64,000 bases of DNA from Solidesulfovibrio sp. GTDB lineage: Bacteria; Desulfobacterota; Desulfovibrionia; Desulfovibrionales; Desulfovibrionaceae. A program made the translations under genes and the position numbers. The notes under the pieces were generated by a model that saw nothing but the letters and a program-made list of their open reading frames with translations, was not told the origin of the DNA and did no database searches. This document shows positions 1 to 64,000 of this stretch, one piece after another (position 1 is the stretch's first letter; each line of letters starts with the position of its first letter). The stretch covers positions 62,001 to 126,000 of the forward strand of contig NZ_JBCFBA010000009.1 in NCBI RefSeq assembly GCF_038562415.1, in the 5' to 3' direction.

Positions 1-175
1 TTCCGCGGCCGGCGCCGGGCGCGCCGGCCGCGGCTTCCTTTGCTGGCCCGCCGGGCCGTCCGTCCGCCATTTTTGTCCCACCGCGCCCGCCGCGCAACCC
101 AAAAAGCCACACTTTTGTCCGCGTTTCGTTTCCTCCGTCGGCGTAAGGACGGCATGGATTAGGGATTGTCACGAT

Positions 176-192
176 TTGGCCCGCTCCTTGCT
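176..192 (+). promoter_or_regulatory. sigma-54 (RpoN) promoter
   Basis: The sequence TTGGCCCGCTCCTTGCT matches the sigma-54 consensus TGGCACGnnnnTTGCW with one substitution. The invariant GG (178-179) and GC (190-191) are separated by exactly 10 bases. A start about 12 bases beyond the GC would fall near 203, giving a leader of about 43 nt to the 51-aa gene at 246. The activator site was not identified. Confidence 0.7.
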
Positions 193-245
193 ATTAACGT
201 AATGAACCATCGCCGCCGGCCTCGGCCGGTTATCCAGAGGAAGTC

Positions 246-401
246 ATGCGGAAAGATTCGCTTCCGGCGCCCCAGGAACGCGCCACCCCCTACCCTGTGT
301 CCCTCGTTTATACCATGTACCGCCATGGCGCGGGCTTAAGCGAACGCGAAGCCCTGGAGCGCGCCCGGGCCGCCGCCCGGCAACTGCGCCCCACGGCGTA
401 A
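246..401 (+). CDS. Small hypothetical protein (51 aa) behind a sigma-54 promoter
   Basis: This frame encodes a 51-residue hydrophilic protein that begins MRKDSLPAPQ and ends with an Arg/Ala-rich helix (about residues 33-48) containing SEREALERARAAARQL. The start is supported by GAGGAAGTC just upstream of the ATG and by the sigma-54 promoter about 55 bases upstream. No signal peptide, membrane segment or known motif is visible. The DUF362 gene begins 207 bases downstream on the same strand and could be co-transcribed. The intervening stretch holds two GC-rich inverted repeats (near 408-434 and 442-472) that could attenuate read-through. Function unknown. The frame is judged real because of its promoter and ribosome site, not homology. 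Confidence 0.55.
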   Translation: MRKDSLPAPQERATPYPVSLVYTMYRHGAGLSEREALERARAAARQLRPTA

Positions 402-608
402 CATTGTGGGCGTCCCCCTGGCACCGGGGCGCCCATGGCCGCGCCGGGGGCCCTTGCCGCCGGGCCCCCGTGACGCGTCCCCAGCCTCCTTCCCGGCCGC
501 AGGCGCGGCTTTCCGTACCCTTTCCCCCGGTTCCCGAACCGGCTATGTCCGTCCACGGGGCGAAACGCACCGGCCGGCGCCCTGGCCGCGGCCGCGAGGG
601 AGAGGAAC

Positions 609-1946
609 ATGACCGCCTACCGTCTGCATCTGCGCCGGGCCGACAGCCTGGCCACCATCCGCCGGGCCCTGGACGAGGTCCTGCCCGCCTACGCCCACGT
701 CTTCCCGGCGGACAAGGCCGCGCCGATCCTCGTCAAGCCCAACCTCAACGCCAACATGAACGCGCTGACCGGCAACACCACCGATCTGCGGCTGCTGGCG
801 GCCCTGCTCGGCTTTTTGCGCGACGCCGGGCACCGCGACGTGACCGTGGGCGAGGGGACCAATTCCGGGTATTACCGCAACGGCATCGGCGTCATCGGGC
901 GGCTCAGGGTGGACGCCCTGGCCGGGCGCTTCGGCGTGCCCGTGGTCGACCTCAACTACGCCCCGGGCCGGCCCGTGCCCTTCGCGAACGGGGTCACGGC
1001 CCAGGTGGCCGCGCCGGCCCTGGATGCCGCCCTGGTCGTGAACCTGCCCAAGCTCAAGACGCATTTCGAGGCGGGCATGTCGGTGTGCCTCAAAAATCTC
1101 ATGGGCTGCCTGGTGGGACAGGAAAACAAGAAGAAGACCCATCAGGACCTGGCCGCCAACATCGTCAACCTCAACGCCGCCCTGCGTCCCGGCCTGCACA
1201 TCGTGGACGGCCTGGTGGCCATGGAGGGCCTTGGCCCCACGCGCGGCACGCCGGTGCGCTGCGACAGGCTGGTGTTCGGCGAGGATCCCTACCTGGTCGA
1301 CGCGGCCTGCGCCCGGCTGGCCGGCTTTCCCGAGGCGGCGGTCGCGCCCCTGGCCGAGGCCCGGCGGCGGGGGCTGGTCGGCGCGGCCATGGGTGCCTTC
1401 CTGGACGGGCTCGACCTGCCGCTGGCGGCCGGCCGGCCTTTCGCCCCGCCCCGGGCCGGGCGGCTGGCCGCCTTCATCCACCATCCCCGGCGCCAGAAAT
1501 ATTTCCTGGCCGTGCGCAACATGGCCCTTTTCCGGTATCTGGCCGGCACGGACTGGTTCGGGGCGCTGTTGTTCGCCACGGGCCTGCGCCAGGACGTCTT
1601 TTGCCGCGACGAGCTGCGCCTGGAGGGGCTGGGCCTGGAGGCGGCGGCCTGCGACGGCTGCGGGATCTGCCGGGATTTCTGCCCGTCGGGACTGGACCCG
1701 GCGGCGGTGGCCGAGGCCGGCGGGCAGGCCGACTGCCTGGGCTGCCTGTACTGCTTCGCGGTCTGTCCGCGAAGGGCCCTGCGCTTTCACGGCGAGATGG
1801 GCTTTTTCGCCGAGCAGGTGCGCCAATACGAGGGGCACCTGCGGGCCCTGGGCCGCGCGAGGGGGGCAACGGACGGGGAAGGGGCTGAACAGGGGCCGGC
1901 CCGGCGCACCGCCGAGGCGCGCCGGGCCGGTTGCGGGAAGGCTTAG
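609..1946 (+). CDS. DUF362 domain protein with two C-terminal 4Fe-4S clusters
   Basis: A 445-residue protein. Residues about 35-290 form a DUF362 domain (motifs [24 protein letters not shown]). The C-terminal part carries two ferredoxin cysteine sets, [11 protein letters not shown] near 348-358 and [11 protein letters not shown] near 375-385, each able to hold a 4Fe-4S cluster. DUF362 proteins of anaerobes are presumed electron-transfer or Fe-S enzymes, and the exact reaction is unknown. No signal peptide is seen, so it is probably cytoplasmic. AGAGGAAC precedes the ATG. It lies downstream of the sigma-54-driven 51-aa gene and ends tail-to-tail with the chemoreceptor gene, overlapping it by 4 bases. 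Confidence 0.9.
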
Positions 1947-3973
1947 GCGTTTCGCAGCTTGGCGATGATCTGATCCATGTCGCCGGACAGGTCGGCCAGG
2001 GCGTGCACGGCCTGGGCGGATTCGTGCATGCCCGTGCTCGTGGCTTCGACCACGTTGCTGACCTCGTTCATGGCCCGGTTGATCTCCTCGGCCGCGGCGG
2101 ACTGCTGTTCGGCCGCGGCGGCGATGCCGGCCACTTCCTGGGCGCTGGTCTCGGCCAGGGCCAGGATCTCGCGCAGCACGTCGCCGGATTTGCCGGCCAG
2201 GCTGGTGGCGTCGCCGACGGCCTGGGCGGCCTTGTCCACGTTCTGGATGTTGCCGGCCACGGACTGCTGGATGCTGACCACGGCCTGGCCCACTTCCTTG
2301 GTGGCGGTCATGGTCTTTTCGGCGAGTTTGCGGACCTCGTCGGCGACCACGGCGAAGCCGCGCCCGGCCTCGCCGGCCCGGGCGGCCTCGATGGCGGCGT
2401 TTAAGGCCAGCAGGTTGGTCTGGTCGGCGATGTCGGAGATCACGGACATGACCCGGCCGATGGCCTGTGTCTGGTCGCCGAGGGCGGCCATGGCCTCCTT
2501 GAGGGTGGCGGACACGGTGTTGACCCGGTCGATGGAGCGCATGGACTCCTCGACCACGGTGGCGCCGGACGAGGCCTTGGCCTTGGTGTCCTCGGCGGAC
2601 TGGGCGGCGCGGGAGGCGTTTTTGGCCACGTCGAGGACGGTGGAGGTCATCTGGGAGATGGCGTCCACCACCTCGCGCAGGCGGTCGCGCTGGTGGTCCG
2701 CGCCGTTGCGCACGTGTTCCACCTGGCTTTCCAACTCGCCCGAGGCGGCGATGATGCTGTCGACCACCAGGCCGAGGTTCTCGGCCGCCTCGAGCATGCC
2801 CTCCCGCTTGGCGTGTTCGGCCAGTCCCCGGGCCTTCTCGGCTTCCTGGCGGGAGACCTCGGCGCAGCGGGCCTCTTCGTTGGCCTCCTTGCTCATGGCC
2901 TCGGCCTCGGCGATCTTGGTCTTGAGCCCCGAGACCATCTTGTCCATGGCGCCGGTGAGTTCGGCCATCTCCCCGGAGAACGTCCCTTCGGCCCGGGCCT
3001 CGAGGTCGCCCCGGGAAACCTTGCGGGCGTAGTCGATGATGCGCCGCAGGGGCGAGGTCATGCCCCGGGCGGTGAAAAAGCCGGCGCCGAGCACGATCAG
3101 CGCCACCACGGTGGAGGCCGTCAGGGCGGAGTAGAGGATGGTGCGTTCGGTGGCGTCGATGGAGGCCCGGTCGCTGCCGATGAACAGCATGCCCGCGATC
3201 TTGCCGTCGGCGCCGGTCAGCGGCCAGTAGGCGGTGTTGTAGTCGCGGCCGAGGATGGTGTTGATGTTGAGGAAGCGGCCGCCTTTTTGCAGCACGGTCT
3301 CGAGGACCTTGGGGTTGTCCATGCGGGTGCCGACGGCCCGCTTGCCGTCGCGCTCGATGCTGGTGGCCACCCGGGTGTCGCCGTAAAAGATGGTGCACTC
3401 CGTGCCGAGGACCTTCTTGATCTCGTCCACGAAGGCGTTGCTGGAGGAAAGGTTGATGCCGGCGGTCACGGAGCCGACGATCTTGCCGGCCTCGTAGACC
3501 GGAAAGCCGGCCCGCAGCGAGAACTTGACGGCCGTGCCTTCCTCCAGGCCGATGGAGCCCTGGCCGGCCAGGGCCTTTTGCACGTTGATCTGGTTTTTGA
3601 CCGAATCGCCGATCTTGTCGGAATGGCTCCGGGCGACGACCACGCCGCTTGCGTCGGCGATGGTCACGAACTCGATCTTGAGTTCCCGCTGGGCCTGCTT
3701 GGCGATCTCGACGAGCTTGGCCGTGTCCTTGGCCACGATGGCGGCGGCCACGTCGGGCCGGCTGGCCAGGAGGTAGGTCACGCCCTTGACCTCCTGGCTG
3801 GTCTCCTTGAGCATGTAGTCCACGGCGTCGGCCTTGCTGTCGATCTCCTGCTGGCTCATGCGGTTGAGCCCCTGGGTGAGGTAATGGTGGACGGTCAGGG
3901 AAATGGCCAAGGTGAGGAGGGCAACGGTAAAAAGAAGCAGGGCGATGATTTTACCAGTAAGCGTCAAACGCAT
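1943..3973 (-). CDS. Methyl-accepting chemotaxis protein with periplasmic Cache domain
   Basis: A transmembrane chemoreceptor of 676 residues. It has an N-terminal membrane helix (about residues 5-27), a single-Cache-type periplasmic sensor (to about 275), a second membrane helix (about 280-300), a HAMP linker, and a long cytoplasmic signalling coiled coil with the conserved hairpin tip [19 protein letters not shown]. It would bind a small ligand and control CheA. An upstream ATG exists at 3985, but GGAGG (3979-3983 on the opposite strand) sits 5 bases before the ATG at 3973 and overlaps the upstream ATG, so 3973 is preferred. It is convergent with the DUF362 gene. The ligand cannot be deduced. 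Confidence 0.95.
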
Positions 3974-4292
3974 AAACGCCTCCATGAACCCGGGGCCATT
4001 CCAGGGGCCGGGCTTTTGTGAAAAACGGAACTTAGCGCGCCATGGGGTACAAGTGGCTCCCAGCTTACGCCAGAATCCGGTGCCTGCCTAGCGTTCAACG
4101 GGTTGTCGGGGCACATTTTTCAGGCACGGCACGCGAAAAAAAGTTTTTTTTCACAAGCCGGTCGGGCGAGACCCGAGGCAGGACGCGTCAGGGAACCGGC
4201 CCCGGCCCGCAGACCCCCGGCAGGAACACGGGCCGGGCCGCCGGGACGGCCAAGGGGCGATGGAGTGGCAAACGGGGCGGAAAACCGAAAGG
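3974..4292. other. Non-coding stretch upstream of the chemoreceptor
   Basis: This 319-base gap contains the upstream region of the chemoreceptor gene and the 3' flank of the SH3 lipoprotein gene. No convincing gene, promoter of known class or repeat was seen. A self-complementary A-run/T-run (about 4136-4152) could form a weak AT hairpin, but it lacks the GC stem of an intrinsic terminator. Confidence 0.5.
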
Positions 4293-4592
4293 TCAGGGGC
4301 CGACGAAGCGGCGGAGCACATAGCCCTCGCGGCCCGAGGCCAGGGCGCGCACCTGCAGCCAGCCATGGATTTCCGGCGTCAGCACGGCCACCTTGTCGCC
4401 GTCATGCAGGTCCTCGAGCACCGCGCAGGTCTGGCTCGGGCATTCCAGCAGGTTGAGCAGGGCCGCCCGCACCGTGAACACCGTGGCCGGATCGGCCGGG
4501 GCCACGGCCTGGCCGCGGCCGGCGCAGCCGGCCAGGCCGGCCAGCAGGAAAACCGTCATGGCGGCGCGCGCCGCGATCGAGGAGTTGCGCAT
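4293..4592 (-). CDS. SH3-domain lipoprotein
   Basis: A 99-residue exported lipoprotein. The start MRNSSIAARAAM is followed by a hydrophobic segment and the lipobox LAGC, so Cys after the cut would be acylated. The remaining ~75 residues look like a bacterial SH3 (SH3b) fold, with VRAALLNLLECPSQTC, LHDGDKVAVL, GWLQVRAL and GYVLRRFV. Such domains often bind peptidoglycan or peptides in the cell envelope. GGAGG lies 7 bases before the ATG at 4592, which rules out the longer frame from 4676. A 19-base perfect dyad lies about 60 bases upstream and may control it. The two cysteines in ECPSQTC might form a disulfide (inference). Confidence 0.75.
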   Translation of the reverse strand: MRNSSIAARAAMTVFLLAGLAGCAGRGQAVAPADPATVFTVRAALLNLLECPSQTCAVLEDLHDGDKVAVLTPEIHGWLQVRALASGREGYVLRRFVGP

Positions 4593-4652
4593 CACCACGC
4601 CTCCTTGGCCCGGTCCGTCCGCGTCCGGAGGGGGCAGGAAATTTTTTTTGAA

Positions 4653-4671
4653 AATAGGAATCATTCCTATT
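4653..4671. promoter_or_regulatory. 19-bp perfect dyad, Fur-box-like
   Basis: AATAGGAATCATTCCTATT is a perfect 9-1-9 inverted repeat. It lies about 60 bases upstream of the SH3-lipoprotein start codon. Its core GGAATCATTCC resembles the Fur-family core GAATnATTC. No T-tract follows on either strand, so a terminator is unlikely. The binding protein is inferred only. Confidence 0.45.
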
Positions 4672-4718
4672 GCCATCAGGCGGCAAAAAGCGCATCTTGC
4701 CTAGGCCGGCCAGCGCCG

Positions 4719-5072
4719 TCAGTTGCCCTCGAAGGTGCGCATGCGTTTTTCCCTGGCCCGGCGGGTGTCCTGGGAAGGGCATTGGCACACGGCCGCGGCG
4801 GCGTCGTAGGGGCTGTCGGCCGACACCCCGCCGGGCCCGACGTAGACGAGTTTCGCCGGGTCGGGCTGGCTCAGGGCATACTGGCCGGGATTGGCGGCGC
4901 AGGAGCCGCAGGTGATGGTCCAGGTGTTGTAGCCGCTCATGGCCACGCGGGCGACGCAGCAATCGCCGTAGGGATCGATCTGCTGGGCCGGGGCGGGGCG
5001 GCCGCCCAGGCACAGGGCCACGGCCGCGGCCGCGAACAACAGGACGGGACGGAGGCGGACCGGCTTGGGCAT
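4719..5072 (-). CDS. Secreted cysteine-rich hypothetical protein
   Basis: A 117-residue protein with a clear Sec signal peptide (MPKPVRLRPVLLF, then a hydrophobic core ending near AQQ). The mature part carries six cysteines arranged as CC, CxxC (TCGSC) and CxC (CQC), suggesting disulfides or metal binding in the periplasm. The start at 5072 is chosen because GGGAGG lies just upstream and because the signal peptide begins there; the longer frame from 5363 is rejected. It diverges from the peroxiredoxin gene (209-base gap). No family is recognised. Confidence 0.65.
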   Translation of the reverse strand: MPKPVRLRPVLLFAAAAVALCLGGRPAPAQQIDPYGDCCVARVAMSGYNTWTITCGSCAANPGQYALSQPDPAKLVYVGPGGVSADSPYDAAAAVCQCPSQDTRRAREKRMRTFEGN

Positions 5073-5280
5073 GTATCCTCCCTGGCAAGGACCCGGGTTG
5101 TGGCATGCGCGAAACCTAGCCGGTCCGGTCGGCCTTGTCCACAGGGCCCGGCCGGCTCGGGCGCGAGGCGAAGGCGCGCCCGGGAGGGGGCTTTCCTTGC
5201 CAATCCTCCCCGGGCGGTCCATATACGGGTAGGAAACGAAACCGGGCTCGCCCGGAAACCCCAACAACGAGGTCTCACCC

Positions 5281-5925
5281 ATGCACGAACACGCGTACGA
5301 CGAAGAATGCTGCGTCGAGGTTCCCGAAGCGACGGTCGGCCAGGAAGTCGTGGATTTCTCCATGAAGGTCTATGATCCGACGGAAGGCTTTTTCGGCGAG
5401 ATGTCGATGGAAGCCAACCGGGAAGCCGGCAAGTGGACGATCCTGTTCTTCTATCCGGCCGATTTCACCTTCGTGTGCCCCACCGAGCTGGCCGACCTGG
5501 CCAGCAAGCACGAGGAGCTGGCCAAGATGGGCTTCGAGGTCTTCTCCGTGTCCACGGACACCGAATTCGCCCACCTGGCCTGGCGCAACAGCGAAAAGCT
5601 CCTGGAAAACGTCCGCTTCAAGATGGCCGCCGACCCCAACGGCCAGGTCTCGCGCTACTTCGGCGTGTATGACGACGAATCGGGGCTGGCCCTGCGCGGT
5701 ACCTTCATCATCAATCCCGACGGCGTCCTGGTGTCCAAGGAGATCAACTTCTACAACGTCGGCCGCAACGCCGACGAACTGCTGCGCAAATGCCAGGCCA
5801 ACGTCTACCTGCGCGAAAACCCGAACGAAGCCTGTCCGGCCAAATGGACCCCCGGGGCCAAGACCCTGACCCCCTCGGAAAAGCTCGTGGGCAATGTCTA
5901 CCAGACCCTAAGCGAAATGCCCTGA
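5281..5925 (+). CDS. ahpC: AhpC-type 2-Cys peroxiredoxin
   Basis: Reduces hydrogen peroxide and organic peroxides in the cytoplasm, using a thiol or AhpF/thioredoxin-type reductant. The 214-residue protein carries the peroxidatic cysteine C66 in DFTFVCPTE and the resolving cysteine C185 in NEACPAKW, both in the positions typical of typical 2-Cys enzymes. The N-terminus adds an unusual 15-residue leader with a CC pair (C10-C11), which could bind metal or serve as an extra redox site. GAGG lies 8 bases before the ATG. No reductase partner is adjacent, and a strong terminator follows directly, so it appears to be a single-gene unit. It protects an anaerobe during oxygen exposure. Confidence 0.95.
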   Translation: MHEHAYDEECCVEVPEATVGQEVVDFSMKVYDPTEGFFGEMSMEANREAGKWTILFFYPADFTFVCPTELADLASKHEELAKMGFEVFSVSTDTEFAHLAWRNSEKLLENVRFKMAADPNGQVSRYFGVYDDESGLALRGTFIINPDGVLVSKEINFYNVGRNADELLRKCQANVYLRENPNEACPAKWTPGAKTLTPSEKLVGNVYQTLSEMP

Positions 5926-5945
5926 CCCACGCGTCCGTCGTGCCG

Positions 5946-5983
5946 GCCCGCTCCCGAAGCCTCGGGGGCGGGCTTTTTTTTTT
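5946..5983 (+). terminator. Intrinsic terminator of ahpC
   Basis: A 12-base stem (GCCCGCTCCCGA with TCGGGGGCGGGC, one mismatch) is followed by ten T residues. It starts 20 bases after the ahpC stop codon. Confidence 0.9.
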
Positions 5984-6154
5984 GTTCGGGCCGCCGTTTG
6001 ACGGCGACGCGGTATTGGCCTAAGGCACGACCAGACCAATGGAAAGGGAAGAAAGGCTAATGCGACTCCCGTCATGCAAGGGACCGATGGAGTATGCGTT
6101 CCATTGGTTCGGGCCGCTGTAGCACGGCAGGACGACAAGGCGTTACACACGGAC

Positions 6155-7141
6155 ATGACGGAAAAGCGACTGTACGGCATCGATGTCCTCAAGGCGGTGT
6201 GCTGCTTTTCCGTCGTCCTCTTGCATGCCGTTGCCTACAGAGTGGAAAGCTTCGATGGCACCGCTTCCTGGATGCTGGCCAACGTTATCAGTTCGGCCAC
6301 GCGCGAGGCCGTGCCCGTCTTTTTCATGGTCAGCGGCGCCCTCGTTTTGCGTCGGGACATCCCCTCGTATGCCGGGTATTTTCTCAAAATCGCCAGGAAT
6401 TATACCGTTCCGTTGCTTGGCGGGCTCGCCGCCTACAAGCTGTTGGCCGTAAGCCAGGGCGATCCCACGCCGCTGCTCGACGGCGTCGTCTACAACGTCC
6501 GGCGAAGCCTGGCCTTCCATCTCTGGTTCATGTGGACGTTTCTGGGGCTGGCGCTGGTGGCGCCGCTGTTGCGGCCCATGGTGGCCCGGCCGGAAAGCCG
6601 GCGCCTGTTCCTGGGGCTGTGGCTGCTTTTTTGCATCGTCCAGCCGTGGCTTGGCCGCATCGACGTGGCCTTGCCCGTGGACAACATGCTGTTCGTGCTC
6701 CACACCGGCTACTACGTGGCCGGCTATGCCCTGCTTGCCGCCAACCGGCGGGTGCCCGCCGGCTGGCTGCTCTTCCTGTGCGGGCTGGCCGTGGGCGCCA
6801 CGGCCTGGCTGACCTGGCGCGCCGCCCTGGAGACCGGCCTGCTGTCGCCGCTTTATTACGAGGGGCCGTCGCCCTTCCTGGTCCTGTACAGCGCCTGCGC
6901 CTTCCTGCTGTGCCGCGACCTGCCCGCCGGACCGTTCCCCAGGCTGCTCGCGGCCGTTTCCGGGGCGACGTTTACCGTCTACATCTACCACGTCCTGGCC
7001 CTGTCCCTGGCCGGCAGGCTCTTCGGCCCGACCACGCTGGCCATGCGGCTGCTGGTCCATGCGCCCCTGGCCTTTCTCGCCTGCCTGGCCCTGGACGCCG
7101 TGGGCCGGCGCATTCCGGGCCTGCGCGTGTTTTTCCGGTAG
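6155..7141 (+). CDS. Acyltransferase-3 family membrane protein
   Basis: A polytopic inner-membrane protein of 328 residues with about ten hydrophobic helices. The acyltransferase-3 signature is seen at the start (YGIDVLKAVCCFSVVLLHA, the conserved His in helix 1, and RxxVPVFFMVSGALV). These enzymes move acyl groups, usually acetyl, from CoA across the membrane to surface sugars. MTEKRLYGID at 6155 is chosen over the in-frame ATG at 6074 because the family normally starts a few residues before the first helix. No strong ribosome site is visible. It is convergent with the MBOAT/AlgX-like operon, so acylation genes cluster here. Acceptor unknown. Confidence 0.85.
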   Translation: MTEKRLYGIDVLKAVCCFSVVLLHAVAYRVESFDGTASWMLANVISSATREAVPVFFMVSGALVLRRDIPSYAGYFLKIARNYTVPLLGGLAAYKLLAVSQGDPTPLLDGVVYNVRRSLAFHLWFMWTFLGLALVAPLLRPMVARPESRRLFLGLWLLFCIVQPWLGRIDVALPVDNMLFVLHTGYYVAGYALLAANRRVPAGWLLFLCGLAVGATAWLTWRAALETGLLSPLYYEGPSPFLVLYSACAFLLCRDLPAGPFPRLLAAVSGATFTVYIYHVLALSLAGRLFGPTTLAMRLLVHAPLAFLACLALDAVGRRIPGLRVFFR

Positions 7142-7160
7142 GGAAGGGCCGGGACGCGGG

Positions 7161-7739
7161 CTAGCCGGCGTCGGCGGCAAAGACGGCCAGGACCTCGTGG
7201 CGCGCCCCGGCCGGGGCGAGGATCGAACGCCACAGCGTGAAGGCCGCGACCGGGAAGGTCGGCCAGGCCGCTTCGGAAACGAGCCGCAACGCGCCGGGCC
7301 AGTCCCGGCCGCGCCCCGCGTCGCGGATCCTGGCCAGGGTCAGGTGGGGGCGGTAGGGCTTGGGGTCCGGGGGGAAGCCCAGGGGAACCAGGGCGGCCTC
7401 CACGGCCGCGGCCAGGGCCCGGCATTGGGGCGCGCCGTCGGCAAGCCCCGCCCAGGCCACGCGCGGCCGGGTCATGTCCGGGAAAAAGCCGCCCCCGCCG
7501 CAGCGCAGGGAAAACGGGGCGAAGGAAACCGCCGCGAGCGCCGTGACGATGGCCCCGAGGCCCGCCGGCCCCGTCGCCGGCACGTCGCCCAGAAAGCGCA
7601 GCGTCAGGTGGACCGCCTCGGCCCGCACCGGGGAAACCCCTCCCCCGGCCAGCCCGGCCAGGGCCGCGCCCAGGCGGGCGGCCTGCTCCCGCCCCTCCCG
7701 GGGAAGGTCGATGCCGACAAAGGCGCGCACCCGTTCCAC
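7161..7739 (-). CDS. thpR: RNA 2',3'-cyclic phosphodiesterase (LigT family)
   Basis: A 192-residue member of the 2H phosphoesterase superfamily, which hydrolyses 2',3'-cyclic phosphate RNA ends and can ligate tRNA halves in vitro. Both catalytic motifs are present: VHLTLRFLG near residue 43 and PHLTLARI near residue 132. The length is normal for ThpR. It starts 18 bases after the AlgX-like gene and is probably the last gene of that operon. The functional link to polymer acetylation is not obvious, so co-transcription may be incidental. Confidence 0.9.
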   Translation of the reverse strand: MERVRAFVGIDLPREGREQAARLGAALAGLAGGGVSPVRAEAVHLTLRFLGDVPATGPAGLGAIVTALAAVSFAPFSLRCGGGGFFPDMTRPRVAWAGLADGAPQCRALAAAVEAALVPLGFPPDPKPYRPHLTLARIRDAGRGRDWPGALRLVSEAAWPTFPVAAFTLWRSILAPAGARHEVLAVFAADAG

Positions 7740-7757
7740 GGCCGGCCTTCCCGGTGC

Positions 7758-8939
7758 CTATGGCGCGGCCGGCTTGGCCGGCTTGGCCGGGAATTCCGTG
7801 AAATAGCGTTCCACGAATTCGTCGATGACCACGGCCGGCTTTTCCTTTTCGATCAGCGCCTTGTCGAAGTAGCGCACGTCGCGCGCGGTCGAGGGGTAGG
7901 GCCAGGCGTAGGTGGTCTTGTTGAAGTGCTCGGACAGGAAGGGAATCAGCTCGTGGGCGAAGGAATCCCGGAAGACCACGGCCGAGGGCCGGGCCGGGTC
8001 GTTGGTGTTCATGGAGACCGTGGGCTGGAAATAGGGGGGCACGGAATGGCTTTCGGCGGTTTCCACGGCCTTTCGCTGGAAGCGCGGCGTGAAGACGACC
8101 CGGCTTTCCGGGAAAAAGTCGCCCAAGGCCAGCATGCTGGCCAGGCCGCCGTTTAAGTTCGGCAGGATGGCGATGTCGTAATCGCCCTGGATTTCCGGTT
8201 CGAACCGGGGAAACCACCGGCCCAGGCGCTTCATGATCTGGACGTAGCCGGCAAAGGCCCCGAACGTCGTCCAGTGGGTGTCGGTGCGGTAGTAGGCCAG
8301 GGCCTGGCGCTTGACCAGGTCCATGGTCGGCCGCAGGTCCAGGACGGCGATGCCCGCCGCCTCCAGGGCGACCATCAACTGGTCGGTGCGGCTTTGGGGG
8401 CTGACCTTGTTGAATTGGCCGGGCAGGAATTCCGGGTAGACGGTGTGCTTGTTGGGCGCCACCACCACCAGGTAGCGGATGCCCCGGGCGGCCAGCCAGT
8501 CCTGGCGTTCCCGGTAGACGTCCACCCAGCGGGCGATCTGTTCCTGGCTGAACAGCCGCACCGAACGGTAATCCTGGATGACGTTGAGGTCGTTGTTTTC
8601 CTGGGACAAAAACAGCCATTCCCCCTTGCCCTTGATGACCGTCTGGTACTGGTTGGAGGAATGCAGCCAGAAGATGTCCAGGATGTTTTCCAGGCGGACC
8701 AGCAGCCTGCGGAAGCCGAAGGTTTTTTCCAGATAGCCGCGCTGCAACACGTTGAAGGACTTGAATATCTGGGAAAGCGAGGAGTCCGGCAGCGGGGTCG
8801 GGTCGTTTTCCATCAGGTAGACGTCCGGGGCCACCTGAAAAAGGTTGTCGGCCACGGGCAGGCAGATGAGCGCCAGAAACAGCAGGATGCCCAGAAGGGT
8901 GACGGCCTTGCGGGCGATCGTGGGGGACTGGACCGGCAT
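7758..8939 (-). CDS. AlgX/AlgJ-type SGNH acetyltransferase
   Basis: A 393-residue exported or membrane-anchored protein with one N-terminal hydrophobic helix (about residues 12-30). It shows the SGNH-hydrolase-like fold of AlgX and AlgJ: DTHWTTFGA supplies the Asp-His pair and FRDSFAHELIPFL supplies the nucleophilic Ser. Such proteins work in the periplasm with an MBOAT partner to transfer acetyl groups onto an exopolysaccharide. The MBOAT gene is directly upstream with a 4-base gap, which fits a two-component acetylation pair. Alginate itself is not implied, since no alginate polymerase is present in the window. Confidence 0.85.
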   Translation of the reverse strand: MPVQSPTIARKAVTLLGILLFLALICLPVADNLFQVAPDVYLMENDPTPLPDSSLSQIFKSFNVLQRGYLEKTFGFRRLLVRLENILDIFWLHSSNQYQTVIKGKGEWLFLSQENNDLNVIQDYRSVRLFSQEQIARWVDVYRERQDWLAARGIRYLVVVAPNKHTVYPEFLPGQFNKVSPQSRTDQLMVALEAAGIAVLDLRPTMDLVKRQALAYYRTDTHWTTFGAFAGYVQIMKRLGRWFPRFEPEIQGDYDIAILPNLNGGLASMLALGDFFPESRVVFTPRFQRKAVETAESHSVPPYFQPTVSMNTNDPARPSAVVFRDSFAHELIPFLSEHFNKTTYAWPYPSTARDVRYFDKALIEKEKPAVVIDEFVERYFTEFPAKPAKPAAP

Positions 8940-8943
8940 GGGC

Positions 8944-10401
8944 CTAGAACTGGAAGTAGATGAAGGGGTTGTGCGTGCCGCTGGCCAATGACATGGCGCA
9001 CAGGATGAAAACGGCCGGCATCACCAGCAGGCATACCAGGGCCTCGACCCCGTCATCCACGGCCAGCGGCCCCAGGCGCAGGGGCGAGAGCAGCCGTTCG
9101 CGCAGGGACTTGAGCCAGGGCACGATGGGCGTGGCGCCGACAATGGCCGCGGCCAGGACGATGCCCACCTTGGGGTTGAGGAAAAGCCCCATGTGCCATT
9201 CCACGCCCGAGCCCTGGGCGAAGCCGGCCATGGCCTTGAGGTAGGCCAGGGACACGGGCAGGGACTCGGCCCGGAAAAAGACCCAGGCCACCATGACCAC
9301 GAGCAGGGTGTAGGCGTGGGCGAGAAGCCGCGGGCCGCGGGTGATGCGCTTGAAAAGGGAAAACCGCTCCAGCACCGAGAACAGGCCGTGGAACATGCCC
9401 CAGATGACGAAGTTCCAGCTGGCCCCGTGCCACAGGCCGCACAGGAAAAACACCATCACCAGGTTGAAGTACATGCGCGCCTGGCCGGCCCGGTTGCCGC
9501 CGAGGGGAATGTAGAGGTAGTCGCGAAACCAGGTGGACAGCGAGATGTGCCAGCGCCGCCAGAATTCCTGGATGGAGCGCGAGACGTAGGGGTAGTTGAA
9601 GTTCTCCATGAACTTGAAGCCGAACATGTGGCCGAGGCCGATGGCCATGTCCGAATAGCCCGAGAAATCGAAGTAGATCTGGAGCGTGTAGCACAGGATG
9701 CCGAACCAGGCCACGGGCGTGGTCAGGTGCTCGGCCGGGATGGCGAAGATCTTGTCCGCCGGCAGGCCCACCACGTTGGCGATGAGCACTTTCTTGCCCA
9801 GGCCGATGACAAAGCGGTTGATGCCCTTGGAAAACCGCTCGATGCCCACGCTGCGGTGGGTCAGCTGCGCGGCGATGTCCTTGTAGCGGATGATGGGGCC
9901 GGCCACGAGCTGGGGGAACAGCGAGATGTACAGGGCCGTATTGGGCAGGGACATCTGGGGCGGCGTCTGGCGGCGGTAGATGTCCATGATGTAGGAAATG
10001 CAGTGGAAGGTGAAAAAGGAGATGCCGATGGGCAGGTGGACCTGGCCGATCGTGATGGCCGGCAGGCCGAACTGGGTCACCAGGGTGTTGAGATTGGCGA
10101 CGATGAAGTTGGTGTATTTGAAGATGACGAGCAAAAGCAGGTTGAAGGTGATGGCCACCGCGACTTGCCGCTTGGCGTCGCTGCGCTCGTGGGCCTTGTA
10201 GACCCAGATGCCGAAGAGGTAGTTGGCCACGATCGACAGCAGCATGATGACGACGTATTCGCCTTCGCCCCAGGTATAGAAAAAAAGGCTGGCCGCCAGC
10301 AGTATCCAGTTGCGAAGCCTGCCGAAGGTCACGCACGAAAAATACAGGGCCAGCACGATCGGCAGGAAATAGAAGAGGAATGATGCGGAGCTAAATACCA
10401 T
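8944..10401 (-). CDS. MBOAT family O-acyltransferase (AlgI-like)
   Basis: A polytopic membrane protein of 485 residues. It belongs to the AlgI/DltB branch of membrane-bound O-acyltransferases, recognised by SFLFYFLPIVLALYF at the start, NYPYVSRSIQEFWRRWHIS with the conserved WRRWH, and the catalytic-type His in CGLWHGASWNFVIWG. It would pass acetyl groups across the inner membrane to the AlgX-like partner encoded next. The start MVFSSASFLF at 10401 is standard for the family. No Shine-Dalgarno is seen before it, and the longer frame from 10473 adds residues that look non-coding. First gene of the MBOAT/AlgX-like/thpR unit. Confidence 0.9.
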   Translation of the reverse strand: MVFSSASFLFYFLPIVLALYFSCVTFGRLRNWILLAASLFFYTWGEGEYVVIMLLSIVANYLFGIWVYKAHERSDAKRQVAVAITFNLLLLVIFKYTNFIVANLNTLVTQFGLPAITIGQVHLPIGISFFTFHCISYIMDIYRRQTPPQMSLPNTALYISLFPQLVAGPIIRYKDIAAQLTHRSVGIERFSKGINRFVIGLGKKVLIANVVGLPADKIFAIPAEHLTTPVAWFGILCYTLQIYFDFSGYSDMAIGLGHMFGFKFMENFNYPYVSRSIQEFWRRWHISLSTWFRDYLYIPLGGNRAGQARMYFNLVMVFFLCGLWHGASWNFVIWGMFHGLFSVLERFSLFKRITRGPRLLAHAYTLLVVMVAWVFFRAESLPVSLAYLKAMAGFAQGSGVEWHMGLFLNPKVGIVLAAAIVGATPIVPWLKSLRERLLSPLRLGPLAVDDGVEALVCLLVMPAVFILCAMSLASGTHNPFIYFQF

Positions 10402-10591
10402 GATGGTGTGTGGGTAGGGGGTTTGCGGCGCGCGCGTCGGCGGACGGTGCCAGCCCGTCCGGGGAGAGAACATTGCGCCGTCCCCGCACGGTGTCGCGGG
10501 TGATCGCTCTTACCCAAGGACTTGGGATTTGACAACTCCCGGCCAAGGCCGTTTCCCCTTGCCTTGGCCGGCCAAGCGGATACAAGGGGCC

Positions 10592-11290
10592 ATGCCCGAT
10601 GCGATCCCGTCCCTTGCGCTGGTCCGCGAAAGATTGGCCGGGCTCGGCCCCGGCCGCGTCTGGCGGCCCGTGCCCGGGCCGGACGGCGGCCTGCTGGCCC
10701 GGGGCGCCGGCCCCGACGTGGGCATGCTCGGCGCCTACGTCGCCGGCTTGGACGTGGCCGGCAAGACCGTGGCCGACCTCGGCTGCAACCTGGGTTTTTT
10801 TTCTTTTCTGGCCGCCCGGGCCGGAGCGCGCCAGGTCCTCGGCTGCGACATCGATCCCGAGGTCGTCGCCGTGGCCAGGCTGCTCGCCGCCCTGCACGGC
10901 CTGGACAACGTGACCTTCGCCAGCCTGGATTTCCTGGCCGAGCCGCCCGAGGCGCCCTGCGACCTGGCCATGTTCGTGGACTTCATCGGCCGGGGCATCA
11001 TCGCCAAGGGCAAGCTCGGGGCCGTGGCCGCCGCCGCCAACGCCTGGGCCCGGCACGCGGCCTTTTTCACCCTGCGCCCGGTCTACGATCTGCGCGACCT
11101 GCCCCTCGATCCCGAGCGGCTCGGGGCGCTCTATCCCGGGACGGTGCGCCACGGCCGGTTCCACACCGTGGAGGCCCTGGCCGCGCGGCTTGGCCCCGGC
11201 TGGTCCCCGGGGCGCGTCGGCGACGGGCTGGCCCTTGGCCACGGCGGCAGCCGCAGCAAGGCGGCCGTGCTGTTTCGCCGCACGGCGTAA
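10592..11290 (+). CDS. Class I SAM-dependent methyltransferase
   Basis: A 232-residue Rossmann-fold methyltransferase. Motif I is VADLGCNLGFFSFLAARAGA, motif II ends in the acidic GCDIDPE, and LDNVTFASLDF gives the next conserved strand. The general layout recalls tRNA-wobble CmoB/DUF1698-like methyltransferases, but the substrate cannot be assigned. The ATG at 10592 is preferred. A TTG at 10529 would extend the protein by 21 residues without any signature. It diverges from the MBOAT gene and precedes the old-yellow-enzyme gene by 51 bases, with which it may be co-transcribed. Confidence 0.75.
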   Translation: MPDAIPSLALVRERLAGLGPGRVWRPVPGPDGGLLARGAGPDVGMLGAYVAGLDVAGKTVADLGCNLGFFSFLAARAGARQVLGCDIDPEVVAVARLLAALHGLDNVTFASLDFLAEPPEAPCDLAMFVDFIGRGIIAKGKLGAVAAAANAWARHAAFFTLRPVYDLRDLPLDPERLGALYPGTVRHGRFHTVEALAARLGPGWSPGRVGDGLALGHGGSRSKAAVLFRRTA

Positions 11291-11341
11291 GGCCCCTTCT
11301 CCCGGCGTTCCGCGGCCGGGCGGCCCTCGGAGGGCAGTGCC

Positions 11342-12433
11342 ATGAGCATGCTGTTTACGCCTCTCGCCCTGGGGCCGCGTACCCTGCAAAACCGCATCGT
11401 GGTCGCGCCCATGTGCCAGTATTCGGCCGTGGACGGCCATCCCGGCGCCTGGCACGTCATGCACCTGGGCCATCTGGTTATTTCGGGCGCGGGGCTGCTG
11501 ATCATCGAGGCCACGGCCGTGGAGCCGCAGGGTCGCATCTCCCCCGAGGACCTGGGGCTGTGGTCCGAGGCCCACGCGGCCTCCCTGGAGCGTGTCCTGT
11601 CCCAGGTGCGGGCCTGCGCCGCCACGCCCCTCGTCATCCAACTGGCCCACGCCGGCCGCAAGGCCTCCACGGCCAAGCCCTGGGATGGCGGCGAACAGCT
11701 GGCCCCGGGCCGGGGCGGCTGGGTGACCGAGGCGCCCTCGGCCATTCCCTACGCCCCGGGCGAGGCCCCGCCCCGGGCCCTCGACGAGGCCGGCCTGGCG
11801 CGTATCGCCGAGGCCTTCGCCGCCGCGGCCGGGCGTGCCGACGCCCTGGGGCTGGCCGGGGTCGAGGTCCACTGCGCCCACGGCTACCTGCTCCACCAGT
11901 TCCTCTCGCCGCTGGCCAACCGGCGCGACGACGCGTACGGCGGCAGCCTGGAGAACCGCCTGCGCTTTCCCTTGCGCGTGGTGGCCGCCGTGCGGGCGGC
12001 CCTGCCCGAAAACCGCATCCTGGGCGTGCGTATCTCGGCCACGGACTGGGTGGACGGCGGCTGGGGCCTCGAGGACAGCCTGGTGTTCGCCGGGCGGCTC
12101 CGAGCCCTGGGCGTGGATTCCATCCACGTCTCCAGCGGCGGCCTCTCGCCCGACCAGCGCATTCCGGTCAAACCGGGCTACCAGGTGCCCTTTGCCGCGC
12201 GCATCAGGCAGGAGACGGGGCTTGCGACCACCGCCGTGGGGCTGATCACCGACCCCTGGCAGGCCGAGGCCATCGTGAGTTCGGGCCAGGCCGACCTGGT
12301 GGCCCTGGCCCGAGGCATCCTCTACGATCCCCGCTGGCCCTGGCACGCCGCCGCCGCCCTGGGCGACAGCGTCGTCGCCCCGCCCCAGTACAGGCGCTGC
12401 CAGCCCCACGGGGTCAAGGACCTGTTCCGCTGA
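11342..12433 (+). CDS. namA: NADH:flavin oxidoreductase / old yellow enzyme (YqjM type)
   Basis: A 363-residue TIM-barrel FMN enzyme that reduces activated C=C bonds of enals and enones using NAD(P)H. It carries the YqjM-type landmarks: C25 and Y27 in PMCQYSA, the paired histidines in VEVHCAHGYLLHQFLSP (about 175-190), and RRDDAYGGSLENR for phosphate and FMN binding. GGAGGGCAGTGCC precedes the ATG. Length and motifs are complete. It ends before an AT-rich stretch with no clear GC terminator. Physiological substrate unknown; stress-related detoxification is typical of the group. Confidence 0.92.
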   Translation: MSMLFTPLALGPRTLQNRIVVAPMCQYSAVDGHPGAWHVMHLGHLVISGAGLLIIEATAVEPQGRISPEDLGLWSEAHAASLERVLSQVRACAATPLVIQLAHAGRKASTAKPWDGGEQLAPGRGGWVTEAPSAIPYAPGEAPPRALDEAGLARIAEAFAAAAGRADALGLAGVEVHCAHGYLLHQFLSPLANRRDDAYGGSLENRLRFPLRVVAAVRAALPENRILGVRISATDWVDGGWGLEDSLVFAGRLRALGVDSIHVSSGGLSPDQRIPVKPGYQVPFAARIRQETGLATTAVGLITDPWQAEAIVSSGQADLVALARGILYDPRWPWHAAAALGDSVVAPPQYRRCQPHGVKDLFR

Positions 12434-12515
12434 GCCGACCTTTTGTTTTTTGTGATTGAAAAAAGGTGGTTGCAGTTTTTTCGCGGCGTTCGGCCGGAAA
12501 AGGCCGTTTTCGCGC

Positions 12516-12543
12516 TTGACCGAACGACTAAAAAGATTAGATT
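12516..12543 (+). promoter_or_regulatory. Sigma-70-type promoter for the DVU0772-like gene
   Basis: TTGACC (12516-12521) and TAGATT (12538-12543) are spaced by 16 bases, in an AT-rich island between the old-yellow-enzyme gene and the 114-aa gene. Identified by eye only. Confidence 0.45.
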
Positions 12544-12601
12544 TGTCCTACATTCGCCCGAGCAACCAACAAGGCGCCAAATCCCATGACGGAGGAGAGC
12601 C

Positions 12602-12946
12602 ATGCAGACGCAGACCGACCTGTCCAATCTGGTGATCGACTGGAACATGACCCCCGAGGACGCCGTGACCCTGTATCTCGAATGGGGCAACAATTCCTGG
12701 CATGCCGAGCACAAGCCCGTGACGTCCAAGAACGACTATTCGACCTACTTCGTGGTCAACACCTGGTCGGGCCGGCCGGAACTGTCGCTTGTGCGGCGCA
12801 ACTCCGAGGACTGCGTGGAACTGGCCACCTTCGAACTGCCGGAAGACCTGGCCCGGGAGTTCATGGAGGAAACGGGCGCCAACAAGGGCGTCTACGCCCC
12901 GAGCGAAGCCATCAAGCAATGGCTCCAGACGACCCACTTCAACTGA
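12602..12946 (+). CDS. DVU0772-like conserved Desulfovibrio protein
   Basis: A 114-residue acidic cytoplasmic protein with aromatic motifs NLVIDWNMTPEDAVTLYLEW, TYFVVNTW and SLVRRNSED. It resembles from memory the DVU0772 family, which is restricted to Desulfovibrio-type sulfate reducers and has no known function; this match was not searched. GGAGGAGAG lies immediately before the ATG, giving very strong expected translation. It has its own promoter-like sequence and a strong terminator, so it is a single-gene unit. Confidence 0.75.
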   Translation: MQTQTDLSNLVIDWNMTPEDAVTLYLEWGNNSWHAEHKPVTSKNDYSTYFVVNTWSGRPELSLVRRNSEDCVELATFELPEDLAREFMEETGANKGVYAPSEAIKQWLQTTHFN

Positions 12947-13000
12947 AAATTTCGCTCAACCATCCCGTAAACCCCCGCACACAAAACCCCCTCACGCCAT

Positions 13001-13044
13001 GACGCGACCCCGGGAGGATAGGCCCCGAGGTCGCGTCCTTCTTT
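13001..13044 (+). terminator. Intrinsic terminator after the DVU0772-like gene
   Basis: A perfect 9-base stem (GACGCGACC with GGTCGCGTC) is extended by CCC/GGG-rich bases and followed by CTTCTTT. It lies 54 bases beyond the stop codon. Confidence 0.8.
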
Positions 13045-13090
13045 GGGGGCGGGCCTTGCCCTTGCCCGTCGAAGCTGCGAAACTGCGGCC

Positions 13091-13816
13091 ATGCTCCTGG
13101 CCGTCGTCGCCGACATCCACGCCAGCCTCGAGGCGTTCCGAGCGGTCCTGGCCGACATGGACGCCTTTGCGCCGGCGGCCGTGGTCAGCCTTGGCGACAA
13201 CATCGGCTACGGCCCCGACCCCGTGGCCGTGCTGGAACTGCTGGCGGCGCGGCGCATCCCGAGCGTGCGCGGCAACCACGAATGGGCCGTGGCCGACCCG
13301 TCTCGGGAACGGGGCTTCAATCCCCAGGCCCGGGAGTCGCTGGCCCGGACCCGGGAAATGCTCCCCCCGGAACTGATCGCCCGGGTGGGGGCGCTGCCGA
13401 CCTCGCTGTCGCTTTTCGGCTGCCGGTTCGTGCACGGGCTGCCGCCCAACGACACCGCCACCTACCTGTTCGAGGCCGGCGAGGTGACCTTGCGCCGGGC
13501 CTTTGCCCGCACGGCCGAGCGTGTCTCCTTCGTCGGGCATACCCACGTGCTCGACGCGGTGCGCCAGGGGGCCGGCGGCATCGAGCGCTACGAGCTGTCT
13601 CTCGGCGACAATCCGCTGGACCCGGCCGAGCGCCACATCGTGTGCGTCGGCGCCGTGGGCCAGCCCCGGGACGGGGACAAGCGGGCCAAGTACGCGCTTT
13701 ACGACGACGCGGCCGGCGTGTTGACCATCCGGGCCGTGCCCTACGACGCCTTGGCCGTGCGCGAGAAGATCGTGGCCCGGGGCCTGCCGCGCCGCTACGG
13801 CGACCGGTTGCTGTGA
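13091..13816 (+). CDS. Calcineurin-like metallophosphoesterase
   Basis: A 241-residue protein with all motifs of the calcineurin-like fold: VVADIHASLEAF, VVSLGDNIGYGPDPV, RGNHEWAV, FVHGLPP and FVGHTHV. These bind two metal ions and hydrolyse phosphomonoesters or diesters. It belongs to the YfcE/DUF2436-like short phosphoesterases, substrate unknown. The ATG at 13091 begins directly at the first beta strand; the longer frame from 13043 overlaps the terminator of the previous gene and is rejected. It shares direction with the downstream Ser/Thr kinase but is separated from it by a toxin relic and a hairpin repeat. Confidence 0.9.
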   Translation: MLLAVVADIHASLEAFRAVLADMDAFAPAAVVSLGDNIGYGPDPVAVLELLAARRIPSVRGNHEWAVADPSRERGFNPQARESLARTREMLPPELIARVGALPTSLSLFGCRFVHGLPPNDTATYLFEAGEVTLRRAFARTAERVSFVGHTHVLDAVRQGAGGIERYELSLGDNPLDPAERHIVCVGAVGQPRDGDKRAKYALYDDAAGVLTIRAVPYDALAVREKIVARGLPRRYGDRLL

Positions 13817-13879
13817 GCGGGCGGTGGTGCGCGCCGTGGATGCGGCGGAACTTTTCCGGAAGATCACCGGATAGACGGC

Positions 13880-14005
13880 GTGCGCGTCCTGTTCCTGGAG
13901 CCGGCTGCCCGCGAGTTCGAGGACGCGGTCGCCTATTACAACGTCGTCGCCGTCATGCATCTGCGGCGGCATCCAGCCTGTTGGCGTGATCGGGAAGGGA
14001 ATTGA
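13880..14005 (+). pseudogene. ParE/RelE-type toxin relic with in-frame internal deletion
   Basis: The frame from GTG at 13880 gives 41 residues. The first 21 (VRVLFLEPAAREFEDAVAYY) match the N-terminal strand and helix of ParE/RelE plasmid-stabilisation toxins. The last ~18 (VVAVMHLRRHPACWRDR) match their C-terminal strand and conserved HxRRxPxYWxDR tail. The central ~50 residues, with most of the catalytic face, are absent, yet the frame stays open. Just upstream, 13823-13874 reads AVVRAVDAAELFRKITG then stop, which could be the tail of a lost antitoxin. The conclusion is a decayed toxin-antitoxin module, not a working gene. Confidence 0.7.
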
Positions 14006-14032
14006 CCGCATTCCCCTTGGAAAGTTTTGGAA

Positions 14033-14085
14033 GGGGGTCCAGGGGGAAACTTTTTCCAAAAAGTTTCCCCCTGGCCGCCGGAGGC
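14033..14085 (-). repeat. Hairpin repeat unit A (GCCTCCGGCGGCC family)
   Basis: On the minus strand this reads GCCTCCGGCGGCC, a stem-loop, then GGACCCCC. The stem is a perfect 17-base inverted repeat (14039-14055 with 14058-14074). The signature's GGAGG lies 11 bases before the kinase ATG on the plus strand and is that gene's only plausible ribosome site. Confidence 0.85.
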
Positions 14086-14095
14086 GTCTTCTCCC

Positions 14096-15445
14096 ATGCG
14101 CACCATCGGCAAGTACACGCTGCTCGGCGTCCTGGGCCGGGGCGGCATGGGCGCGGTGTTTCGCGTCCGCATCCCGGTCGTGGGCCGCATCGTGGCCCTC
14201 AAGCTGTTGCGCCCGAACGAAATGACCCTGGGGCTGTGGGGACGCGAGCGCGTGGAGCGGGCCTTTCGCGAGGAAGCGGCCCGGCTCGGCGGCCTGCGCC
14301 ACCAAAACCTGGTCGAGGTGTTCGACTACGGCCAGGCCGACGGACGGCCGTATTTCGTCATGGACTATTACGGCGAATCCCTGGGCTCGATCCTCGGCGA
14401 GACCTACCGCGTGGAGGAGCCCAGCCGGCGATTGCCCGTCTCCCGGGCCGTGGGCTACGCCGACCAGCTCCTGTCGGGTCTGGCCCGGCTCCATCACGCC
14501 GGCATCGTCCACCGCGACGTCAAGCCCTTCAACCTGCTGGTCACGGACCGCGACGTGCTCAAGATCACCGACCTCGGCCTGTCCAAGGCCCGGGGCGAGC
14601 GCTTCGACGGGCCGGCCAACCTCAAGGTGGGTTCGCCGTACTATGCCGCGCCCGAGCAGGAGGACGACCCCGACGCCGCCGACGCCCGGGCCGACCTGTT
14701 CGCCGCCGGGGTGACGTTTTTCCGGATGCTCACCGGCCGGCTGCCCTCGCCCGGGACCACGGCCGTGGCCGAGCCGGCCGTGGTCTCGGGCGAGGTCTTC
14801 GACGCCTTTTTCGCCAGGTGCCTGGCCGTCTCGCCCAGGGACCGCTTCGGCGGCGCGGTGGAGATGGCCGAGGCGCTTGCCGCCTGCCACGGGGCCTGGC
14901 TGTCGCGGCTGGAGGGGGTGTGCGCCGGGGCCGGGCTGGCCGCGCCGCGTCCGAGCGCCGGGGAAGGGGGGCTGGCCCGCCCCCGCTGGCGGCCGGCCAT
15001 GGTCGGCATCCACCAGGCCCGGGAAACCTTCGGCCTGGACGCCTTGTGGCGGCCGGCGGCCTACTGGCCGGGGAAGCTGGAAGCGGCCGGGGCGGGCATC
15101 CTGCGCGACGCCGATTCGGGGCTGTGCTGGGCGAGCCGGGCCGCGCCCTATGCCGTGACCTGGGGCGAGGCGGGGACGTATGTGGCTGGGCTCAACGCCG
15201 TCGCGTTCGGCGGGCACACCGACTGGCGGCTGCCCACGGTCCCGGAACTGGTGACGTTGCTGCGGCCGGAACCGACCGGCGCGGGCTATTGCCAGAGCCC
15301 GGCGCTGACCCAGCCCGTGCGCCGGATCTGGAGCGCCGACCGGGCCAATTACGCCAGCGCCTACGCCGCCGACGTGGAACTGGGCTATGTGACCAGGGCG
15401 GATTTCCGCTGTCCGGTGGCGGCCAGGGCGGTGCGCACGGCCTGA
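14096..15445 (+). CDS. Ser/Thr protein kinase with C-terminal DUF1566 (Lcl_C) domain
   Basis: A 449-residue soluble protein. Residues 1-270 are a Hanks-type kinase: glycine loop LGRGGMGAVF, K36 in VALK, catalytic D141 in HRDVKPFN, and a DLG (D159) in place of DFG. All catalytic residues are present, so activity is expected. Residues about 340-449 match DUF1566/Lcl_C (GGHTDWRLPTVPELVTLL, SADR). That domain is usually extracellular or fused to adhesins, but no membrane helix is seen here. The start at 14096 is preferred over an in-frame codon at 14027, which lies inside the hairpin repeat. Targets unknown. Confidence 0.88.
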   Translation: MRTIGKYTLLGVLGRGGMGAVFRVRIPVVGRIVALKLLRPNEMTLGLWGRERVERAFREEAARLGGLRHQNLVEVFDYGQADGRPYFVMDYYGESLGSILGETYRVEEPSRRLPVSRAVGYADQLLSGLARLHHAGIVHRDVKPFNLLVTDRDVLKITDLGLSKARGERFDGPANLKVGSPYYAAPEQEDDPDAADARADLFAAGVTFFRMLTGRLPSPGTTAVAEPAVVSGEVFDAFFARCLAVSPRDRFGGAVEMAEALAACHGAWLSRLEGVCAGAGLAAPRPSAGEGGLARPRWRPAMVGIHQARETFGLDALWRPAAYWPGKLEAAGAGILRDADSGLCWASRAAPYAVTWGEAGTYVAGLNAVAFGGHTDWRLPTVPELVTLLRPEPTGAGYCQSPALTQPVRRIWSADRANYASAYAADVELGYVTRADFRCPVAARAVRTA

Positions 15446-15455
15446 CGGCGCCCGG

Positions 15456-16460
15456 TCAGATCGGGCACTTTTCCTTGGTCGGCAGCTTGCGGCCGGTCAG
15501 GCGCTTGTAGAGCGCCTCCTCGATGGGCTTGTCGCCGAACTTGGCCAGGTCGATCTCGGCCCGGGCGGCGCCGCGATGGCCGCCGGCCGAACCCAGGTCG
15601 CCGAACATCTTGGCCGCCATCTGCCCCATGTTGCGGCCGATGCCGTCGCCGCGGAAAATCACGATGGCCTGCTTTTTGACGATGCCGCACAGCATGTTCC
15701 AGGAAAGGCCGTGCACCCGGCTGAAGAAATCCGCCAGCATCACCAGGATGTCGGCGCTTTCCAGCGTGTCCATGTAGACGAACAACCCCTTTTGGCCGAC
15801 GAAGCGCATCTTGCGGAAGGCCTTGGAGAAAAATTTCAGCCAGCGCCGATGGTACTCGCTGTGGATGATCTTGCGCACAAGTGCCATGTCGGCGGATTTC
15901 GTCAGGTAGCTGAAGGCCTTGACATCGGCCTCCACGAAATGGCGCTCGAAGCTCTGGGTGTCGGCCTTGATGCCGTAGACCAGCGCCGTGGCCAGGAGCT
16001 TCCCCGGCCGGATGCGCAGGTTGTAGAGGTATTCCGTGAGGATGGTGCTGACCGAACCGTAGTCGGGCCGGATGTCGACGAACTGGGCCGTCACCGGGCT
16101 CGCCGCCGTGATCGGATGATGGTCGATGACGATGCTGAACGAACAGCTCTTGAAATCCGGATGGTGGTGGGGCTGGGAATCGACCATGGCGAAGTGGTCG
16201 TAGCGCTCCCGAAGCTCGGGGGAGAGCCTTTCCGTGGGGATGCGCAGGAACCGCATCATGGCCAGGTTGTCCGGCCGCTTGACCTCGTTGACGTGGGCGA
16301 TGCCCACCTCGGCCACGCGGTGGACCATGATGCGCTTAAGCGCCAGGGCCGAGGCCATGGCGTCCGGGTCGGCGTTGATGACGATGAGCCACTTGTCCTC
16401 GCGGCCGAGCATCTGCGTCAGCCGCGTGGTTTCCTGGGTCAGCTTGCGAAAATAGCTCAT
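15456..16460 (-). CDS. DHH-family phosphoesterase (RecJ-like/NrnA-type)
   Basis: A 334-residue protein with the DHH and DHHA1 pattern: NADPDAMASALAL (variant of DxDAxGS), MVDSQPHHHPDF, VIDHHPIT and GGHRGAARAEI. The family includes nanoRNA/pAp phosphatases and single-strand nucleases. The first motif differs slightly from NrnA, so the substrate is uncertain. It starts with ATGA overlapping the cobU stop by 4 bases, so translation is coupled. It is convergent with the kinase gene (10-base gap). Its place in a cobamide operon is unexplained. Confidence 0.8.
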   Translation of the reverse strand: MSYFRKLTQETTRLTQMLGREDKWLIVINADPDAMASALALKRIMVHRVAEVGIAHVNEVKRPDNLAMMRFLRIPTERLSPELRERYDHFAMVDSQPHHHPDFKSCSFSIVIDHHPITAASPVTAQFVDIRPDYGSVSTILTEYLYNLRIRPGKLLATALVYGIKADTQSFERHFVEADVKAFSYLTKSADMALVRKIIHSEYHRRWLKFFSKAFRKMRFVGQKGLFVYMDTLESADILVMLADFFSRVHGLSWNMLCGIVKKQAIVIFRGDGIGRNMGQMAAKMFGDLGSAGGHRGAARAEIDLAKFGDKPIEEALYKRLTGRKLPTKEKCPI

Positions 16461-16981
16461 GAAGCGGTTCCCTTGAGCGAGAGCGGGCAGCCGGCCACCA
16501 CCAGCCGCACGTCCCCGGCCAGGGCCGCCACGGCCTGGTTGCAGCTGCCCAGGGCGTCGGCGAAACGCCGCGCCGCCGCGCCGGCGGCGATGCCGCCCAG
16601 GCCGACCTCGACGCTCACCACGATCAGTTCCGGCCCGCCCGACCCGGCATAGGGGCCCATACCCAGGCGAAGGGCCGGCAGGCACGTTTGCATGACATCC
16701 TGGTCATGGCAGGCGAAGAGCCAAAAGTCCAGGCTGTCGAACAGCAGGGTGCCGCCGCGCCCGGCCTCGTCGCGCAGGACCGTCATGGCCGTTTCGCCGG
16801 CCTCGATCACGGCCACCTGCGGCGGCCGGGCCCGCTTGTGGGCGGCGATGCGCGCCCGGAAGTCGCAATCGAGCGCCCGGCCCGTGGCCAGGACCCGGTG
16901 GGGCGGCGGGCCGGCGACAAGCAGCCGCTCGCCCAGGGCCGACTTGCCGGATTTCACCCCGCCAAGCAGCAGCCGGATCAC
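16457..16981 (-). CDS. cobU: Adenosylcobinamide kinase / guanylyltransferase
   Basis: A 174-residue bifunctional enzyme of B12 nucleotide-loop assembly. It phosphorylates adenosylcobinamide and then transfers GMP to give AdoCbi-GDP. The P-loop GGVKSGKS (residues 7-14) and the guanylylated histidine H48 in RIAAHKRAR are present, with a usual family length. The GTG start at 16981 sits behind GGAGGGGGC and overlaps the preceding stop by 4 bases (GTGA). The gene is coupled to a CbiR-like gene upstream and a DHH phosphoesterase downstream. Together these suggest cobinamide salvage or cobamide remodelling rather than a full de novo pathway at this site. Confidence 0.92.
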   Translation of the reverse strand: MIRLLLGGVKSGKSALGERLLVAGPPPHRVLATGRALDCDFRARIAAHKRARPPQVAVIEAGETAMTVLRDEAGRGGTLLFDSLDFWLFACHDQDVMQTCLPALRLGMGPYAGSGGPELIVVSVEVGLGGIAAGAAARRFADALGSCNQAVAALAGDVRLVVAGCPLSLKGTAS

Positions 16982-17760
16982 GCCCCCTCCGGACAGGCCG
17001 CCGGCACGGGCCGGCCCTCGGTCAGGGCGCGCAGCACGTGCAGGCTCTCCAGGAACGGCACCGGGGCGAAGACCTCGACCACCACGGACTCGGGCCGCAG
17101 GTTGGCCAGCATCCAGGTCAGCCGGTCGCGGCCCTCGGGGGAAAGGCAGCTTAAGGTGCGATGGGTGTGGCGGCGCCCGGGCGGCGGCCCCTCGGCCCCG
17201 AAGGGCGAATAGACGTGGAGCATGCGCGCGCGCCGGGCAAGCTCGGGCTCGGCCGTGGGCAGGTCGTGGCCCATGGCCAGCAGATGGCCGAGGTCCAGGC
17301 ACACGCCGCAGCCGGCCGCGCCGGCCATGTCCAAAACGTCGGCCGGGGAAAAATCCTCGGTGTTTTCCAGGAGCACGGCGGTCGGGTCGCCGCCGGCATC
17401 GGCCAGGGCGCCGAGGAAGGCCTCCAGGGCGGCCAGGGAATCGGGCGGATGGAGCACCATGGCCCAGGGGGACAGGCGGGCGGTTTTGGCCAGCAGTTCC
17501 TCCATGGCGAAAAAGGCGGCGTCACCGCCGTGGCGCCAGGGCAGGTCCAGGGGCAGGTGCAGGTGGTAGCGCAGGCCGAAGTCCTTTTGCGGCAGGTCGT
17601 CCGGGCCATAGGCCAGGCAACTTTTGAGCTCCAGCAGGTACAGGCCGACCTCGTCCACGCTTCGGGCCAGGCGGCGGCAATTGACGGCGGCGGTCTCGGG
17701 CCAGACACAACTCGGGGCGGCCAGGCGCCAGGTCGCGGAAGGGTTGTTTTTTCGTAACAT
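16978..17760 (-). CDS. Probable cobamide-remodelling phosphodiesterase (CbiR-like TIM barrel)
   Basis: A 260-residue protein of the sugar-phosphate isomerase/AP-endonuclease-2 TIM-barrel superfamily. Metal-ligand-like motifs are seen in YHLHLPLDLPW, VLHPPDS, LLENTEDFSP, CLDLGHLLAMGH and MLHVYSPF. It is the first gene of an operon with cobU and overlaps it by 4 bases. CbiR enzymes belong to this superfamily and cleave the nucleotide loop of cobamides to release cobinamide phosphate, the type of substrate that CobU then re-activates. Context and fold therefore favour CbiR, but a plain xylose-isomerase-like protein remains possible. The ATG at 17760 has no clear Shine-Dalgarno. Confidence 0.65.
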   Translation of the reverse strand: MLRKNNPSATWRLAAPSCVWPETAAVNCRRLARSVDEVGLYLLELKSCLAYGPDDLPQKDFGLRYHLHLPLDLPWRHGGDAAFFAMEELLAKTARLSPWAMVLHPPDSLAALEAFLGALADAGGDPTAVLLENTEDFSPADVLDMAGAAGCGVCLDLGHLLAMGHDLPTAEPELARRARMLHVYSPFGAEGPPPGRRHTHRTLSCLSPEGRDRLTWMLANLRPESVVVEVFAPVPFLESLHVLRALTEGRPVPAACPEGA

Positions 17761-17912
17761 TACAGAATCACAGGGGATAAAAGTTGGGATGGAAAGCTTG
17801 TGGAAAGGGAGTCCCGGGAGTATGGAATCCCGGTTGTTGGGGTTTTCGGGCGGCGCCACGGCGTCCGCCGATGTGGCGGACAGGTCGTCCGCCGTGCCGA
17901 GGTGTTTGGTCC

Positions 17913-18056
17913 ATGCGACAGATTCGTAATTTCATGCAGCATTTCTTCAATCCGCTGCACGTGTATTGCCGGCTCAAGGACATGGGCGTCAAGGCGCCCA
18001 CGGCCCAGCGGATGACCCGGGCCTACGAGCGCTATCTGTGGCGCTTCATCTGGTAG
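17913..18056 (+). CDS. Small basic protein (47 aa)
   Basis: A 47-residue protein starting MRQIRNFMQHFFNPLHVYCR and ending AYERYLWRFIW, rich in aromatic and basic residues. GAGGTG lies 8 bases before the ATG. The sequence FFNPLHVYCRL and the amphipathic C-terminal half do not look like shadow coding. Similar tiny frames occur, as far as I recall, in Desulfovibrio genomes. The last 11 bases overlap the 3' end of the convergent EndoQ-helicase gene. Function unknown; a membrane-surface peptide is possible. Confidence 0.6.
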   Translation: MRQIRNFMQHFFNPLHVYCRLKDMGVKAPTAQRMTRAYERYLWRFIW

Positions 18057-21000
18057 GTTCCTCGACGCCGAAAAGCGGCAACTGCCGCGCCTGACTGACG
18101 GTCCGGGCCACCAGGGCCGACCGCCGCACCCCGCCGAGATCCAGGTTTTCCAGAAAACGCGAGCGCTTGAGCATGAGCCGGCGGCCGAAGAGGTCGCGGC
18201 GCACGGCATGCGACAGGTACAGCCGGCTTCCGGCCCGGGTCAGCCCCACGTAGAAAAGCCGCCGCTCCTCGTCCTCGTCCATCCGGCCGGCCAGGTTGCC
18301 GGGTTTGCCGCTCAAAAAATCCGGGCCGGCGAACGGCAGGAGGCCGTCCTCCAGGGCCGGCAGGAACACGGCGGCAAATTCCAGCCCCTTGGCCGCGTGC
18401 AGGGTCATGATGCGCACCTTCTGCGCCCGCTTGCCCACCAGTTCCAGCTCCGTCTCGCCGGACACGTGGTTGAGCAGCCCGGCCCAGCCGCCATGGGCCT
18501 CGTAGGCCCGGCACAGCTCGCGAAACGGCGGCCCCTGCCAGAACAGCCGGTCGAAGGGCGCCACGTCGCCGAGGTAGGCCGAAAGCCCGAGCGGCCCCTT
18601 GGCCAGCACCCGGTCGGGCAGTTCGGGCGGTTTCTGGGCGTCCTCGGGCACGGGCAGCCCCAGCAGCCGGCCGGCGGCGGCCAAAAGCAGGCGCACCCGG
18701 GGCTCGTTGAAAAAGGCGTCGGCCTCGGGCGCGGCGCAGGGGATGCCGAGGCGATCCAGGCTCTTGCGGATGGGCGCGATGAGCGCCGAAACGCGCACCA
18801 GCACGGCGATGTCGCCCGGGGCCAACGTCTCGGCGGACAGGTCCCTGGCCAGGGTCAGCGAGGTGCCGCCGAGCAGCGCGCCGATGCGTTCGCCCATCCA
18901 GCCGGCCTCGCCCACGGCGGTCGGGGCCTCGAAGAGCTGGATTTCCGAGGCGGTCGGCGCGTCGCGGCTGCGGCGCGACACGAGCGGCGGCCGGCCCGGG
19001 AACAGCCCGGCGGCCAGGTCCAAAATCGGCTGGGTGGAACGGTAGTTCTCGGCCAGGGAGACCACGGCCAGGTCCGGCCACAGGGCGGTGAGCTCCTCCC
19101 TGGCCGCGCCCGAAGCCCCCCGGAAGCCGTAGATGGCCTGGTCCGGGTCGCCGATGGCGAAAAGCCTGGTCCGGTCCCGGCCGACGAGCGCCGCCGTCAC
19201 GGCCAGTTGCAGGGGCGTCAGGTCCTGGACCTCGTCCACGAGCACGTGGGCGAACTGCGGCCGCGCGCCGTCGGCGGTCAGCCGCTCCAGCCAGAATTCC
19301 AGCAGGTCCGTGAAATCCAGCAGGTTCCAGTCGGCCTTTTGCCGGGCGAAGCGGGCGGCGAAAAGCCCCGGGCCGACGGTCGCGCCGTCGGCGGGCGGGG
19401 TCAGGCGTTCCCGGGCCAGGGCCAGTTCCTGCCAGGCGGCGCGCAGCCTGGCCCCGGTCAGCTCGGGATTGGCCGCGGCGAACAGCCGCCGGGCCGCCTC
19501 TTCGGACAGCAGCACCGGTTCGGGGTTGCCGGCCCGCACCCAGGCCTCCAGGGCCAGGGCGTGCAGGGTGTCGGCCCGGGGCAGGGCCGGGGCGGCGGCC
19601 GTGTCCGCCTCGGCTCCCGCGCCGGCGCGCAGGCGCTGCCGCAGTTCCTCGGCCGCCCGGCGGGTGAAGGTCACGGCCAGGATGTCCTCGGCCGCGACCC
19701 CCGCTTCGCGTAGCGCCCGGATCTTGGACAGCAGCGTATGGGTCTTGCCCGTGCCCGGCCCGGCCACCACGAGCAGGTGCCTGGCCTCGGCGGCCACGGC
19801 CGCTTTTTGCGCGCCGTTGAGCCCTCGGGAGAGGGGAACGGGCGGCGCGGCAAAACGCGGGCCAGGGGAGGCCGGCGGCCCGGCCGGGGCGGGGGGAGGC
19901 TCGGCCGGCGGCTCGTCGCCTGAGGTGGCCTCGCGGGGGGTGGCCGCCCGGGCGGGGGGTGGCGGCACGGCCAGGTAGCGCCCGGCCTTGAGCTCGCGCT
20001 GCTCCTGGGGCGTGAAAACCGAGATGCGGCCGTACTGGCCGTCGAAACCGGGGCTGCGCAACACCCGGCCGGCGCGCATGCGCGCAGCGGCCTCGGCGAA
20101 GGCCGCGCTCACCTTGGCCAGGGCCTCGACCGGCGTTTCGCGCAGCACCGTGAGCTCCGCGCCGAAGCGGGCCAGCAGCCGCGCGGTCAGCCCCCGGGCC
20201 TTGGCGGTTTTCGGCCCCACGCCCATGACCTCGCCGGCCAGTTCGTCCAGGGGGATAAGCGAGGTGAAGCCGGGCATGCCCTCGGGCCGGACCGGCTCGT
20301 CGCGGTCGGCCAGCTCCAGCACCCGGTGCAGCACGCCAAGGGTCAACGGTTTGCCGCACACCGGGCAGATGCCGCCCCGGGCCTTGGCCTCGGCCGGTTC
20401 CATGACCACGCCGCATTCGCGGTGGCCGTCGAGGTGGTATTTGCCCTCCTCGGGGAAAAATTCCACGGTGCCGCAGAATTTCGGCCCCACGCCCTGGCCG
20501 CGAAGGGCCCGGTAGAGGCCCTCGTAGGACGGGTCGCCGGAAAAGAGGTTGCATTCCCGGCCGAGCTTTTCGCCGGAATGGGCGTCGGAATTGGAAATGA
20601 GCCGGAAGCGGTCCAGGGCCGACAGCGTCCAGTTCATTTCCGGATCGGAGGAAAGCCCCGTTTCCAGGGCGAAAATCTCCTTGGACAGCGAGCCGTAGCA
20701 TTCCTCCACGGAATCGAAGCCGGATTTGGAGCCGAAAAGGGAAAACCACGGCGTCCAGATGTGGGCCGGCACGAGGAAGGCCAGGGGATCGGTCTCCAGG
20801 ACCATCTCCAGCAGGTGGCGGCTGTCGAGCCCCAGGATGGGCCGGCCGTCCGAGGCCAGGTTGCCGACCTTGGCCAGCTTGCGGTTGAGTTTTTCGGCCG
20901 CCTCGAGGGAGGGCAGGTAGACGAGGTTGTGGACCTTGCGGACCTGGCCGCCGCGTTTGTAGATGGAGCTGATTTCCGCCGAGAGGATGAAGCGCACCCG

Positions 21001-21261
21001 GCCGGTCGGCTTGGCGTCGGGCAGCCAGGGGATTTCGGCGGCCAGGCCGGCGGCGTCCTTGAGGCGCAGGAGCCCGGAGCCGTCCGGGGCCAGGGCGTCG
21101 CGCAGTTCGTCAAGCCAGCCGGGGTGGGTGCAATCGCCGGTGGCCACGACCGAAAGGCCTTTGATTTCGCCCCAGGCGGCCAGGTTGCGCGGGGTCAGCC
21201 CCTTGCTGGTGGCCCGGGAATGCCGGGAATGGATATGCAAATCGGCGAGATACTGCTCCAT
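18046..21261 (-). CDS. Endonuclease Q (PHP) - UvrD/PcrA-type helicase fusion
   Basis: A 1071-residue DNA-repair fusion. Residues 1-410 form an EndoQ-type PHP nuclease: DLHIHSRHSRATSKG with H9 and H11, TGDCTHPGW, AEISSIYKRGG, PAHIWTPWFS, ISNSDAHSGEKLGREC, and a zinc-finger pair (ECGV and CPVCGKPL). EndoQ nicks 5' of deaminated bases such as uracil and hypoxanthine. After a Pro/Ala linker (about 450-490) comes an SF1A helicase with AGPGTGKTHTLL near 498, VTFTRRAAEELRQRL, VDEVQDLTPLQ, GDPDQAIYGFRGA, TLHAAKGLEF and FYVGLTRAGS. The helicase would unwind from the nick. The start matches EndoQ proteins that begin just before DLHIH; a TTG at 21297 is rejected. Confidence 0.92.
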   Translation of the reverse strand: MEQYLADLHIHSRHSRATSKGLTPRNLAAWGEIKGLSVVATGDCTHPGWLDELRDALAPDGSGLLRLKDAAGLAAEIPWLPDAKPTGRVRFILSAEISSIYKRGGQVRKVHNLVYLPSLEAAEKLNRKLAKVGNLASDGRPILGLDSRHLLEMVLETDPLAFLVPAHIWTPWFSLFGSKSGFDSVEECYGSLSKEIFALETGLSSDPEMNWTLSALDRFRLISNSDAHSGEKLGRECNLFSGDPSYEGLYRALRGQGVGPKFCGTVEFFPEEGKYHLDGHRECGVVMEPAEAKARGGICPVCGKPLTLGVLHRVLELADRDEPVRPEGMPGFTSLIPLDELAGEVMGVGPKTAKARGLTARLLARFGAELTVLRETPVEALAKVSAAFAEAAARMRAGRVLRSPGFDGQYGRISVFTPQEQRELKAGRYLAVPPPPARAATPREATSGDEPPAEPPPAPAGPPASPGPRFAAPPVPLSRGLNGAQKAAVAAEARHLLVVAGPGTGKTHTLLSKIRALREAGVAAEDILAVTFTRRAAEELRQRLRAGAGAEADTAAAPALPRADTLHALALEAWVRAGNPEPVLLSEEAARRLFAAANPELTGARLRAAWQELALARERLTPPADGATVGPGLFAARFARQKADWNLLDFTDLLEFWLERLTADGARPQFAHVLVDEVQDLTPLQLAVTAALVGRDRTRLFAIGDPDQAIYGFRGASGAAREELTALWPDLAVVSLAENYRSTQPILDLAAGLFPGRPPLVSRRSRDAPTASEIQLFEAPTAVGEAGWMGERIGALLGGTSLTLARDLSAETLAPGDIAVLVRVSALIAPIRKSLDRLGIPCAAPEADAFFNEPRVRLLLAAAGRLLGLPVPEDAQKPPELPDRVLAKGPLGLSAYLGDVAPFDRLFWQGPPFRELCRAYEAHGGWAGLLNHVSGETELELVGKRAQKVRIMTLHAAKGLEFAAVFLPALEDGLLPFAGPDFLSGKPGNLAGRMDEDEERRLFYVGLTRAGSRLYLSHAVRRDLFGRRLMLKRSRFLENLDLGGVRRSALVARTVSQARQLPLFGVEEPTR

Positions 21262-21370
21262 GGCCCAAGCCATACAAGGACTTTGCGGCAGCGGCAAGGG
21301 GAGGGGGCGGCGACGCGAAAAAAGCCCATCGGAAAACGCGCGGGTTCGAAACGCGGGCGAAGGTCAGGGG

Positions 21371-21667
21371 CTATTTGAGGCCGCCGAGCAGTTTTTCGGC
21401 GACCGGGCTGAAAAAGGCGATGGCCAGGGCGGTCAGGCCGATGAGTACCTTGACCATGTTTTCCAGGCGCGCGAGCCGGGAGTCCATGGCGCCGAAGCGG
21501 TCCACCATGCGGATTTCGAGGTTGGCCACATCCGCCTTCGTCGCCACTTCGGCCAGAAGCGAGCCCATCACCCGGCTGTCCGTGGTCTGGATGGCTTCCA
21601 CCACCGGTTTGGCGGCTTCCGGCCCAAGGGCGTTTTCAATGGCTTTTATTTGCTCAAAGGTCAGCAT
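21371..21667 (-). CDS. Small coiled-coil membrane protein
   Basis: A 98-residue protein. It has a helical N-terminus (MLTFEQIKAIENALGPEAAK), a heptad-like middle (LEIRMVDRFGAMDSRLARLEN) and one C-terminal transmembrane helix (VLIGLTALAIAFFSPVAEKL), so it is tail-anchored. The layout is like DUF1640/coiled-coil proteins. No Shine-Dalgarno is present. A good -35/-10 pair ends 6 bases before the ATG, so it is probably translated from a leaderless mRNA. Function unknown. Confidence 0.7.
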   Translation of the reverse strand: MLTFEQIKAIENALGPEAAKPVVEAIQTTDSRVMGSLLAEVATKADVANLEIRMVDRFGAMDSRLARLENMVKVLIGLTALAIAFFSPVAEKLLGGLK

Positions 21668-21673
21668 GGAAGG

Positions 21674-21702
21674 AATTTGGCCAGTCGTGGGGGGAAAGTC
21701 AA
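21674..21702 (-). promoter_or_regulatory. Promoter giving a leaderless transcript
   Basis: On the minus strand, TTGACT and CAAATT are separated by 17 bases. The -10 ends 6 bases before the ATG at 21667, so transcription would start at or next to the start codon. Confidence 0.5.
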
Positions 21703-21731
21703 CCCCACCGCGTTTCTTTCCCGCAGCCCTC

Positions 21732-21764
21732 AAAAAAAGGGGGGACGCGATCGCGTCCCCCCTT
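21732..21764 (-). terminator. Intrinsic terminator of sat
   Basis: On the minus strand, a perfect 14-base inverted repeat (AAGGGGGGACGCGA with its complement) is followed by seven T. It lies 28 bases after the sat stop codon. Confidence 0.92.
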
Positions 21765-21791
21765 GTGGCAATCGGATGATTGCGCGGCTGG

Positions 21792-23084
21792 CTATTTGGC
21801 GGTTTCGCCGGAAGCGGCGCCGTGCATCTTGATCTCGACCTTCTCGGTGAGGCCTTCGTAGTACTTGCGCAGGATGACCAGGACCTCTTCGCGGCCGAAG
21901 TGATCCGGGATCTCGCCGCCCTCGGACAGCATCTTGCGCAGCTTGGTGCCGGACAGGATGACGCGGTCTTCCTTGGTGTGCGGGCAGGTGCGCAGCGAAG
22001 CCATGCCGTCGCACTTGTAGCAGTAGAAGGTCCAGTCGATCTTGAGCGGCTGGCACAGCAGGGCCTGGCCCGGCTTGGGGGCCTTGCCGTCGGCGTAGGG
22101 GATGCGGTCGAAGATCTCCTGGGCCTCGAACATGCCGTAGAAGTCGCCGACGCCGGCGTGGTCACGGCCGATGATCATCTTGTTGACGCCGTAGTTCTGG
22201 CGGAAGGTGGCGTGCAGCAGGGCCTCGCGGGGACCGGCGTAACGCATGTCCAGGGGGTAGCCGCCCTGCACCACGTTTTTCTCCACGAAGTAGTGCTTGA
22301 CCAGGGTGTCGATGCACTCGACGCGGACTTCGGCCGGGATGTCGCCGGGCTTGAGGTTGCCGATCAGCGAGTGGATGATGACGCCGTCGCAAACTTCAAC
22401 GGCGATCTTGCACAGGTATTCGTGGGAGCGGTGCATGGGGTTGCGCAGCTGCAGGGCGGCGACGTTGGCCCAGCCGCGCTCGTCGAAAATGGCGCGGGTC
22501 TCGGCCGGACGCAGGTAGACGCCCTTGTACTTGGTCGGGTACTCGCCCTCGGACAGCACCTTGACCGGGCCGGCCAGGCAGATGTCCTTGCGCTCCATGA
22601 CCATCTTGACGCCCGGGTGGTCTTCCAGGGCGACCTTCCAGAACTTGTCGTCGGCGGAATCGTCGCCGGCGCCCTTGTAGACCAGCTCGGACTCCCACTT
22701 CTTGTCGGCTTCGGTCAGCTCGAACTTCTCGGTGACCTTCATGGTGGCGAAAATTTCGCCCTTGCGCTCAAGGGTGATCTCCTCGCCTTCCTTGATGGAG
22801 GCGGCTTCTTCCTTGGTCACCGCCAGCATGACGGGAACCGGCCAGAAGGTGCCGTCGGCCAGGGTCATCTTCTCGACGACGCTCTTCCAATCGGCCTTGG
22901 TCATGAAGCCTTCCAGGGGCGAGAAGCCACCGATGCCGAGCATGATCAGGTCGCCCTTTTCCTGGGCGGTGATCTCGACCTTCTTGAGGCCGGCGGCTTT
23001 CTTCAGTTCGGCTTCCTTGGCGGCCCCTTCGAGCAGGCGGATGACCAGACCTTTGCCTCCATGCGGCGGAACCAATTTGGACAT
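21792..23084 (-). CDS. sat: Sulfate adenylyltransferase (ATP sulfurylase, dissimilatory)
   Basis: A 430-residue enzyme that activates sulfate with ATP to APS, the first step of dissimilatory sulfate reduction in the cytoplasm. It contains the nucleotide-binding [13 protein letters not shown] (HxxH motif), [12 protein letters not shown], and the cysteine set CYKCDGM...CPH that binds zinc or cobalt in Desulfovibrio ATP sulfurylases. AAGGAGGCGCTAC precedes the ATG at 23084. Codons are strongly optimised for C-ending lysine, glutamine and phenylalanine codons, suggesting high expression. It is a monocistronic unit, with its own promoter and a strong terminator. The longer frame to 23300 is rejected as upstream leader. 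Confidence 0.97.
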
Positions 23085-23179
23085 GTAGCGCCTCCTTAGC
23101 GGTGATTTTGTTGACGTTTCCGCGTTGCACCCGGGTGGCCGGCAATGGACCGGAACCGGCCGTCCCCATGAGTGCGCCA

Positions 23180-23208
23180 CGTATACACCAGGGCCAGGGG
23201 AATACCAA
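23180..23208 (-). promoter_or_regulatory. Putative sat promoter
   Basis: On the minus strand, TTGGTA and TATACG are 17 bases apart, giving a leader of about 90 bases to the sat ATG. Four of six bases match consensus in each box. Confidence 0.4.
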
Positions 23209-23299
23209 GTGAAAAATGTATCAAAGGCCACGAATTTGTCCCCCCATGGCTCCCGGGCGGGCGGTTTTCGTGTCCGATTCCGCCGCCGCGCCTGGCGCA

Positions 23300-23328
23300 T
23301 TGACCTCGGCTGCGCCTTCCATTATGTG
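23300..23328 (+). promoter_or_regulatory. Putative lepA promoter
   Basis: TTGACC (23300-23305) and TATGTG (23323-23328) are spaced by 17 bases, 45 bases upstream of the lepA ATG. The region is divergent from sat. Confidence 0.4.
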
Positions 23329-23373
23329 CCTAGCCGACCCTAAGCGGCGTTTCGCCAAAGGCCCCCCACACAC

Positions 23374-25176
<1,803 letters not shown>

Positions 25177-25290
25177 TTCGTCCCGGCCCGTTCGCGGCCC
25201 GCCCCGCCAAACCCCCAACCGCCGGTCACGGCCCCTGCCCGCGCGTCCTTTACCAAGCGCCACGCCGTCCGGCCGCTGCGACAAGGAATC

Positions 25291-25896
25291 ATGACGATGA
25301 ACCCGAGATGGCAAAAAATGCTGCTGGAATACCTGGAAGCCCTGGCCGTCGCCCTGGTGCTGGCCTTCGTCATCCGCACCTTCGTGGTCCAGGCCTTCAA
25401 GATCCCCTCCGGCTCCATGCTCGATACCCTGCTGATCGGCGACCACCTGCTGGTCAACAAATTCCTCTACGGCACCCGCATCCCCTTCACCGACAAGGTC
25501 GTCGCCCCCATCGAGGATCCGGCCAACGGCGATGTCATCGTCTTCGAATTTCCCGAGGATACCTCCAAGGACTTCATCAAGCGCATCGTGGGCGTGCCCG
25601 GCGACGTGCTGGAGATGAAGGACAAGGTGCTTTTCCGCAACGGCCAAAAGCTCGACGAGCCCTACATCAAGCACACCGATCCGGGCATCCAGCCGCGCCG
25701 CGACAACTTCGGCCCGGTCACCGTGCCGCCCGGCAAATACTTCGCCATGGGCGACAACCGCGACGAATCCTACGACTCCCGCTTCTGGGGCTTCGTGGAC
25801 AAGGACAAGATCCGGGGCAAGGCCTGGGTCATCTACTGGTCCTGGGACGGCCCGGCCGACATCCGTTGGAGCCGCATCGGCAACCTGGTGCGGTAG
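25291..25896 (+). CDS. lepB: Signal peptidase I
   Basis: A 201-residue inner-membrane serine protease that removes signal peptides. One N-terminal membrane anchor (residues 16-34) is followed by the catalytic serine S42 in IPSGSM, the general base K97 in FIKRIVGVPGD, and box E GDNRDESYDSRFWG. The second membrane helix of E. coli LepB is absent, as in many deltaproteobacteria. AAGGA lies 3 bases before the ATG at 25291 and 9 bases before a second ATG at 25297, so the true start may be two codons later. A hairpin repeat follows 28 bases after the stop. Confidence 0.97.
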   Translation: MTMNPRWQKMLLEYLEALAVALVLAFVIRTFVVQAFKIPSGSMLDTLLIGDHLLVNKFLYGTRIPFTDKVVAPIEDPANGDVIVFEFPEDTSKDFIKRIVGVPGDVLEMKDKVLFRNGQKLDEPYIKHTDPGIQPRRDNFGPVTVPPGKYFAMGDNRDESYDSRFWGFVDKDKIRGKAWVIYWSWDGPADIRWSRIGNLVR

Positions 25897-25924
25897 GGCC
25901 GGGGCTGGAGCTGGAGCCGGGGAA

Positions 25925-25978
25925 GCCTCCGGCGGCCAGGAGGGGCGACGGCCCCTCCGGGACCTCCCGCAAGGGGGG
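25925..25978 (+). repeat. Hairpin repeat unit D (GCCTCCGGCGGCC family)
   Basis: GCCTCCGGCGGCC is followed by a GGAGGGGC/GGCCCCTCC stem and GGGACCTCC, then a purine-rich AAGGGGGG. It lies directly after lepB and in the opposite orientation to unit E, which follows the next gene. Confidence 0.8.
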
Positions 25979-26058
25979 AAGGTTTCCTCAACAGGGCGAG
26001 GCGGCCAACGCAACCGCAACAGCGATATTGCACCAAAGCCAAGGCCGGACAGTGGGCG

Positions 26059-27090
26059 TTGCTCGCAGCGGGCTCCCTGGCCGCCACGACCGGGCTGCGC
26101 CTGCTGGAGGCGCCGGCGGCCCTGCTGCTTGGCCCCATGGCCTCGGGCATCGCCCTGGGCCTTGGCGGCGCGTCCGTGCGCGTGGGCAAGGCGCCCTACG
26201 TCCTGTCCCAGGCCGTCATCGGCTGCCTGGTGGCCCGGGCGGCCAGCCCGGCCATCCTGCCGTCGCTGCTGGCAAGCGGCCATCTGTTTCTGGGCGTGGT
26301 CCTGGCCGGCATCGGCCTGGCCGCGGTCATGGGCTGGCTGCTGTGCCGGCTGGGCGTCATGCCGGGCACGACCGCCATCTGGGGCACCTCGCCGGGCGGG
26401 GCCGCGGCCATGGTCATCATGGCCGACGCCTACGGCGCCGACGCCCGGCTCGTGGCCTTCATGCAGTACCTGCGCGTGCTGTGCGTGGCCCTGGCCGCGG
26501 CCGGCGTGGCCCATTTCTGGGCCAACGGCACGGGCCAGGCCGCGCCGACGGTCTGGTTCCCGGCCCTTGGCCCGGGTTTCGTCGCCACGGCCGGGCTGCT
26601 CGTCCTGGGCGCCCTGGCCGGGCTGCGCACGCGCCTGCCGAGCGGCGCCATGCTCGTGCCCATGCTGCTTGGCGGCGGCCTGCGCCTGGCCGGCCTCGTC
26701 GAGGTGGAACTGCCGCCCTGGCTCTTGGCCGCCTCCTACGCCGGCATCGGCTGGCGCATCGGCCTGGGATTCACCCGAAACGTGATCGCCTACGCCGCCC
26801 GGGCGCTGCCCATGATCCTGCTGACCATCCTCGCGCTCATCGGCTTTTGCGGCGCCCTGTCGGTGCTGCTGGCCCGGGCCACCGGCGTGGACGCCCTGAC
26901 CGCCTACCTGGCCGCCAGCCCCGGGGGGCTTGATTCCGTGGCCATCATCGCCGCCGCCTCGCCGGTGGACATGCCCTTCGTCATGACCTTGCAGACCCTG
27001 CGCTTTTTCCTGGTGGTGCTGCTGGGGCCGCCCATGGCCCGGCTGCTGGCCGGCAAGGCCAAGGGGCGCGAGCAGGCCGGCTTGCGGTAG
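26059..27090 (+). CDS. AbrB-family membrane protein (COG3180)
   Basis: A polytopic membrane protein of 343 residues or more with about ten helices, built of two similar halves. Each half has the family signature: LLLGPMASGIALGL then WGTSPGGAAAMVIMA in the first, AMLVPMLLGGGLRLAG then ASPGGLDSVAIIAA in the second. It is often misnamed ammonia monooxygenase; a transport role is likely. The only start in frame is TTG at 26059, but homologous-looking residues (GQWALLAAG) begin 3-4 codons earlier. No ATG, GTG or TTG and no ribosome site are found upstream. The 5' end may thus have been trimmed, possibly by the repeat at 25925. Confidence 0.8.
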   Translation: MLAAGSLAATTGLRLLEAPAALLLGPMASGIALGLGGASVRVGKAPYVLSQAVIGCLVARAASPAILPSLLASGHLFLGVVLAGIGLAAVMGWLLCRLGVMPGTTAIWGTSPGGAAAMVIMADAYGADARLVAFMQYLRVLCVALAAAGVAHFWANGTGQAAPTVWFPALGPGFVATAGLLVLGALAGLRTRLPSGAMLVPMLLGGGLRLAGLVEVELPPWLLAASYAGIGWRIGLGFTRNVIAYAARALPMILLTILALIGFCGALSVLLARATGVDALTAYLAASPGGLDSVAIIAAASPVDMPFVMTLQTLRFFLVVLLGPPMARLLAGKAKGREQAGLR

Positions 27091-27135
27091 CGCGTCACGA
27101 TCTCCCCGGCTTCCGGCCGTCCCCTCTCCCTTGTT

Positions 27136-27180
27136 GGGGTGGTCCAGGAGGGGCCCTCGGCCCTCCTGGCCGCCGGAGGC
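27136..27180 (-). repeat. Hairpin repeat unit E (GCCTCCGGCGGCC family)
   Basis: On the minus strand this reads GCCTCCGGCGGCC, a stem (CCAGGAGGG with CCCTCCTGG), then GGACC. It lies 45 bases after the AbrB-family gene and mirrors unit D. Confidence 0.8.
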
Positions 27181-27218
27181 ATCTTCTCTTCTCCTCTTCT
27201 CCCCGTTCCCCCTTCCCC

Positions 27219-28019
27219 TCACCCCTGGCCGCAATCGGCGGGGTCGCCGCGCAGTTTGTCCAGGCCGTGGGGGATGGCCGGCAGGATGGCGGCCAGGGTT
27301 TCGCGCACGGCCTTGGGCGAGCCGGGCACGTTGACGACGATGGCCTGGCCCAGTGTCCCGGCCACGGCCCGCGAGAGCATGGCGTGCTTGGTCTTGGCCA
27401 GGGAGGCGGCCAGCATGGCCGCCTCGAAGCCGGGCAGGCGCTTTTCGAGGACGGCCAGGGTGGCCTCGGGCGTGGTGTCGCGGGGGGAAAGCCCGGTGCC
27501 GCCGGTGGTGACCACCAGGTCGAAGCCCTGGGTGATGGCCAGGTCGACGAGGAGCGCCGTCAGTTCGCGGGGCTCGTCCGGGATGATGTGGCCCTGGGCC
27601 AGGGCGATGGGCAGGGCGGCGGCGCAGGTCTCGGCGATGGCCGGCCCGGCGGCGTCCACGCGCAGGCCCTGGCTGCCCTTGTCGCTTAAGGTGATCCAGG
27701 CCAGGGCCAGGCCGGTTTTTTCGATATGAAAGCTGTTGGCCCCGGCGGGCAGGCCGCCGTCGGCCAGGGCCTTGGCCGCCACGACGCGGCCGGCCGGAAC
27801 GTCGCCCTCGCCGGGGCGCGAGCAAACCCCGACCACGAGCAGGTCCGGGCCGCCGCCGGCGGGCGAAAGGCGCGTGCCCACGGTCAGGCGCGGCAGGCGC
27901 CCGCCGCCGGCCGTCAGATGCGGAAACAGTTCCGGGGCGGCTGTCTCGACCAGGTGGAGCCGGTCGCCGGCGGCGAGGGGGATGGCGGTGTCGGCGACGA
28001 GGTGCAGGGGGTGCGGCAT
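27219..28019 (-). CDS. MogA/MoaB-type molybdopterin protein with N-terminal extension
   Basis: A 266-residue protein. The C-terminal ~165 residues are a MoCF_biosynth domain, with [17 protein letters not shown] and [14 protein letters not shown], which adenylylates molybdopterin before Mo insertion. The N-terminal ~95 residues have a beta-rich pattern ([20 protein letters not shown]) resembling the short extra domain seen in some sulfate-reducer Mog proteins, perhaps MOSC-like. Many sulfate-reducer dehydrogenases need Mo or W cofactors, so the role fits. AAGGATG precedes the ATG. It diverges from rfbA. Confidence 0.85.
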
Positions 28020-28118
28020 GGCGGCATCCTTGTGGGGCCTTGCGGTTTTGTTGGCGTTGGGTCAAAAGCGTGCCAACGATACGTCCGAGGCGGGCGGGGA
28101 ATCAAGCGAGGAAAAGGG

Positions 28119-28991
28119 ATGAAAGGCATAATCCTGGCGGGCGGTTCGGGGACGCGGCTGTATCCGATCACGCGGGTGGTGAGCAAGCAGCTGCTGCCCA
28201 TCTACGACAAGCCCATGATCTATTATCCGCTGTCGGTGCTGATGCTGGCCGGCATCCGCGAGGTGCTCATCATCTCCACGCCGACCGACCTGCCGCGTTT
28301 CCGGGAGATGCTCGGTGACGGGGAGAGCCTGGGCATGTCGTTTTCCTACAAGGTGCAGCCCAGGCCCGAGGGCCTGGCCCAGGCGTTCGTGCTCGGCCGG
28401 GAGTTCATCGGCCGGGATTCGGTCTGCCTGGTCCTTGGCGACAACATTTTCTACGGCCAGGGCCTGGCGGGCATCCTGCAACGCTGCGCCAGGCTGACCG
28501 AGGGCGGCGTGGTCTTCGGCTACAAGGTGCGCGATCCGCACCGCTACGGCGTGGTGGAGTTCGACGCGGCCAGAAACGTCATCAGCATCGAGGAAAAACC
28601 GGCCCAGCCCAAGTCGAAGTTCGCGGTGACGGGGCTGTATTTCTACGACAACGAGGTGGTGTCCGTCGCCGAGACCTTGCGGCCCTCGGCGCGCGGCGAA
28701 CTCGAGATCACCGACCTCAACAACGTCTACCTGCGCCGCGGCCAGCTCAAGGTGGAGTTTCTCGGCCGGGGCTACGCCTGGCTCGACACCGGCACCCACG
28801 AGTCGCTGCTGCACGCGGCCAGCTTCGTCCAGGCCATCCAGGAGCGCCAGGGCGTGCTCGTGGCCTGCCTCGAGGAGATCGCCTACCGCATGGGCTACAT
28901 CGACGCCGCCCAGGTGGAACGGCTCGCCGGCGACATGCTCAAAAACGCCTACGGCCAGTACCTCATGGAGATGGTCCGCGAGACCTCCTGA
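28119..28991 (+). CDS. rfbA: Glucose-1-phosphate thymidylyltransferase
   Basis: A 290-residue enzyme that makes dTDP-glucose from glucose-1-phosphate and dTTP, the first step towards dTDP-rhamnose and other surface sugars. It carries the nucleotidyltransferase motif [37 protein letters not shown] and [21 protein letters not shown] lies immediately before the ATG at 28119. The other rfb genes are not adjacent, so the dTDP-rhamnose pathway must be completed elsewhere. Confidence 0.96.
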
Positions 28992-29007
28992 GGGGCATGC
29001 GGCAATG

Positions 29008-29030
29008 AAAAAGCCGCCCGAAAGGGCGGC
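29008..29030 (-). terminator. Intrinsic terminator of the 49-aa membrane-protein gene
   Basis: On the minus strand, a GCCGCCC/GGGCGGC stem with a four-base loop is followed by five T. The A-run precedes the stem on the plus strand, so it mainly serves the minus-strand gene at 29073-29222. Confidence 0.75.
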
Positions 29031-29072
29031 TGGCAATACCTGGCGGGCTCGCGGCGGCGCCGCGGGGCCGGC

Positions 29073-29222
29073 CTAGTGGTGGTCGCTTTTGATGTTGGCG
29101 CGCACGCGCAGAAGCGCCGCGGTGACGATGATGGCCATGTAGATGTAGATGGCCGTGACCCCGAAGAAGCCCTGCTCGGTGGAATGGCCCATGTTCGTGA
29201 CGAGTTCCGATACGATGCTCAT
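29073..29222 (-). CDS. Small single-pass membrane protein (49 aa)
   Basis: A 49-residue protein: MSIVSELVTNMGHSTEQGFF, one transmembrane helix (GVTAIYIYMAIIVTAALL) and a basic/His tail ending KSDHH. AAGGAGTTGAGGCT lies directly before the ATG, and an intrinsic terminator follows 43 bases after the stop. Both flanks show a real monocistronic gene. It might be a small subunit of a membrane complex or a regulator. No family recognised. Confidence 0.7.
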   Translation of the reverse strand: MSIVSELVTNMGHSTEQGFFGVTAIYIYMAIIVTAALLRVRANIKSDHH

Positions 29223-29432
29223 AGCCTCAACTCCTTCGGGTCTTTTGGCGCCAAAGCGCGCTTGATTCCTACTCCAGGCCGCGCCCCGCAGTCAAGGGGC
29301 CGCCGGCTTTTCCCCCGGTCCCTCGTTCGATGCCCCGGCCGGAATCGCGTAAACGATTTTTTCCGTGAGAATGGAAAGGCGCTTTTGTTTTGGGCGAACT
29401 GGCTGTAAGGAGATCGATACGGGAGAATTGTC

Positions 29433-32012
29433 GTGGTTCCAACCGGCTCGCTTGCCTCCGTGCGCACCGCGCCTGGCGCATACGCCTTGGCCTGGGCTCT
29501 GGTCGTGCTCATGGTGGGGGGTGGGGCGGCCGTCTGGATCGGCACGGCATGTCCGGCGCCCCTGGCGGCGGCGTTCCCGGTTTTGGGGGTCTGGGGACTG
29601 GCGGCGATCGGCGGTCTGCTGGCGGCCCTGGCGGCGGTGTTGGCGGGCTTTGCCGTGGACCGCCACCTGCGGCTGCGGGCGGCCTTGCGTCAGCGCGACG
29701 CCGAGGTCGGCGCGGCCCGGGCCGAACTGCTGCGCAGCAACAAGGCGCTGACGGCCCTTGGCGCCATCAACCACGAATTGATCCACGCCGTGGACCGCGA
29801 CGCGTTTTTGGCCAGCGTGTGCGAAGTGCTGGTGCACCGGGCCGGGTACGACCTCGTCTGGGTGGGCATGGTCGATCCGGCCGGGGGCGGGCGGGTGCGC
29901 GTGGCCGCCCGCGCCGGCGAGGACGCCGAGTGGCTGGACAGCCTGGACATCCGTTGCGACGGCGGTGCCCGGGGCCAGGGGCCGGCGGGCACGGCCATGC
30001 GCGAAGGGCGCCTGGTCTATGTGCCCCGGTTTCAGGACGAGGCGTTTTTCCGCAACTGGCCCGACCGGCCGGCGGCCTTTTCCCGGTATGTCTCGGCCAT
30101 TGCCTTGCCGTTGCGCCTGGGCGGGCGGGTGGCCGGGGCGCTGACCATTTACGAGCGCCGGGAACGGGAGTTCGGCGGCGAGGAAGTGGCGCTGCTTGGG
30201 CAAATGGCCGCGGACGTGGCCCACGGGCTCCATGTGTTGCGGCTTTCGGCTTCGCGGGCCCGGGCGGCCGTGCTCATGCGCCAGGCCTTCCGGGTCAGTA
30301 CGGCCATGGCCGCCACGGCCCGGGCCCTGGTGTCCGGCGACCTGGACATGGCCGGCATGGCCGGGCTGGTGCTTTCCCGGGCCATGGAGCTGACCGGCAG
30401 CACACTCGGGACCATCGGCCTGGTCGACCGGCGCACCGGCCGTGTCGACTGGCTCGTGACCATCGGGCCCCAGGGGGGCATCCCGGCCGATCCGGCCCAG
30501 GCCCGCGAGCTGTACCCCGATGTCGCCGGCCGCTTCACCGGCGTGCTCGCGCCGGTGCTCAACGACGGTCTGCCCCTGCGCCACAACGCCCAGGCCTCCC
30601 TCGACGATGCCTGCCCCTGCTTTCCGAACATGGGGCGGGTGGAGCGTTTTCTGGCCGTGCCGTTGCGCCGGGGGGCGGGGAAGACCGGTGGCATCATGCT
30701 GCTGGCCGAGGCCGGGGAAGCCTACCTGGATCGGGATTTGCGGGCCGCCCAGCGCCTGGCCACCTTGCTGGAGATGGGCGCGGCCAGGCTGGCCGTGGAG
30801 CAGGAGCTCGACACGGCCCGGCGCCGGGCCGAGGCGGCCAACCAGGCCAAGACCCAGTTTCTGGCCAACATCAGCCATGAGCTGCGCACGCCCATCAACG
30901 GCATCCTGGGCATGGCCCAACTGGCCATCCTGGAGGGCGCCTCGGGCCGGGAGGCCGAATACTGGCAGACGGTGCGCGAATCCACCGATCGGCTGGTGGA
31001 TATCGTCGACAACCTGCTGGAGCTGGCCAGCGTCGAATCGGGCTCGCTGTCGCCCATGCTGCGGGAATTCTCCCTGCGCCGGCTCCTGGAGTCGTTGCGC
31101 GGCACCTATTCGGTGCGGGCCGGGCTGGCCGGGCTCAGCCTCGACTGCGACATCGACACCGCCCTGCCGGACAGGCTTCTGGGCGATCCCTTCCGCCTGC
31201 GCCAGATCCTGGCCCATCTGCTGGACAACGCCATCCGCTTCACGCCCACGGGCGGCGTGTCCCTGCGGGCGAGCCTGCTGGACGCCCGGGAGGCGGCCGA
31301 GGCCAGACAGGTGTTCGTTGCCAAGGATTTCGGCGGACTGTGCATCGCCTTTGCCGTGCTCGACACCGGCATCGGCATCGCCAAGGACAAGCAGGCGGAT
31401 ATTTTCGAGAGTTTCGCCCTGGCCGAGGAATGCCTGACCAAGCGGTTCGGCGGCACGGGCATGGGGCTTTCCATCGCCAGCCGGCTGGCCGAGCTTTTGG
31501 GCGGCACCATCCGGGTGGAGAGCCGGCCGGGGTTTGGCAGCACCTTTTCCCTGACCGTGCCGTTGTGGCCGGTGGCCGACCGGCAGGCGGACGAGGCGGC
31601 CGTGGGCTCTCCGGCGACGTTGCCGCCGCTGCGGTTTCTGGTGGTCGAGGACGAGGCCGTCAACCGGCTGGCCCTGGCCCGCAGCCTGCGCAAGCTCGGC
31701 CATGCCGTGACCGAGGCGGGCAATGGCGAGGAGGCACTGCGCAAGCTCTCCCAGGACCGGGTGGACGTGGTGATCATGGACATCCAGATGCCGGTCATGG
31801 ACGGGCTTATGGCCGTGTCCCACATCCGCAACGGCGAGGTGCCGGGCGTCAACCGCCGTCTGCCGGTGGTGGCGCTGACGGCCTACGCCCTGGAGGGCGA
31901 CCGCAAGCGGTTCCTGGCCGCCGGCATGGACGAATTCGTGACCAAGCCCTGCGACATGGACCAACTCCTGCGGGCCGTGGCCAAGGTCGTGGGCGTGCGT
32001 CCGGCCGGGTAG
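29433..32012 (+). CDS. Hybrid sensor histidine kinase/response regulator (double GAF)
   Basis: An 859-residue signalling protein. Two N-terminal membrane helices (about 18-38 and 50-73) lead to two GAF-like sensor modules (about 105-270 and 285-440). Then comes the dimerisation/phosphoacceptor box with H482 in [15 protein letters not shown], a HATPase_c domain ([24 protein letters not shown]), and a receiver domain with the phospho-acceptor D783 in [13 protein letters not shown]. The GTG start at 29433 is preceded by GGGAGAATTGTC. No output regulator is encoded beside it, so phosphotransfer must go to a distant protein. It is convergent with comM. Confidence 0.95.
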
Positions 32013-32027
32013 GGCGGGGAGGCGCGC

Positions 32028-33563
32028 CTAGCCCAGCCGCTGCCGGTCCAGGTTCCGTAAATTGACGGCCTCGGCCAGGTGCTCCACGCGCAGGTCCGCG
32101 TCGCCGTCCAGGTCGGCGATGGTGCGGGCGATGCGCAGGATGCGCGTGTGGGCCCGGGCCGAAAGCCCCAGCCGCCGGACCGCCCCGTCCAGGAAGGCGT
32201 GGCCCTCCTCGGTCACGGCGCAAAATTTCGAGAGAAAACGCCCCGACAGCCGGCCGTTGACCGAAAAAGGCAAGCCGGCGTAGCGCGTCGCCTGGGCCTG
32301 CCGCGCCGCCAGCACCCGCGCCCGCATGGCCGCCGAGGTCACCGGCGAGGTCTCGGCCCGAAGCTCCTTGTAGGGCACCGCCGGCACTTCCACCTGCAAG
32401 TCGATGCGGTCTAAAAGCGGCCCGGAAAGCCGCGACCGGTAGCGCCGCACGTCGCCGTCGGCGCATACGCAGGCATGGCGTTCGTCGCCTAAGTATCCGC
32501 AAGGACAGGGGTTCATCGCCGCGACCAGCATCACGTCGGCCGGGTAGGACAGCGAGACGGCCGCCCGGGCGATGGTCACCTTGCCGTCCTCCAGGGGCTG
32601 GCGCAGCACCTCCAGGACGGATTTCTTGAATTCCGGCAGTTCGTCGAGAAACAGCACCCCCCGGTGGGCCATGGACACCTCGCCCGGCCGGGGATAGGAG
32701 CCGCCGCCGATGAGCCCGGCGTCGGAAATGGTGTGGTGCGGGCTGCGAAAGGGCCGCACCGTGAGCAGCCCCGCCCCGTCCAGCCGGCCGGACACGGAAT
32801 AGATGGTCGTGACCTCCAGGGCCTCGTCGAAACCAAGGGGCGGCAGGACGCTCGGGATGCGCTTGGCCAGCATGGTCTTGCCCGAGCCCGGCGGCCCGAT
32901 GAACAGCAGGTTGTGCGCGCCCGCCGCCGCGATCTCCACCGCCCGCTTGGCATGGGCCTGGCCCTTGACCTCGGCGAAGTCCTCGGCAAAGGCCGACTGT
33001 TCCCCGGCGGCGGCAAACGGCGGCGCCACGGCCGGCGAAAGGGCCTCCTCGCCGGTGAGAAAGCGCAGGACCTGCCCCAGGTCGTTTGCGCCGAAAACGG
33101 CGAGGCCCTCGACCACGGCCGCCTCCAGGGCGTTGGCCCGGGGCACGACGATGCCCCGGGCGCCCTCGCGCCTGGCCCGGGCCGCCAGGGGCAGCACCCC
33201 CGGCACGGGCTTGAGCTCGCCCGTCAGCGACAGCTCGCCGGCGAAAAACAACCCCGTGGCCGCCTCGGCCGGGAAGACCTCCACCGCCGCCAAAAGGGCC
33301 AGGGCCAGGGGCAGGTCGTAGCCCGAGCCCTCCTTGCGCATGCCCGCCGGGGCCAGATTCACGGTGATGCGGGCCGGAGGGAGCCGGCAGCCGGCGTTGC
33401 GCAAGGCCGCGAACACCCGTTCCTTGCTCTCGCGCACCGCGCCCTCGGCCAGCCCGACCAGGGTGAACGACGGCATGCCCTGCCGCGACAGGTCGACCTC
33501 GAGGGTGACGGGATGGGCTTCGATGCCCAGCAGCGCGCCGGTGGTGATGATGGAAAGACTCAT
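32028..33563 (-). CDS. comM: YifB/ComM-family Mg-chelatase-like AAA+ ATPase
   Basis: A 511-residue hexameric AAA+ helicase. It has an N-terminal ChlI/Lon-protease-like domain (MSLSIITTGALLGIEAHPV), a Walker A GPPGSGKTMLAKR near 219, Walker B LFLDELPEF, and a zinc-like MNPCPCGYLGDERHACVC. In Vibrio and Haemophilus, ComM drives branch migration during natural transformation, but the family is widespread in non-competent bacteria. No Shine-Dalgarno precedes the ATG; the possible promoter boxes TTGCGC/TATCGA would leave a leader of only a few bases. It diverges from the PAS histidine kinase. Confidence 0.93.
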   Translation of the reverse strand: MSLSIITTGALLGIEAHPVTLEVDLSRQGMPSFTLVGLAEGAVRESKERVFAALRNAGCRLPPARITVNLAPAGMRKEGSGYDLPLALALLAAVEVFPAEAATGLFFAGELSLTGELKPVPGVLPLAARARREGARGIVVPRANALEAAVVEGLAVFGANDLGQVLRFLTGEEALSPAVAPPFAAAGEQSAFAEDFAEVKGQAHAKRAVEIAAAGAHNLLFIGPPGSGKTMLAKRIPSVLPPLGFDEALEVTTIYSVSGRLDGAGLLTVRPFRSPHHTISDAGLIGGGSYPRPGEVSMAHRGVLFLDELPEFKKSVLEVLRQPLEDGKVTIARAAVSLSYPADVMLVAAMNPCPCGYLGDERHACVCADGDVRRYRSRLSGPLLDRIDLQVEVPAVPYKELRAETSPVTSAAMRARVLAARQAQATRYAGLPFSVNGRLSGRFLSKFCAVTEEGHAFLDGAVRRLGLSARAHTRILRIARTIADLDGDADLRVEHLAEAVNLRNLDRQRLG

Positions 33564-33737
33564 GATTGTTTACGGATCGATATCCCGGGACCGATGGCGG
33601 CGCAAGGATTTTGCCCGGGGCGGACTTTCCATTTGCCCGGTCCGATGCTACCCTCCACCGGTCGGTGTCGGTTTGCCGGCAACGGCCCTTGGCGGCTCCG
33701 CCCACGCGGCCTCACCTACCACCGGGAATCCGTCGGC

Positions 33738-35699
33738 ATGCCCTTCGCCCGTTTTCTCCTGACGCGCTCTGTCGGCGGCGCGGTCGTCGTGACGCTGGTG
33801 TGCGTCAACACCCTGCTTCTGACCGTCTTCGGCATCCTCGACTACCACGGCGAAAAGCGGCGGCTGGAAACGGAACTGCGCGGCGACATCTCGCTGGCCG
33901 CCGATCAGTTCGCCGAAAACCTGTCCCAGTCCCTGTGGTACCTGGAAAAGGACCAGGTGATCCGGCTTATCGACGGGCTGATGCAAAACGAGATCATCGC
34001 GGCGGTGGTGGTCACGGAGCAGGGGGAGGACAAGCCCTACGTCGGCCGGGTGCGCGACCGCGCCTGGCGGGCCTCCCCCCTGGCGGAACGGCCGGCCATG
34101 GACGACGTCATCGCCGAAAAGCGGGATGTCCGCTTCGACAACACCCCGGTGGGGTCGGTGGAGATATTCGGCTCCAGCCGGTTCCTGGAACGGGACCTCG
34201 AAACATCCCTTGCGCGCATCGTGCTGCGCATCCTGGGACTCAACGCGGCGTTGGCGCTGTGCGTGGCCCTGATCGTGCGCTGGCGCGTCATCGCGCCCCT
34301 GGCCCGGCTGGAAGGCTATGCCGCCCGGGTCAACCTCGGCGCGGACACGGCCGGCGACCCCGAAACCGACGGCCAGCTCGACGCCCTGCGCTTCGAACTG
34401 GGCAGCCTCGGCCGCACCATGCGCGAAACCGTGCGCCGCCTGTCCGCGGCCGAACGCAAATACCGCGACATCTTCGAACACGCCACCGAAGGCATCTTCC
34501 AGACCACGCTGGATGGCCGCATGCTCTCGGCCAACGCCGCCCTGGCCAGGATGCTCGGCTACGGCTCTCCCGAGGAGCTCGTCGCGACCTTCGTCGACGT
34601 CGGCGTCCAGCTCTACCACACGCCCGAGGACCGCCGGGCCATGCTCGCCCGGCTGCTGGTGGAGGAAAGCATCGCCGGGCTGCAGGTGCGCTTCAAGCGC
34701 CGCGACGGCCAGACCATCTGGGTGCTGCTCAACGTCCGGCTGGTGCGCGACGACGCCGGGTTGCCGCTCTACACCGAGGGCACGCTGACCGACGTCACGG
34801 CCCGGGTCCGGGCCGAACGCCGCCTGGAGATCCTCAACCGCCACTTGAGCGAGGCCGTCCGGGAGCGTACCCGACGGCTGGCCGAGAAAGCGGCGGAGCT
34901 GGAGGCGGCCAACGAGCGCCTCAAGGAGCTCGACCGCCTCAAATCCGGTTTTCTGGCCACGGTTTCCCACGACCTGCGCACGCCGCTGACCTCCATCATG
35001 GGCTTCGCCAAGCTCATCGCCCGCGACTTCGCCAAGTTCTTCGCCCCGTTCGCCGCCGGCCATCAGCGCCTCACCGGCCAGGCCGAGCGCCTCGTCGCCA
35101 ATTTGAACATCATCGAAAGCGAGGGCGAACGCCTGACACGGCTGATCAACGACTTCCTCGACCTCTCCAAGATCGAGTCCGGCCAGGCCCAATGGCGCGA
35201 TACCGTGGTGGACGCGGCCGTGCTCATCGGCCGGGCCGCCGCGTCCGTCAGTGCCGATTTCGAGGCCAAGCCCGAGGTGGCCTTCGCCATGGAGGTGGCG
35301 GACGACCTGCCGCCGCTGTACATCGACCCCGACCGCCTCACCCAGGTCCTGGTCAACCTGCTGGGCAACGCGGCCAAGTTCACCGACGAGGGGCGGGTGC
35401 GCCTGCGGGCCGGCCTGTCGGAGGGCTTCCTGCGCGTGGAGGTCAGCGACACCGGCCAGGGCGTCCCCCGGGAATCCCTGGAGAAGATCTTCGACAAGTT
35501 CCACCAGGCCCAGGCCGGCGACACCGTGGCCGACGGCCAGCGCCCCAAGGGCACGGGCCTGGGCCTGGCCATCTGCCGTCAGATCGTCGAACACTACAAG
35601 GGCCGCATCTGGGCCGAGTCCGAACTCGGGCGCGGCAGCACCTTCATCCTGGAACTCCCCCTGTCCCAGGCCGTGGATGCGGCACAGCCCGTCCGCTGA
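33738..35699 (+). CDS. PAS-domain sensor histidine kinase
   Basis: A 653-residue membrane sensor. Two transmembrane helices (about 10-32 and 155-175) border a periplasmic sensory region. A HAMP-like linker and a PAS domain (FEHATEGIFQTTLDGRMLSANAALARML, about 240-360) follow, then HisKA with SHDLRTPLTSIMGFAKLI near 415 and HATPase_c with NAAKFTDEG and KGTGLGLAI. No receiver or partner regulator is next to it. The ATG at 33738 begins just before the first helix; a longer frame from 33566 overlaps the comM control region. Confidence 0.93.
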   Translation: MPFARFLLTRSVGGAVVVTLVCVNTLLLTVFGILDYHGEKRRLETELRGDISLAADQFAENLSQSLWYLEKDQVIRLIDGLMQNEIIAAVVVTEQGEDKPYVGRVRDRAWRASPLAERPAMDDVIAEKRDVRFDNTPVGSVEIFGSSRFLERDLETSLARIVLRILGLNAALALCVALIVRWRVIAPLARLEGYAARVNLGADTAGDPETDGQLDALRFELGSLGRTMRETVRRLSAAERKYRDIFEHATEGIFQTTLDGRMLSANAALARMLGYGSPEELVATFVDVGVQLYHTPEDRRAMLARLLVEESIAGLQVRFKRRDGQTIWVLLNVRLVRDDAGLPLYTEGTLTDVTARVRAERRLEILNRHLSEAVRERTRRLAEKAAELEAANERLKELDRLKSGFLATVSHDLRTPLTSIMGFAKLIARDFAKFFAPFAAGHQRLTGQAERLVANLNIIESEGERLTRLINDFLDLSKIESGQAQWRDTVVDAAVLIGRAAASVSADFEAKPEVAFAMEVADDLPPLYIDPDRLTQVLVNLLGNAAKFTDEGRVRLRAGLSEGFLRVEVSDTGQGVPRESLEKIFDKFHQAQAGDTVADGQRPKGTGLGLAICRQIVEHYKGRIWAESELGRGSTFILELPLSQAVDAAQPVR

Positions 35700-35805
35700 A
35701 CCCGGGCGGCCTCCCGCCGCCGCACCGGGTGACGGCCCTTCCCGGGCGCAACGGCCAGGCCCGGAGCCTGCCCGCCGCGTACCGGGAAATGACGGCGTAT
35801 CCGGA

Positions 35806-36726
35806 TCAGGGGCGCGGCGGCCGCGGGGCCGGCGGCCGGGCGGCCAGGGCTTGGCGCAGGGCGGTCAGGAAGGCCTCGGCCGGCCGGGACAGGGGCCTGT
35901 CGGCCCGGTGGGCGGCAACCACCGGCGCGAAGAGCGTTTCCTCGGCCCAGGGCAGGACGGCCAGGGTTCCGGCCGTCCGGTCCGCGGCCACGGCCAGCCA
36001 GGGCGCCAGGGCCAGGCCGTGGCCCGCGGCCACGCAGCGCATGACCACGGGCAGGCTCGTGCAGGTGGTGACGGCGCCGGGGGAGACGCCGTGGCGGGCC
36101 AGGGCGTTTTCCAGGCTTCGCCGGGCGCTCCAGATGTGGCGCGTGACAAAGAGCTCCCGGCCGGCCAGATCCTCCGGCCCCACGGCGCCACGCGCCGCCA
36201 GGGGCGAACCGGGCGCGGCGATGACGCAGAGCGGTTCCCGGTGGATTTGTTCCATGACGATACCGTCGGCGGCGAACGGTTCGCCCATCAGAAGCCCCAG
36301 GTCCACGGCGTCGTGGCGCAGGTCGTGGGCCAGTCCCCGGCGCGAGTGGGTGACGATGGCGACGCGCAGGCGCGGATGGTCGCGGCGAAGCGTGGCCAGG
36401 ACCGTCGGGGCCACGGCCAGCCCCAGGCTTTCGGACAGGCGCACGGCCAGTTCCGGGCAGGCCTCGCCGTCCTGGCCGATGTCGCGGCGGATGGCCGCTT
36501 CCAGGTCGAGCAGCCGACGGGCCGGCCCGAGGAGCCGGCGGCCGTGTTCGGTCAGGACCACGCTGCCCGGGTCGCGTCTGAAAAGGGGCACGCCCAGGGC
36601 GTCTTCCAGGGCCTTGATTTGCGCCGTGACCGTGGATGGGGCCAGGGCCAGGTCCTTGGCCGCCTGGCGGAAGGAAGGGCCGTCGGCCGCGGCCAGGAAG
36701 GTGCGCAACTGCCAGGGGTCGAGCAT
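35806..36726 (-). CDS. LysR-family transcriptional regulator
   Basis: A 306-residue regulator. The N-terminal winged helix-turn-helix covers residues 2-60 (SFRQAAKDLALAPSTVTAQIKALEDALG), followed by a periplasmic-binding-type effector domain. It diverges from the TauE/aldehyde-dehydrogenase operon, and the shared spacer carries TTCG/CGAA inverted half sites. The regulator most likely controls that operon and itself; the effector may be a semialdehyde or organosulfonate (inference). Full length and start supported. Confidence 0.93.
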   Translation of the reverse strand: MLDPWQLRTFLAAADGPSFRQAAKDLALAPSTVTAQIKALEDALGVPLFRRDPGSVVLTEHGRRLLGPARRLLDLEAAIRRDIGQDGEACPELAVRLSESLGLAVAPTVLATLRRDHPRLRVAIVTHSRRGLAHDLRHDAVDLGLLMGEPFAADGIVMEQIHREPLCVIAAPGSPLAARGAVGPEDLAGRELFVTRHIWSARRSLENALARHGVSPGAVTTCTSLPVVMRCVAAGHGLALAPWLAVAADRTAGTLAVLPWAEETLFAPVVAAHRADRPLSRPAEAFLTALRQALAARPPAPRPPRP

Positions 36727-36727
36727 G

Positions 36728-36819
36728 TTCGATTTTTCCGAACGGATCGTGCGAAACTCTTCGTTTGCCGTTGTTGTTAGCTCGTATTAAAAGGCTTTGC
36801 AAGGTTTCGGATTAACGAA
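36728..36819. promoter_or_regulatory. Divergent LysR operator region with TTCG/CGAA half sites
   Basis: Three inverted pairs are seen: TTCG (36728) with CGAA (36739), CGAA (36752) with TTCG (36760), and TTCGGATTAACGAA (36806-36819). The last contains a T-N11-A pattern as expected for a LysR-type activator site. Confidence 0.6.
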
Positions 36820-36849
36820 CATCGACGGTTTTTGCTTCCAAGGATCGGC

Positions 36850-37692
36850 ATGGTTGCTTCGCAGTGGTTCATCCTGTCCCTGGCCGCGTTCATCGGCGGC
36901 TTCACCCAGGGGTTGACCGGGTTCGGCTCCACCTTGTTGGCCCTGCCGCTTCTGGCCCTGGTCATGGATCTGCGGCTGGCCACGCCCGTGTGCTGCCTGC
37001 TGGCCGTTTCCATCAACGTCGTGCTGACCAGCCGGCTCTATGGCCACATCCGCTGGCGGGTGCTGCTGCTGCTGTTCGGGGCGGCCCTGCCGGGCATGGC
37101 CGTGGGGGTCAGGGCCTTGGAGGTGGTGCCCGGCCATTGGCTCAAGCTGGCCATGGCGTCGGTGGTGCTGTCGTTTGTGGCCGTCAGGCTGCGCGGGCGT
37201 CGGGGGCGCTCGCGGCCCGGGCGGGGCCTTGGCCTGGCGGCCGGTTTCGCCGCCGGCTGCATGGGCGCGGCCATCGGCGTCAACGGCCCCATCGTGGCCA
37301 TGTGGGTGTCGCGCCAGGGCTATGACCGGGACACCGTGCGGGCCACGCTGACGTCCTTTTTCCTGCTGGCCGGTTTCGGCGTGGTGGGGGCCCAGTCCCT
37401 GGTCGGGCTGGTGACGCCCGAAGTGCTTTGGGCCTACCTCGCGGCCTTGCCGGCCCTGCTGCTGGGCATCGGCCTTGGCCTGGCCGGCTGCGGGCGCATC
37501 GACGAAGGCCGGTTCGCCCGGGCGGTGCTCCTGGTGCTGGTCCTTAGCGGCGTGAGCATCCTCCTCCAGGGCGCCTGGGGGTTGGTCAGGGCCTCGGCGC
37601 CAAGCCAGGCTTGGCTTGGGGCGGCAAAACGGGTAGAGGTGGCCGCCGAAGGAGCACGCATGGCCCCACCGTCGATGCCGTACCGCAATTGA
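36850..37692 (+). CDS. TauE/SafE-family anion exporter
   Basis: A polytopic inner-membrane protein of 280 residues with about eight helices in two repeats, recognised by GGFTQGLTGFGSTLLALPLL and GAAIGVNGPIVAMWV. TauE/SafE proteins are thought to export sulfite or organosulfonates. AAGGATCGGC precedes the ATG at 36850. Its stop codon overlaps the aldehyde dehydrogenase ATG by one base (TGATG), so the two are translationally coupled. Export of a sulfonate or sulfite released during semialdehyde oxidation is a reasonable hypothesis only. The last ~25 residues are an unusual hydrophilic tail. Confidence 0.85.
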   Translation: MVASQWFILSLAAFIGGFTQGLTGFGSTLLALPLLALVMDLRLATPVCCLLAVSINVVLTSRLYGHIRWRVLLLLFGAALPGMAVGVRALEVVPGHWLKLAMASVVLSFVAVRLRGRRGRSRPGRGLGLAAGFAAGCMGAAIGVNGPIVAMWVSRQGYDRDTVRATLTSFFLLAGFGVVGAQSLVGLVTPEVLWAYLAALPALLLGIGLGLAGCGRIDEGRFARAVLLVLVLSGVSILLQGAWGLVRASAPSQAWLGAAKRVEVAAEGARMAPPSMPYRN

Positions 37693-39059
37693 TGTTTGCC
37701 AGCATAAATCCGGCGACCGGGCAGTTCCTGGCCCGTTATTCCGCCCACGACGCCCCGGCCGCGCGCCGGATACTGGATGGCTGCGCCGCGGCCTATGGCC
37801 TGTGGCGCGACGTTCCCCTCGACGAACGCCTGACGGTGCTGACGCGCCTGGCCGACCGGCTCGAGGCCCGCCTGGACGATTTGGCCGGCCTGGCCAGCCG
37901 GGAGATGGGCAAGCTGCTGGCCGAGTCCCGGGCCGAGGTGCGGCGTTGCGCCCGGGCCTGCCGGTTCTACGCCAAGATGGCGCCGCGTTGGCTGGCGCCC
38001 GAAACCATTGCCTGCGAAACCGGCCGGCGCCTGGTCGTCTACGAGCCCCTGGGCGTGATCCTGGCCGTCATGCCCTGGAATTTCCCCTATTGGCAGGTGC
38101 TTCGCGCCGCCATTCCCCTGCTGGCCGCCGGCAATGCCGTGGCCGTCAAACACGCCCACAACGTCACCGGGGCGAGCCTGGCCCTGGAGGCGCTTTTCGC
38201 CGAGGCCGGCCTGCCGGACGGGGTGCTCGGGCTGCTGCGCATCGACAACGCCCTGGTGGCCGAGGCCATCGGCCATCCGGCCGTGCGCGGCGTGACGCTC
38301 ACCGGTTCGGCCCGGGCCGGGGCGGCCGTGGGGGCGCTGGCCGGGGCGGCCGTGAAAAAGACGGTCATGGAGCTTGGCGGTTCGGACCCGTTCATCGTCC
38401 TGGCCGACGCCGCCCTCGACGACTGCTGCGCCGCCGCCGAGACGGCGCGCATGCGGGTGTGCGGCCAGGCCTGCATCGCGGCCAAGCGCTTCCTCGTCGA
38501 GGCGCCGCTCTATCCGGTCTTCGCCGAGCGGCTGGCCGAACGGCTGGCCGCCCACAGGCCGGGCGACCCCTTCGACCCGGCCACCACCGTCGGTCCCCTG
38601 GCCCGGGAGGATCTGCTGGCCAACCTGGACCGGCAGGTCCGGGAGTCCGTGGCCATGGGGGCGAAACTGGCCCTGGGCGGCCACCGGCTGCCCGGCCCGG
38701 GCTTTTACTACGCCCCGACGCTGCTCACCGAAGTGCGGCCGGGCATGCCGGCCTTCGAGGAGGAGCTGTTCGGGCCGGTGGCCGCCGTGGTCGAGGCGGC
38801 CGACGCCGACGCGGCCGTGGCCCTGGCCAACGCCTCGCCGTACGGCCTGGGGGCGAGCGTCTGGACGGCCGACACGGCGCGCGGCCTGCGCCTGGCCCGG
38901 CGCATCGAGGCCGGCATGGTGGCGGTCAACGCCGTGCCGCGCTCGGACTTCCGTCTGCCCTTCGGCGGGGTCAAGGGCTCGGGCCATGGCCGGGAGCTGG
39001 CCCGCTACGGGCTGACCGAATTTTGCAACATCAAGTCCCTCATCGTGGAGGATGCATGA
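37692..39059 (+). CDS. Aldehyde dehydrogenase (succinate-semialdehyde dehydrogenase type)
   Basis: A 455-residue NAD(P)-dependent dehydrogenase. All key residues are visible: oxyanion Asn in MPWNFPYWQ, general-base Glu in MELGGSDPF, nucleophile Cys in CGQACIAAKRF, and EEELFGPVAAV. The IAAKRF and GRELARYGLTEFCNIKS motifs are typical of the GabD1/Sad branch, which oxidises succinate semialdehyde. Coupled to TauE and under a divergent LysR regulator. A sulfoacetaldehyde-type substrate is possible, given the exporter. Confidence 0.88.
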   Translation: MFASINPATGQFLARYSAHDAPAARRILDGCAAAYGLWRDVPLDERLTVLTRLADRLEARLDDLAGLASREMGKLLAESRAEVRRCARACRFYAKMAPRWLAPETIACETGRRLVVYEPLGVILAVMPWNFPYWQVLRAAIPLLAAGNAVAVKHAHNVTGASLALEALFAEAGLPDGVLGLLRIDNALVAEAIGHPAVRGVTLTGSARAGAAVGALAGAAVKKTVMELGGSDPFIVLADAALDDCCAAAETARMRVCGQACIAAKRFLVEAPLYPVFAERLAERLAAHRPGDPFDPATTVGPLAREDLLANLDRQVRESVAMGAKLALGGHRLPGPGFYYAPTLLTEVRPGMPAFEEELFGPVAAVVEAADADAAVALANASPYGLGASVWTADTARGLRLARRIEAGMVAVNAVPRSDFRLPFGGVKGSGHGRELARYGLTEFCNIKSLIVEDA

Positions 39060-39301
39060 CAGGCGGGCGAGCGGCGAACGTCGCGGAGGAAATCGCGGCG
39101 CTGGACGTGGAACTGGCGGAATTGGCCGAGAAAAAGGCGATCGTGGAAAAGCGGGTGCGCGAACTCATGGCCGCCGAGGACCTCCGGGCGGGCGTCTTCC
39201 ACGCCCAGGAGATTTTCGCCGCCAAGCAGGAAAAGCTCACCCTGGTCACGCAGTTGGAGATCGTGCGCCGCCGTCGCGAGCGCTTGCTGGCCGGACAGTA
39301 G
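39056..39301 (+). CDS. Small coiled-coil protein coupled to the dehydrogenase
   Basis: An 81-residue protein predicted as two helices forming a coiled coil (EEIAALDVELAELAEKK, then AAKQEKLTLVTQLEIVRRRRE). Its ATGA overlaps the dehydrogenase stop by four bases, and GGAGG lies 6 bases before the ATG, so it is co-translated. It may be an oligomerisation partner or a chaperone. No family recognised. Confidence 0.7.
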   Translation: MTGGRAANVAEEIAALDVELAELAEKKAIVEKRVRELMAAEDLRAGVFHAQEIFAAKQEKLTLVTQLEIVRRRRERLLAGQ

Positions 39302-39620
39302 CGGGCCGTCCCGGCCGTGGCGGCGCCGGAGGGACAAGGTTTTGTACCCGCTCCTTCGATTCGCCGGCCGTTGGGCCGGGCCGCCGGGGCTGGCTGCGGG
39401 ATGGCTCGGCGAGGTCGCTTTGCAATGCACTGTAATAAAAGTATTTTTCTTGAGAAGCGCAGAGGGTGCAAAATTTTGAACGGCGTTGGCCGGCTTTGGC
39501 CGGGAGGGTCAAAGCATTTGTACCGCCACGAACCCGTTTCCGGGCCAATCGCCGGGGCCAACGTGGAGATGGAATCGCCAATATCCTGAAATAGCTTGGG
39601 TTGCTGTGTATTGATCTGGT
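39302..39620. other. Non-coding stretch before the sigma-54 promoter
   Basis: This 319-base interval contains AT-rich islands but no convincing gene. A possible promoter pair TTGCAA/TATTTT (39420-39447, spacer 16) points right. CGTTGGCCGGCTTTGGCC and neighbouring repeats of GGCC are GC-rich but not a clear terminator. Confidence 0.4.
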
Positions 39621-39637
39621 TTGGCACGCCTGTTGCT
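39621..39637 (+). promoter_or_regulatory. Perfect sigma-54 promoter
   Basis: TTGGCACGCCTGTTGCT matches TGGCACGnnnnTTGCW at every defined position, with GG (39623-24) and GC (39635-36) 10 bases apart. Transcription would start near 39648. No credible protein-coding gene follows on this strand. Confidence 0.85.
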
Positions 39638-39647
39638 ATAGAGAAAA

Positions 39648-39780
39648 TATCCTTCCTCCGAAAAGGACATTTCCGAAAGCGGCCCCGGGATGGCGACCTG
39701 GGGCCGCTTTCTCGTTGTGGGGCGGGCAATGCCTTCCCTGGCGAAAAAAAAGGCCGTCCGGGTGACCGGGCGGCCTTTTG
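39648..39780 (+). ncRNA. Candidate sigma-54-dependent small RNA
   Basis: Starting about 12 bases after the perfect sigma-54 promoter, the transcript would contain tandem TCCGAAA words. It would then meet a 12-base perfect stem (GAAAGCGGCCCC, 39675-39686, with its complement 39700-39711) and a second stem (39751-39776) ending in TTTT. The expected length is about 65 nt or about 130 nt depending on the stop. The second hairpin also ends the convergent minus-strand gene. The small frame from 39690 (92 codons) has no good ribosome site and overlaps that gene antisense, so an RNA product is preferred. Confidence 0.5.
39744..39776 (-). terminator. Intrinsic terminator (minus strand, partly bidirectional)
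   Basis: An 11-base stem with one wobble (AGGCCGTCCGG/CCGGGCGGCCT) is followed on the minus strand by eight T. It lies 22 bases after the stop of the Cys-rich exported protein gene. Confidence 0.85.
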
Positions 39781-39798
39781 CCGTGGCTGGGGAAGCGG

Positions 39799-40113
39799 CT
39801 ACGGGGCCGGATGCTTGTTGCGGCAGGCCCGCTCCACGCCCCAGGCGTCCTCGTCGTGCTCGGCCGGGCCGAGGTTGCCGATCATGCAGTCCAGGGCGGG
39901 TTGGGAGTATTGGCGGCATTCCGGGGCCTTGGGGTCCTGGAAGCGGCATTTGCAGGCCCGGCGCATGAGCATGCCGCCATCGCGCGAAACGGCGCGCTTG
40001 GCATTGAGCATGACGCAGTCGGCATAGGTTTTCGGGCCGAAGGCCTGGGCTCCCGCCGTCGCGGCCATGCCGAGAAGGCACAGCAGGGCCGGCACGATGA
40101 TCCGGTAGCGCAT
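39799..40113 (-). CDS. Exported cysteine-rich hypothetical protein
   Basis: A 104-residue protein with a signal peptide (MRYRIIVPALLCLLGMAATAGA, likely cut after AQA). The mature part has six cysteines (YADCVML, ACKCRFQ, ECRQYS, LDCMIG, RACRNK), implying disulfide bonds in the periplasm. AAGGAGTCTCC precedes the ATG at 40113, and an intrinsic terminator follows. It stands alone between a small-RNA candidate and a TPR gene. Function unknown; the longer frame from 40206 is not supported. Confidence 0.7.
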   Translation of the reverse strand: MRYRIIVPALLCLLGMAATAGAQAFGPKTYADCVMLNAKRAVSRDGGMLMRRACKCRFQDPKAPECRQYSQPALDCMIGNLGPAEHDEDAWGVERACRNKHPAP

Positions 40114-40209
40114 GGAGACTCCTTTCCGGGGCGGTACCCGGCGGATGGGATTCCAACCATGGTCAAATCGCGCCCGGACGTCAACCGGGCCAGGGGTCGG
40201 CCGCAAGCC

Positions 40210-41304
40210 TTACGGACTGGCCGGCCCGGACGAGGGAAGGGGCGCTTGCGGCGTGGCCGGGGTTACGGGCGCTTGCGGCGCGGTGGGGGCCGGCGCGGGG
40301 CGCTCGCCGGCGGTTTCGGCCTTGGCCGCCGGGGGCGCCTTGACCGGTTTGCGCGCCGGCCGGGGCTTGGGGGCGGGGGCGGTTTCGTCTGCCGGCACGG
40401 CCCGGCGCGCGCGCTGTTTCGCCGCCGTTTCCCCGGCCGGGGCGGCCGGCGGCGCCATGGGAACCGGCAGCCCCAGGGCCTTGGCCGCGGCGGCGTTGGT
40501 CGGGTCCAGGGCGAGCGCCCGCTCGTAGGCCCGCTTGGCCTCCTCGGGCCGGTCCGACAGGCTTGCGGCCAGGCCCTCGTCCTCGGCCAGCCGGGACAGG
40601 TAAAACCGGGCCCGGGCGTCCTCGCCGTCCACGGCCAGGGCCTGCTCCCAGGCGCTTTTGGCCAGGCCGGTCTTGCCCAGGCGCTTGTAGACCAGGCCGA
40701 GCTGGTCGAGCACGGCGGCGTTTCGCGGGTCCAGCTCCAGGGCGGTTTCCAGTTCCAGGCGGGCGCCCGCCGGGGCGCCGGCCTGGAAAAGGGCCAGCCC
40801 GGCCAGGGCGTGGGCCAGGGGATCGCTGTCCGGCCGGGCCTGGACGACGGCCAGGTGGCCCAGGCCTTCGGCCATGTGCCCGGCGGCCAGGGCGGCCAGC
40901 CCCAGGCCCAGGCTCGCCCGGACATTGCCCGGGTCGGCCTTGGCCATGGCCGCAAACGAGTCGGCCGCCGCCCCGGGCGCGCCTTCCAGGAGGTCCAGGC
41001 AGCCCAGCGTCCACAAGGCGAACAGGTCGTCGCCGCGCGCGGCCACGGCCTCGGTCAGGAGCCGTCGGGCCTCCTCGATGCGGCCGGCCGCGGCCTTGGA
41101 CAGGGCCAGCCGGCCCTTGGCGTAGGCGTTTTCCGGGTCCCGGGCCAGGGCTTCGCCAAAGGCTTGGGAGGCCTGGTCGAAGCGGCCCCGGGCCAGGGAT
41201 TCCGTGCCGTAGAACAGCAGGTCGTCCAGGTTCATGGCCGCCTGGGCCGGCAGGGCCACGACCAGCAGGACGGCGAGCAGGAGGAGGGAAACGCGGGAAT
41301 GCAT
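40210..41304 (-). CDS. Periplasmic TPR-repeat protein with Pro/Ala-rich tail
   Basis: A 364-residue exported protein. A signal peptide (residues 1-23, ending AQAA) is followed by about seven tetratricopeptide repeats (for example ARGRFDQASQAFGEALARDP and LGKTGLAKSAWEQALAVD), a scaffold for protein assembly. The last ~85 residues form a low-complexity Pro/Ala/Lys tail that may span or bind the cell wall. The start at 41304 is chosen because it opens the signal peptide. It diverges from the EF-hand lipoprotein. Confidence 0.82.
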   Translation of the reverse strand: MHSRVSLLLLAVLLVVALPAQAAMNLDDLLFYGTESLARGRFDQASQAFGEALARDPENAYAKGRLALSKAAAGRIEEARRLLTEAVAARGDDLFALWTLGCLDLLEGAPGAAADSFAAMAKADPGNVRASLGLGLAALAAGHMAEGLGHLAVVQARPDSDPLAHALAGLALFQAGAPAGARLELETALELDPRNAAVLDQLGLVYKRLGKTGLAKSAWEQALAVDGEDARARFYLSRLAEDEGLAASLSDRPEEAKRAYERALALDPTNAAAAKALGLPVPMAPPAAPAGETAAKQRARRAVPADETAPAPKPRPARKPVKAPPAAKAETAGERPAPAPTAPQAPVTPATPQAPLPSSGPASP

Positions 41305-41429
41305 GGCCGGGGCTTGGCAAAGGGGCGGGAGCCTGTCAAGTGCGGCTCTGGCCTGGCGGCCCGGTTTGGTGTAGGGGAAAAGGCTCGCGCCCGGCGGTTG
41401 CGAGCCGGCGGGCGCAAGGGAGCCACGCC

Positions 41430-41975
41430 ATGCCGAAGCCTTGGGCCTTGGGTCTGTTCCTGGCCATCGCCTGCCTGTGCGCCGGCTGCGCCGGGCCGTC
41501 CGCGCCGTCGCCGCGCACCGCGCAGACCTCCTATCCCTCGCCGGATTATCCGCCCCAGCCGGCCGAACCGGCTCCGGCGCAAACCCCGGCCCCGGTCGTC
41601 GCCGCCCCCCAGGGCCGGCCCCTGTACGGCCCGGTGGGCCAGGCCGCGCCGTCCGCTTCCGGCGGGCCCGTCGCCGCGCCCGGCGTCGCGCCCGGCGTCG
41701 CGCCCGCCGTCGCCGCGCCGGCACCCGGCGCATCCGGGCCGGCCGCGCTGCCCGCCGGGGGGCCGCGTCCGGCCGGCGCGCCCAACCTGGCGCGGCTGTT
41801 CGAGGCCATGGACGCCGACCACAACGGCCGGGTGACCCTGGAGGAGTGGCGCGCCTTCCAGGAGCGCGAGTTTCGCCGCCTGGACAGAAACGACGACGGC
41901 GTGCTGACCCGCGAGGAAATGACCGCCCCGCCGCCCATGGCCCCGGGCGGCCCCGGGGCGCGCAAGGCCCCGTGA
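41430..41975 (+). CDS. EF-hand lipoprotein
   Basis: A 181-residue exported lipoprotein: MPKPWALGLFLAIACLCAGC ends in a lipobox (LCAGC). A Pro/Ala-rich linker of ~90 residues contains a short tandem GVAPGVAPAVAAPAP repeat. Two EF-hand calcium loops follow: DADHNGRVTLEE (128-139) and DRNDDGVLTREE (152-163), both with full oxygen-ligand patterns. It would be a calcium-binding envelope protein. AAGGGAG lies 7 bases before the ATG. The linker repeat could vary in length between strains. Confidence 0.8.
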   Translation: MPKPWALGLFLAIACLCAGCAGPSAPSPRTAQTSYPSPDYPPQPAEPAPAQTPAPVVAAPQGRPLYGPVGQAAPSASGGPVAAPGVAPGVAPAVAAPAPGASGPAALPAGGPRPAGAPNLARLFEAMDADHNGRVTLEEWRAFQEREFRRLDRNDDGVLTREEMTAPPPMAPGGPGARKAP

Positions 41976-42027
41976 CGCCCGTTTCGGCCCGGGCCGATGT
42001 TGACCGCAGCCAAGACAAGGAGCCTCC

Positions 42028-43230
42028 ATGACCTCTCCCGTGATCCCGCTTCCCAAGGGATTTTCCTTCGCCACCGCCGCCGCCGGCTTCAAGTACGCCA
42101 CCGGCCGCGACGACCTGGCGCTCATCGCCAGCCAGCCCCCGGCCGTGGCCGCCGGCGTGTTCACCAAGAACCTCTTCCAGGCCGCCCCGGTGACCGTGGC
42201 CCGGGAAACGCTCCAGGCCTCGGGCGGCCATGCCCGGGCCATCCTTATCAACGCCGGCCAGGCCAACGCCTGCACCGGCGACGCCGGCCTGGCCGACTGC
42301 CGGGCCACCCTGGCCCTCGTGGCCGGGGCCACAGACCTCTCGCCCGAGGAGATCCTGCCGGCCTCCACCGGCGTCATCGGGGCGCGGCTCAAAATGGACA
42401 AATGGAAGGCCGCCGTGCCGCAACTGGCGGCGAGCCTCGGCCAGGCCTCGCCCGTGGCCGCGGCCAAGGCCATCATGACCACGGATTCCTTCCCGAAGAT
42501 CGCCTGGGGCACCCTGGCCACCGACGCCGGCGAGGTGCGCGTGCTCGGCATGGCCAAGGGCGCCGGCATGATCGCCCCCAACATGGCCACCATGATCGGC
42601 GTGCTGCTGTGCGACGCCAAGGTCGGGTCGCTGTGGTGGCAGGAGGCCGTGGCCGCCGCCGCCGACCGCAGCTTCAACAGCATCACCGTGGACGGCGACA
42701 CCTCCACCAACGACTGCGTCCTGGCCCTGGCCAACGGCGCCTCGGAGGTGGTCATCGACTCGGCCGAGGGCCGGCAAGCCCTGCTCGCCGTCATGATCGA
42801 GGTCTGCCAGGCGCTTTCCTTCATGCTCATCCAGGACGCCGAGGGCGGCACCAAGATCCTGCGCATCAAGGTGCAGGGCGCGGCCTCCCACGCCGAGGCC
42901 GAGTTGGCCGCCCGGGCCGTGGGCAACTCCCCCCTGGTCAAGACGGCCTTTTTCGGCCGCGACGCCAACTGGGGCCGCATCGTGGCCGCGCTGGGCCGGT
43001 CCGGGGCGAGTTTCGCCCCGGGCGACGTCTCGGTGCGCATCGGCGGGGTGCCGGTGTTCGTCAAGGGCATGCCCGTGGCCGAGGACCTGGACGCGCTGCT
43101 CTCGCCGCACATGCGCCGGGGCGAGATCAGCCTGGACGTGGAGCTCGGCAAGGGGCCCGGCCGCTACCTGCTGTTGGCCTCGGACCTGACCTACGACTAC
43201 GTCAAGATCAACGCCGACTACCGTTCCTAA
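42028..43230 (+). CDS. argJ: Bifunctional ornithine acetyltransferase/N-acetylglutamate synthase
   Basis: A 400-residue enzyme of arginine biosynthesis. It moves the acetyl group from N-acetylornithine to glutamate and may make N-acetylglutamate. The autoprocessing nucleophile T188 lies in APNMATMIGVLL, and TVDGDTSTNDCVLAL and FFGRDANWGRIVAALGRSG are conserved. It would self-cleave before T188 into alpha and beta chains. CAAGGAGCCTCC precedes the ATG. It is 61 bases upstream of an HD hydrolase gene, probably co-transcribed. Confidence 0.96.
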   Translation: MTSPVIPLPKGFSFATAAAGFKYATGRDDLALIASQPPAVAAGVFTKNLFQAAPVTVARETLQASGGHARAILINAGQANACTGDAGLADCRATLALVAGATDLSPEEILPASTGVIGARLKMDKWKAAVPQLAASLGQASPVAAAKAIMTTDSFPKIAWGTLATDAGEVRVLGMAKGAGMIAPNMATMIGVLLCDAKVGSLWWQEAVAAAADRSFNSITVDGDTSTNDCVLALANGASEVVIDSAEGRQALLAVMIEVCQALSFMLIQDAEGGTKILRIKVQGAASHAEAELAARAVGNSPLVKTAFFGRDANWGRIVAALGRSGASFAPGDVSVRIGGVPVFVKGMPVAEDLDALLSPHMRRGEISLDVELGKGPGRYLLLASDLTYDYVKINADYRS

Positions 43231-43291
43231 ACGGCTTCGGGGCGGCGGGCCGTCGGCCGCGCCGCCCCGTGGCCCTTCCGGCGAGGCTCCC

Positions 43292-43960
43292 ATGACTTCC
43301 CCCGATATCGGCACCGTGGACATGAGCGACCGGGACCGGCTGACGCGGCTGGCGGATTTTCTGTTCGAGGCCGGCATGCTGCGCAAGACGCCGCGCACCG
43401 GCTACCAGTTCCTGGGCTCGGGCGCGGAAAACGTGGCCGAGCACAGCTTCCGCGCGGCGCTGATCGGCTTCGTCCTGGCCGGCCGGGCCGGGGCCGACCC
43501 CCTAAGGACCATGGCCCTGTGCCTGTTTCACGACTTGCCCGAGGCCCGCACCGGCGACTTCAACTACGTCAACAAGCTCTACAACACCTGCGACAGCCGC
43601 CGGGCCCTGGCCGACGCCCTGGCCGGCACCGGGCTGTCCGCCACGGTCCTGGCCCTGCACGACGAACTGGAGGCGGCCGCGACCGCCGAGGCGGCCCTGG
43701 CCCAGGACGCGGACCAGATCGACCTCATCGCCAACCTGAAAGAGGAGCTCGACCTGGGCAACCGCTACGCCGCCGCCTGGATCGAGGCGGCCATGGAACG
43801 GCTGCGCACCGAGGCCGGCCGGGAGCTGGCCAGGGCCGTGGCCACCACCGACCATGCCGAATGGTGGTTCAACGGGCCGGACAGGCGGTGGTGGAACCGC
43901 AAGAACGGCGCTTCCGCTGCGGAGGCGGCCGGCCCCGGGGCGTCCGAGGAGGGGCGGTGA
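43292..43960 (+). CDS. HD-domain hydrolase (YfbR-like)
   Basis: A 222-residue HD-superfamily phosphohydrolase. The metal-binding motif is built from AEHSFRAALIG, LFHDLPEARTGD and AQDADQIDLIANLKEE. The family includes 5'-deoxynucleotidases and other phosphatases for nucleotides. The stop overlaps the next ATG by one base (TGATG), so it is translated together with a YfcE-type phosphoesterase. The substrate is unknown. A short acidic/Ala-rich tail is present. Confidence 0.85.
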   Translation: MTSPDIGTVDMSDRDRLTRLADFLFEAGMLRKTPRTGYQFLGSGAENVAEHSFRAALIGFVLAGRAGADPLRTMALCLFHDLPEARTGDFNYVNKLYNTCDSRRALADALAGTGLSATVLALHDELEAAATAEAALAQDADQIDLIANLKEELDLGNRYAAAWIEAAMERLRTEAGRELARAVATTDHAEWWFNGPDRRWWNRKNGASAAEAAGPGASEEGR

Positions 43961-44436
43961 TGCGCGTCGCCGTCCTTTCCGATTCCCACCTGGGCGCGCC
44001 GAGCGCCTGGTTCGAGGCCGTCTACGCCAGGCACCTCGCTCCGGCCGACCGCGTCTACCACTGCGGCGACCATGCCGGGGTCGGCCTGTGGGCCTACCTG
44101 CTCCAGCATCCGGGCTTCGAGGCCGTGGCCGGCAATTCCGACGGGTACGACCTGGCCGCCCAGTTGCCGCCGCTTTTGGAGCGCGACCTGTGCGGGCAGC
44201 GCCTGGCCGTCACCCATGGCTGGGGGCCGCGGCCGGGCCTGGCCGCGCGCATCGCCAAGGCCTTCGCCGGGCGCTACGACCTGGTCTTTTTCGGCCACTC
44301 CCACGCCGCCGAGGATACGCGCCTGGGCGGCCTGCGCCTGATCAACCCGGGCGCCCTGCAACCCGGCGGCTCCCTGGCCCTGCTCGAGTGCGAGGAAGGG
44401 ACCGGCATCCGCTCGGTCCGCTTCGTTTCCGTCTAG
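43960..44436 (+). CDS. YfcE/MJ0936-type phosphodiesterase
   Basis: A 158-residue calcineurin-like phosphoesterase with all motifs: AVLSDSHLGAPS, VYHCGDHAGVG, AVAGNSDGYD, LAVTHGWGPRPG and FFGHSHAAED. YfcE-type enzymes hydrolyse phosphodiesters using Mn. It is coupled to the HD hydrolase gene by TGATG. Convergent with the tandem-Cache gene. Confidence 0.9.
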   Translation: MRVAVLSDSHLGAPSAWFEAVYARHLAPADRVYHCGDHAGVGLWAYLLQHPGFEAVAGNSDGYDLAAQLPPLLERDLCGQRLAVTHGWGPRPGLAARIAKAFAGRYDLVFFGHSHAAEDTRLGGLRLINPGALQPGGSLALLECEEGTGIRSVRFVSV

Positions 44437-44479
44437 CGGCGCCCGCCTGGCGCCGGATTGCCCTTCCCGTAAAACGGCT

Positions 44480-46531
44480 TTAGATGCGCACCTTGACGAC
44501 CGAAAGCAGGTCGTTGACGTAGCCGCCGTCGCGCTTGTACTCGCGGTAGCCCAGGCTGTGGGCGCAGCCCACGGCGTAGAGCTTGTCGTCGTCGGCCACC
44601 AGGTGGGAGGTGGATTCCCCGCAGGCCAACTGGCAGAAGATGCCGGCCAGGTCCACCGTGTCGCCGGGGGCGTGCTCGGGGTTGGTGGAGGCGATGACCT
44701 TGCCGTTTGGCTCCACGAACAGGCCTTCCGAGCCCTCCAGGATGCGGCCCGCGCCGTCGCGGGGCAGGGCGTCGTGCAGCATGGACAGGAACTGGGGCTC
44801 GGCGTCGAACACGATGCCGATGCCGCCAAGGACCGTGTCCGGCCGGAGAAGCGACGTGATGGCGGCGTTGTAGATGTAGGTGTGGCGGGCCTGGCCGCGT
44901 TCCTCGTAGAGGTCCGAGGCCTCGAAGTCCGAGACGCGGTAGAGCTGGGAATCGGTCAGGCGCAGGGTCTCGGCCACGAAGTGGTTGGCCAGCCGCCGGC
45001 CTTCCTGACGGTATTCGTCGGGGTTGGAGCAGGCCAGGATGCGGCCGTCGCGGTCGTAGACGAAGAGGTTGGTGTACACGGTGTAGAGGCTGTTGATGTA
45101 GGCGAGTATCTCGCGCATGCGCGCCCGGTCGGCGTCGGGGACGGGCGAGGCTTCGAGCATGCGCCGGAAATCCGAGGTCAGCGCCCACCAGCGGCAATCG
45201 TTGGCCCGCTCGTAGAGGTTGCGGTCCATGATGTCGATGGCCAGGGCGGCCAGGAACCGGACGTCGTGCAGGCGCGAGGAGGTCACGAGCTTGAGCAGGC
45301 CGCCGGTGGAGGTCTGGAAGACCTGCTGGACCTGGTCGCCGATCTTCTTGACCTCGTTGAGCACGTGGGGCAGGGCCTGCGCCTCGACCTTCTCCGAGGT
45401 GTCGGCCTGGACGGTTTTTTTGGCCGCCATGATCTCGCCGTTTTGCACCACCAGTTCCAGGTCGGACAGCACGTTCTCCGAGGCCTCCTCGACCTTGATC
45501 AGCCGCCCGGAGAAGATGGCGTTCCTGCGGATGGTCGCCTCGTCCAGGCCATGGCCGTTGGTGCCGTTTCGGAAGGCCGTGGCCACGCGCTTGAGGACCT
45601 GGCCGTGCCAGGGCAGGCCGAAAAAGCCCTGATAGCCCTTGGTGGCCAGCGTCTTGGTCAGATAGGCCTCGCCGCGCAGCTGGGTCATGGCGAAGTCGTC
45701 GCGCAGGTTGAGGGCGTAGATGCGTCCGCGCGGGGCTTTTCCCGGGTCGCTGCTGGCGATGGCCCGGCCGGCTTCGTCGAGGATGAGGATGACGATGTCC
45801 TCGGAGGAGCGCTTGAGGTTGTCGAAGATGCCCGCCATCTCGCCGTCGAAATCGAAAACCAGGACGAGCACGCCGAGCGGCGCCCCGGTGCGCGGATCCT
45901 TGATGGCCTGGGAATAGAGCAGGGACTCGCCCCGGCCGGGAACCAGGTCGCTTTCCCGGTAGGTCTCGACATAGGAGGGCGCGGCCAGGGTCTCGGCGAG
46001 CAGGGGGTCGTCACTGCGGGAAATGTCGTTTCGCGGGTCCAGATGGGCCCGCACCAGGCCGTCGGCGTCGAGGACGATGATCTCGTTGTAGACGGTGTAT
46101 TTTTCCCGGTATTCGCGCAGCCGCTCCTCGATGCGGGCCACGGCCTCGCCGTCGCCGGCCTCGTCGAGCAGGAAGCGGACGAGGTCGTCGTCCGTGGCCA
46201 GAAACCCCACGTCGGCGGTGCGCTCGAAGAGGTTGCGCTTGAGGATGTCGATGGCCACTTGGGCCACGGCCGCGATTTCCAGGACCACCTTCTGGGTGTT
46301 TTCCTGGACGAGGGTGTCGACGAGGTTTTTTTGCAGGACGGTGAAATTGTCCTGGGTGGTGATGATGAAATCAATGAGCGTCTGGGCGATGCGGCTGCAA
46401 TTGATCTTGCCGGTCAGCGTCGCCCGCGTCCATTGGCGGTCCAGGCGGCTCAGGGTTCCCTGGCAGTTCTCCACGCCGGCCATGGCCCGCAGCAGGGCCT
46501 GTTCGTGTCTTTTGATCAGTTCCTTGTTCAT
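44480..46531 (-). CDS. Cytosolic tandem-Cache sensor-like protein without output domain
   Basis: A 683-residue soluble protein with no signal peptide or membrane helix. Two similar halves are seen. NLFERTADVGFLATDDDL...YTVYNEIIVLDADGLVRA...YVETYRESDL (about 100-270) parallels NLYERANDCRWWALTSDF...YTVYTNLFVYDRDGRILAC (about 450-620). Each contains a Cache-like sensor core with the aromatic/Asp ligand pattern. There is no MCP, GGDEF, HK or CheW domain at the end. Cache domains usually sit outside the membrane, so the location is unusual. GGGAGGCGG precedes the ATG at 46531. A long TGTCA-rich region lies upstream. Confidence 0.8.
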   Translation of the reverse strand: MNKELIKRHEQALLRAMAGVENCQGTLSRLDRQWTRATLTGKINCSRIAQTLIDFIITTQDNFTVLQKNLVDTLVQENTQKVVLEIAAVAQVAIDILKRNLFERTADVGFLATDDDLVRFLLDEAGDGEAVARIEERLREYREKYTVYNEIIVLDADGLVRAHLDPRNDISRSDDPLLAETLAAPSYVETYRESDLVPGRGESLLYSQAIKDPRTGAPLGVLVLVFDFDGEMAGIFDNLKRSSEDIVILILDEAGRAIASSDPGKAPRGRIYALNLRDDFAMTQLRGEAYLTKTLATKGYQGFFGLPWHGQVLKRVATAFRNGTNGHGLDEATIRRNAIFSGRLIKVEEASENVLSDLELVVQNGEIMAAKKTVQADTSEKVEAQALPHVLNEVKKIGDQVQQVFQTSTGGLLKLVTSSRLHDVRFLAALAIDIMDRNLYERANDCRWWALTSDFRRMLEASPVPDADRARMREILAYINSLYTVYTNLFVYDRDGRILACSNPDEYRQEGRRLANHFVAETLRLTDSQLYRVSDFEASDLYEERGQARHTYIYNAAITSLLRPDTVLGGIGIVFDAEPQFLSMLHDALPRDGAGRILEGSEGLFVEPNGKVIASTNPEHAPGDTVDLAGIFCQLACGESTSHLVADDDKLYAVGCAHSLGYREYKRDGGYVNDLLSVVKVRI

Positions 46532-47187
46532 GACTTCCGCCTCCCATGGGCACGTCGGCAAGGGGTAGGCCGGGACGTCGGCGTGATGCGACAGGCACAC
46601 GGGACGTCCGGGTGGGTGCAGGCGAAGCGTCCGGTCGGGGCTTCCCGGCCCGGCTCGATCCGGGTGCATTCCTGCCTTGCATATTTGTCACTGCGATGGG
46701 CATTTCCCTCAAACGATATCGTTTCAGGAAAAATCCGCTGTGACATGGTTTGGTCGATTGCATCACATTCGTGTCCTGCTAAACGAAAAAGCCCCTGCCC
46801 CGCTGGCCTCGTCGGCCTTGGCCGCGCCTTGCCGCCGGCGGGTCGCGTCGCGGGCAAGGCTGTGGCGTCGGGGCGAGCCGCTTGTGTGTCAATAAACATA
46901 ATGTGACATATTTGTCAATGTGGCACTGTTCTGTCACTGGCCCTGCCGGAATCGTGTACGCAACTGGGGTTCGGGGGGAACGGCCGGGAAGCAGCAGGCC
47001 ACGCCGGCATTCTCGTTGCGCCCCAGGCCGTGGCCGACCGCCTGGAGCGGGCCGACGGAGCTTGTCCGGCACGTTGGGAACGGTGTCGTTGCGGCCGCGG
47101 AACCGTCTCAACGGCCGGTATGCCTTGCCGTTTCCGTGCGGGCCGACCGGGCTGCGGCCCTGCCTGGTGCCGGGGAGGGGCAAGGGG
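46532..47187. other. Long intergenic region without a recognisable gene
   Basis: The ~650-base stretch between the ppiD terminator and the tandem-Cache gene. The part near the gene is AT-rich with TGTCA motifs. The distal part (46940-47187) is GC-rich without a convincing reading frame. The frames seen overlap each other, lack ribosome sites and look like composition artefacts. Confidence 0.5.
46681..46936. promoter_or_regulatory. TGTCA-rich control region upstream of the tandem-Cache gene
   Basis: TGTCA or its complement occurs at 46686, 46741, 46887, 46904, 46913 and 46932. A dyad TGACATATTTGTCA lies at 46904-46917. A perfect 14-base palindrome AAACGATATCGTTT lies at 46711-46724 and is partly extended by ATTTCC/GGAAAAA flanks. 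All sites are upstream of only one gene (44480-46531). Confidence 0.5.
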
Positions 47188-47218
47188 AAAAAAAAAGGGC
47201 GCGGCCACGGCCGCGCCC
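47188..47218 (-). terminator. Intrinsic terminator of ppiD
   Basis: On the minus strand, a perfect 10-base stem (GGGCGCGGCC/GGCCGCGCCC, 2-base gap) is followed by nine T. It lies 18 bases after the ppiD stop. Confidence 0.93.
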
Positions 47219-47236
47219 CGTACGGACGGAGGGGAG

Positions 47237-49186
47237 CTACTTGCCGGACTGGGCCGGGGCACCGCCGGGCGTGGGCCGGGGCCCGAGGATCTGGTCGTTT
47301 ATGATCTCGACCTTGGCCGTCTCCTGCACGGTCTTCAAATAGGCGTTGAACAGTTCCGTGCGCTTGGTCTGGGCCAGGGTCTGCATCCAGCGGTCCTTTT
47401 CCTTGTCCCACAGGGCCGCCTCGGCCGGCAGGCGCTTGTCCAGGGCGGCCAGCACGAAGCCGTCGGACACGGCGTAGGCCGCCTTGAACCAGCCCGGGGC
47501 CTTGGCCTCGAAGGCCGTCTGGACCAGCACCGGGGCCATGCCCAGGCCCGGGATGAAGCCCTGGCGGGTGAACGGCTCGGAGGTGGCGATCTTGTCCTTG
47601 GAGTCGGCCAGGACCTTCTGCTGGCCTTCGGGCGTCTCCATGGCCTTGGCTGTTTCCTCGGCCTTGGCCCGGGCCCGCTTCTGGCCTTCCTCGGCGACGA
47701 GGCGGTCCTTGATGACGTCCGTAACCTCTTCCAGGGGGGCGAAGCCGGCCGGCTTGACGTCGGCCACCCGGGCCAGCACGAAGCCGTCCTGGGTGGACAG
47801 GGGGGTATCGGACACCTCGCCCTTTTTCATTTTGAACAGCGAGGCCAGGGCCTGTTCGGACAGGGCCAGATCGGCCGGCGGGGTCTGCTGGTCGAAAAAG
47901 GCCGAAGCCTTGACCTCCAGGTTCTCGGCCGCGGCGGCCTTGGCCAGGTCCTCGCCCGAGGCGACCTTTTCCAGGACGGCGTCCAGGGCCTTGGTCAGCC
48001 GGTCGGCGGCCTTCTGCTCGGCCAGTTCGGCCCGGATGTCGTCGGTCACCTCGGCCAGGGCCTTCTCGCCGGCCGGCTGGTGTTCGCCGGCCTGGATGAG
48101 GTGCAGCCCCAGCGACGTGCGCACGGGTTCGCTGATCTCGTCCTTTTTGAGCGCAAAGGCCTTGTCCTCGAAGGCGCCGAATTCCTTGGGCAGGCTGCCC
48201 TTGGGCAGCCAGGCCCAGTCCTCGCCGATGAGCCCTTCGGGGTTGTTGGGATTTTTGGGCAGCAGGCTGGCGAAGTCGACCCCGGCCTTGAGCTTGGCCG
48301 CCAGGTCCTTGAGCTTGGCCTCGGCCGCGGCCACGGCGTCCTGGGGCGCGTCGGCCGGCAGCATGATGAGGAAGTGGCGCACCCGCACCTGCTCGGGCTT
48401 GGCGTATTTCTTCTGGTTGGCGGCGTAGGCCGCCTCGATGTCCGCGTCGCTCACCTCGGCCGGCTTGGACATGGCCTTGGGCGTGAACTCCACGAAGTCG
48501 ATCTTGAGTTGCGCCGGCGTGGCGAACTGGTCCTTGCGGGCCTCGTAATAGGCCTTGATCTGCTCGGCCGTGGGCGAAAACCCCTTGGCCAGGTCCTCGG
48601 CCTTGAAGGGGATGTAGCGGATGACGGCTTGCTCGCGCATGAAGTCGAAGATGGAGCGGGCCTCGGCCTCGGTGACCGTGGCCGGCAGGCTCACGTAGCC
48701 GGCCAGCTTTTCCAGCAGCAGTTGCTGGCGCAGGTCGTCCTCGAATTCGCCCGGGGACACGCCGTTGGATTTGAGCAGGTTCTCGTAGCGCTTGGCGTCG
48801 AACTGCTTGGACTCGTTCTGGAAGGCCGGAATCTTGGCGATCTCGGCCCGCAGCTCGTCCGGGGAGACGGACACGCCGAGCTTTCTGGCCTGGGTCTCCA
48901 GGATACGGGTGGTGGCCAGGTTGTTGAAGACCTGCCAGCGGAAGCCGCCGTCCTGGAGGTCCTTGTCCGTGACGTCGGGGTTGCGGCTTTTCACCAGGCG
49001 CAGGCTTTCCTGATAGGCCTTCTCGTAGTCCTTGATCAGGACCGGCTGGCCGTCGATGGTGGCCAGCATCGTCGCCTTGTCGCCGTTGAAATTGCCCACG
49101 CCCCAGAAGACGAAGACAATGATGATCAGGCCGAAGACGATTTTGATGCCCCAGGATTGGGCGTATTTCCGCATGGGATCGAGCAT
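47237..49186 (-). CDS. ppiD: Periplasmic peptidyl-prolyl isomerase/chaperone (PpiD)
   Basis: A 649-residue membrane-anchored foldase. One N-terminal membrane helix (KIVFGLIIIVFVFWGVGNF, about residues 15-33) is followed by a SurA_N_3 chaperone domain (about 40-170), a parvulin-type PpiC domain (VRVRHFLIMLPADAPQDAV to GLHLIQAG, about 265-370), and a second C-terminal chaperone part. It helps secreted and outer-membrane proteins fold. AGGAGAAACC precedes the ATG. The sequence has only occasional parvulin active-site residues, as in PpiD of other bacteria, so chaperone activity may dominate. Confidence 0.95.
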   Translation of the reverse strand: MLDPMRKYAQSWGIKIVFGLIIIVFVFWGVGNFNGDKATMLATIDGQPVLIKDYEKAYQESLRLVKSRNPDVTDKDLQDGGFRWQVFNNLATTRILETQARKLGVSVSPDELRAEIAKIPAFQNESKQFDAKRYENLLKSNGVSPGEFEDDLRQQLLLEKLAGYVSLPATVTEAEARSIFDFMREQAVIRYIPFKAEDLAKGFSPTAEQIKAYYEARKDQFATPAQLKIDFVEFTPKAMSKPAEVSDADIEAAYAANQKKYAKPEQVRVRHFLIMLPADAPQDAVAAAEAKLKDLAAKLKAGVDFASLLPKNPNNPEGLIGEDWAWLPKGSLPKEFGAFEDKAFALKKDEISEPVRTSLGLHLIQAGEHQPAGEKALAEVTDDIRAELAEQKAADRLTKALDAVLEKVASGEDLAKAAAAENLEVKASAFFDQQTPPADLALSEQALASLFKMKKGEVSDTPLSTQDGFVLARVADVKPAGFAPLEEVTDVIKDRLVAEEGQKRARAKAEETAKAMETPEGQQKVLADSKDKIATSEPFTRQGFIPGLGMAPVLVQTAFEAKAPGWFKAAYAVSDGFVLAALDKRLPAEAALWDKEKDRWMQTLAQTKRTELFNAYLKTVQETAKVEIINDQILGPRPTPGGAPAQSGK

Positions 49187-49216
49187 GGTTTCTCCTCGGT
49201 GGGCAGCGGCGGCGAT

Positions 49217-51139
49217 TTAGGCCCGCGCGCTGCGGACCCGGTTGAGCAGGCCGCCGGCCCGGATGATCTCCAGTTCCTGGGCGGTCAGGTCGTTTTTGAC
49301 GGCGATCGCGCCCAGGCCGTCCACGGTCATGGACGTCGTGCCGCCCGGGGCGATGGCCCCGGTCTCCAGGCGGATGGACGCCCCGGCCGGGATACGGTCG
49401 TAGTCGGCGGGGTCGGCCAGAAGCAGCGGCAGGATGCCGAAATTGACCAGGTTGGCCCGGTGGATGCGGGCCAGCGACTTGGCCACCACGGCGGCCACGC
49501 CCAGGTAGCGCGGGCCCAGGGCGGCGTGCTCGCGGCTCGAGCCCTGGCCGTAGTTCTCGCCGCCGAGGATCACGCCCTTGCCGAGCTTCTTGATGCGCGG
49601 CACGAACTCGGCGTCCACCCGGCTGAAGATGTATTCGCTGATGGCCGGGATGTTGGAGCGCAGCGCCGTGATCTGCGCCCCGGCCGGCAGGATGTGGTCC
49701 GTGGTGATGTCGTCGCCGACCTTGAGCGCCACTTGCGCCTCGATGGTCGCCGGCAGCGGGGTGAACGGCGGCAGCGGGGCGATGTTGGGGCCGCGCTGGA
49801 TGTCCACGTCCGCGCCGTCGGCCGGCGGATAGAGGAACAGGCTGCGGATGCTCGGGGCGTCGGCCGGCAGTTCGGCCTTGGCCGGGGCCTCGCCCCAGCC
49901 GGCCGGGTCGGTGAAGGCGCCATTGAGCGCGGCCATGGCCGCCGTCTGCGGGCTGACCAGGTAGACCTTGGCGTCCTGGGTGCCCGAGCGGCCCTCGAAG
50001 TTGCGGTTAAACGTCCTGGCGCTCACGCCGCCGGACACCGGCGAGCCGCCCATGCCGATGCACGGGCCGCAGGCGCACTCCAGCAGCCGGGCGCCGGCGT
50101 CGAGGAGCGCGTCGATGCGCCCCCTGGCCGAGAGCATCTTGAGCACCTGCTTGGAGCCCGGGGCGATCAGCAGGTCCGTGGCGGGATCGATGCGCTTGCC
50201 GGAAAGGATGTCGGCCACGGCCATGAGGTCGGCAAACGACGAGTTGGTGCACGAGCCGATGCACGACTGGTCCACCTTCATGCCGGCAAGCTCGGCGATG
50301 GTCACGGCCCGGTCGGGCATGTGCGGCGCGGCGGCCATGGGCACGAGCGTCGCCAGGTCGATTTCGACCACCTCGTCGTAGGTGGCGTCCGGGTCGGCGG
50401 CCAGTTCCGTGAAGTCCCCGGGTCGGCCCATGGCGGTCAGGAAGGCTTTCGTCGCCGCGTCGCTGGGGAAAATCGAGGTCGTGGCCCCGAGCTCGGCGCC
50501 CATGTTGGTGATGACGGCGCGTTCGGGCACGGACAGCGTGGCCACGCCTTCTCCGGCGTACTCGATGACCTTGCCGACGCCCCCCTTGACCGTGAGCAGG
50601 CCCAGGAGCTTGAGGATGACGTCCTTGGCCGTGGCCCAGCCGGTGAGCCGGCCGGTCAGGTTGACCTTGACCACCTTGGGCATGGCGATGACATAGGCCT
50701 CGCCGGCCATGGCCAGGGCCACCGACAGACCGCCCGCGCCCATGGCCATGGCGCCGACGCCGCCGGCCGTGGGCGTGTGGGAGTCGGAGCCGACGAGCGT
50801 CTTGCCGGGCTTGGCGAAATTTTCCAGGTGCAGCTGGTGGCAGATGCCGGTGCCCGGGGGCGAGAAGATGATGCCGTACTTGGCGGCCACGGTGCGCAGG
50901 TAGGCGTGGTCGTCGGGATTGCGGAACCCCATCTGCAGGGTGTTGTGGTCCACGTAGCTCACGGACAGTTCGGTGCGCACGCGCGGCAACCCGATGGCCT
51001 CGAACTGGAGGTAGGCCATGGTGCCGGTGGCGTCCTGGGTGAGCGTCTGGTCGATGCGCAGGGCGATTTCGGACCCCGGGGTCATTTCGCCGGCGACAAG
51101 ATGGTCCTTGATGATTTTTTGCGTCAGGTTGAGCGACAT
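49217..51139 (-). CDS. acn: Aconitate hydratase (640-residue type)
   Basis: A 640-residue 4Fe-4S enzyme of the TCA cycle that interconverts citrate and isocitrate. The cluster ligands are SCIGSCTNSS (one Cys) and CACGPCIGMGG (two Cys). Other signatures are SDSHTPTAGGVGAMAMGAGG, GGENYGQGSSREHAALGPRY and PPGTGICHQ. The shorter 640-residue subfamily is common in anaerobic and thermophilic bacteria. The start at 51139 is supported by AAGGA upstream and by MSLNLTQKIIKDHLV; a longer frame to 51241 is rejected. It precedes ppiD by 30 bases, possibly co-transcribed. Confidence 0.93.
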   Translation of the reverse strand: MSLNLTQKIIKDHLVAGEMTPGSEIALRIDQTLTQDATGTMAYLQFEAIGLPRVRTELSVSYVDHNTLQMGFRNPDDHAYLRTVAAKYGIIFSPPGTGICHQLHLENFAKPGKTLVGSDSHTPTAGGVGAMAMGAGGLSVALAMAGEAYVIAMPKVVKVNLTGRLTGWATAKDVILKLLGLLTVKGGVGKVIEYAGEGVATLSVPERAVITNMGAELGATTSIFPSDAATKAFLTAMGRPGDFTELAADPDATYDEVVEIDLATLVPMAAAPHMPDRAVTIAELAGMKVDQSCIGSCTNSSFADLMAVADILSGKRIDPATDLLIAPGSKQVLKMLSARGRIDALLDAGARLLECACGPCIGMGGSPVSGGVSARTFNRNFEGRSGTQDAKVYLVSPQTAAMAALNGAFTDPAGWGEAPAKAELPADAPSIRSLFLYPPADGADVDIQRGPNIAPLPPFTPLPATIEAQVALKVGDDITTDHILPAGAQITALRSNIPAISEYIFSRVDAEFVPRIKKLGKGVILGGENYGQGSSREHAALGPRYLGVAAVVAKSLARIHRANLVNFGILPLLLADPADYDRIPAGASIRLETGAIAPGGTTSMTVDGLGAIAVKNDLTAQELEIIRAGGLLNRVRSARA

Positions 51140-51302
51140 GGGAAGGAGTCCTTTTGATCTGTCGGGAAAGGGGGAAAATGTCCGGCCTGCATGCCTTCCC
51201 CGGCCGGTGAAGTCAAGGGGCCGGCTCTTGGGGCTTGACAAGGCGTCTTGACAGTCTCGGCCCTCGGGCGCAAACGGGGAGTATCAGGAAAAGGAGCGTT
51301 TC

Positions 51303-51938
51303 ATGGACTTCAAGGCTGTCATGGCGGCCCGCCGGGCCGTCAATTTCTTCGATCCCGACCGCGACGTGCCCCAGGCCGACCTGGAGGCGATACTCGAGAC
51401 CGCCGTGCGTGCCCCGTCGAGCTTCAACCTCCAGCCCTGGAAGGTGGCCGTGCTGCGCGACCCGGCCCGCAAAGCCAGGCTGCGCGAGCTGGCCTGGAAC
51501 CAGCCCAAGGTCACCGAGGCCCCGGTGGTCCTGCTGTTTCTGGCCGACAGGCAAGCCTGGGCGATGTACGAGCCGTCCTTCGAGCGCCAGTTTTCCTACC
51601 TCATGGAGTCGGGCCGCTACAAGCCGGAAGAACGCGCCGCCTTCGCCGGCGCGGTGGAAAGCCTCTACGGCGGGACCCCGGAAAAATCCCTGGCCTTCGC
51701 CGTGAAAAACACCGCTTTCCTGGCCATGACCGTCATGTACGCCGCCGCCGACGCCGGCTACGTCACCCACCCCATGGACGGCTTCGACCACGACGGCGTG
51801 CGGGCCGCCTTTGGCATTCCCGATCGGTTCTGGATTCCCCTGCTCATGGCCGTGGGCCACCTCAAGCCGGGCGCGACCGTGGCGCCGCCCAAATGGCGCT
51901 TCGCTCCCGACGATATCCTTTATACCCTGCCCGAATAG
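51303..51938 (+). CDS. Nitroreductase-family FMN enzyme (211 aa)
   Basis: A 211-residue FMN-dependent oxidoreductase. The FMN-phosphate motif ARRAVNFFDPDRDV, the VRAPSSFNLQPWKV region and the AGYVTHPMDGFD loop are typical. Such enzymes reduce nitro groups, quinones or flavins with NAD(P)H. AAGGAG lies 8 bases before the ATG. A YceI gene follows 17 bases after the stop, probably in one operon. The specific substrate is unknown. Confidence 0.88.
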   Translation: MDFKAVMAARRAVNFFDPDRDVPQADLEAILETAVRAPSSFNLQPWKVAVLRDPARKARLRELAWNQPKVTEAPVVLLFLADRQAWAMYEPSFERQFSYLMESGRYKPEERAAFAGAVESLYGGTPEKSLAFAVKNTAFLAMTVMYAAADAGYVTHPMDGFDHDGVRAAFGIPDRFWIPLLMAVGHLKPGATVAPPKWRFAPDDILYTLPE

Positions 51939-51955
51939 GGCGTTGGAGTGACACC

Positions 51956-52651
51956 ATGCGCTATCTTCCCGCGACGATCCTGCTGGCCGGCCTCCTGTGG
52001 GCTCCGTGCACCGCCCAGGCCCAGGCCCCCAATTCCCTGCTCCTCGGTTCGCCGGCCCAGGCCACCGAACCGGCGGACAAGCCGGCCGAAGCCGCCGGCC
52101 CCGTCGTCGACGGCGCCACCCTGGACCCGGCCCATACCTCCGCCGTGTTCTGGATACGCCACGTCATCGCCCCGGTGGCCGGCCGGTTCGATGCCGTGGC
52201 CGGCAGCGTCGACATCCCCCCCGGCAATCCGGCCAAGGGCCGCGTGGCCTTCACCGTGCAGACCAAAAGCGTGGATACCGGCGTGGCCGCCCGCGACAAG
52301 CACCTCAACACGCCGGATTTCCTGGATACCGCCGCGTATCCGGAAATGCGGTTCGCCAGTGAACGCGTGAGCCCGCTTCGCCGCAACCTCTATGCCGTCA
52401 CCGGCAAGCTCACCATCAAGGACGTGACGAAGACCGTCACCATCCCGGTCAGATACCTGGGCACCAAGCCCCATCCCATGATGCCCTGCGTGGACGCCTC
52501 GGGCTACGAGGCCGTCTATTCCCTCAACCGCCTGGAATACCACGTGGGCACGGGCAAGTTCTTCAAGATGGGCGCCGTCGGTGACACGGTCGACATGCGC
52601 CTGGCCGGCGAAACGTTGCGCAAGCGGCCGGGGTGCGTGGAGGGGAAGTAG
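51956..52651 (+). CDS. YceI-family periplasmic protein
   Basis: A 231-residue exported lipocalin-like protein. A signal peptide (MRYLPATILLAGLLWAPCTAQA) is followed by a low-complexity linker and the YceI beta barrel (LDPAHTSAVFWIRHVIAPVAGRF, FTVQTKSVDTGVAARDKHLNTPDFLDTAAYPEMRF). YceI proteins bind polyisoprenoid-like molecules in the periplasm. GTTGGAG precedes the ATG. Repeat pair B follows 39 bases after the stop. Confidence 0.9.
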   Translation: MRYLPATILLAGLLWAPCTAQAQAPNSLLLGSPAQATEPADKPAEAAGPVVDGATLDPAHTSAVFWIRHVIAPVAGRFDAVAGSVDIPPGNPAKGRVAFTVQTKSVDTGVAARDKHLNTPDFLDTAAYPEMRFASERVSPLRRNLYAVTGKLTIKDVTKTVTIPVRYLGTKPHPMMPCVDASGYEAVYSLNRLEYHVGTGKFFKMGAVGDTVDMRLAGETLRKRPGCVEGK

Positions 52652-52690
52652 GGGGAAGGAAAGCAATGGTGGTCGATTGGGGATGCGGAT

Positions 52691-52807
52691 GCCTCCGGCG
52701 GCCGGGGGGCATGATGCCCCCCGGACCCCCCCGGCGTTGCCGACCGTAGTCCCAGCCGCCCCATCCGGGGGGTCCGGGGGGGATGATCCCCCCCGGCCGC
52801 CGGAGGC
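52691..52807. repeat. Inverted pair of hairpin repeat units (B1/B2)
   Basis: Unit B1 (52691-52733, plus) reads GCCTCCGGCGGCC, stem GGGGGGCATGATGCCCCCC, then GGACCCCCC. Unit B2 (52763-52807) is the same design on the minus strand with GGGGGGGATCATCCCCCCC. A variable 30-base centre separates them. It lies between two convergent genes (YceI and FIST-SpoIIE) and may act as a bidirectional terminator. Confidence 0.85.
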
Positions 52808-52813
52808 AAGCCT

Positions 52814-54967
52814 TTACGCCGTGCCCTCCTCGTCGGGCAGCACCTTGATGGCCACCAGCGTCACGTCGTCTTCCGGCTGCGCGTCGCCGAGAAACTCCCG
52901 CAACCCGGCCAGCACGGCGTCGACGAGAGCCGCCGCCGGTTCCCCGTGGTGGCGGCCGAGCAGCGCCCGCACGCGGTCCTTGCCGAACATCTCGCCAGCG
53001 GCGTTTCGCGCTTCCCACAGGCCGTCGGTGGCGAGCAGGGCCACCTGGCCGGGCTTCATGCCCTCGGCGGAATTTTCGGCGTAGCGGGCCTCGGTGACGA
53101 TGCCCAGCGGCGGCCCGCCCTTGTCCGGGATGTCCTGGGCCAGGCCGGTGGCCGCGTCGTAGAGGATGATGGGGTCGTGGCCGGCGCGCACCCAGTGCAG
53201 GCGTTTTTTCTCGGTGTCGATGGCCAGGTAGAACAGCGTCATGAAGCGGCCGGAGTCGGCCAGGTCGGCGCACAGCAGCTTGTTGACGTCGTCGATGACG
53301 GCGGCCAGCGACCCCGGCTGGAAGGAGCGCATGCGCAGAAAGGCCCGGGCGGTGGTCATGAGCAGGGCGGCGGCGATGCCGTGGCCGGTGACGTCGCCGA
53401 TGATGACGCCGAAGCGGTTTTTGTCCTCGTTGGGTTCGTGGATGAAATCGAAGTAGTCGCCGCCGGTCTCGTCGCTGTAAAGGCTCAGGCCGGCGATGTC
53501 GAAGCCGGGCAGGCCCGGGGCGGCTTGGGGCAGGAGGTTGCGCTGGACCTCCTCGGCCAGGGCCAGGGCCTGGCGCAGCAGCTCGTTTTTGCGCTGGATC
53601 TCCAGGCGCGCCTCGTTGATTTCCCGGTTGATGACCCGCATCAGGGCCTGGGAGCGGTCCTTCTGGGCTTCCAGGCGCTCGCGCGAGGCGTTGGCCCGGG
53701 CGAGCGCCCGGGACAGCGAGCGGATTTCGCGTTCCAGGCTTTCCACCTCGCCGGCCGGGCAGGGCAGGCCGTCGCCCAGGGGCAGGGCGGCCCTGGCCGG
53801 CTCGCCGCCGAGCACCACGGTCACCAGGGAGCCGCTTTGCAGGTGCAGGGGCAGGCCCGGGGCGGCGGCGCTCAGTTCGCCGTGGCAGGAGAAGCCGGCC
53901 AGGGGCGTGCCCGGCGGTAGGGCGGCGGCGAGTTGGGTGATTTCCTCCTCGGCCTTGGTGCCGAGGATGTCCTTTCTCGTGGAGCAGGAAAAAAGCAGCG
54001 CCCCGGCCGGCGTGAAGCCGAAAGCCGCTTCCTTGCCCAGGCTTTTGGCCATCTCGCGGATGTCGGCCAGCATTTCCGGGCGGTCGGCCTGGGCCAGCTG
54101 GACCATGGCCCCTTCGGGCACGCCGGCCGGGAACTGGATGCTGCCGTCGCCCTCGCTGTAGAAAGCCGGGGCGCGCAGGATGAAGTCCTTGTGCTTTTCG
54201 CAGGCGATGGCCAGGGGCAGTTCCGTGGCCGGTTCGGCGTGGGGGCCGAGGTAGTGGCGGTAGAAATCGAGCGCCGTGCCCTCGCCGATGCGGTGCACGA
54301 CGGTGCCCTCGACCCCGGTCACCCGGGACAGGCCGCCCACGGGCCGCCAGCCGCGCGACAGGCGAAAGGCCACCGGGATATCGCCGGTAAGCAGCAGGAA
54401 GGGCGCGGCGTGGATGCAGATCTCGCGGCCGAAAAACTGGCGCAACGGCCGCCGGTCGGCCAGGTGCCGGCCGGCCAGGCCGCCGAACAGCAGGGCTTTC
54501 GGGCCGATGGCGGCGGCCAGTTCCTGGCCGAACTCCTGCGCGCCGCCCCGGCCGCCGTCCGGGAAGGCCAGGCCGAGGGCGACCTCGCCGGGGAGTCCCC
54601 CGCGCACGGCCTCGAAGGCCTCGCGGGCTTGCCGGCGGGGATCGGCCCCGGGCGCGGCGAAATCCCGGGCCACGCCCGTGAGGCAGCCGATGCCGTCGCC
54701 GGCGAAGGCGACCAGTAGCACCGAATCGTCGCTGACGCCGGCGGCGGCGGACATCTCGCCGGCCGAGGTGGCGCCGACCAGGGGAACGCCGGGAAACACG
54801 TCTTCGATCACGTCCAGGATGGCGTTGTGATCGTAGCCGACGCCGGTGAACAGAAGCAATCCGACGGGGGGCGCGCCGCCAAGCTGGTCGCGGCACGAGG
54901 CCGCCGCGCCACGGGCGGCGCAGTCGGCATCCAGGCATTTGGCGTGCCCGACAGCCATGCGCAACAT
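52814..54967 (-). CDS. FIST-domain sensor with SpoIIE/PP2C phosphatase
   Basis: A 717-residue soluble signalling protein. An N-terminal FIST sensor pair (about 1-385; GLLLFTGVGYDHNAILD, GATSAGEMS) senses small molecules. It is followed by a coiled-coil linker (ESLEREIRSLSRALARANAS, about 395-480) and a C-terminal SpoIIE-type PP2C phosphatase (GFDIAGLSLYSDETGGDYFD, GDVTGHGIAAAL, ATDGLWEARNA, QPEDDVTLVAIKV). Such phosphatases usually dephosphorylate STAS antagonists in partner-switching circuits, but no STAS or anti-sigma gene is adjacent. GGAGG lies 5 bases before the ATG. Confidence 0.9.
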   Translation of the reverse strand: MLRMAVGHAKCLDADCAARGAAASCRDQLGGAPPVGLLLFTGVGYDHNAILDVIEDVFPGVPLVGATSAGEMSAAAGVSDDSVLLVAFAGDGIGCLTGVARDFAAPGADPRRQAREAFEAVRGGLPGEVALGLAFPDGGRGGAQEFGQELAAAIGPKALLFGGLAGRHLADRRPLRQFFGREICIHAAPFLLLTGDIPVAFRLSRGWRPVGGLSRVTGVEGTVVHRIGEGTALDFYRHYLGPHAEPATELPLAIACEKHKDFILRAPAFYSEGDGSIQFPAGVPEGAMVQLAQADRPEMLADIREMAKSLGKEAAFGFTPAGALLFSCSTRKDILGTKAEEEITQLAAALPPGTPLAGFSCHGELSAAAPGLPLHLQSGSLVTVVLGGEPARAALPLGDGLPCPAGEVESLEREIRSLSRALARANASRERLEAQKDRSQALMRVINREINEARLEIQRKNELLRQALALAEEVQRNLLPQAAPGLPGFDIAGLSLYSDETGGDYFDFIHEPNEDKNRFGVIIGDVTGHGIAAALLMTTARAFLRMRSFQPGSLAAVIDDVNKLLCADLADSGRFMTLFYLAIDTEKKRLHWVRAGHDPIILYDAATGLAQDIPDKGGPPLGIVTEARYAENSAEGMKPGQVALLATDGLWEARNAAGEMFGKDRVRALLGRHHGEPAAALVDAVLAGLREFLGDAQPEDDVTLVAIKVLPDEEGTA

Positions 54968-55068
54968 GGGGACCTCCGGGCCTTGGGCCGAAACTCGATT
55001 TGATGATCGGGCGCGGCCGGGCCGCGCCCATTTGGCAAAGATCGGTCTTTTTCGGCAAAAGGCAAGGC

Positions 55069-55809
55069 TCAGGTCATGTACCAGCCGCCGTTGACCGAGA
55101 CGGTCTGGCCGGTGACATACCCGTTTTCGGCCAGGGCCACGACCATGGCGGCGGTCTCCTCCACCGTGCCGAAGCGGCCCACGGGCAGGAAATCGGGCTT
55201 GGCCACCGGGTTTTGGGAAACCATGTCCGTGGCGATGAGCGCCGGGGCGACGACATTGGCCGTGATCCCTTCCCGGGCCAGGTGGGCGGCGTAGAAATGG
55301 GCCAGGCCGTGCATGCCGGCTTTCGAGGCGGCGTAGTGGGGGCCGACGATGCCGCCGCGCTGGGCGGCCACGGAGGAGATGAAGATCAGGCGCCCGAAGC
55401 CCCGGCGGCGCATGTCCGGCAGCACGGCCTGGGCGCAGTAAAACGCCGAGCAGAGGTTGACGGACAGGGCGGCGGCGAAATCCTCGCCCGTGACGGCGTC
55501 GATGCTTCGCGGGCTGGCCACCCCGGCGTTGGCCACCAGGATGTCCGCCGGGCCGAGGGTTTCGCGCACGGCCGCGGCCAGGCGCGCCACCTCCGACTCC
55601 ACGGACACGTCGGCCCCCAAGGCCAGGGCGCGCCGGCCCAGGGCCGTTACGGCCTTGACCACCTCTCGGGCGGCCTCGGCCTGGCCGCGGTAGCCCACGG
55701 CCACGTCCGCCCCGCGCCGGGCCAGGGCCAGGGCGACACCCCGGCCGATGCCCCGGCTGGCCCCGGTGACCAGGGCGACTTTCCCGGAAAGGGGCGTTTC
55801 CCCTGACAT
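55069..55809 (-). CDS. Short-chain dehydrogenase (FabG-like)
   Basis: A 246-residue SDR with cofactor motif VTGASRGIGRGVA, NAG, and catalytic Ser-Tyr-Lys in ISSVAAQ and HYAASK. The sequence resembles 3-oxoacyl-ACP reductases (FabG), but it is not near fatty-acid genes, so the substrate is uncertain. GGGAGGTGCGCC precedes the ATG. It is followed on the same strand by the FIST-SpoIIE gene (101-base gap). Confidence 0.88.
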   Translation of the reverse strand: MSGETPLSGKVALVTGASRGIGRGVALALARRGADVAVGYRGQAEAAREVVKAVTALGRRALALGADVSVESEVARLAAAVRETLGPADILVANAGVASPRSIDAVTGEDFAAALSVNLCSAFYCAQAVLPDMRRRGFGRLIFISSVAAQRGGIVGPHYAASKAGMHGLAHFYAAHLAREGITANVVAPALIATDMVSQNPVAKPDFLPVGRFGTVEETAAMVVALAENGYVTGQTVSVNGGWYMT

Positions 55810-55863
55810 GGCGCACCTCCCGCGTCAGCCTTCGTGGCGCAAGCCCCGAAGGACGGCTTGGCC

Positions 55864-56220
55864 CTATACGCTTAACACCTTCCAGCCGTCTTTCAAATAA
55901 CGGGTCATGGCTTCGCCCGTATAGAGCACCGTGATGCCGAGGCCGGCCAAGGCTTCGGCCACGCCGTAGCGCTCGGCGCAGGCCCGGCAGGCGAAGACCT
56001 CGACACCGGCGCCCTGGCAGTCGGCCACCTCTTCCTGAAGCTCCGGGTCCCCGGCCAGGACTTCGGCCGAAGGGCCCCAGACGAGCAGGTGCACCCGCTC
56101 CCACCAGCCCTTGAGCCGGGAGTTTCTGGCGTACATCAGCGCCATGTTGCGGGCGGCCTCGGGGTCGCGGCTCACCCACAACACCACCAGGCCGACGGCC
56201 GCCTCGGTATCCGTGGTCAT
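55864..56220 (-). CDS. DsrE-family protein
   Basis: A 118-residue protein of the DsrE/TusD-like fold (VVLWVSRDPEAARNMALMYA, VHLLVWGPSAEVL). It carries two cysteines in ACRACAERYGV, where sulfur-relay proteins place a catalytic Cys. It could accept persulfide sulfur, but the function is unproven. GAGGAGATGTCGC precedes the ATG at 56220. It lies last in a flavin-enzyme cluster after an 86-base gap with a GC hairpin. Confidence 0.75.
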   Translation of the reverse strand: MTTDTEAAVGLVVLWVSRDPEAARNMALMYARNSRLKGWWERVHLLVWGPSAEVLAGDPELQEEVADCQGAGVEVFACRACAERYGVAEALAGLGITVLYTGEAMTRYLKDGWKVLSV

Positions 56221-56306
56221 GCGACATCTCCTCGTTGCGGGCGGCCGCCGGCCGGGGGACGGACCGGCGGCCGGCAAGCGGCGGGCGAGCCGTCCCGCCG
56301 CAACGG

Positions 56307-56882
56307 TCAGCCGTGGAGCTTTTGCAGCACCCAGGCCATGTTCTTGCCCAGGTTGTCCATGGTCAGCATGCCTTCGTCGTCCTTTTCCACATCGCCGGGC
56401 TCCAGGCCATGGCCGAGGTTCCAGTAGCTCGAACCGGGCACCACCACCTGGTTGATGAAGTAGAAGTGGTTGATGGAATTGAAGACGTGGATGGCCCCGC
56501 CGCGCCGCACGGCGACCACGGCCGCGCCGACCTTGCGGGCCAGGGCGTAGCCGTTGGCCAGGGCGACCATGCCGGCCCGGTCGATGATGGACTTGATGTT
56601 GGAGGTCACGTTGGCGAAGTAGGTGGGCGAGCCGATGAGCAGGCCGTCGGCGGCCACCATCTTGTCCATGATCTCGTTTAACATGTCGTTTTTGACCGCG
56701 CAGTGGCCGTCCTTTTTCTCCCAGCACTGCATGCAGGCGATGCAGCCGTGGATGGACTTCCCGTGCAACTGGAGCAGTTCCGTTTCGATGCCGGCGGCCT
56801 CGATGGGGGCCAGGGCTTTTCGCAGCATGGCGGCGGTGTTGCCGTCCTTTCGCGCGCTGCCGTTTATGGCCAGGACTTTCAT
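56307..56882 (-). CDS. Flavodoxin-fold NAD(P)H-dependent reductase
   Basis: A 191-residue FMN protein. LAINGSARKDGNTAAML binds the FMN phosphate, and GSPTYFANVTSNIKSIIDR is the typical loop. A cysteine cluster CIACMQCWEKKDGHC recalls iron-sulfur flavoproteins (ISF), which have a CxxCxxC...C motif for a 4Fe-4S cluster. It may thus couple FMN and Fe-S for electron transfer to oxygen or peroxide. It overlaps the next gene upstream by 4 bases (ATGA). Confidence 0.88.
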   Translation of the reverse strand: MKVLAINGSARKDGNTAAMLRKALAPIEAAGIETELLQLHGKSIHGCIACMQCWEKKDGHCAVKNDMLNEIMDKMVAADGLLIGSPTYFANVTSNIKSIIDRAGMVALANGYALARKVGAAVVAVRRGGAIHVFNSINHFYFINQVVVPGSSYWNLGHGLEPGDVEKDDEGMLTMDNLGKNMAWVLQKLHG

Positions 56883-57451
56883 GCGGTGTCTCCCTTTTTG
56901 CGTTTCTTGCCCACGCTCCAGGCGTCGGCCGGGCTGTCGCCCAGGGTCCAGTAGCGGTTGTCGGGCATGGTGAGCAAAAGCGGTTTGTATTTTTCCACGT
57001 CCGGCTCGCCGTTGGTGAGCGCTTCCCCGTCGGCCCAGCCGGCGACGATCTCGCCGATGAAAAAGGCGTGCTGGGGCAGTTCCACGATCTGGGCCAGGGT
57101 CATTTCCAGGCACAGCGGACACTGCCGGATCATGGGCGCGCCCGCGGTCTCGCCGAAAAAGACGTCGAACAGCGCCGACTTGTCCACGTTGCGCCCGGAA
57201 ACCAGGCCGCAATAGTCGGTCAGCTCCACCAGCTCCGGGCCGGGCAGGCACAGGGAAAAGGCGCCCGTCTCCCGGATGGCCTGGCCCGTCAGCTGGCGGC
57301 GGTTGATGGACACGCCGATCAAGGGCGGCTTGTGCCCCACCCGCGTCACCCAGGCGGCGGCCATGAAGTTGGCCCGCCCCTGCGCCATGGCCCCGACCAG
57401 GGTCACGGGCATGGGCGGGAAGACTTCCGGATCGAGGCGGACCTTGTCCAT
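56879..57451 (-). CDS. Flavin-reductase-fold protein 1
   Basis: A 190-residue member of the flavin-reductase-like (FMN-binding split barrel) family, with PMPVTLVGAMAQGRANFMAAAW, RETGAFSLCLPG, LTDYCGLVSGRNVDKSALF and QCPLCLEM. Anaerobe members work as FMN-binding electron-transfer or ferric reductases. It is coupled by 4 bases to the flavodoxin-like gene and directly abuts flavin reductase 2, whose last codons carry AAGGAG as its ribosome site. Confidence 0.86.
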   Translation of the reverse strand: MDKVRLDPEVFPPMPVTLVGAMAQGRANFMAAAWVTRVGHKPPLIGVSINRRQLTGQAIRETGAFSLCLPGPELVELTDYCGLVSGRNVDKSALFDVFFGETAGAPMIRQCPLCLEMTLAQIVELPQHAFFIGEIVAGWADGEALTNGEPDVEKYKPLLLTMPDNRYWTLGDSPADAWSVGKKRKKGDTA

Positions 57452-58021
57452 TTACTTGAGCTCCTTGCCGATGGAGAACCCCAGCCCCAGATCCGGGCCG
57501 ATGCCGTAGTAGTGCCGGTCCTCGGGGGCGTAGAGGATGGGGCTTATGGCCACGGGATCGGGCTTGCCGTCCTTCAGGCAGGCTTCATCCACCTTCACGT
57601 CCAGGACCTCGCCCACGAACATGGTGTGCATGCCGAGGTCCTGGATGTGGACCACCTTGCATTCGAGCACCAGCGGGCACTGCTCCACGTAGGGCGCGTC
57701 CACGAGCGCGCTTTTCACGGCCGTCAGCCCGCAGGCCGCGAACTTGTCGTGGTCGCGGCCCGAGGTGATGCCGCAGTAGTCCACCTTGGCCACGTCCCCG
57801 GCCGAGGCGATGTTCACGGTATAGGCCTTGCGCTCCATGATGGCGGCGTAGGAGTGCCGGGGTTTTTGCAGGGACACGGTCACGCACACCGGCTTGGAAC
57901 AGCAGATGCCGCCCCAGGCGGCCGTCATGAGGTTGGGCTTGCCGTCCGGGCCATAGGTGCCGATGAGCCAGGCCGGGGTGGGCAGGGCCAGGGTCTTGGG
58001 GCCAAGGGAAACTTTCGCCAT
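57452..58021 (-). CDS. Flavin-reductase-fold protein 2
   Basis: A 189-residue paralogue of the flanking proteins, with LALPTPAWLIGTYGPDGKPN, GGICCSKPVCVTV, NIASAGDVAKVDYCGITSGRDHDKF and QCPLVLECKVVHI. The shared DYCGITSGRDxDKF-type motif shows common ancestry with proteins 1 and 3, but overall similarity looks modest, so the three probably have distinct partners. AAAGGAGTGAAGTGAC before the ATG overlaps the end of flavin reductase 3. Confidence 0.86.
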   Translation of the reverse strand: MAKVSLGPKTLALPTPAWLIGTYGPDGKPNLMTAAWGGICCSKPVCVTVSLQKPRHSYAAIMERKAYTVNIASAGDVAKVDYCGITSGRDHDKFAACGLTAVKSALVDAPYVEQCPLVLECKVVHIQDLGMHTMFVGEVLDVKVDEACLKDGKPDPVAISPILYAPEDRHYYGIGPDLGLGFSIGKELK

Positions 58022-58022
58022 G

Positions 58023-58610
58023 TCACTTCACTCCTTTGGCGGCCTGATAGGCCGGATGGTCCCGTCCGACCCGCCAGCAGGGGGCCACGGGTTCGCCGAG
58101 CGAGAAATACCAGCCGCTGGAATAATCGAACAGCAGCGGCCGGACCTTTTCCAGATCGACCTTGCCCTCGCGCAGGCAGCCCTCGTCCACGTGGCTGGCC
58201 ACGAGTTCGCCCACGAACACCTCGTGGGCCGGCAGGTCCAGGACGTCGTGGAGCTTGAGCTCCATGTTGACCGGGCACTCCCGGATCAGGGGCGCGTTGC
58301 CCAGGCGTCCGTAAAAGACGTCGAAGACGCCCGACTTGTCCACGTCCCGGCCGGAGACGATGCCCACGTAGTCGGTGACAACGGCCATGGACGCGCGCGG
58401 CAGGCAGATGGAGAAGCTCCCGGACTGCCGGATGCCCTTGGCCGTGTGCCGGAACTTCTTGAGGCTCACGGTCAGGTACTGGGGCGGGGCGTTGTTGAGG
58501 ATACCGACGTGGGCGATGGCCAGGAAGTTGGGCCGGCCGTCGACCACGGCCCCGACGATGGTCGCGGGCATGGGGTAGAGGGCGCAGCGCGCGCCGATAT
58601 CGTGGTGCAT
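58023..58610 (-). CDS. Flavin-reductase-fold protein 3
   Basis: A 195-residue third paralogue: LYPMPATIVGAVVDGRPNFLA, SLKKFRHTAKGIRQSGSFSICLP, VTDYVGIVSGRDVDKSGVFD and ECPVNMELKLHDVL. Tandem with proteins 1 and 2, same strand, 1-base gap to protein 2, and 10 bases after the nitroreductase gene. The longer frame to 58949 is a shadow. The start at 58610 has a weak ribosome site. Confidence 0.84.
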   Translation of the reverse strand: MHHDIGARCALYPMPATIVGAVVDGRPNFLAIAHVGILNNAPPQYLTVSLKKFRHTAKGIRQSGSFSICLPRASMAVVTDYVGIVSGRDVDKSGVFDVFYGRLGNAPLIRECPVNMELKLHDVLDLPAHEVFVGELVASHVDEGCLREGKVDLEKVRPLLFDYSSGWYFSLGEPVAPCWRVGRDHPAYQAAKGVK

Positions 58611-58620
58611 GGCCGGCCCG

Positions 58621-59136
58621 CTACCAGGTGTCGCGGTGGATGCGCTCGGGCTTGAAGCGGTCGACGCGCTTGAATTCCTGGGCCGGGTGGCCGATGACCA
58701 CCAGGGCGTGGGCCTTGACGCCTTCGGGCAGGGACAGCAGCCTGCCCAGGCCTTCCATGCGTTCGGGCCGGGGGTAGATGCCGCACCAGACCGTGCCCAG
58801 TCCCAGCCCCCGGGCGGCCAGCAGCAGGTTTTGCACCGCCGCCGAGCAGTCGAGGGTCCAGTAGCCGAAGCCCGGGTACTTTTCCTGGGCCAGCTCCGCC
58901 GCCACGGCGATGGCCATGGGCGCCTGGCGGACCATGGCCGCGTGGGCATGGATGGCCGGGATGGCGTCGAGGATCGCCCGGTCGGTCACGACCACGAAAT
59001 GCCAGGGTTGGGCGTTGCCGGCGCTCGGCGCGGTCATGGCCGCCCGCAGCACGACGTCGAGGTCGGCCTCGGACACCGGCTCGTTGGTGAAGGCGCGGAT
59101 GCTGCGCCGGGTGTGGATGGCTTCCAGAAGATCCAT
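58621..59136 (-). CDS. Nitroreductase-family FMN enzyme (171 aa)
   Basis: A 171-residue short nitroreductase, with IHTRRSIRAFTNEPVSEADL, AMTAPSAGNAQPWHFVVV and ARGLGLGTVWCGIYP. It binds FMN and reduces nitro compounds or serves as a flavin electron carrier. AAAGGAGGCCCC precedes the ATG. It is the first gene of the minus-strand flavin operon and diverges from the HxlR gene. Confidence 0.9.
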   Translation of the reverse strand: MDLLEAIHTRRSIRAFTNEPVSEADLDVVLRAAMTAPSAGNAQPWHFVVVTDRAILDAIPAIHAHAAMVRQAPMAIAVAAELAQEKYPGFGYWTLDCSAAVQNLLLAARGLGLGTVWCGIYPRPERMEGLGRLLSLPEGVKAHALVVIGHPAQEFKRVDRFKPERIHRDTW

Positions 59137-59183
59137 GGGGCCTCCTTTACGGTTTCCGCTTTACGCTTTGGGGAAATTCTGCC

Positions 59184-59241
59184 AGTATGACCAAAAAGGC
59201 AAGAAGGCACAAAAAAGTTCTGTAGTACCTTTTTGGATACT
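59184..59241. promoter_or_regulatory. Inverted HxlR operator pair in the divergent promoter
   Basis: AGTATGACCAAAAAGG (59184-59199) and its near-complement CCTTTTTGGATACT (59228-59241) face each other across 28 bases. The second also forms a local dyad TAGTACC...GGATACTA. Both sit between the nitroreductase operon and hxlR, as expected for a shared redox-controlled operator. Confidence 0.65.
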
Positions 59242-59253
59242 AGGAGGCTTTCC

Positions 59254-59712
59254 ATGAGTACACCAGGGATACCGTGCGGTCGCAGACGGTGTCGCGGCAA
59301 GGAATATTCGTGCAGCATGGAACTGTCGCTGGCCGTGATCGGCGGCAAGTGGAAGCCGCTGATCCTGTGGCATTTGCGCGACGTGGTCACCTTGCGCTTT
59401 TCGGCCCTGCGCCGGACCATGCCGAGCATCACCCAGAAGATGCTGACCCAGCAGTTGCGGGAACTCGAATCCGACGGGCTGATCACGCGTACGGTCTATG
59501 CCGAGGTGCCGCCGCGCGTGGAGTACGGGCTGACCGAATCGGGCCGGGACATCATCCCCATCCTGGAGGCCCTGTGCCGCTTCGGCCGGCAGTTCGAGGC
59601 CCGTTTCGGGGTGGAGGACGCCGACGCGCCGGCCGGCCGGCCGGCGCAGGCGGGGGAAAGCCCCGAAATCGAGGACGAGGAGGCGGCGCCCGGCCGGTGG
59701 GTGGCGCGCTAG
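59254..59712 (+). CDS. HxlR-family transcriptional regulator
   Basis: A 152-residue winged-helix regulator (CSMELSLAVIGGKWKPLILW, FSALRRTMPSITQKMLTQQLRELESDGLI). Three cysteines lie before the helix-turn-helix (C8, C13, C20). HxlR proteins such as YodB and CatR use an N-terminal Cys to sense quinones or diamide, so a redox-sensing role fits the divergent flavin/nitroreductase operon. TAGGAGGCTTTCC precedes the ATG. A disordered acidic tail follows residue 120. Confidence 0.9.
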   Translation: MSTPGIPCGRRRCRGKEYSCSMELSLAVIGGKWKPLILWHLRDVVTLRFSALRRTMPSITQKMLTQQLRELESDGLITRTVYAEVPPRVEYGLTESGRDIIPILEALCRFGRQFEARFGVEDADAPAGRPAQAGESPEIEDEEAAPGRWVAR

Positions 59713-59945
59713 GGGATCGCGACCGGGCCGGTGTATCGTTTCTATCCAATTTCATCCCGATACCGTATGAATTTTGTCCGGGCCGTCCCGCGTCGCGCGG
59801 GGCGGCCGGTGTTGGTCGGCCGGCCGGACGGGCTGGCCGCCGGTTCGCGCGTTCGCTCGAAATCATAGTATTTCGGTCTGTTTCGCAGGGTCGCCAAGGG
59901 CATTCGCCGCGTCCGCCGGGCCAGGGCCGTGCCGGCGGACGGTTT

Positions 59946-59961
59946 TGGCATGGCCGATGCT
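59946..59961 (+). promoter_or_regulatory. sigma-54 promoter of the ZraP-like gene
   Basis: TGGCATGGCCGATGCT has GG (59947-48) and GC (59959-60) spaced by 10 bases, with two mismatches to TGGCACGnnnnTTGCW. It would start transcription near 59972, 22 bases before the ATG. In enterobacteria zraP is a sigma-54-dependent gene, which supports the assignment. Confidence 0.6.
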
Positions 59962-59993
59962 AGGGCCGGGGCAAACGCAAAGGAGACGCTTTC

Positions 59994-60581
59994 ATGCGCA
60001 AAAACATGCACATCCCGGCCATTGTCGCCCTGTCCCTGGCCTTGGCCGTTCCGGCCCTGGCCCAGTCCGGCCACCAGCAGCACGCCGGGGCGGCCCCGGC
60101 CGAGGCCGCCAAGGCCGCCCCGGCCGTGGACCCGGACAAGGCCTACGTCCTCAACCAGGAGTACGTGGCCAGGACGGCCGAACTGCACGGCAAAATCACG
60201 GCCAAGAAGGCCGAACTGGAAACGCTACTGGCCACCAAGGCCGACGACACCGCCGCCGTCAAGAAGCTCGTGGCCGAGTTGTCCGCCCTTCGCGGCCAGC
60301 TCGACGAGCAGACCACGCTGTTTCGCATCCGCTACGCCAAGGAAACCGGCACGCCCATCCGCCTGACCCGGGACTTCGGCCACCAGGGCGGCATGATGGG
60401 CGAAAAGGGCATGGAAGGCTGCATGATGATGGGCAAGGGCAAGGGGATGATGATGGGTGGCATGGACCATGCCATGCAGGGCATGGACATGGGCAAGGGC
60501 ATGGACCAGGGCGGCGCCCCGGGCATGAACATGCCGGCCCCGTCCGGCGCCCCCGCCACCGCCCCCCAGAAGGCCGGCTAA
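59994..60581 (+). CDS. ZraP/Spy-like periplasmic metal-resistance protein with Met-rich tail
   Basis: A 195-residue exported protein. A signal peptide (MRKNMHIPAIVALSLALAVPALA) is followed by a helical Spy/CpxP/ZraP-type region (YVLNQEYVARTAELHGKITA to RIRYAKETGTPIRLTRDF). The tail from about residue 130 has many methionines plus His (GMMGEKGMEGCMMMGKGKG and GMDHAMQGMDMGKGMDQGG), suited to binding Cu(I), Ag or Zn. It may buffer metal or act as a chaperone during metal stress. AAGGAG precedes the ATG. A sigma-54 promoter and an intrinsic terminator bracket it as a single unit. Confidence 0.85.
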   Translation: MRKNMHIPAIVALSLALAVPALAQSGHQQHAGAAPAEAAKAAPAVDPDKAYVLNQEYVARTAELHGKITAKKAELETLLATKADDTAAVKKLVAELSALRGQLDEQTTLFRIRYAKETGTPIRLTRDFGHQGGMMGEKGMEGCMMMGKGKGMMMGGMDHAMQGMDMGKGMDQGGAPGMNMPAPSGAPATAPQKAG

Positions 60582-60605
60582 CCGCCGCCTCCCCGCCCGG
60601 CCCGG

Positions 60606-60638
60606 GGGCCGCCGGCCCCTCCCCGGCGGCCCTTTTTT
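60606..60638 (+). terminator. Intrinsic terminator of the ZraP-like gene
   Basis: A perfect 10-base stem (GGGCCGCCGG/CCGGCGGCCC) with a seven-base loop is followed by six T. It lies 24 bases after the stop. Confidence 0.93.
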
Positions 60639-60705
60639 ACAGGCCGCCCACCGCTTGGGTCCAGGCTTGCCAAGCCGGGCGGCCGGGACTATGAAGCTCC
60701 CGTTG

Positions 60706-60928
60706 TCCTCAGGGCGGGGTGGAAGTCCCCACCGGCGGTATCCCGGGTCACCGGGGAGCCCGCGAGCGCTTTCCGGCGAGGCGACAGGGCGCGGCCGACA
60801 CCGGGCCCCACGGGGGAGACCCCGGCGTCGCCGCGCTGCCGGCCGCATGCCCGGCCGCACGCGTCGGAAAGGTCAGCAGACCTGGTGAAACGCCAGGGCC
60901 GACGGTCACAGTCCGGATGCAAGAGGAG
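60706..60928 (+). promoter_or_regulatory. FMN riboswitch (RFN element)
   Basis: Conserved RFN blocks are visible in order: GGGCGGGGTGG, CCCCACCGGCGGTA, AGCCCGCGAGCGC, GGTCAGCAGACCTGGTGAAA, GCCAGGGCCGACGGTCACAG, and TCCGGATGCAAGAGGAG. TCCTC at 60706-60710 pairs with GAGGA at 60923-60927 to close P1. The element is about 223 nt, longer than usual because of an extended GC-rich variable arm (about 60790-60870). FMN binding would repress ribB downstream, probably by blocking translation or elongation. Confidence 0.95.
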
Positions 60929-61055
60929 CAGACGGCGTTTCCCGCCGCCGGGTCGTTCCGGCGCGTGGCCGACGCGGCGCAAGGGCGTCGCGTCCGGTCG
61001 TCTCATTTTCCGCCCTGATTCTGGCCATCGCCACCACCTCTTCTCGGAGCGCGCC

Positions 61056-61700
61056 ATGAATCAGTCCTATTCCGGTATCGTAAGCGAACACCAAAGCGTC
61101 ATCGCCGCCATCGAATCCCTGCGCCAGGGCGGCGGCATCGTCGTCACCGACGACGCGGACCGCGAAAACGAGGGCGACCTCATTTTCGCCGCCGAAACCC
61201 TGACCGTGCCGCAGATGGCCATGCTCATTCGCGAATGCAGCGGCATCGTCTGCCTGTGCCTGACCGAGGAAAAGGCCAGGCAGCTGGATCTGCCGCCCAT
61301 GGTCGAAAAAAACACCTGCAAGAACGGCACGGCCTTCACCGTGACCATCGAGGCGGCCGAGGGCGTGACCACCGGTGTGTCCGCCGCCGACCGGGTCAAA
61401 ACGGTCAAGACCGCCGCCGCCCCGCAGGCCAAACCCTGCGACCTGGCCCGGCCCGGCCATGTCTTTCCGCTGATCGCCCGGCCCGGCGGCGTGCTGGCCC
61501 GCCGGGGCCACACCGAAGCCACCGTGGATTTGGCCCGCCTGGCCGGCTTGCCGCCCTGCGGCGTGCTGTGCGAGCTGACCAATCCCGACGGCACCATGGC
61601 CAAGGGAGCCCAAATCGAGGCCTTCGCCGCCCGCAACGGCTTTCCCCTGGTCACGGTGGAGGCCCTGGCCGCCTACCGCCTGGCCATAGCCGACCGGTAG
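61056..61700 (+). CDS. ribB: 3,4-dihydroxy-2-butanone-4-phosphate synthase
   Basis: A 214-residue enzyme that converts ribulose-5-phosphate to the four-carbon unit of riboflavin. The acidic loop [30 protein letters not shown] and [16 protein letters not shown] are all present, and no GTP cyclohydrolase II domain is fused, hence RibB. GGAG lies 6 bases before the ATG. Control by the FMN riboswitch 128 bases upstream closes a feedback loop, and the neighbouring flavin enzymes need its product. Confidence 0.97.
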
Positions 61701-61781
61701 CGACCCAGTCGGGCCGGACGCGGGGCATGACGCGCCCGGCCCGCCTTGCCACCTTTCGCCGGCTGGCTTACACGTCGCAGC

Positions 61782-63014
61782 ATGGCATCCCCCAAAGCCG
61801 GCCCGGCCCGCCGCTGCCCCTACAAACGCAACCTCAGCCTGCGCTACGTGGCCGCCCTGTCCCTGGCGGCGGCCCTGTCCGTGGCCACCTACGGCCTTTT
61901 CCGCCAGGTCATGGCCGCCATCGACCACGCGGCCGACGTCACGGCCATAAGCGGCTCCCAGCGCCTGCTCACCCAGCGCGTGCTGGCCCAATGCCTGCTT
62001 TTGGCCGCCGCCGACGACGAGGAGGCCCGCCGCGACATCCGGGCCCGCCTCAAACGCGCCGTGGACACCCTCGAGGCAAACCACGACCGCCTCCTGGCCG
62101 ACGTCAGGGACCCCGATTCCCTGGTCGCCCATTCCCGGGAACTGGAAGCCATCTATTTCAAGCCGCCGCTGGACCTCGACGCCCGCATGCGTTTTTTCAT
62201 CAAAAGCACCCGGGAATTCTATGCCACGGATTCCGGGCGCCCGGCCCTGTCCGACCCGCGCTTCCTCAATGTCCTGGTTTTCGGCGAAAACGATCTGCTG
62301 CGCGACCTGACCGCCGTGGTCCAGGCCTACCAGCGCCAGGCCCTGGCGCGCCTGACCACGCTGCGTCGGGTGGAAACCGGGGCCACGGTCGCCATGCTCG
62401 TGTTGCTGGCGGCGGTGGGGCTTTTCCTCCTGCGGCCCATGGTGGCCCGCATCTGCGCCGACCGCGGCCGCCTGGAGGCCGCCAACCGGGCGCTGACGGA
62501 ACTGGCTGTCACCGACCAGTTGACCGGTGCCTACAACCGCCTCAAATTCAACGAGGTCCTCGGCCGCGAAATCCACCGGACCGAGCGCTACGCCGCCCCC
62601 CTTTCCGTCATCATGTTCGACATCGACCACTTCAAGCGGGTCAACGACGAACATGGCCACGCCGCCGGCGACGCCATGCTGCGCGAACTGGCCGGGCGCG
62701 TGCGCCGCTCCATCCGCCAGGTGGACTGGCTGTTCCGCTACGGCGGCGAGGAATTCGTCGTGGCCGCGCCCCACACCGGCCTGGCCCAGGCCGCCGCCCT
62801 GGCCGAAAAACTGCGGGTCCTCGTCGCCGCCAGCCCCTTTCCCGGCGACATCCCCGGCAGCATCAGCCTCGGCGTGGCCCAGGCCATCCCCGGTGAAACC
62901 GTGGAAGCCCTCATGGGCCGCGTGGACGCCGCCATGTACCGGGCCAAGGAAGGCGGCCGCAACCGCGTCGCCGTGGACGGGGCGGAAGAGGCCTCCGGCG
63001 GCCGGGGGGCATGA
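61782..63014 (+). CDS. Diguanylate cyclase with PilJ-type N-terminal sensor
   Basis: A 410-residue membrane protein. Two membrane helices (about 20-42 and 200-222) flank a periplasmic PilJ-N/type IV pilus MCP-like domain (ISGSQRLLTQRVLAQCLLL). The C-terminal GGDEF domain has the active site GGEEF (321-325) and a product-inhibition I-site RQVD (312-315), so it makes c-di-GMP with feedback. The last residues (EEASGGRGA) are encoded by the hairpin repeat C1, so the repeat inserted into or replaced the original 3' end. The ATG at 61782 has a weak ribosome site; a TTG at 61746 is less likely. Confidence 0.9.
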   Translation: MASPKAGPARRCPYKRNLSLRYVAALSLAAALSVATYGLFRQVMAAIDHAADVTAISGSQRLLTQRVLAQCLLLAAADDEEARRDIRARLKRAVDTLEANHDRLLADVRDPDSLVAHSRELEAIYFKPPLDLDARMRFFIKSTREFYATDSGRPALSDPRFLNVLVFGENDLLRDLTAVVQAYQRQALARLTTLRRVETGATVAMLVLLAAVGLFLLRPMVARICADRGRLEAANRALTELAVTDQLTGAYNRLKFNEVLGREIHRTERYAAPLSVIMFDIDHFKRVNDEHGHAAGDAMLRELAGRVRRSIRQVDWLFRYGGEEFVVAAPHTGLAQAAALAEKLRVLVAASPFPGDIPGSISLGVAQAIPGETVEALMGRVDAAMYRAKEGGRNRVAVDGAEEASGGRGA

Positions 63015-63112
63015 TGCCCCCCGGTCCCCCCCAACGAGGGGTGCCGCCCGATGTTCCCGACCGCCCCATCCGGGGGGTCCGGGGGGGATGATCCCCCCCG
63101 GCCGCCGGAGGC
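62991..63112. repeat. Inverted pair of hairpin repeat units (C1/C2)
   Basis: C1 (62991-63032) and C2 (63066-63112) repeat the B1/B2 arrangement with almost identical arms and a different centre. The ATGATG in the C1 loop contains the GGDEF gene stop codon (TGA at 63012-63014). It is followed by the convergent AraC gene. Confidence 0.85.
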
Positions 63113-63136
63113 CTCTTCCGTGTTTTTCCCTTCACC

Positions 63137-63910
63137 TCACCCCTGCCGGGCGAACGTGCCGGGCGTGACGCCGAACGCTTCCCGAAACGCCGCGATAAAC
63201 GCCGAGGTCGAGTCGTAGCCGCATTCGAGGGCGGTGGCGGTCACGCTTTTGCCCGCTTCGAGCAGCGACAGCGAGGCCAGGAGCCGGAAGCGGCGTCGCC
63301 AGGCCCCGAAGGTCAGCCCCGTCTCGGCCAGAAACAGCCGGCCCAGGGTGCGTTCGGTCATGCCGGCCCCCCGGGCGATGGCCGTGGCCGGGCGGCTGTC
63401 GTCCGGCGCGTTGCCGAGGGCCTTGCAGATGGCCGTCAGGCGCGGGTCCCGGGGCCAGGGCAGGCTCAGGCCCGCCTCGGGCAGGCTGGCCAGCTGGTCC
63501 AGGAGCACGGCCACCAACCGTCCCGGCGGCCCGGCCTCGTCGTAGTCCACCGGCAGGGCGGCCACGGCCAGGATGAGTTCCCGGGCCAGGGGCGTCACCG
63601 ACAGGACCAGGCAGCGCGGCGGGTTGAAGATGTCCTGGTCGGCCCGGATGTAGAGGCTGCGCATTTCCGCCCGGCCCGAGACGGCGACCTGGTGGGCCAT
63701 GCCGGGCGGCACCCAGACGGCCCGTTGGGGCGGGGCCACGTGGCTGCCGGTTTCGGTGCGCACGAGCAGCACCCCGTCGCCGGCGAAGGACAGCTGGCCG
63801 AAGGGGTGGCTGTGGGCGGGCGAGGTGGAGTCCGGCGGCAGGCTTTCGCTGCGCGGATAGACCTGCCGGGGCAGGGCGTCCAGGGCGGGAAGGGTGCGCA
63901 GGGTCGCCAT
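63137..63910 (-). CDS. AraC-family regulator with cupin sensor
   Basis: A 257-residue regulator. The N-terminal cupin (HSHPFGQLSFAGDGVLLV, GMAHQVAVSG) binds a small ligand. The C-terminal two helix-turn-helix motifs (RGAGMTERTLGRLFLAETGL and ATALECGYDSTSAFIAAFREAFG) bind DNA. An 8-base inverted repeat 11 bases before the ATG may be an autoregulatory site. Its target, perhaps a divergent gene beyond the window, is not visible. Confidence 0.92.
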   Translation of the reverse strand: MATLRTLPALDALPRQVYPRSESLPPDSTSPAHSHPFGQLSFAGDGVLLVRTETGSHVAPPQRAVWVPPGMAHQVAVSGRAEMRSLYIRADQDIFNPPRCLVLSVTPLARELILAVAALPVDYDEAGPPGRLVAVLLDQLASLPEAGLSLPWPRDPRLTAICKALGNAPDDSRPATAIARGAGMTERTLGRLFLAETGLTFGAWRRRFRLLASLSLLEAGKSVTATALECGYDSTSAFIAAFREAFGVTPGTFARQG

Positions 63911-63920
63911 GTCCGTTTCT

Positions 63921-63943
63921 CGCTAGATGTTGTCAATCTAGCG
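63921..63943. promoter_or_regulatory. Inverted repeat operator before the AraC gene
   Basis: CGCTAGAT (63921-63928) and ATCTAGCG (63936-63943) form a perfect dyad around a seven-base spacer containing TTGTCA. It lies just upstream of the AraC start codon. Confidence 0.6.
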
Positions 63944-64000
63944 CGAGACGGCCGAGCCGTCCAGGCTTAGGTACTTTCCAGGCGCGCGCGGCGGGCGGCG

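Follow-up and report, generated by a model that had tools for sequence, protein, structure and literature searches.

Predicted sigma-54-driven sibling small RNAs and their probable pairing with porin mRNAs in Desulfovibrionia

The 64 kb stretch of Solidesulfovibrio DNA analyzed here (the window) harbors a locus that probably encodes one of a set of sigma-54-driven sibling RNAs that pair with and repress the mRNAs of DESULF_POR1 porins. The RNA of this locus is predicted to be ~67 nt long and to act in trans, and the probability of this reading is put at roughly four in five. Its basis in the sequence consists of a promoter, upstream palindromes, a covarying hairpin, the copy number and spread of the RNA, and the co-variation of its 5′ end with porin sites. 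From these features we infer transcription, the direction of the effect (repression), a division of labor among the siblings, an activator and a signal. In the proposed mechanism, an enhancer-binding protein on the palindromes would activate the sigma-54 polymerase at the promoter, and the RNA would start near the first base of AUCCUUCCUCC and end at the terminator-type hairpin (Table 1). The 5′ end would pair with the ribosome-binding site of the porin mRNAs and most likely block their translation. The three copies in the genome of the window, which have different bases after a common seed, would be siblings with partly different porin preferences.

Promoter, hairpins and enhancer-like sites

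The initial annotation described a complete match to the sigma-54 consensus that leads into two hairpins rather than a gene. The complete consensus is borne out, as the extended pattern TGGCACGN4TTGCT has one match in 64 kb with a mean of 0.01 expected (100 shuffles, one of which contains a match). A shorter promoter pattern with one mismatch allowed gives 4 matches in the window vs 5.67 expected; since these matches do not exceed expectation, only the full match is remarkable. The −24 and −12 elements are unchanged in all 13 aligned sequences, the window among them. The C of the −12 element is base 39636, which places the expected start at 39648-39649. A sigma-70-like site listed at 39621 is the sigma-54 site itself.

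Table 1. Features of the RNA locus and its surroundings, in window coordinates
Feature	Coordinates	Strand	Remarks
Enhancer-like palindrome 1, GGGACAAGGTTTTGTACC	39331-39348		center ~309 bp upstream of predicted start; one mismatch to GGTACAAN4TTGTACC; kept in 13 aligned orthologous loci
Enhancer-like palindrome 2, GGTGCAAAATTTTGAACG	39465-39482		center ~−175; 42 bp from palindrome 3; kept in aligned orthologous loci
Enhancer-like palindrome 3, GGTCAAAGCATTTGTACC	39507-39524		center ~−133; two consensus mismatches; kept in aligned orthologous loci
Sigma-54 promoter, TTGGCACGCCTGTTGCT	39621-39637	+	complete; −24 and −12 elements TTGGCAC and TTGCT
Predicted small RNA, ~67 nt	39649-39716	+	predicted start and end; invariant block from 39649; fold z −4.2; family model matches
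Seed, AUCCUUCCUCC	39649-39659	+	complementary to porin ribosome-binding sites; here partly within a small predicted hairpin, 39650-39667
Terminator-type hairpin, conserved loop GGGAUGGCGACC	39675-39711	+	covariation, fold
Second hairpin	39744-39779		A tract and T tract on opposite sides; outside the conserved RNA core
Convergent neighbor gene	39799-40113	−

Both hairpins are present as described, and the next plausible gene on the + strand, as read from the open reading frame list, begins ~1.7 kb downstream. The first contains a 12-bp perfect stem, GAAAGCGGCCCC/GGGGCCGCTTTC, which pairs 39675-39686 with 39700-39711. The segment 39649-39715 folds at −35.5 kcal/mol (z −4.2), and the longer read-through segment 39648-39782 at −78.6 kcal/mol (z −6.2). 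An earlier guess of a ~65 nt transcript agrees with the first hairpin. The second hairpin is probably a two-way terminator common to the RNA and the convergent gene. A terminator scan of the window lists neither hairpin; its two sites lie elsewhere and compare with 1.9 expected by chance. The product of the convergent gene is a small exported cysteine-rich protein with a weak likeness (26.3 bits against a cut-off of 65) to the four-cysteine family VF_A0006.

The word TCCGAAA, pointed out earlier as a tandem repeat, does occur twice (39657-39663 and 39672-39678). The repeat looks incidental rather than functional because the base preceding GAAA in the second copy varies among the 13 aligned sequences. 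A small protein from the open reading frame 39690-39968, which starts in the hairpin loop, is rejected because the stem covaries and the type C copies of the RNA (see below) lack the loop ATG. The aligned copies contain no conserved reading frame.

Upstream of the promoter, the orthologous loci carry three palindromes of the form GGTACAA-N4-TTGTACC, and other loci often carry two of the form GGTWCAA-N4-TTGWACC. The palindromes lie outside the RNA models, and 6 of the 88 upstream regions come from the genus in which the consensus was first read. At least 11 of the 14 half-site bases are found in 77 of these 88 regions vs 1.8% of block shuffles, and 64 regions contain two sites (each with at least 10/14). 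The two sites are spaced 39-43 bp apart in 14 and 51-53 bp apart in 40 of the 64 (54/64 in total), which corresponds to about four and five helical turns; when one region per genome is counted, 42 of 50 two-site regions have one of these spacings. In the genome of the window, all palindromes with no or one mismatch stand before RNA copies, as do four of the nine with up to two mismatches. The two-mismatch count alone is weak evidence because the reversed pattern, with up to two mismatches, gives 49 matches in the same genome. The palindromes are thus enhancer-like and, judged by their sequence and phasing, are candidate sites for an activator.

Siblings, conservation and spread of the RNA

In a search of 59 genomes, including that of the window, orthologues with E < 1e-19 are found among the matches listed in 12 of the 13 other genomes of the genus. 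The exception, a 69% complete genome (G001), holds other RNA copies. Outside the genus, the matches listed in this search mostly cover the second hairpin. The invariant block in the 13 aligned sequences begins at the predicted start, A39649, and reads AUCCUUCCUCCGAA. Eleven of these sequences have the hairpin loop GGGAUGGCGACC and two have GGGUUGGCGACC, and the stem varies.

The combination of promoter, 5′ end and covarying hairpin is present in two to five copies in each of the 14 genomes of the genus among the matches listed, with three copies in the genome of the window. The paralogues are divided into types A (the window), B and C, and one intermediate (L058). They have in common the promoter, the seed (U)CCUUCCUC and the hairpin, and they diverge after the seed and in the loop. 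These differences beside the seed may divide the porins among the copies.

Covariation of the hairpin in relatives, proposed as a check in the initial annotation, is detected in an alignment of 33 sequences in which 98.2% of the hairpin cells pair. The covariation score is 0.636 vs 0.270 in shuffles (none of 500 reach it) and is at most 0.178 when the pairing is slid. On two of five covariation measures, the alignment does no better than shuffles: 11 of 15 pairs are changed on both sides vs 9.3 in shuffles (43 of 500 reach 11), and further pair types number 19 vs 20.7 (494 of 500 reach 19). The earlier reading of a short sigma-54-controlled RNA is supported by conservation from the predicted +1, the covarying hairpin, the enhancer-like sites upstream and the absence of a conserved frame among the aligned copies. 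The nitrogen- or stress-dependent control suggested with it is a guess.

Terminator loops usually drift. The loop at 39687-39699 is almost fixed, as GGGAUGGCGACC in types A and B and GGGUGGCUCCC in type C, and may be where a protein binds or where a second contact is made. CsrA binding at the GGA of the loop is not favored, as type C loops have no GGA.

Family models recognize relatives of the RNA widely across one class of sulfate reducers. Model R1 matches at least 159 of 247 genomes and at least 33 of 44 genera of the family, and model R2, built from 73 sequences, matches at least 244 of 297 genomes and at least 48 of 53 genera of the class. In a draw of 198 genomes from the phylum, 22 match, consisting of 7 from the family and 15 labeled as the same phylum (best of these 44.9 bits). 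Three genomes of one genus elsewhere in the phylum and outside the family (G338, G375 and G490, genus g71) give weak, consistent matches of 34-37 bits that may be real. Of a set of 23 matches, 19 loci were inspected, and five other families of the order contribute 14 of these. The promoter, a feature that the model itself favors, is present in all 19 loci, and a UUCCUCYUUUU stretch lies in the 5′ end in all 14 from the other families. Several genera contain two or three RNA copies in tandem. In six genera (one copy in g16), RNA copies have a set of neighbors in common that differs from that of the window: presumably genes for a Sua5/YrdC-like protein, a NUDIX protein and glycogen synthase.

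Porin sites and alternative readings

The seed is the complement of GGAGGAAGGAU. The pattern GAGGAAGGA-N1-9-ATG occurs 12 times in the genome of the window: at six porin gene starts, at two other open genes, one presumably NrdD-like and one encoding an exported protein, and at four sites leading into frames of 3 to 59 codons. The porin P0002 matches the NCBIfam model DESULF_POR1 (outer membrane homotrimeric porin) with E 3.6e-112, and the genome encodes 14 DESULF_POR1 porins. Six porins among 12 sites correspond to P ~2e-13 if 4500 genes are assumed. The longest match is 9-12 bases in seven of the 14 porins and only 5-8 in the other seven. Complementarity of the type A RNA to the porin at C18:49228 extends over 12 bases without a break; for five other porins, types A and B reach 10-12. 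Porin genes with the GAGGAAGGA site are found in tandem arrays of five (L197), four (L199) and two (L198). The within-genome count is weakened, though a test between genera is not, because porin paralogues may have inherited a common ribosome-binding site.

Such a test is provided by a swap of RNAs among genera, in which 58 porins from 16 genera were matched against the RNA 5′ ends of 25 genera and the genera were permuted 20,000 times. The porins come from 30 loci and 20 fetched regions taken from a longer list of porin matches; four loci with failed start calls (L233, L248, L249 and L269) and two partial hits (L252 and L253) are not included. The mean longest match is 10.2 with the RNA of the own genus vs 7.74 (sd 0.41) in permutations, and none of the 20,000 permutations reaches it; related genera are not independent, and these permutation counts are therefore not exact probabilities. 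Duplex energy likewise gives 0/20,000, as does an earlier, cruder score (mean over siblings, 27 nt). Individual genera vary: by the cruder score, the genus of the window (g1) ranks 18th and g53 21st of 25, and by the run score g14 ranks 17th and g17 13th of 25. Unbroken complementarity extends to 19 nt in G072 (in one of two porins examined, the second matching far less well), 17 in G124, 15 in G163, 13 in G095 and 12 in G242, and G028 has two blocks. The seed differs in other genera, as does the porin site. Sequence comparison across 16 genera thus indicates that the RNA 5′ ends and the porin sites have changed together.

A broader reading would make the CCUUCCUCC end of the RNA a general anti-Shine-Dalgarno element that acts on many mRNAs, of which the porins are merely the most visible. 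The likeness of the seed to the anti-Shine-Dalgarno sequence of 16S rRNA and the full site at the two non-porin genes are consistent with this reading, but 89 non-porin control genes (20 context stretches from 13 genera, with crude starts) show no genus-specific pairing (4.81 vs 4.90; 16,317/20,000). The porins of the genera common to the control set give 10.7 vs 7.7 (0/20,000), and in several genera the match continues far past the ribosome-binding core and takes in GCAAAA stretches in the leader of the porin, which makes a general element unlikely. The effect may also run in the reverse direction, with the RNA as an activator of porins or itself titrated by porin mRNAs. Pairing by itself gives no direction, and FoxJ of Fusobacterium is described as a small RNA of an envelope regulon that can activate mRNAs (PMC11005410). 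Repression is nevertheless favored because the paired bases cover the porin ribosome-binding site, 1-9 nt from the ATG in the sites searched, a position that normally blocks initiation; either reversed direction is accordingly considered very improbable.

The initial annotation also raised the idea that the transcript, if not stopped, would run antisense to the 3′ end of the convergent gene, and a terminated leader RNA without function in trans is a related reading. Eleven of 13 type A loci, that of the window among them, have a homologue of the convergent gene next to the RNA, as against none of 20 type B and C loci within the 2.6-4.2 kb examined, where the RNA persists. It persists as well in the copies of six other genera, which have quite different neighbors. 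The antisense idea is unnecessary because the second hairpin stands before the end of the convergent gene and the type B and C loci are without that gene in the stretch examined. Both hairpins end before the gene, and the 5′ end covaries with porin sites, leaving the leader and antisense readings with hardly any credibility. Trans-acting repression of porin mRNAs is the reading carried forward below.

Known systems, chaperone and activator

The best-known control of porins by base pairing is that of enterobacteria, where it is under sigma-E or OmpR. RybB uses its 5′ end for pairing, and both RybB and MicA are Hfq-dependent. The two are described as sigma-E-dependent small RNAs of Salmonella that lower omp mRNAs (PMC1804206). 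Like them, the RNAs predicted here are under an alternative sigma factor and would act on mRNAs of outer-membrane proteins; unlike them, they would depend on sigma-54 and an enhancer-binding protein, comprise several siblings, differ in sequence and host class, and occur where Hfq was not found. The sigma-54 promoters of the Qrr RNAs are under one activator, LuxO. Qrr1-5 of Vibrio harveyi are described as multiple sibling small RNAs (PMC2680268). Both systems have sibling copies with a common set of sigma-54 enhancer sites, which is a resemblance in wiring and not membership, and the targets differ, namely quorum sensing for Qrr and porins here. Rfam gives no match at gathering score in the window, and its 17 matches over 39500-39850 up to E 10 are all below thresholds and none is named Qrr.

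FoxI and FoxJ are said to have the FomA porin as a target in a host that reportedly has no Hfq. These RNAs of Fusobacterium nucleatum are described as envelope-linked and under sigma-E control (PMC11005410). They resemble the present RNAs as envelope-linked RNAs under an alternative sigma factor, and differ in the sigma factor (sigma-E) and the phylum. Closer in phylogeny, accounts of the sigma-54 regulome of D. vulgaris Hildenborough contain four ncRNAs that are each assigned to an activator of their own (DVU0653, DVU0679, DVU1419 and DVU2359) and whose function is given in those accounts only as post-transcriptional regulation or unknown (PMC4641369, PMC3333781). They belong to the same order and are likewise described with sigma-54 promoters and activator sites, but have four activators, and neither a sibling family nor a porin target figures in the portions of those accounts drawn on here. 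The four could include members of the RNA family described here, which would offer a possible function for such unexplained sigma-54 ncRNAs. In a computational survey of ncRNAs in O. alaskensis G20, the main text mentions neither "porin" nor "RpoN" (PMC11124144). Among the titles listed in literature searches on Desulfovibrio small RNAs with sigma-54/RpoN or porins, and on sigma-54-dependent small RNAs with porins, which covered few subscription papers, none describes such a system.

Dependence on Hfq is common among such small RNAs. The genome of the window has no match to the Hfq model TIGR02383, and the same search matches 5 of 14 control genomes, 4 of them over the cut-off; another RNA chaperone may take its place. 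The predicted system would extend porin control by base pairing to sulfate reducers, with sigma-54, several siblings and, in the genome examined, no detected Hfq. An evolutionary record of a small RNA-mRNA pair such as this co-variation of RNA and target over 16 genera is rare; it names the target directly and is therefore testable in culturable strains. Tentatively, and with somewhat less than even confidence, the class Desulfovibrionia may possess an ancient envelope circuit, built unlike the enterobacterial one, in which one dedicated sigma-54 activator has a regulon of sibling RNAs only and a large porin family is controlled without Hfq, with seeds that co-evolve with porin ribosome-binding sites across families.

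A candidate for the activator is the PAS-AAA-HTH sigma-54 activator P0001 of G095 (L110 7525-9036, − strand), which lies between or beside two RNA copies. G064, a relative of G095, is without the P0001 stretch at the corresponding place. An activator gene is otherwise not found in the RNA contexts examined, except for a partial match ~3.3 kb from an RNA copy in G080. P0001 is not adopted as the activator because, of the seven loci with P0001 matches among 320 searched, only L110 and L114 are RNA contexts. In the genome of the window, a partial match (L132) lies near a two-mismatch palindrome, which stands at the far end of the activator gene. The two genes beside P0001 in the G095 stretch are, by sequence, presumably transporter-like.
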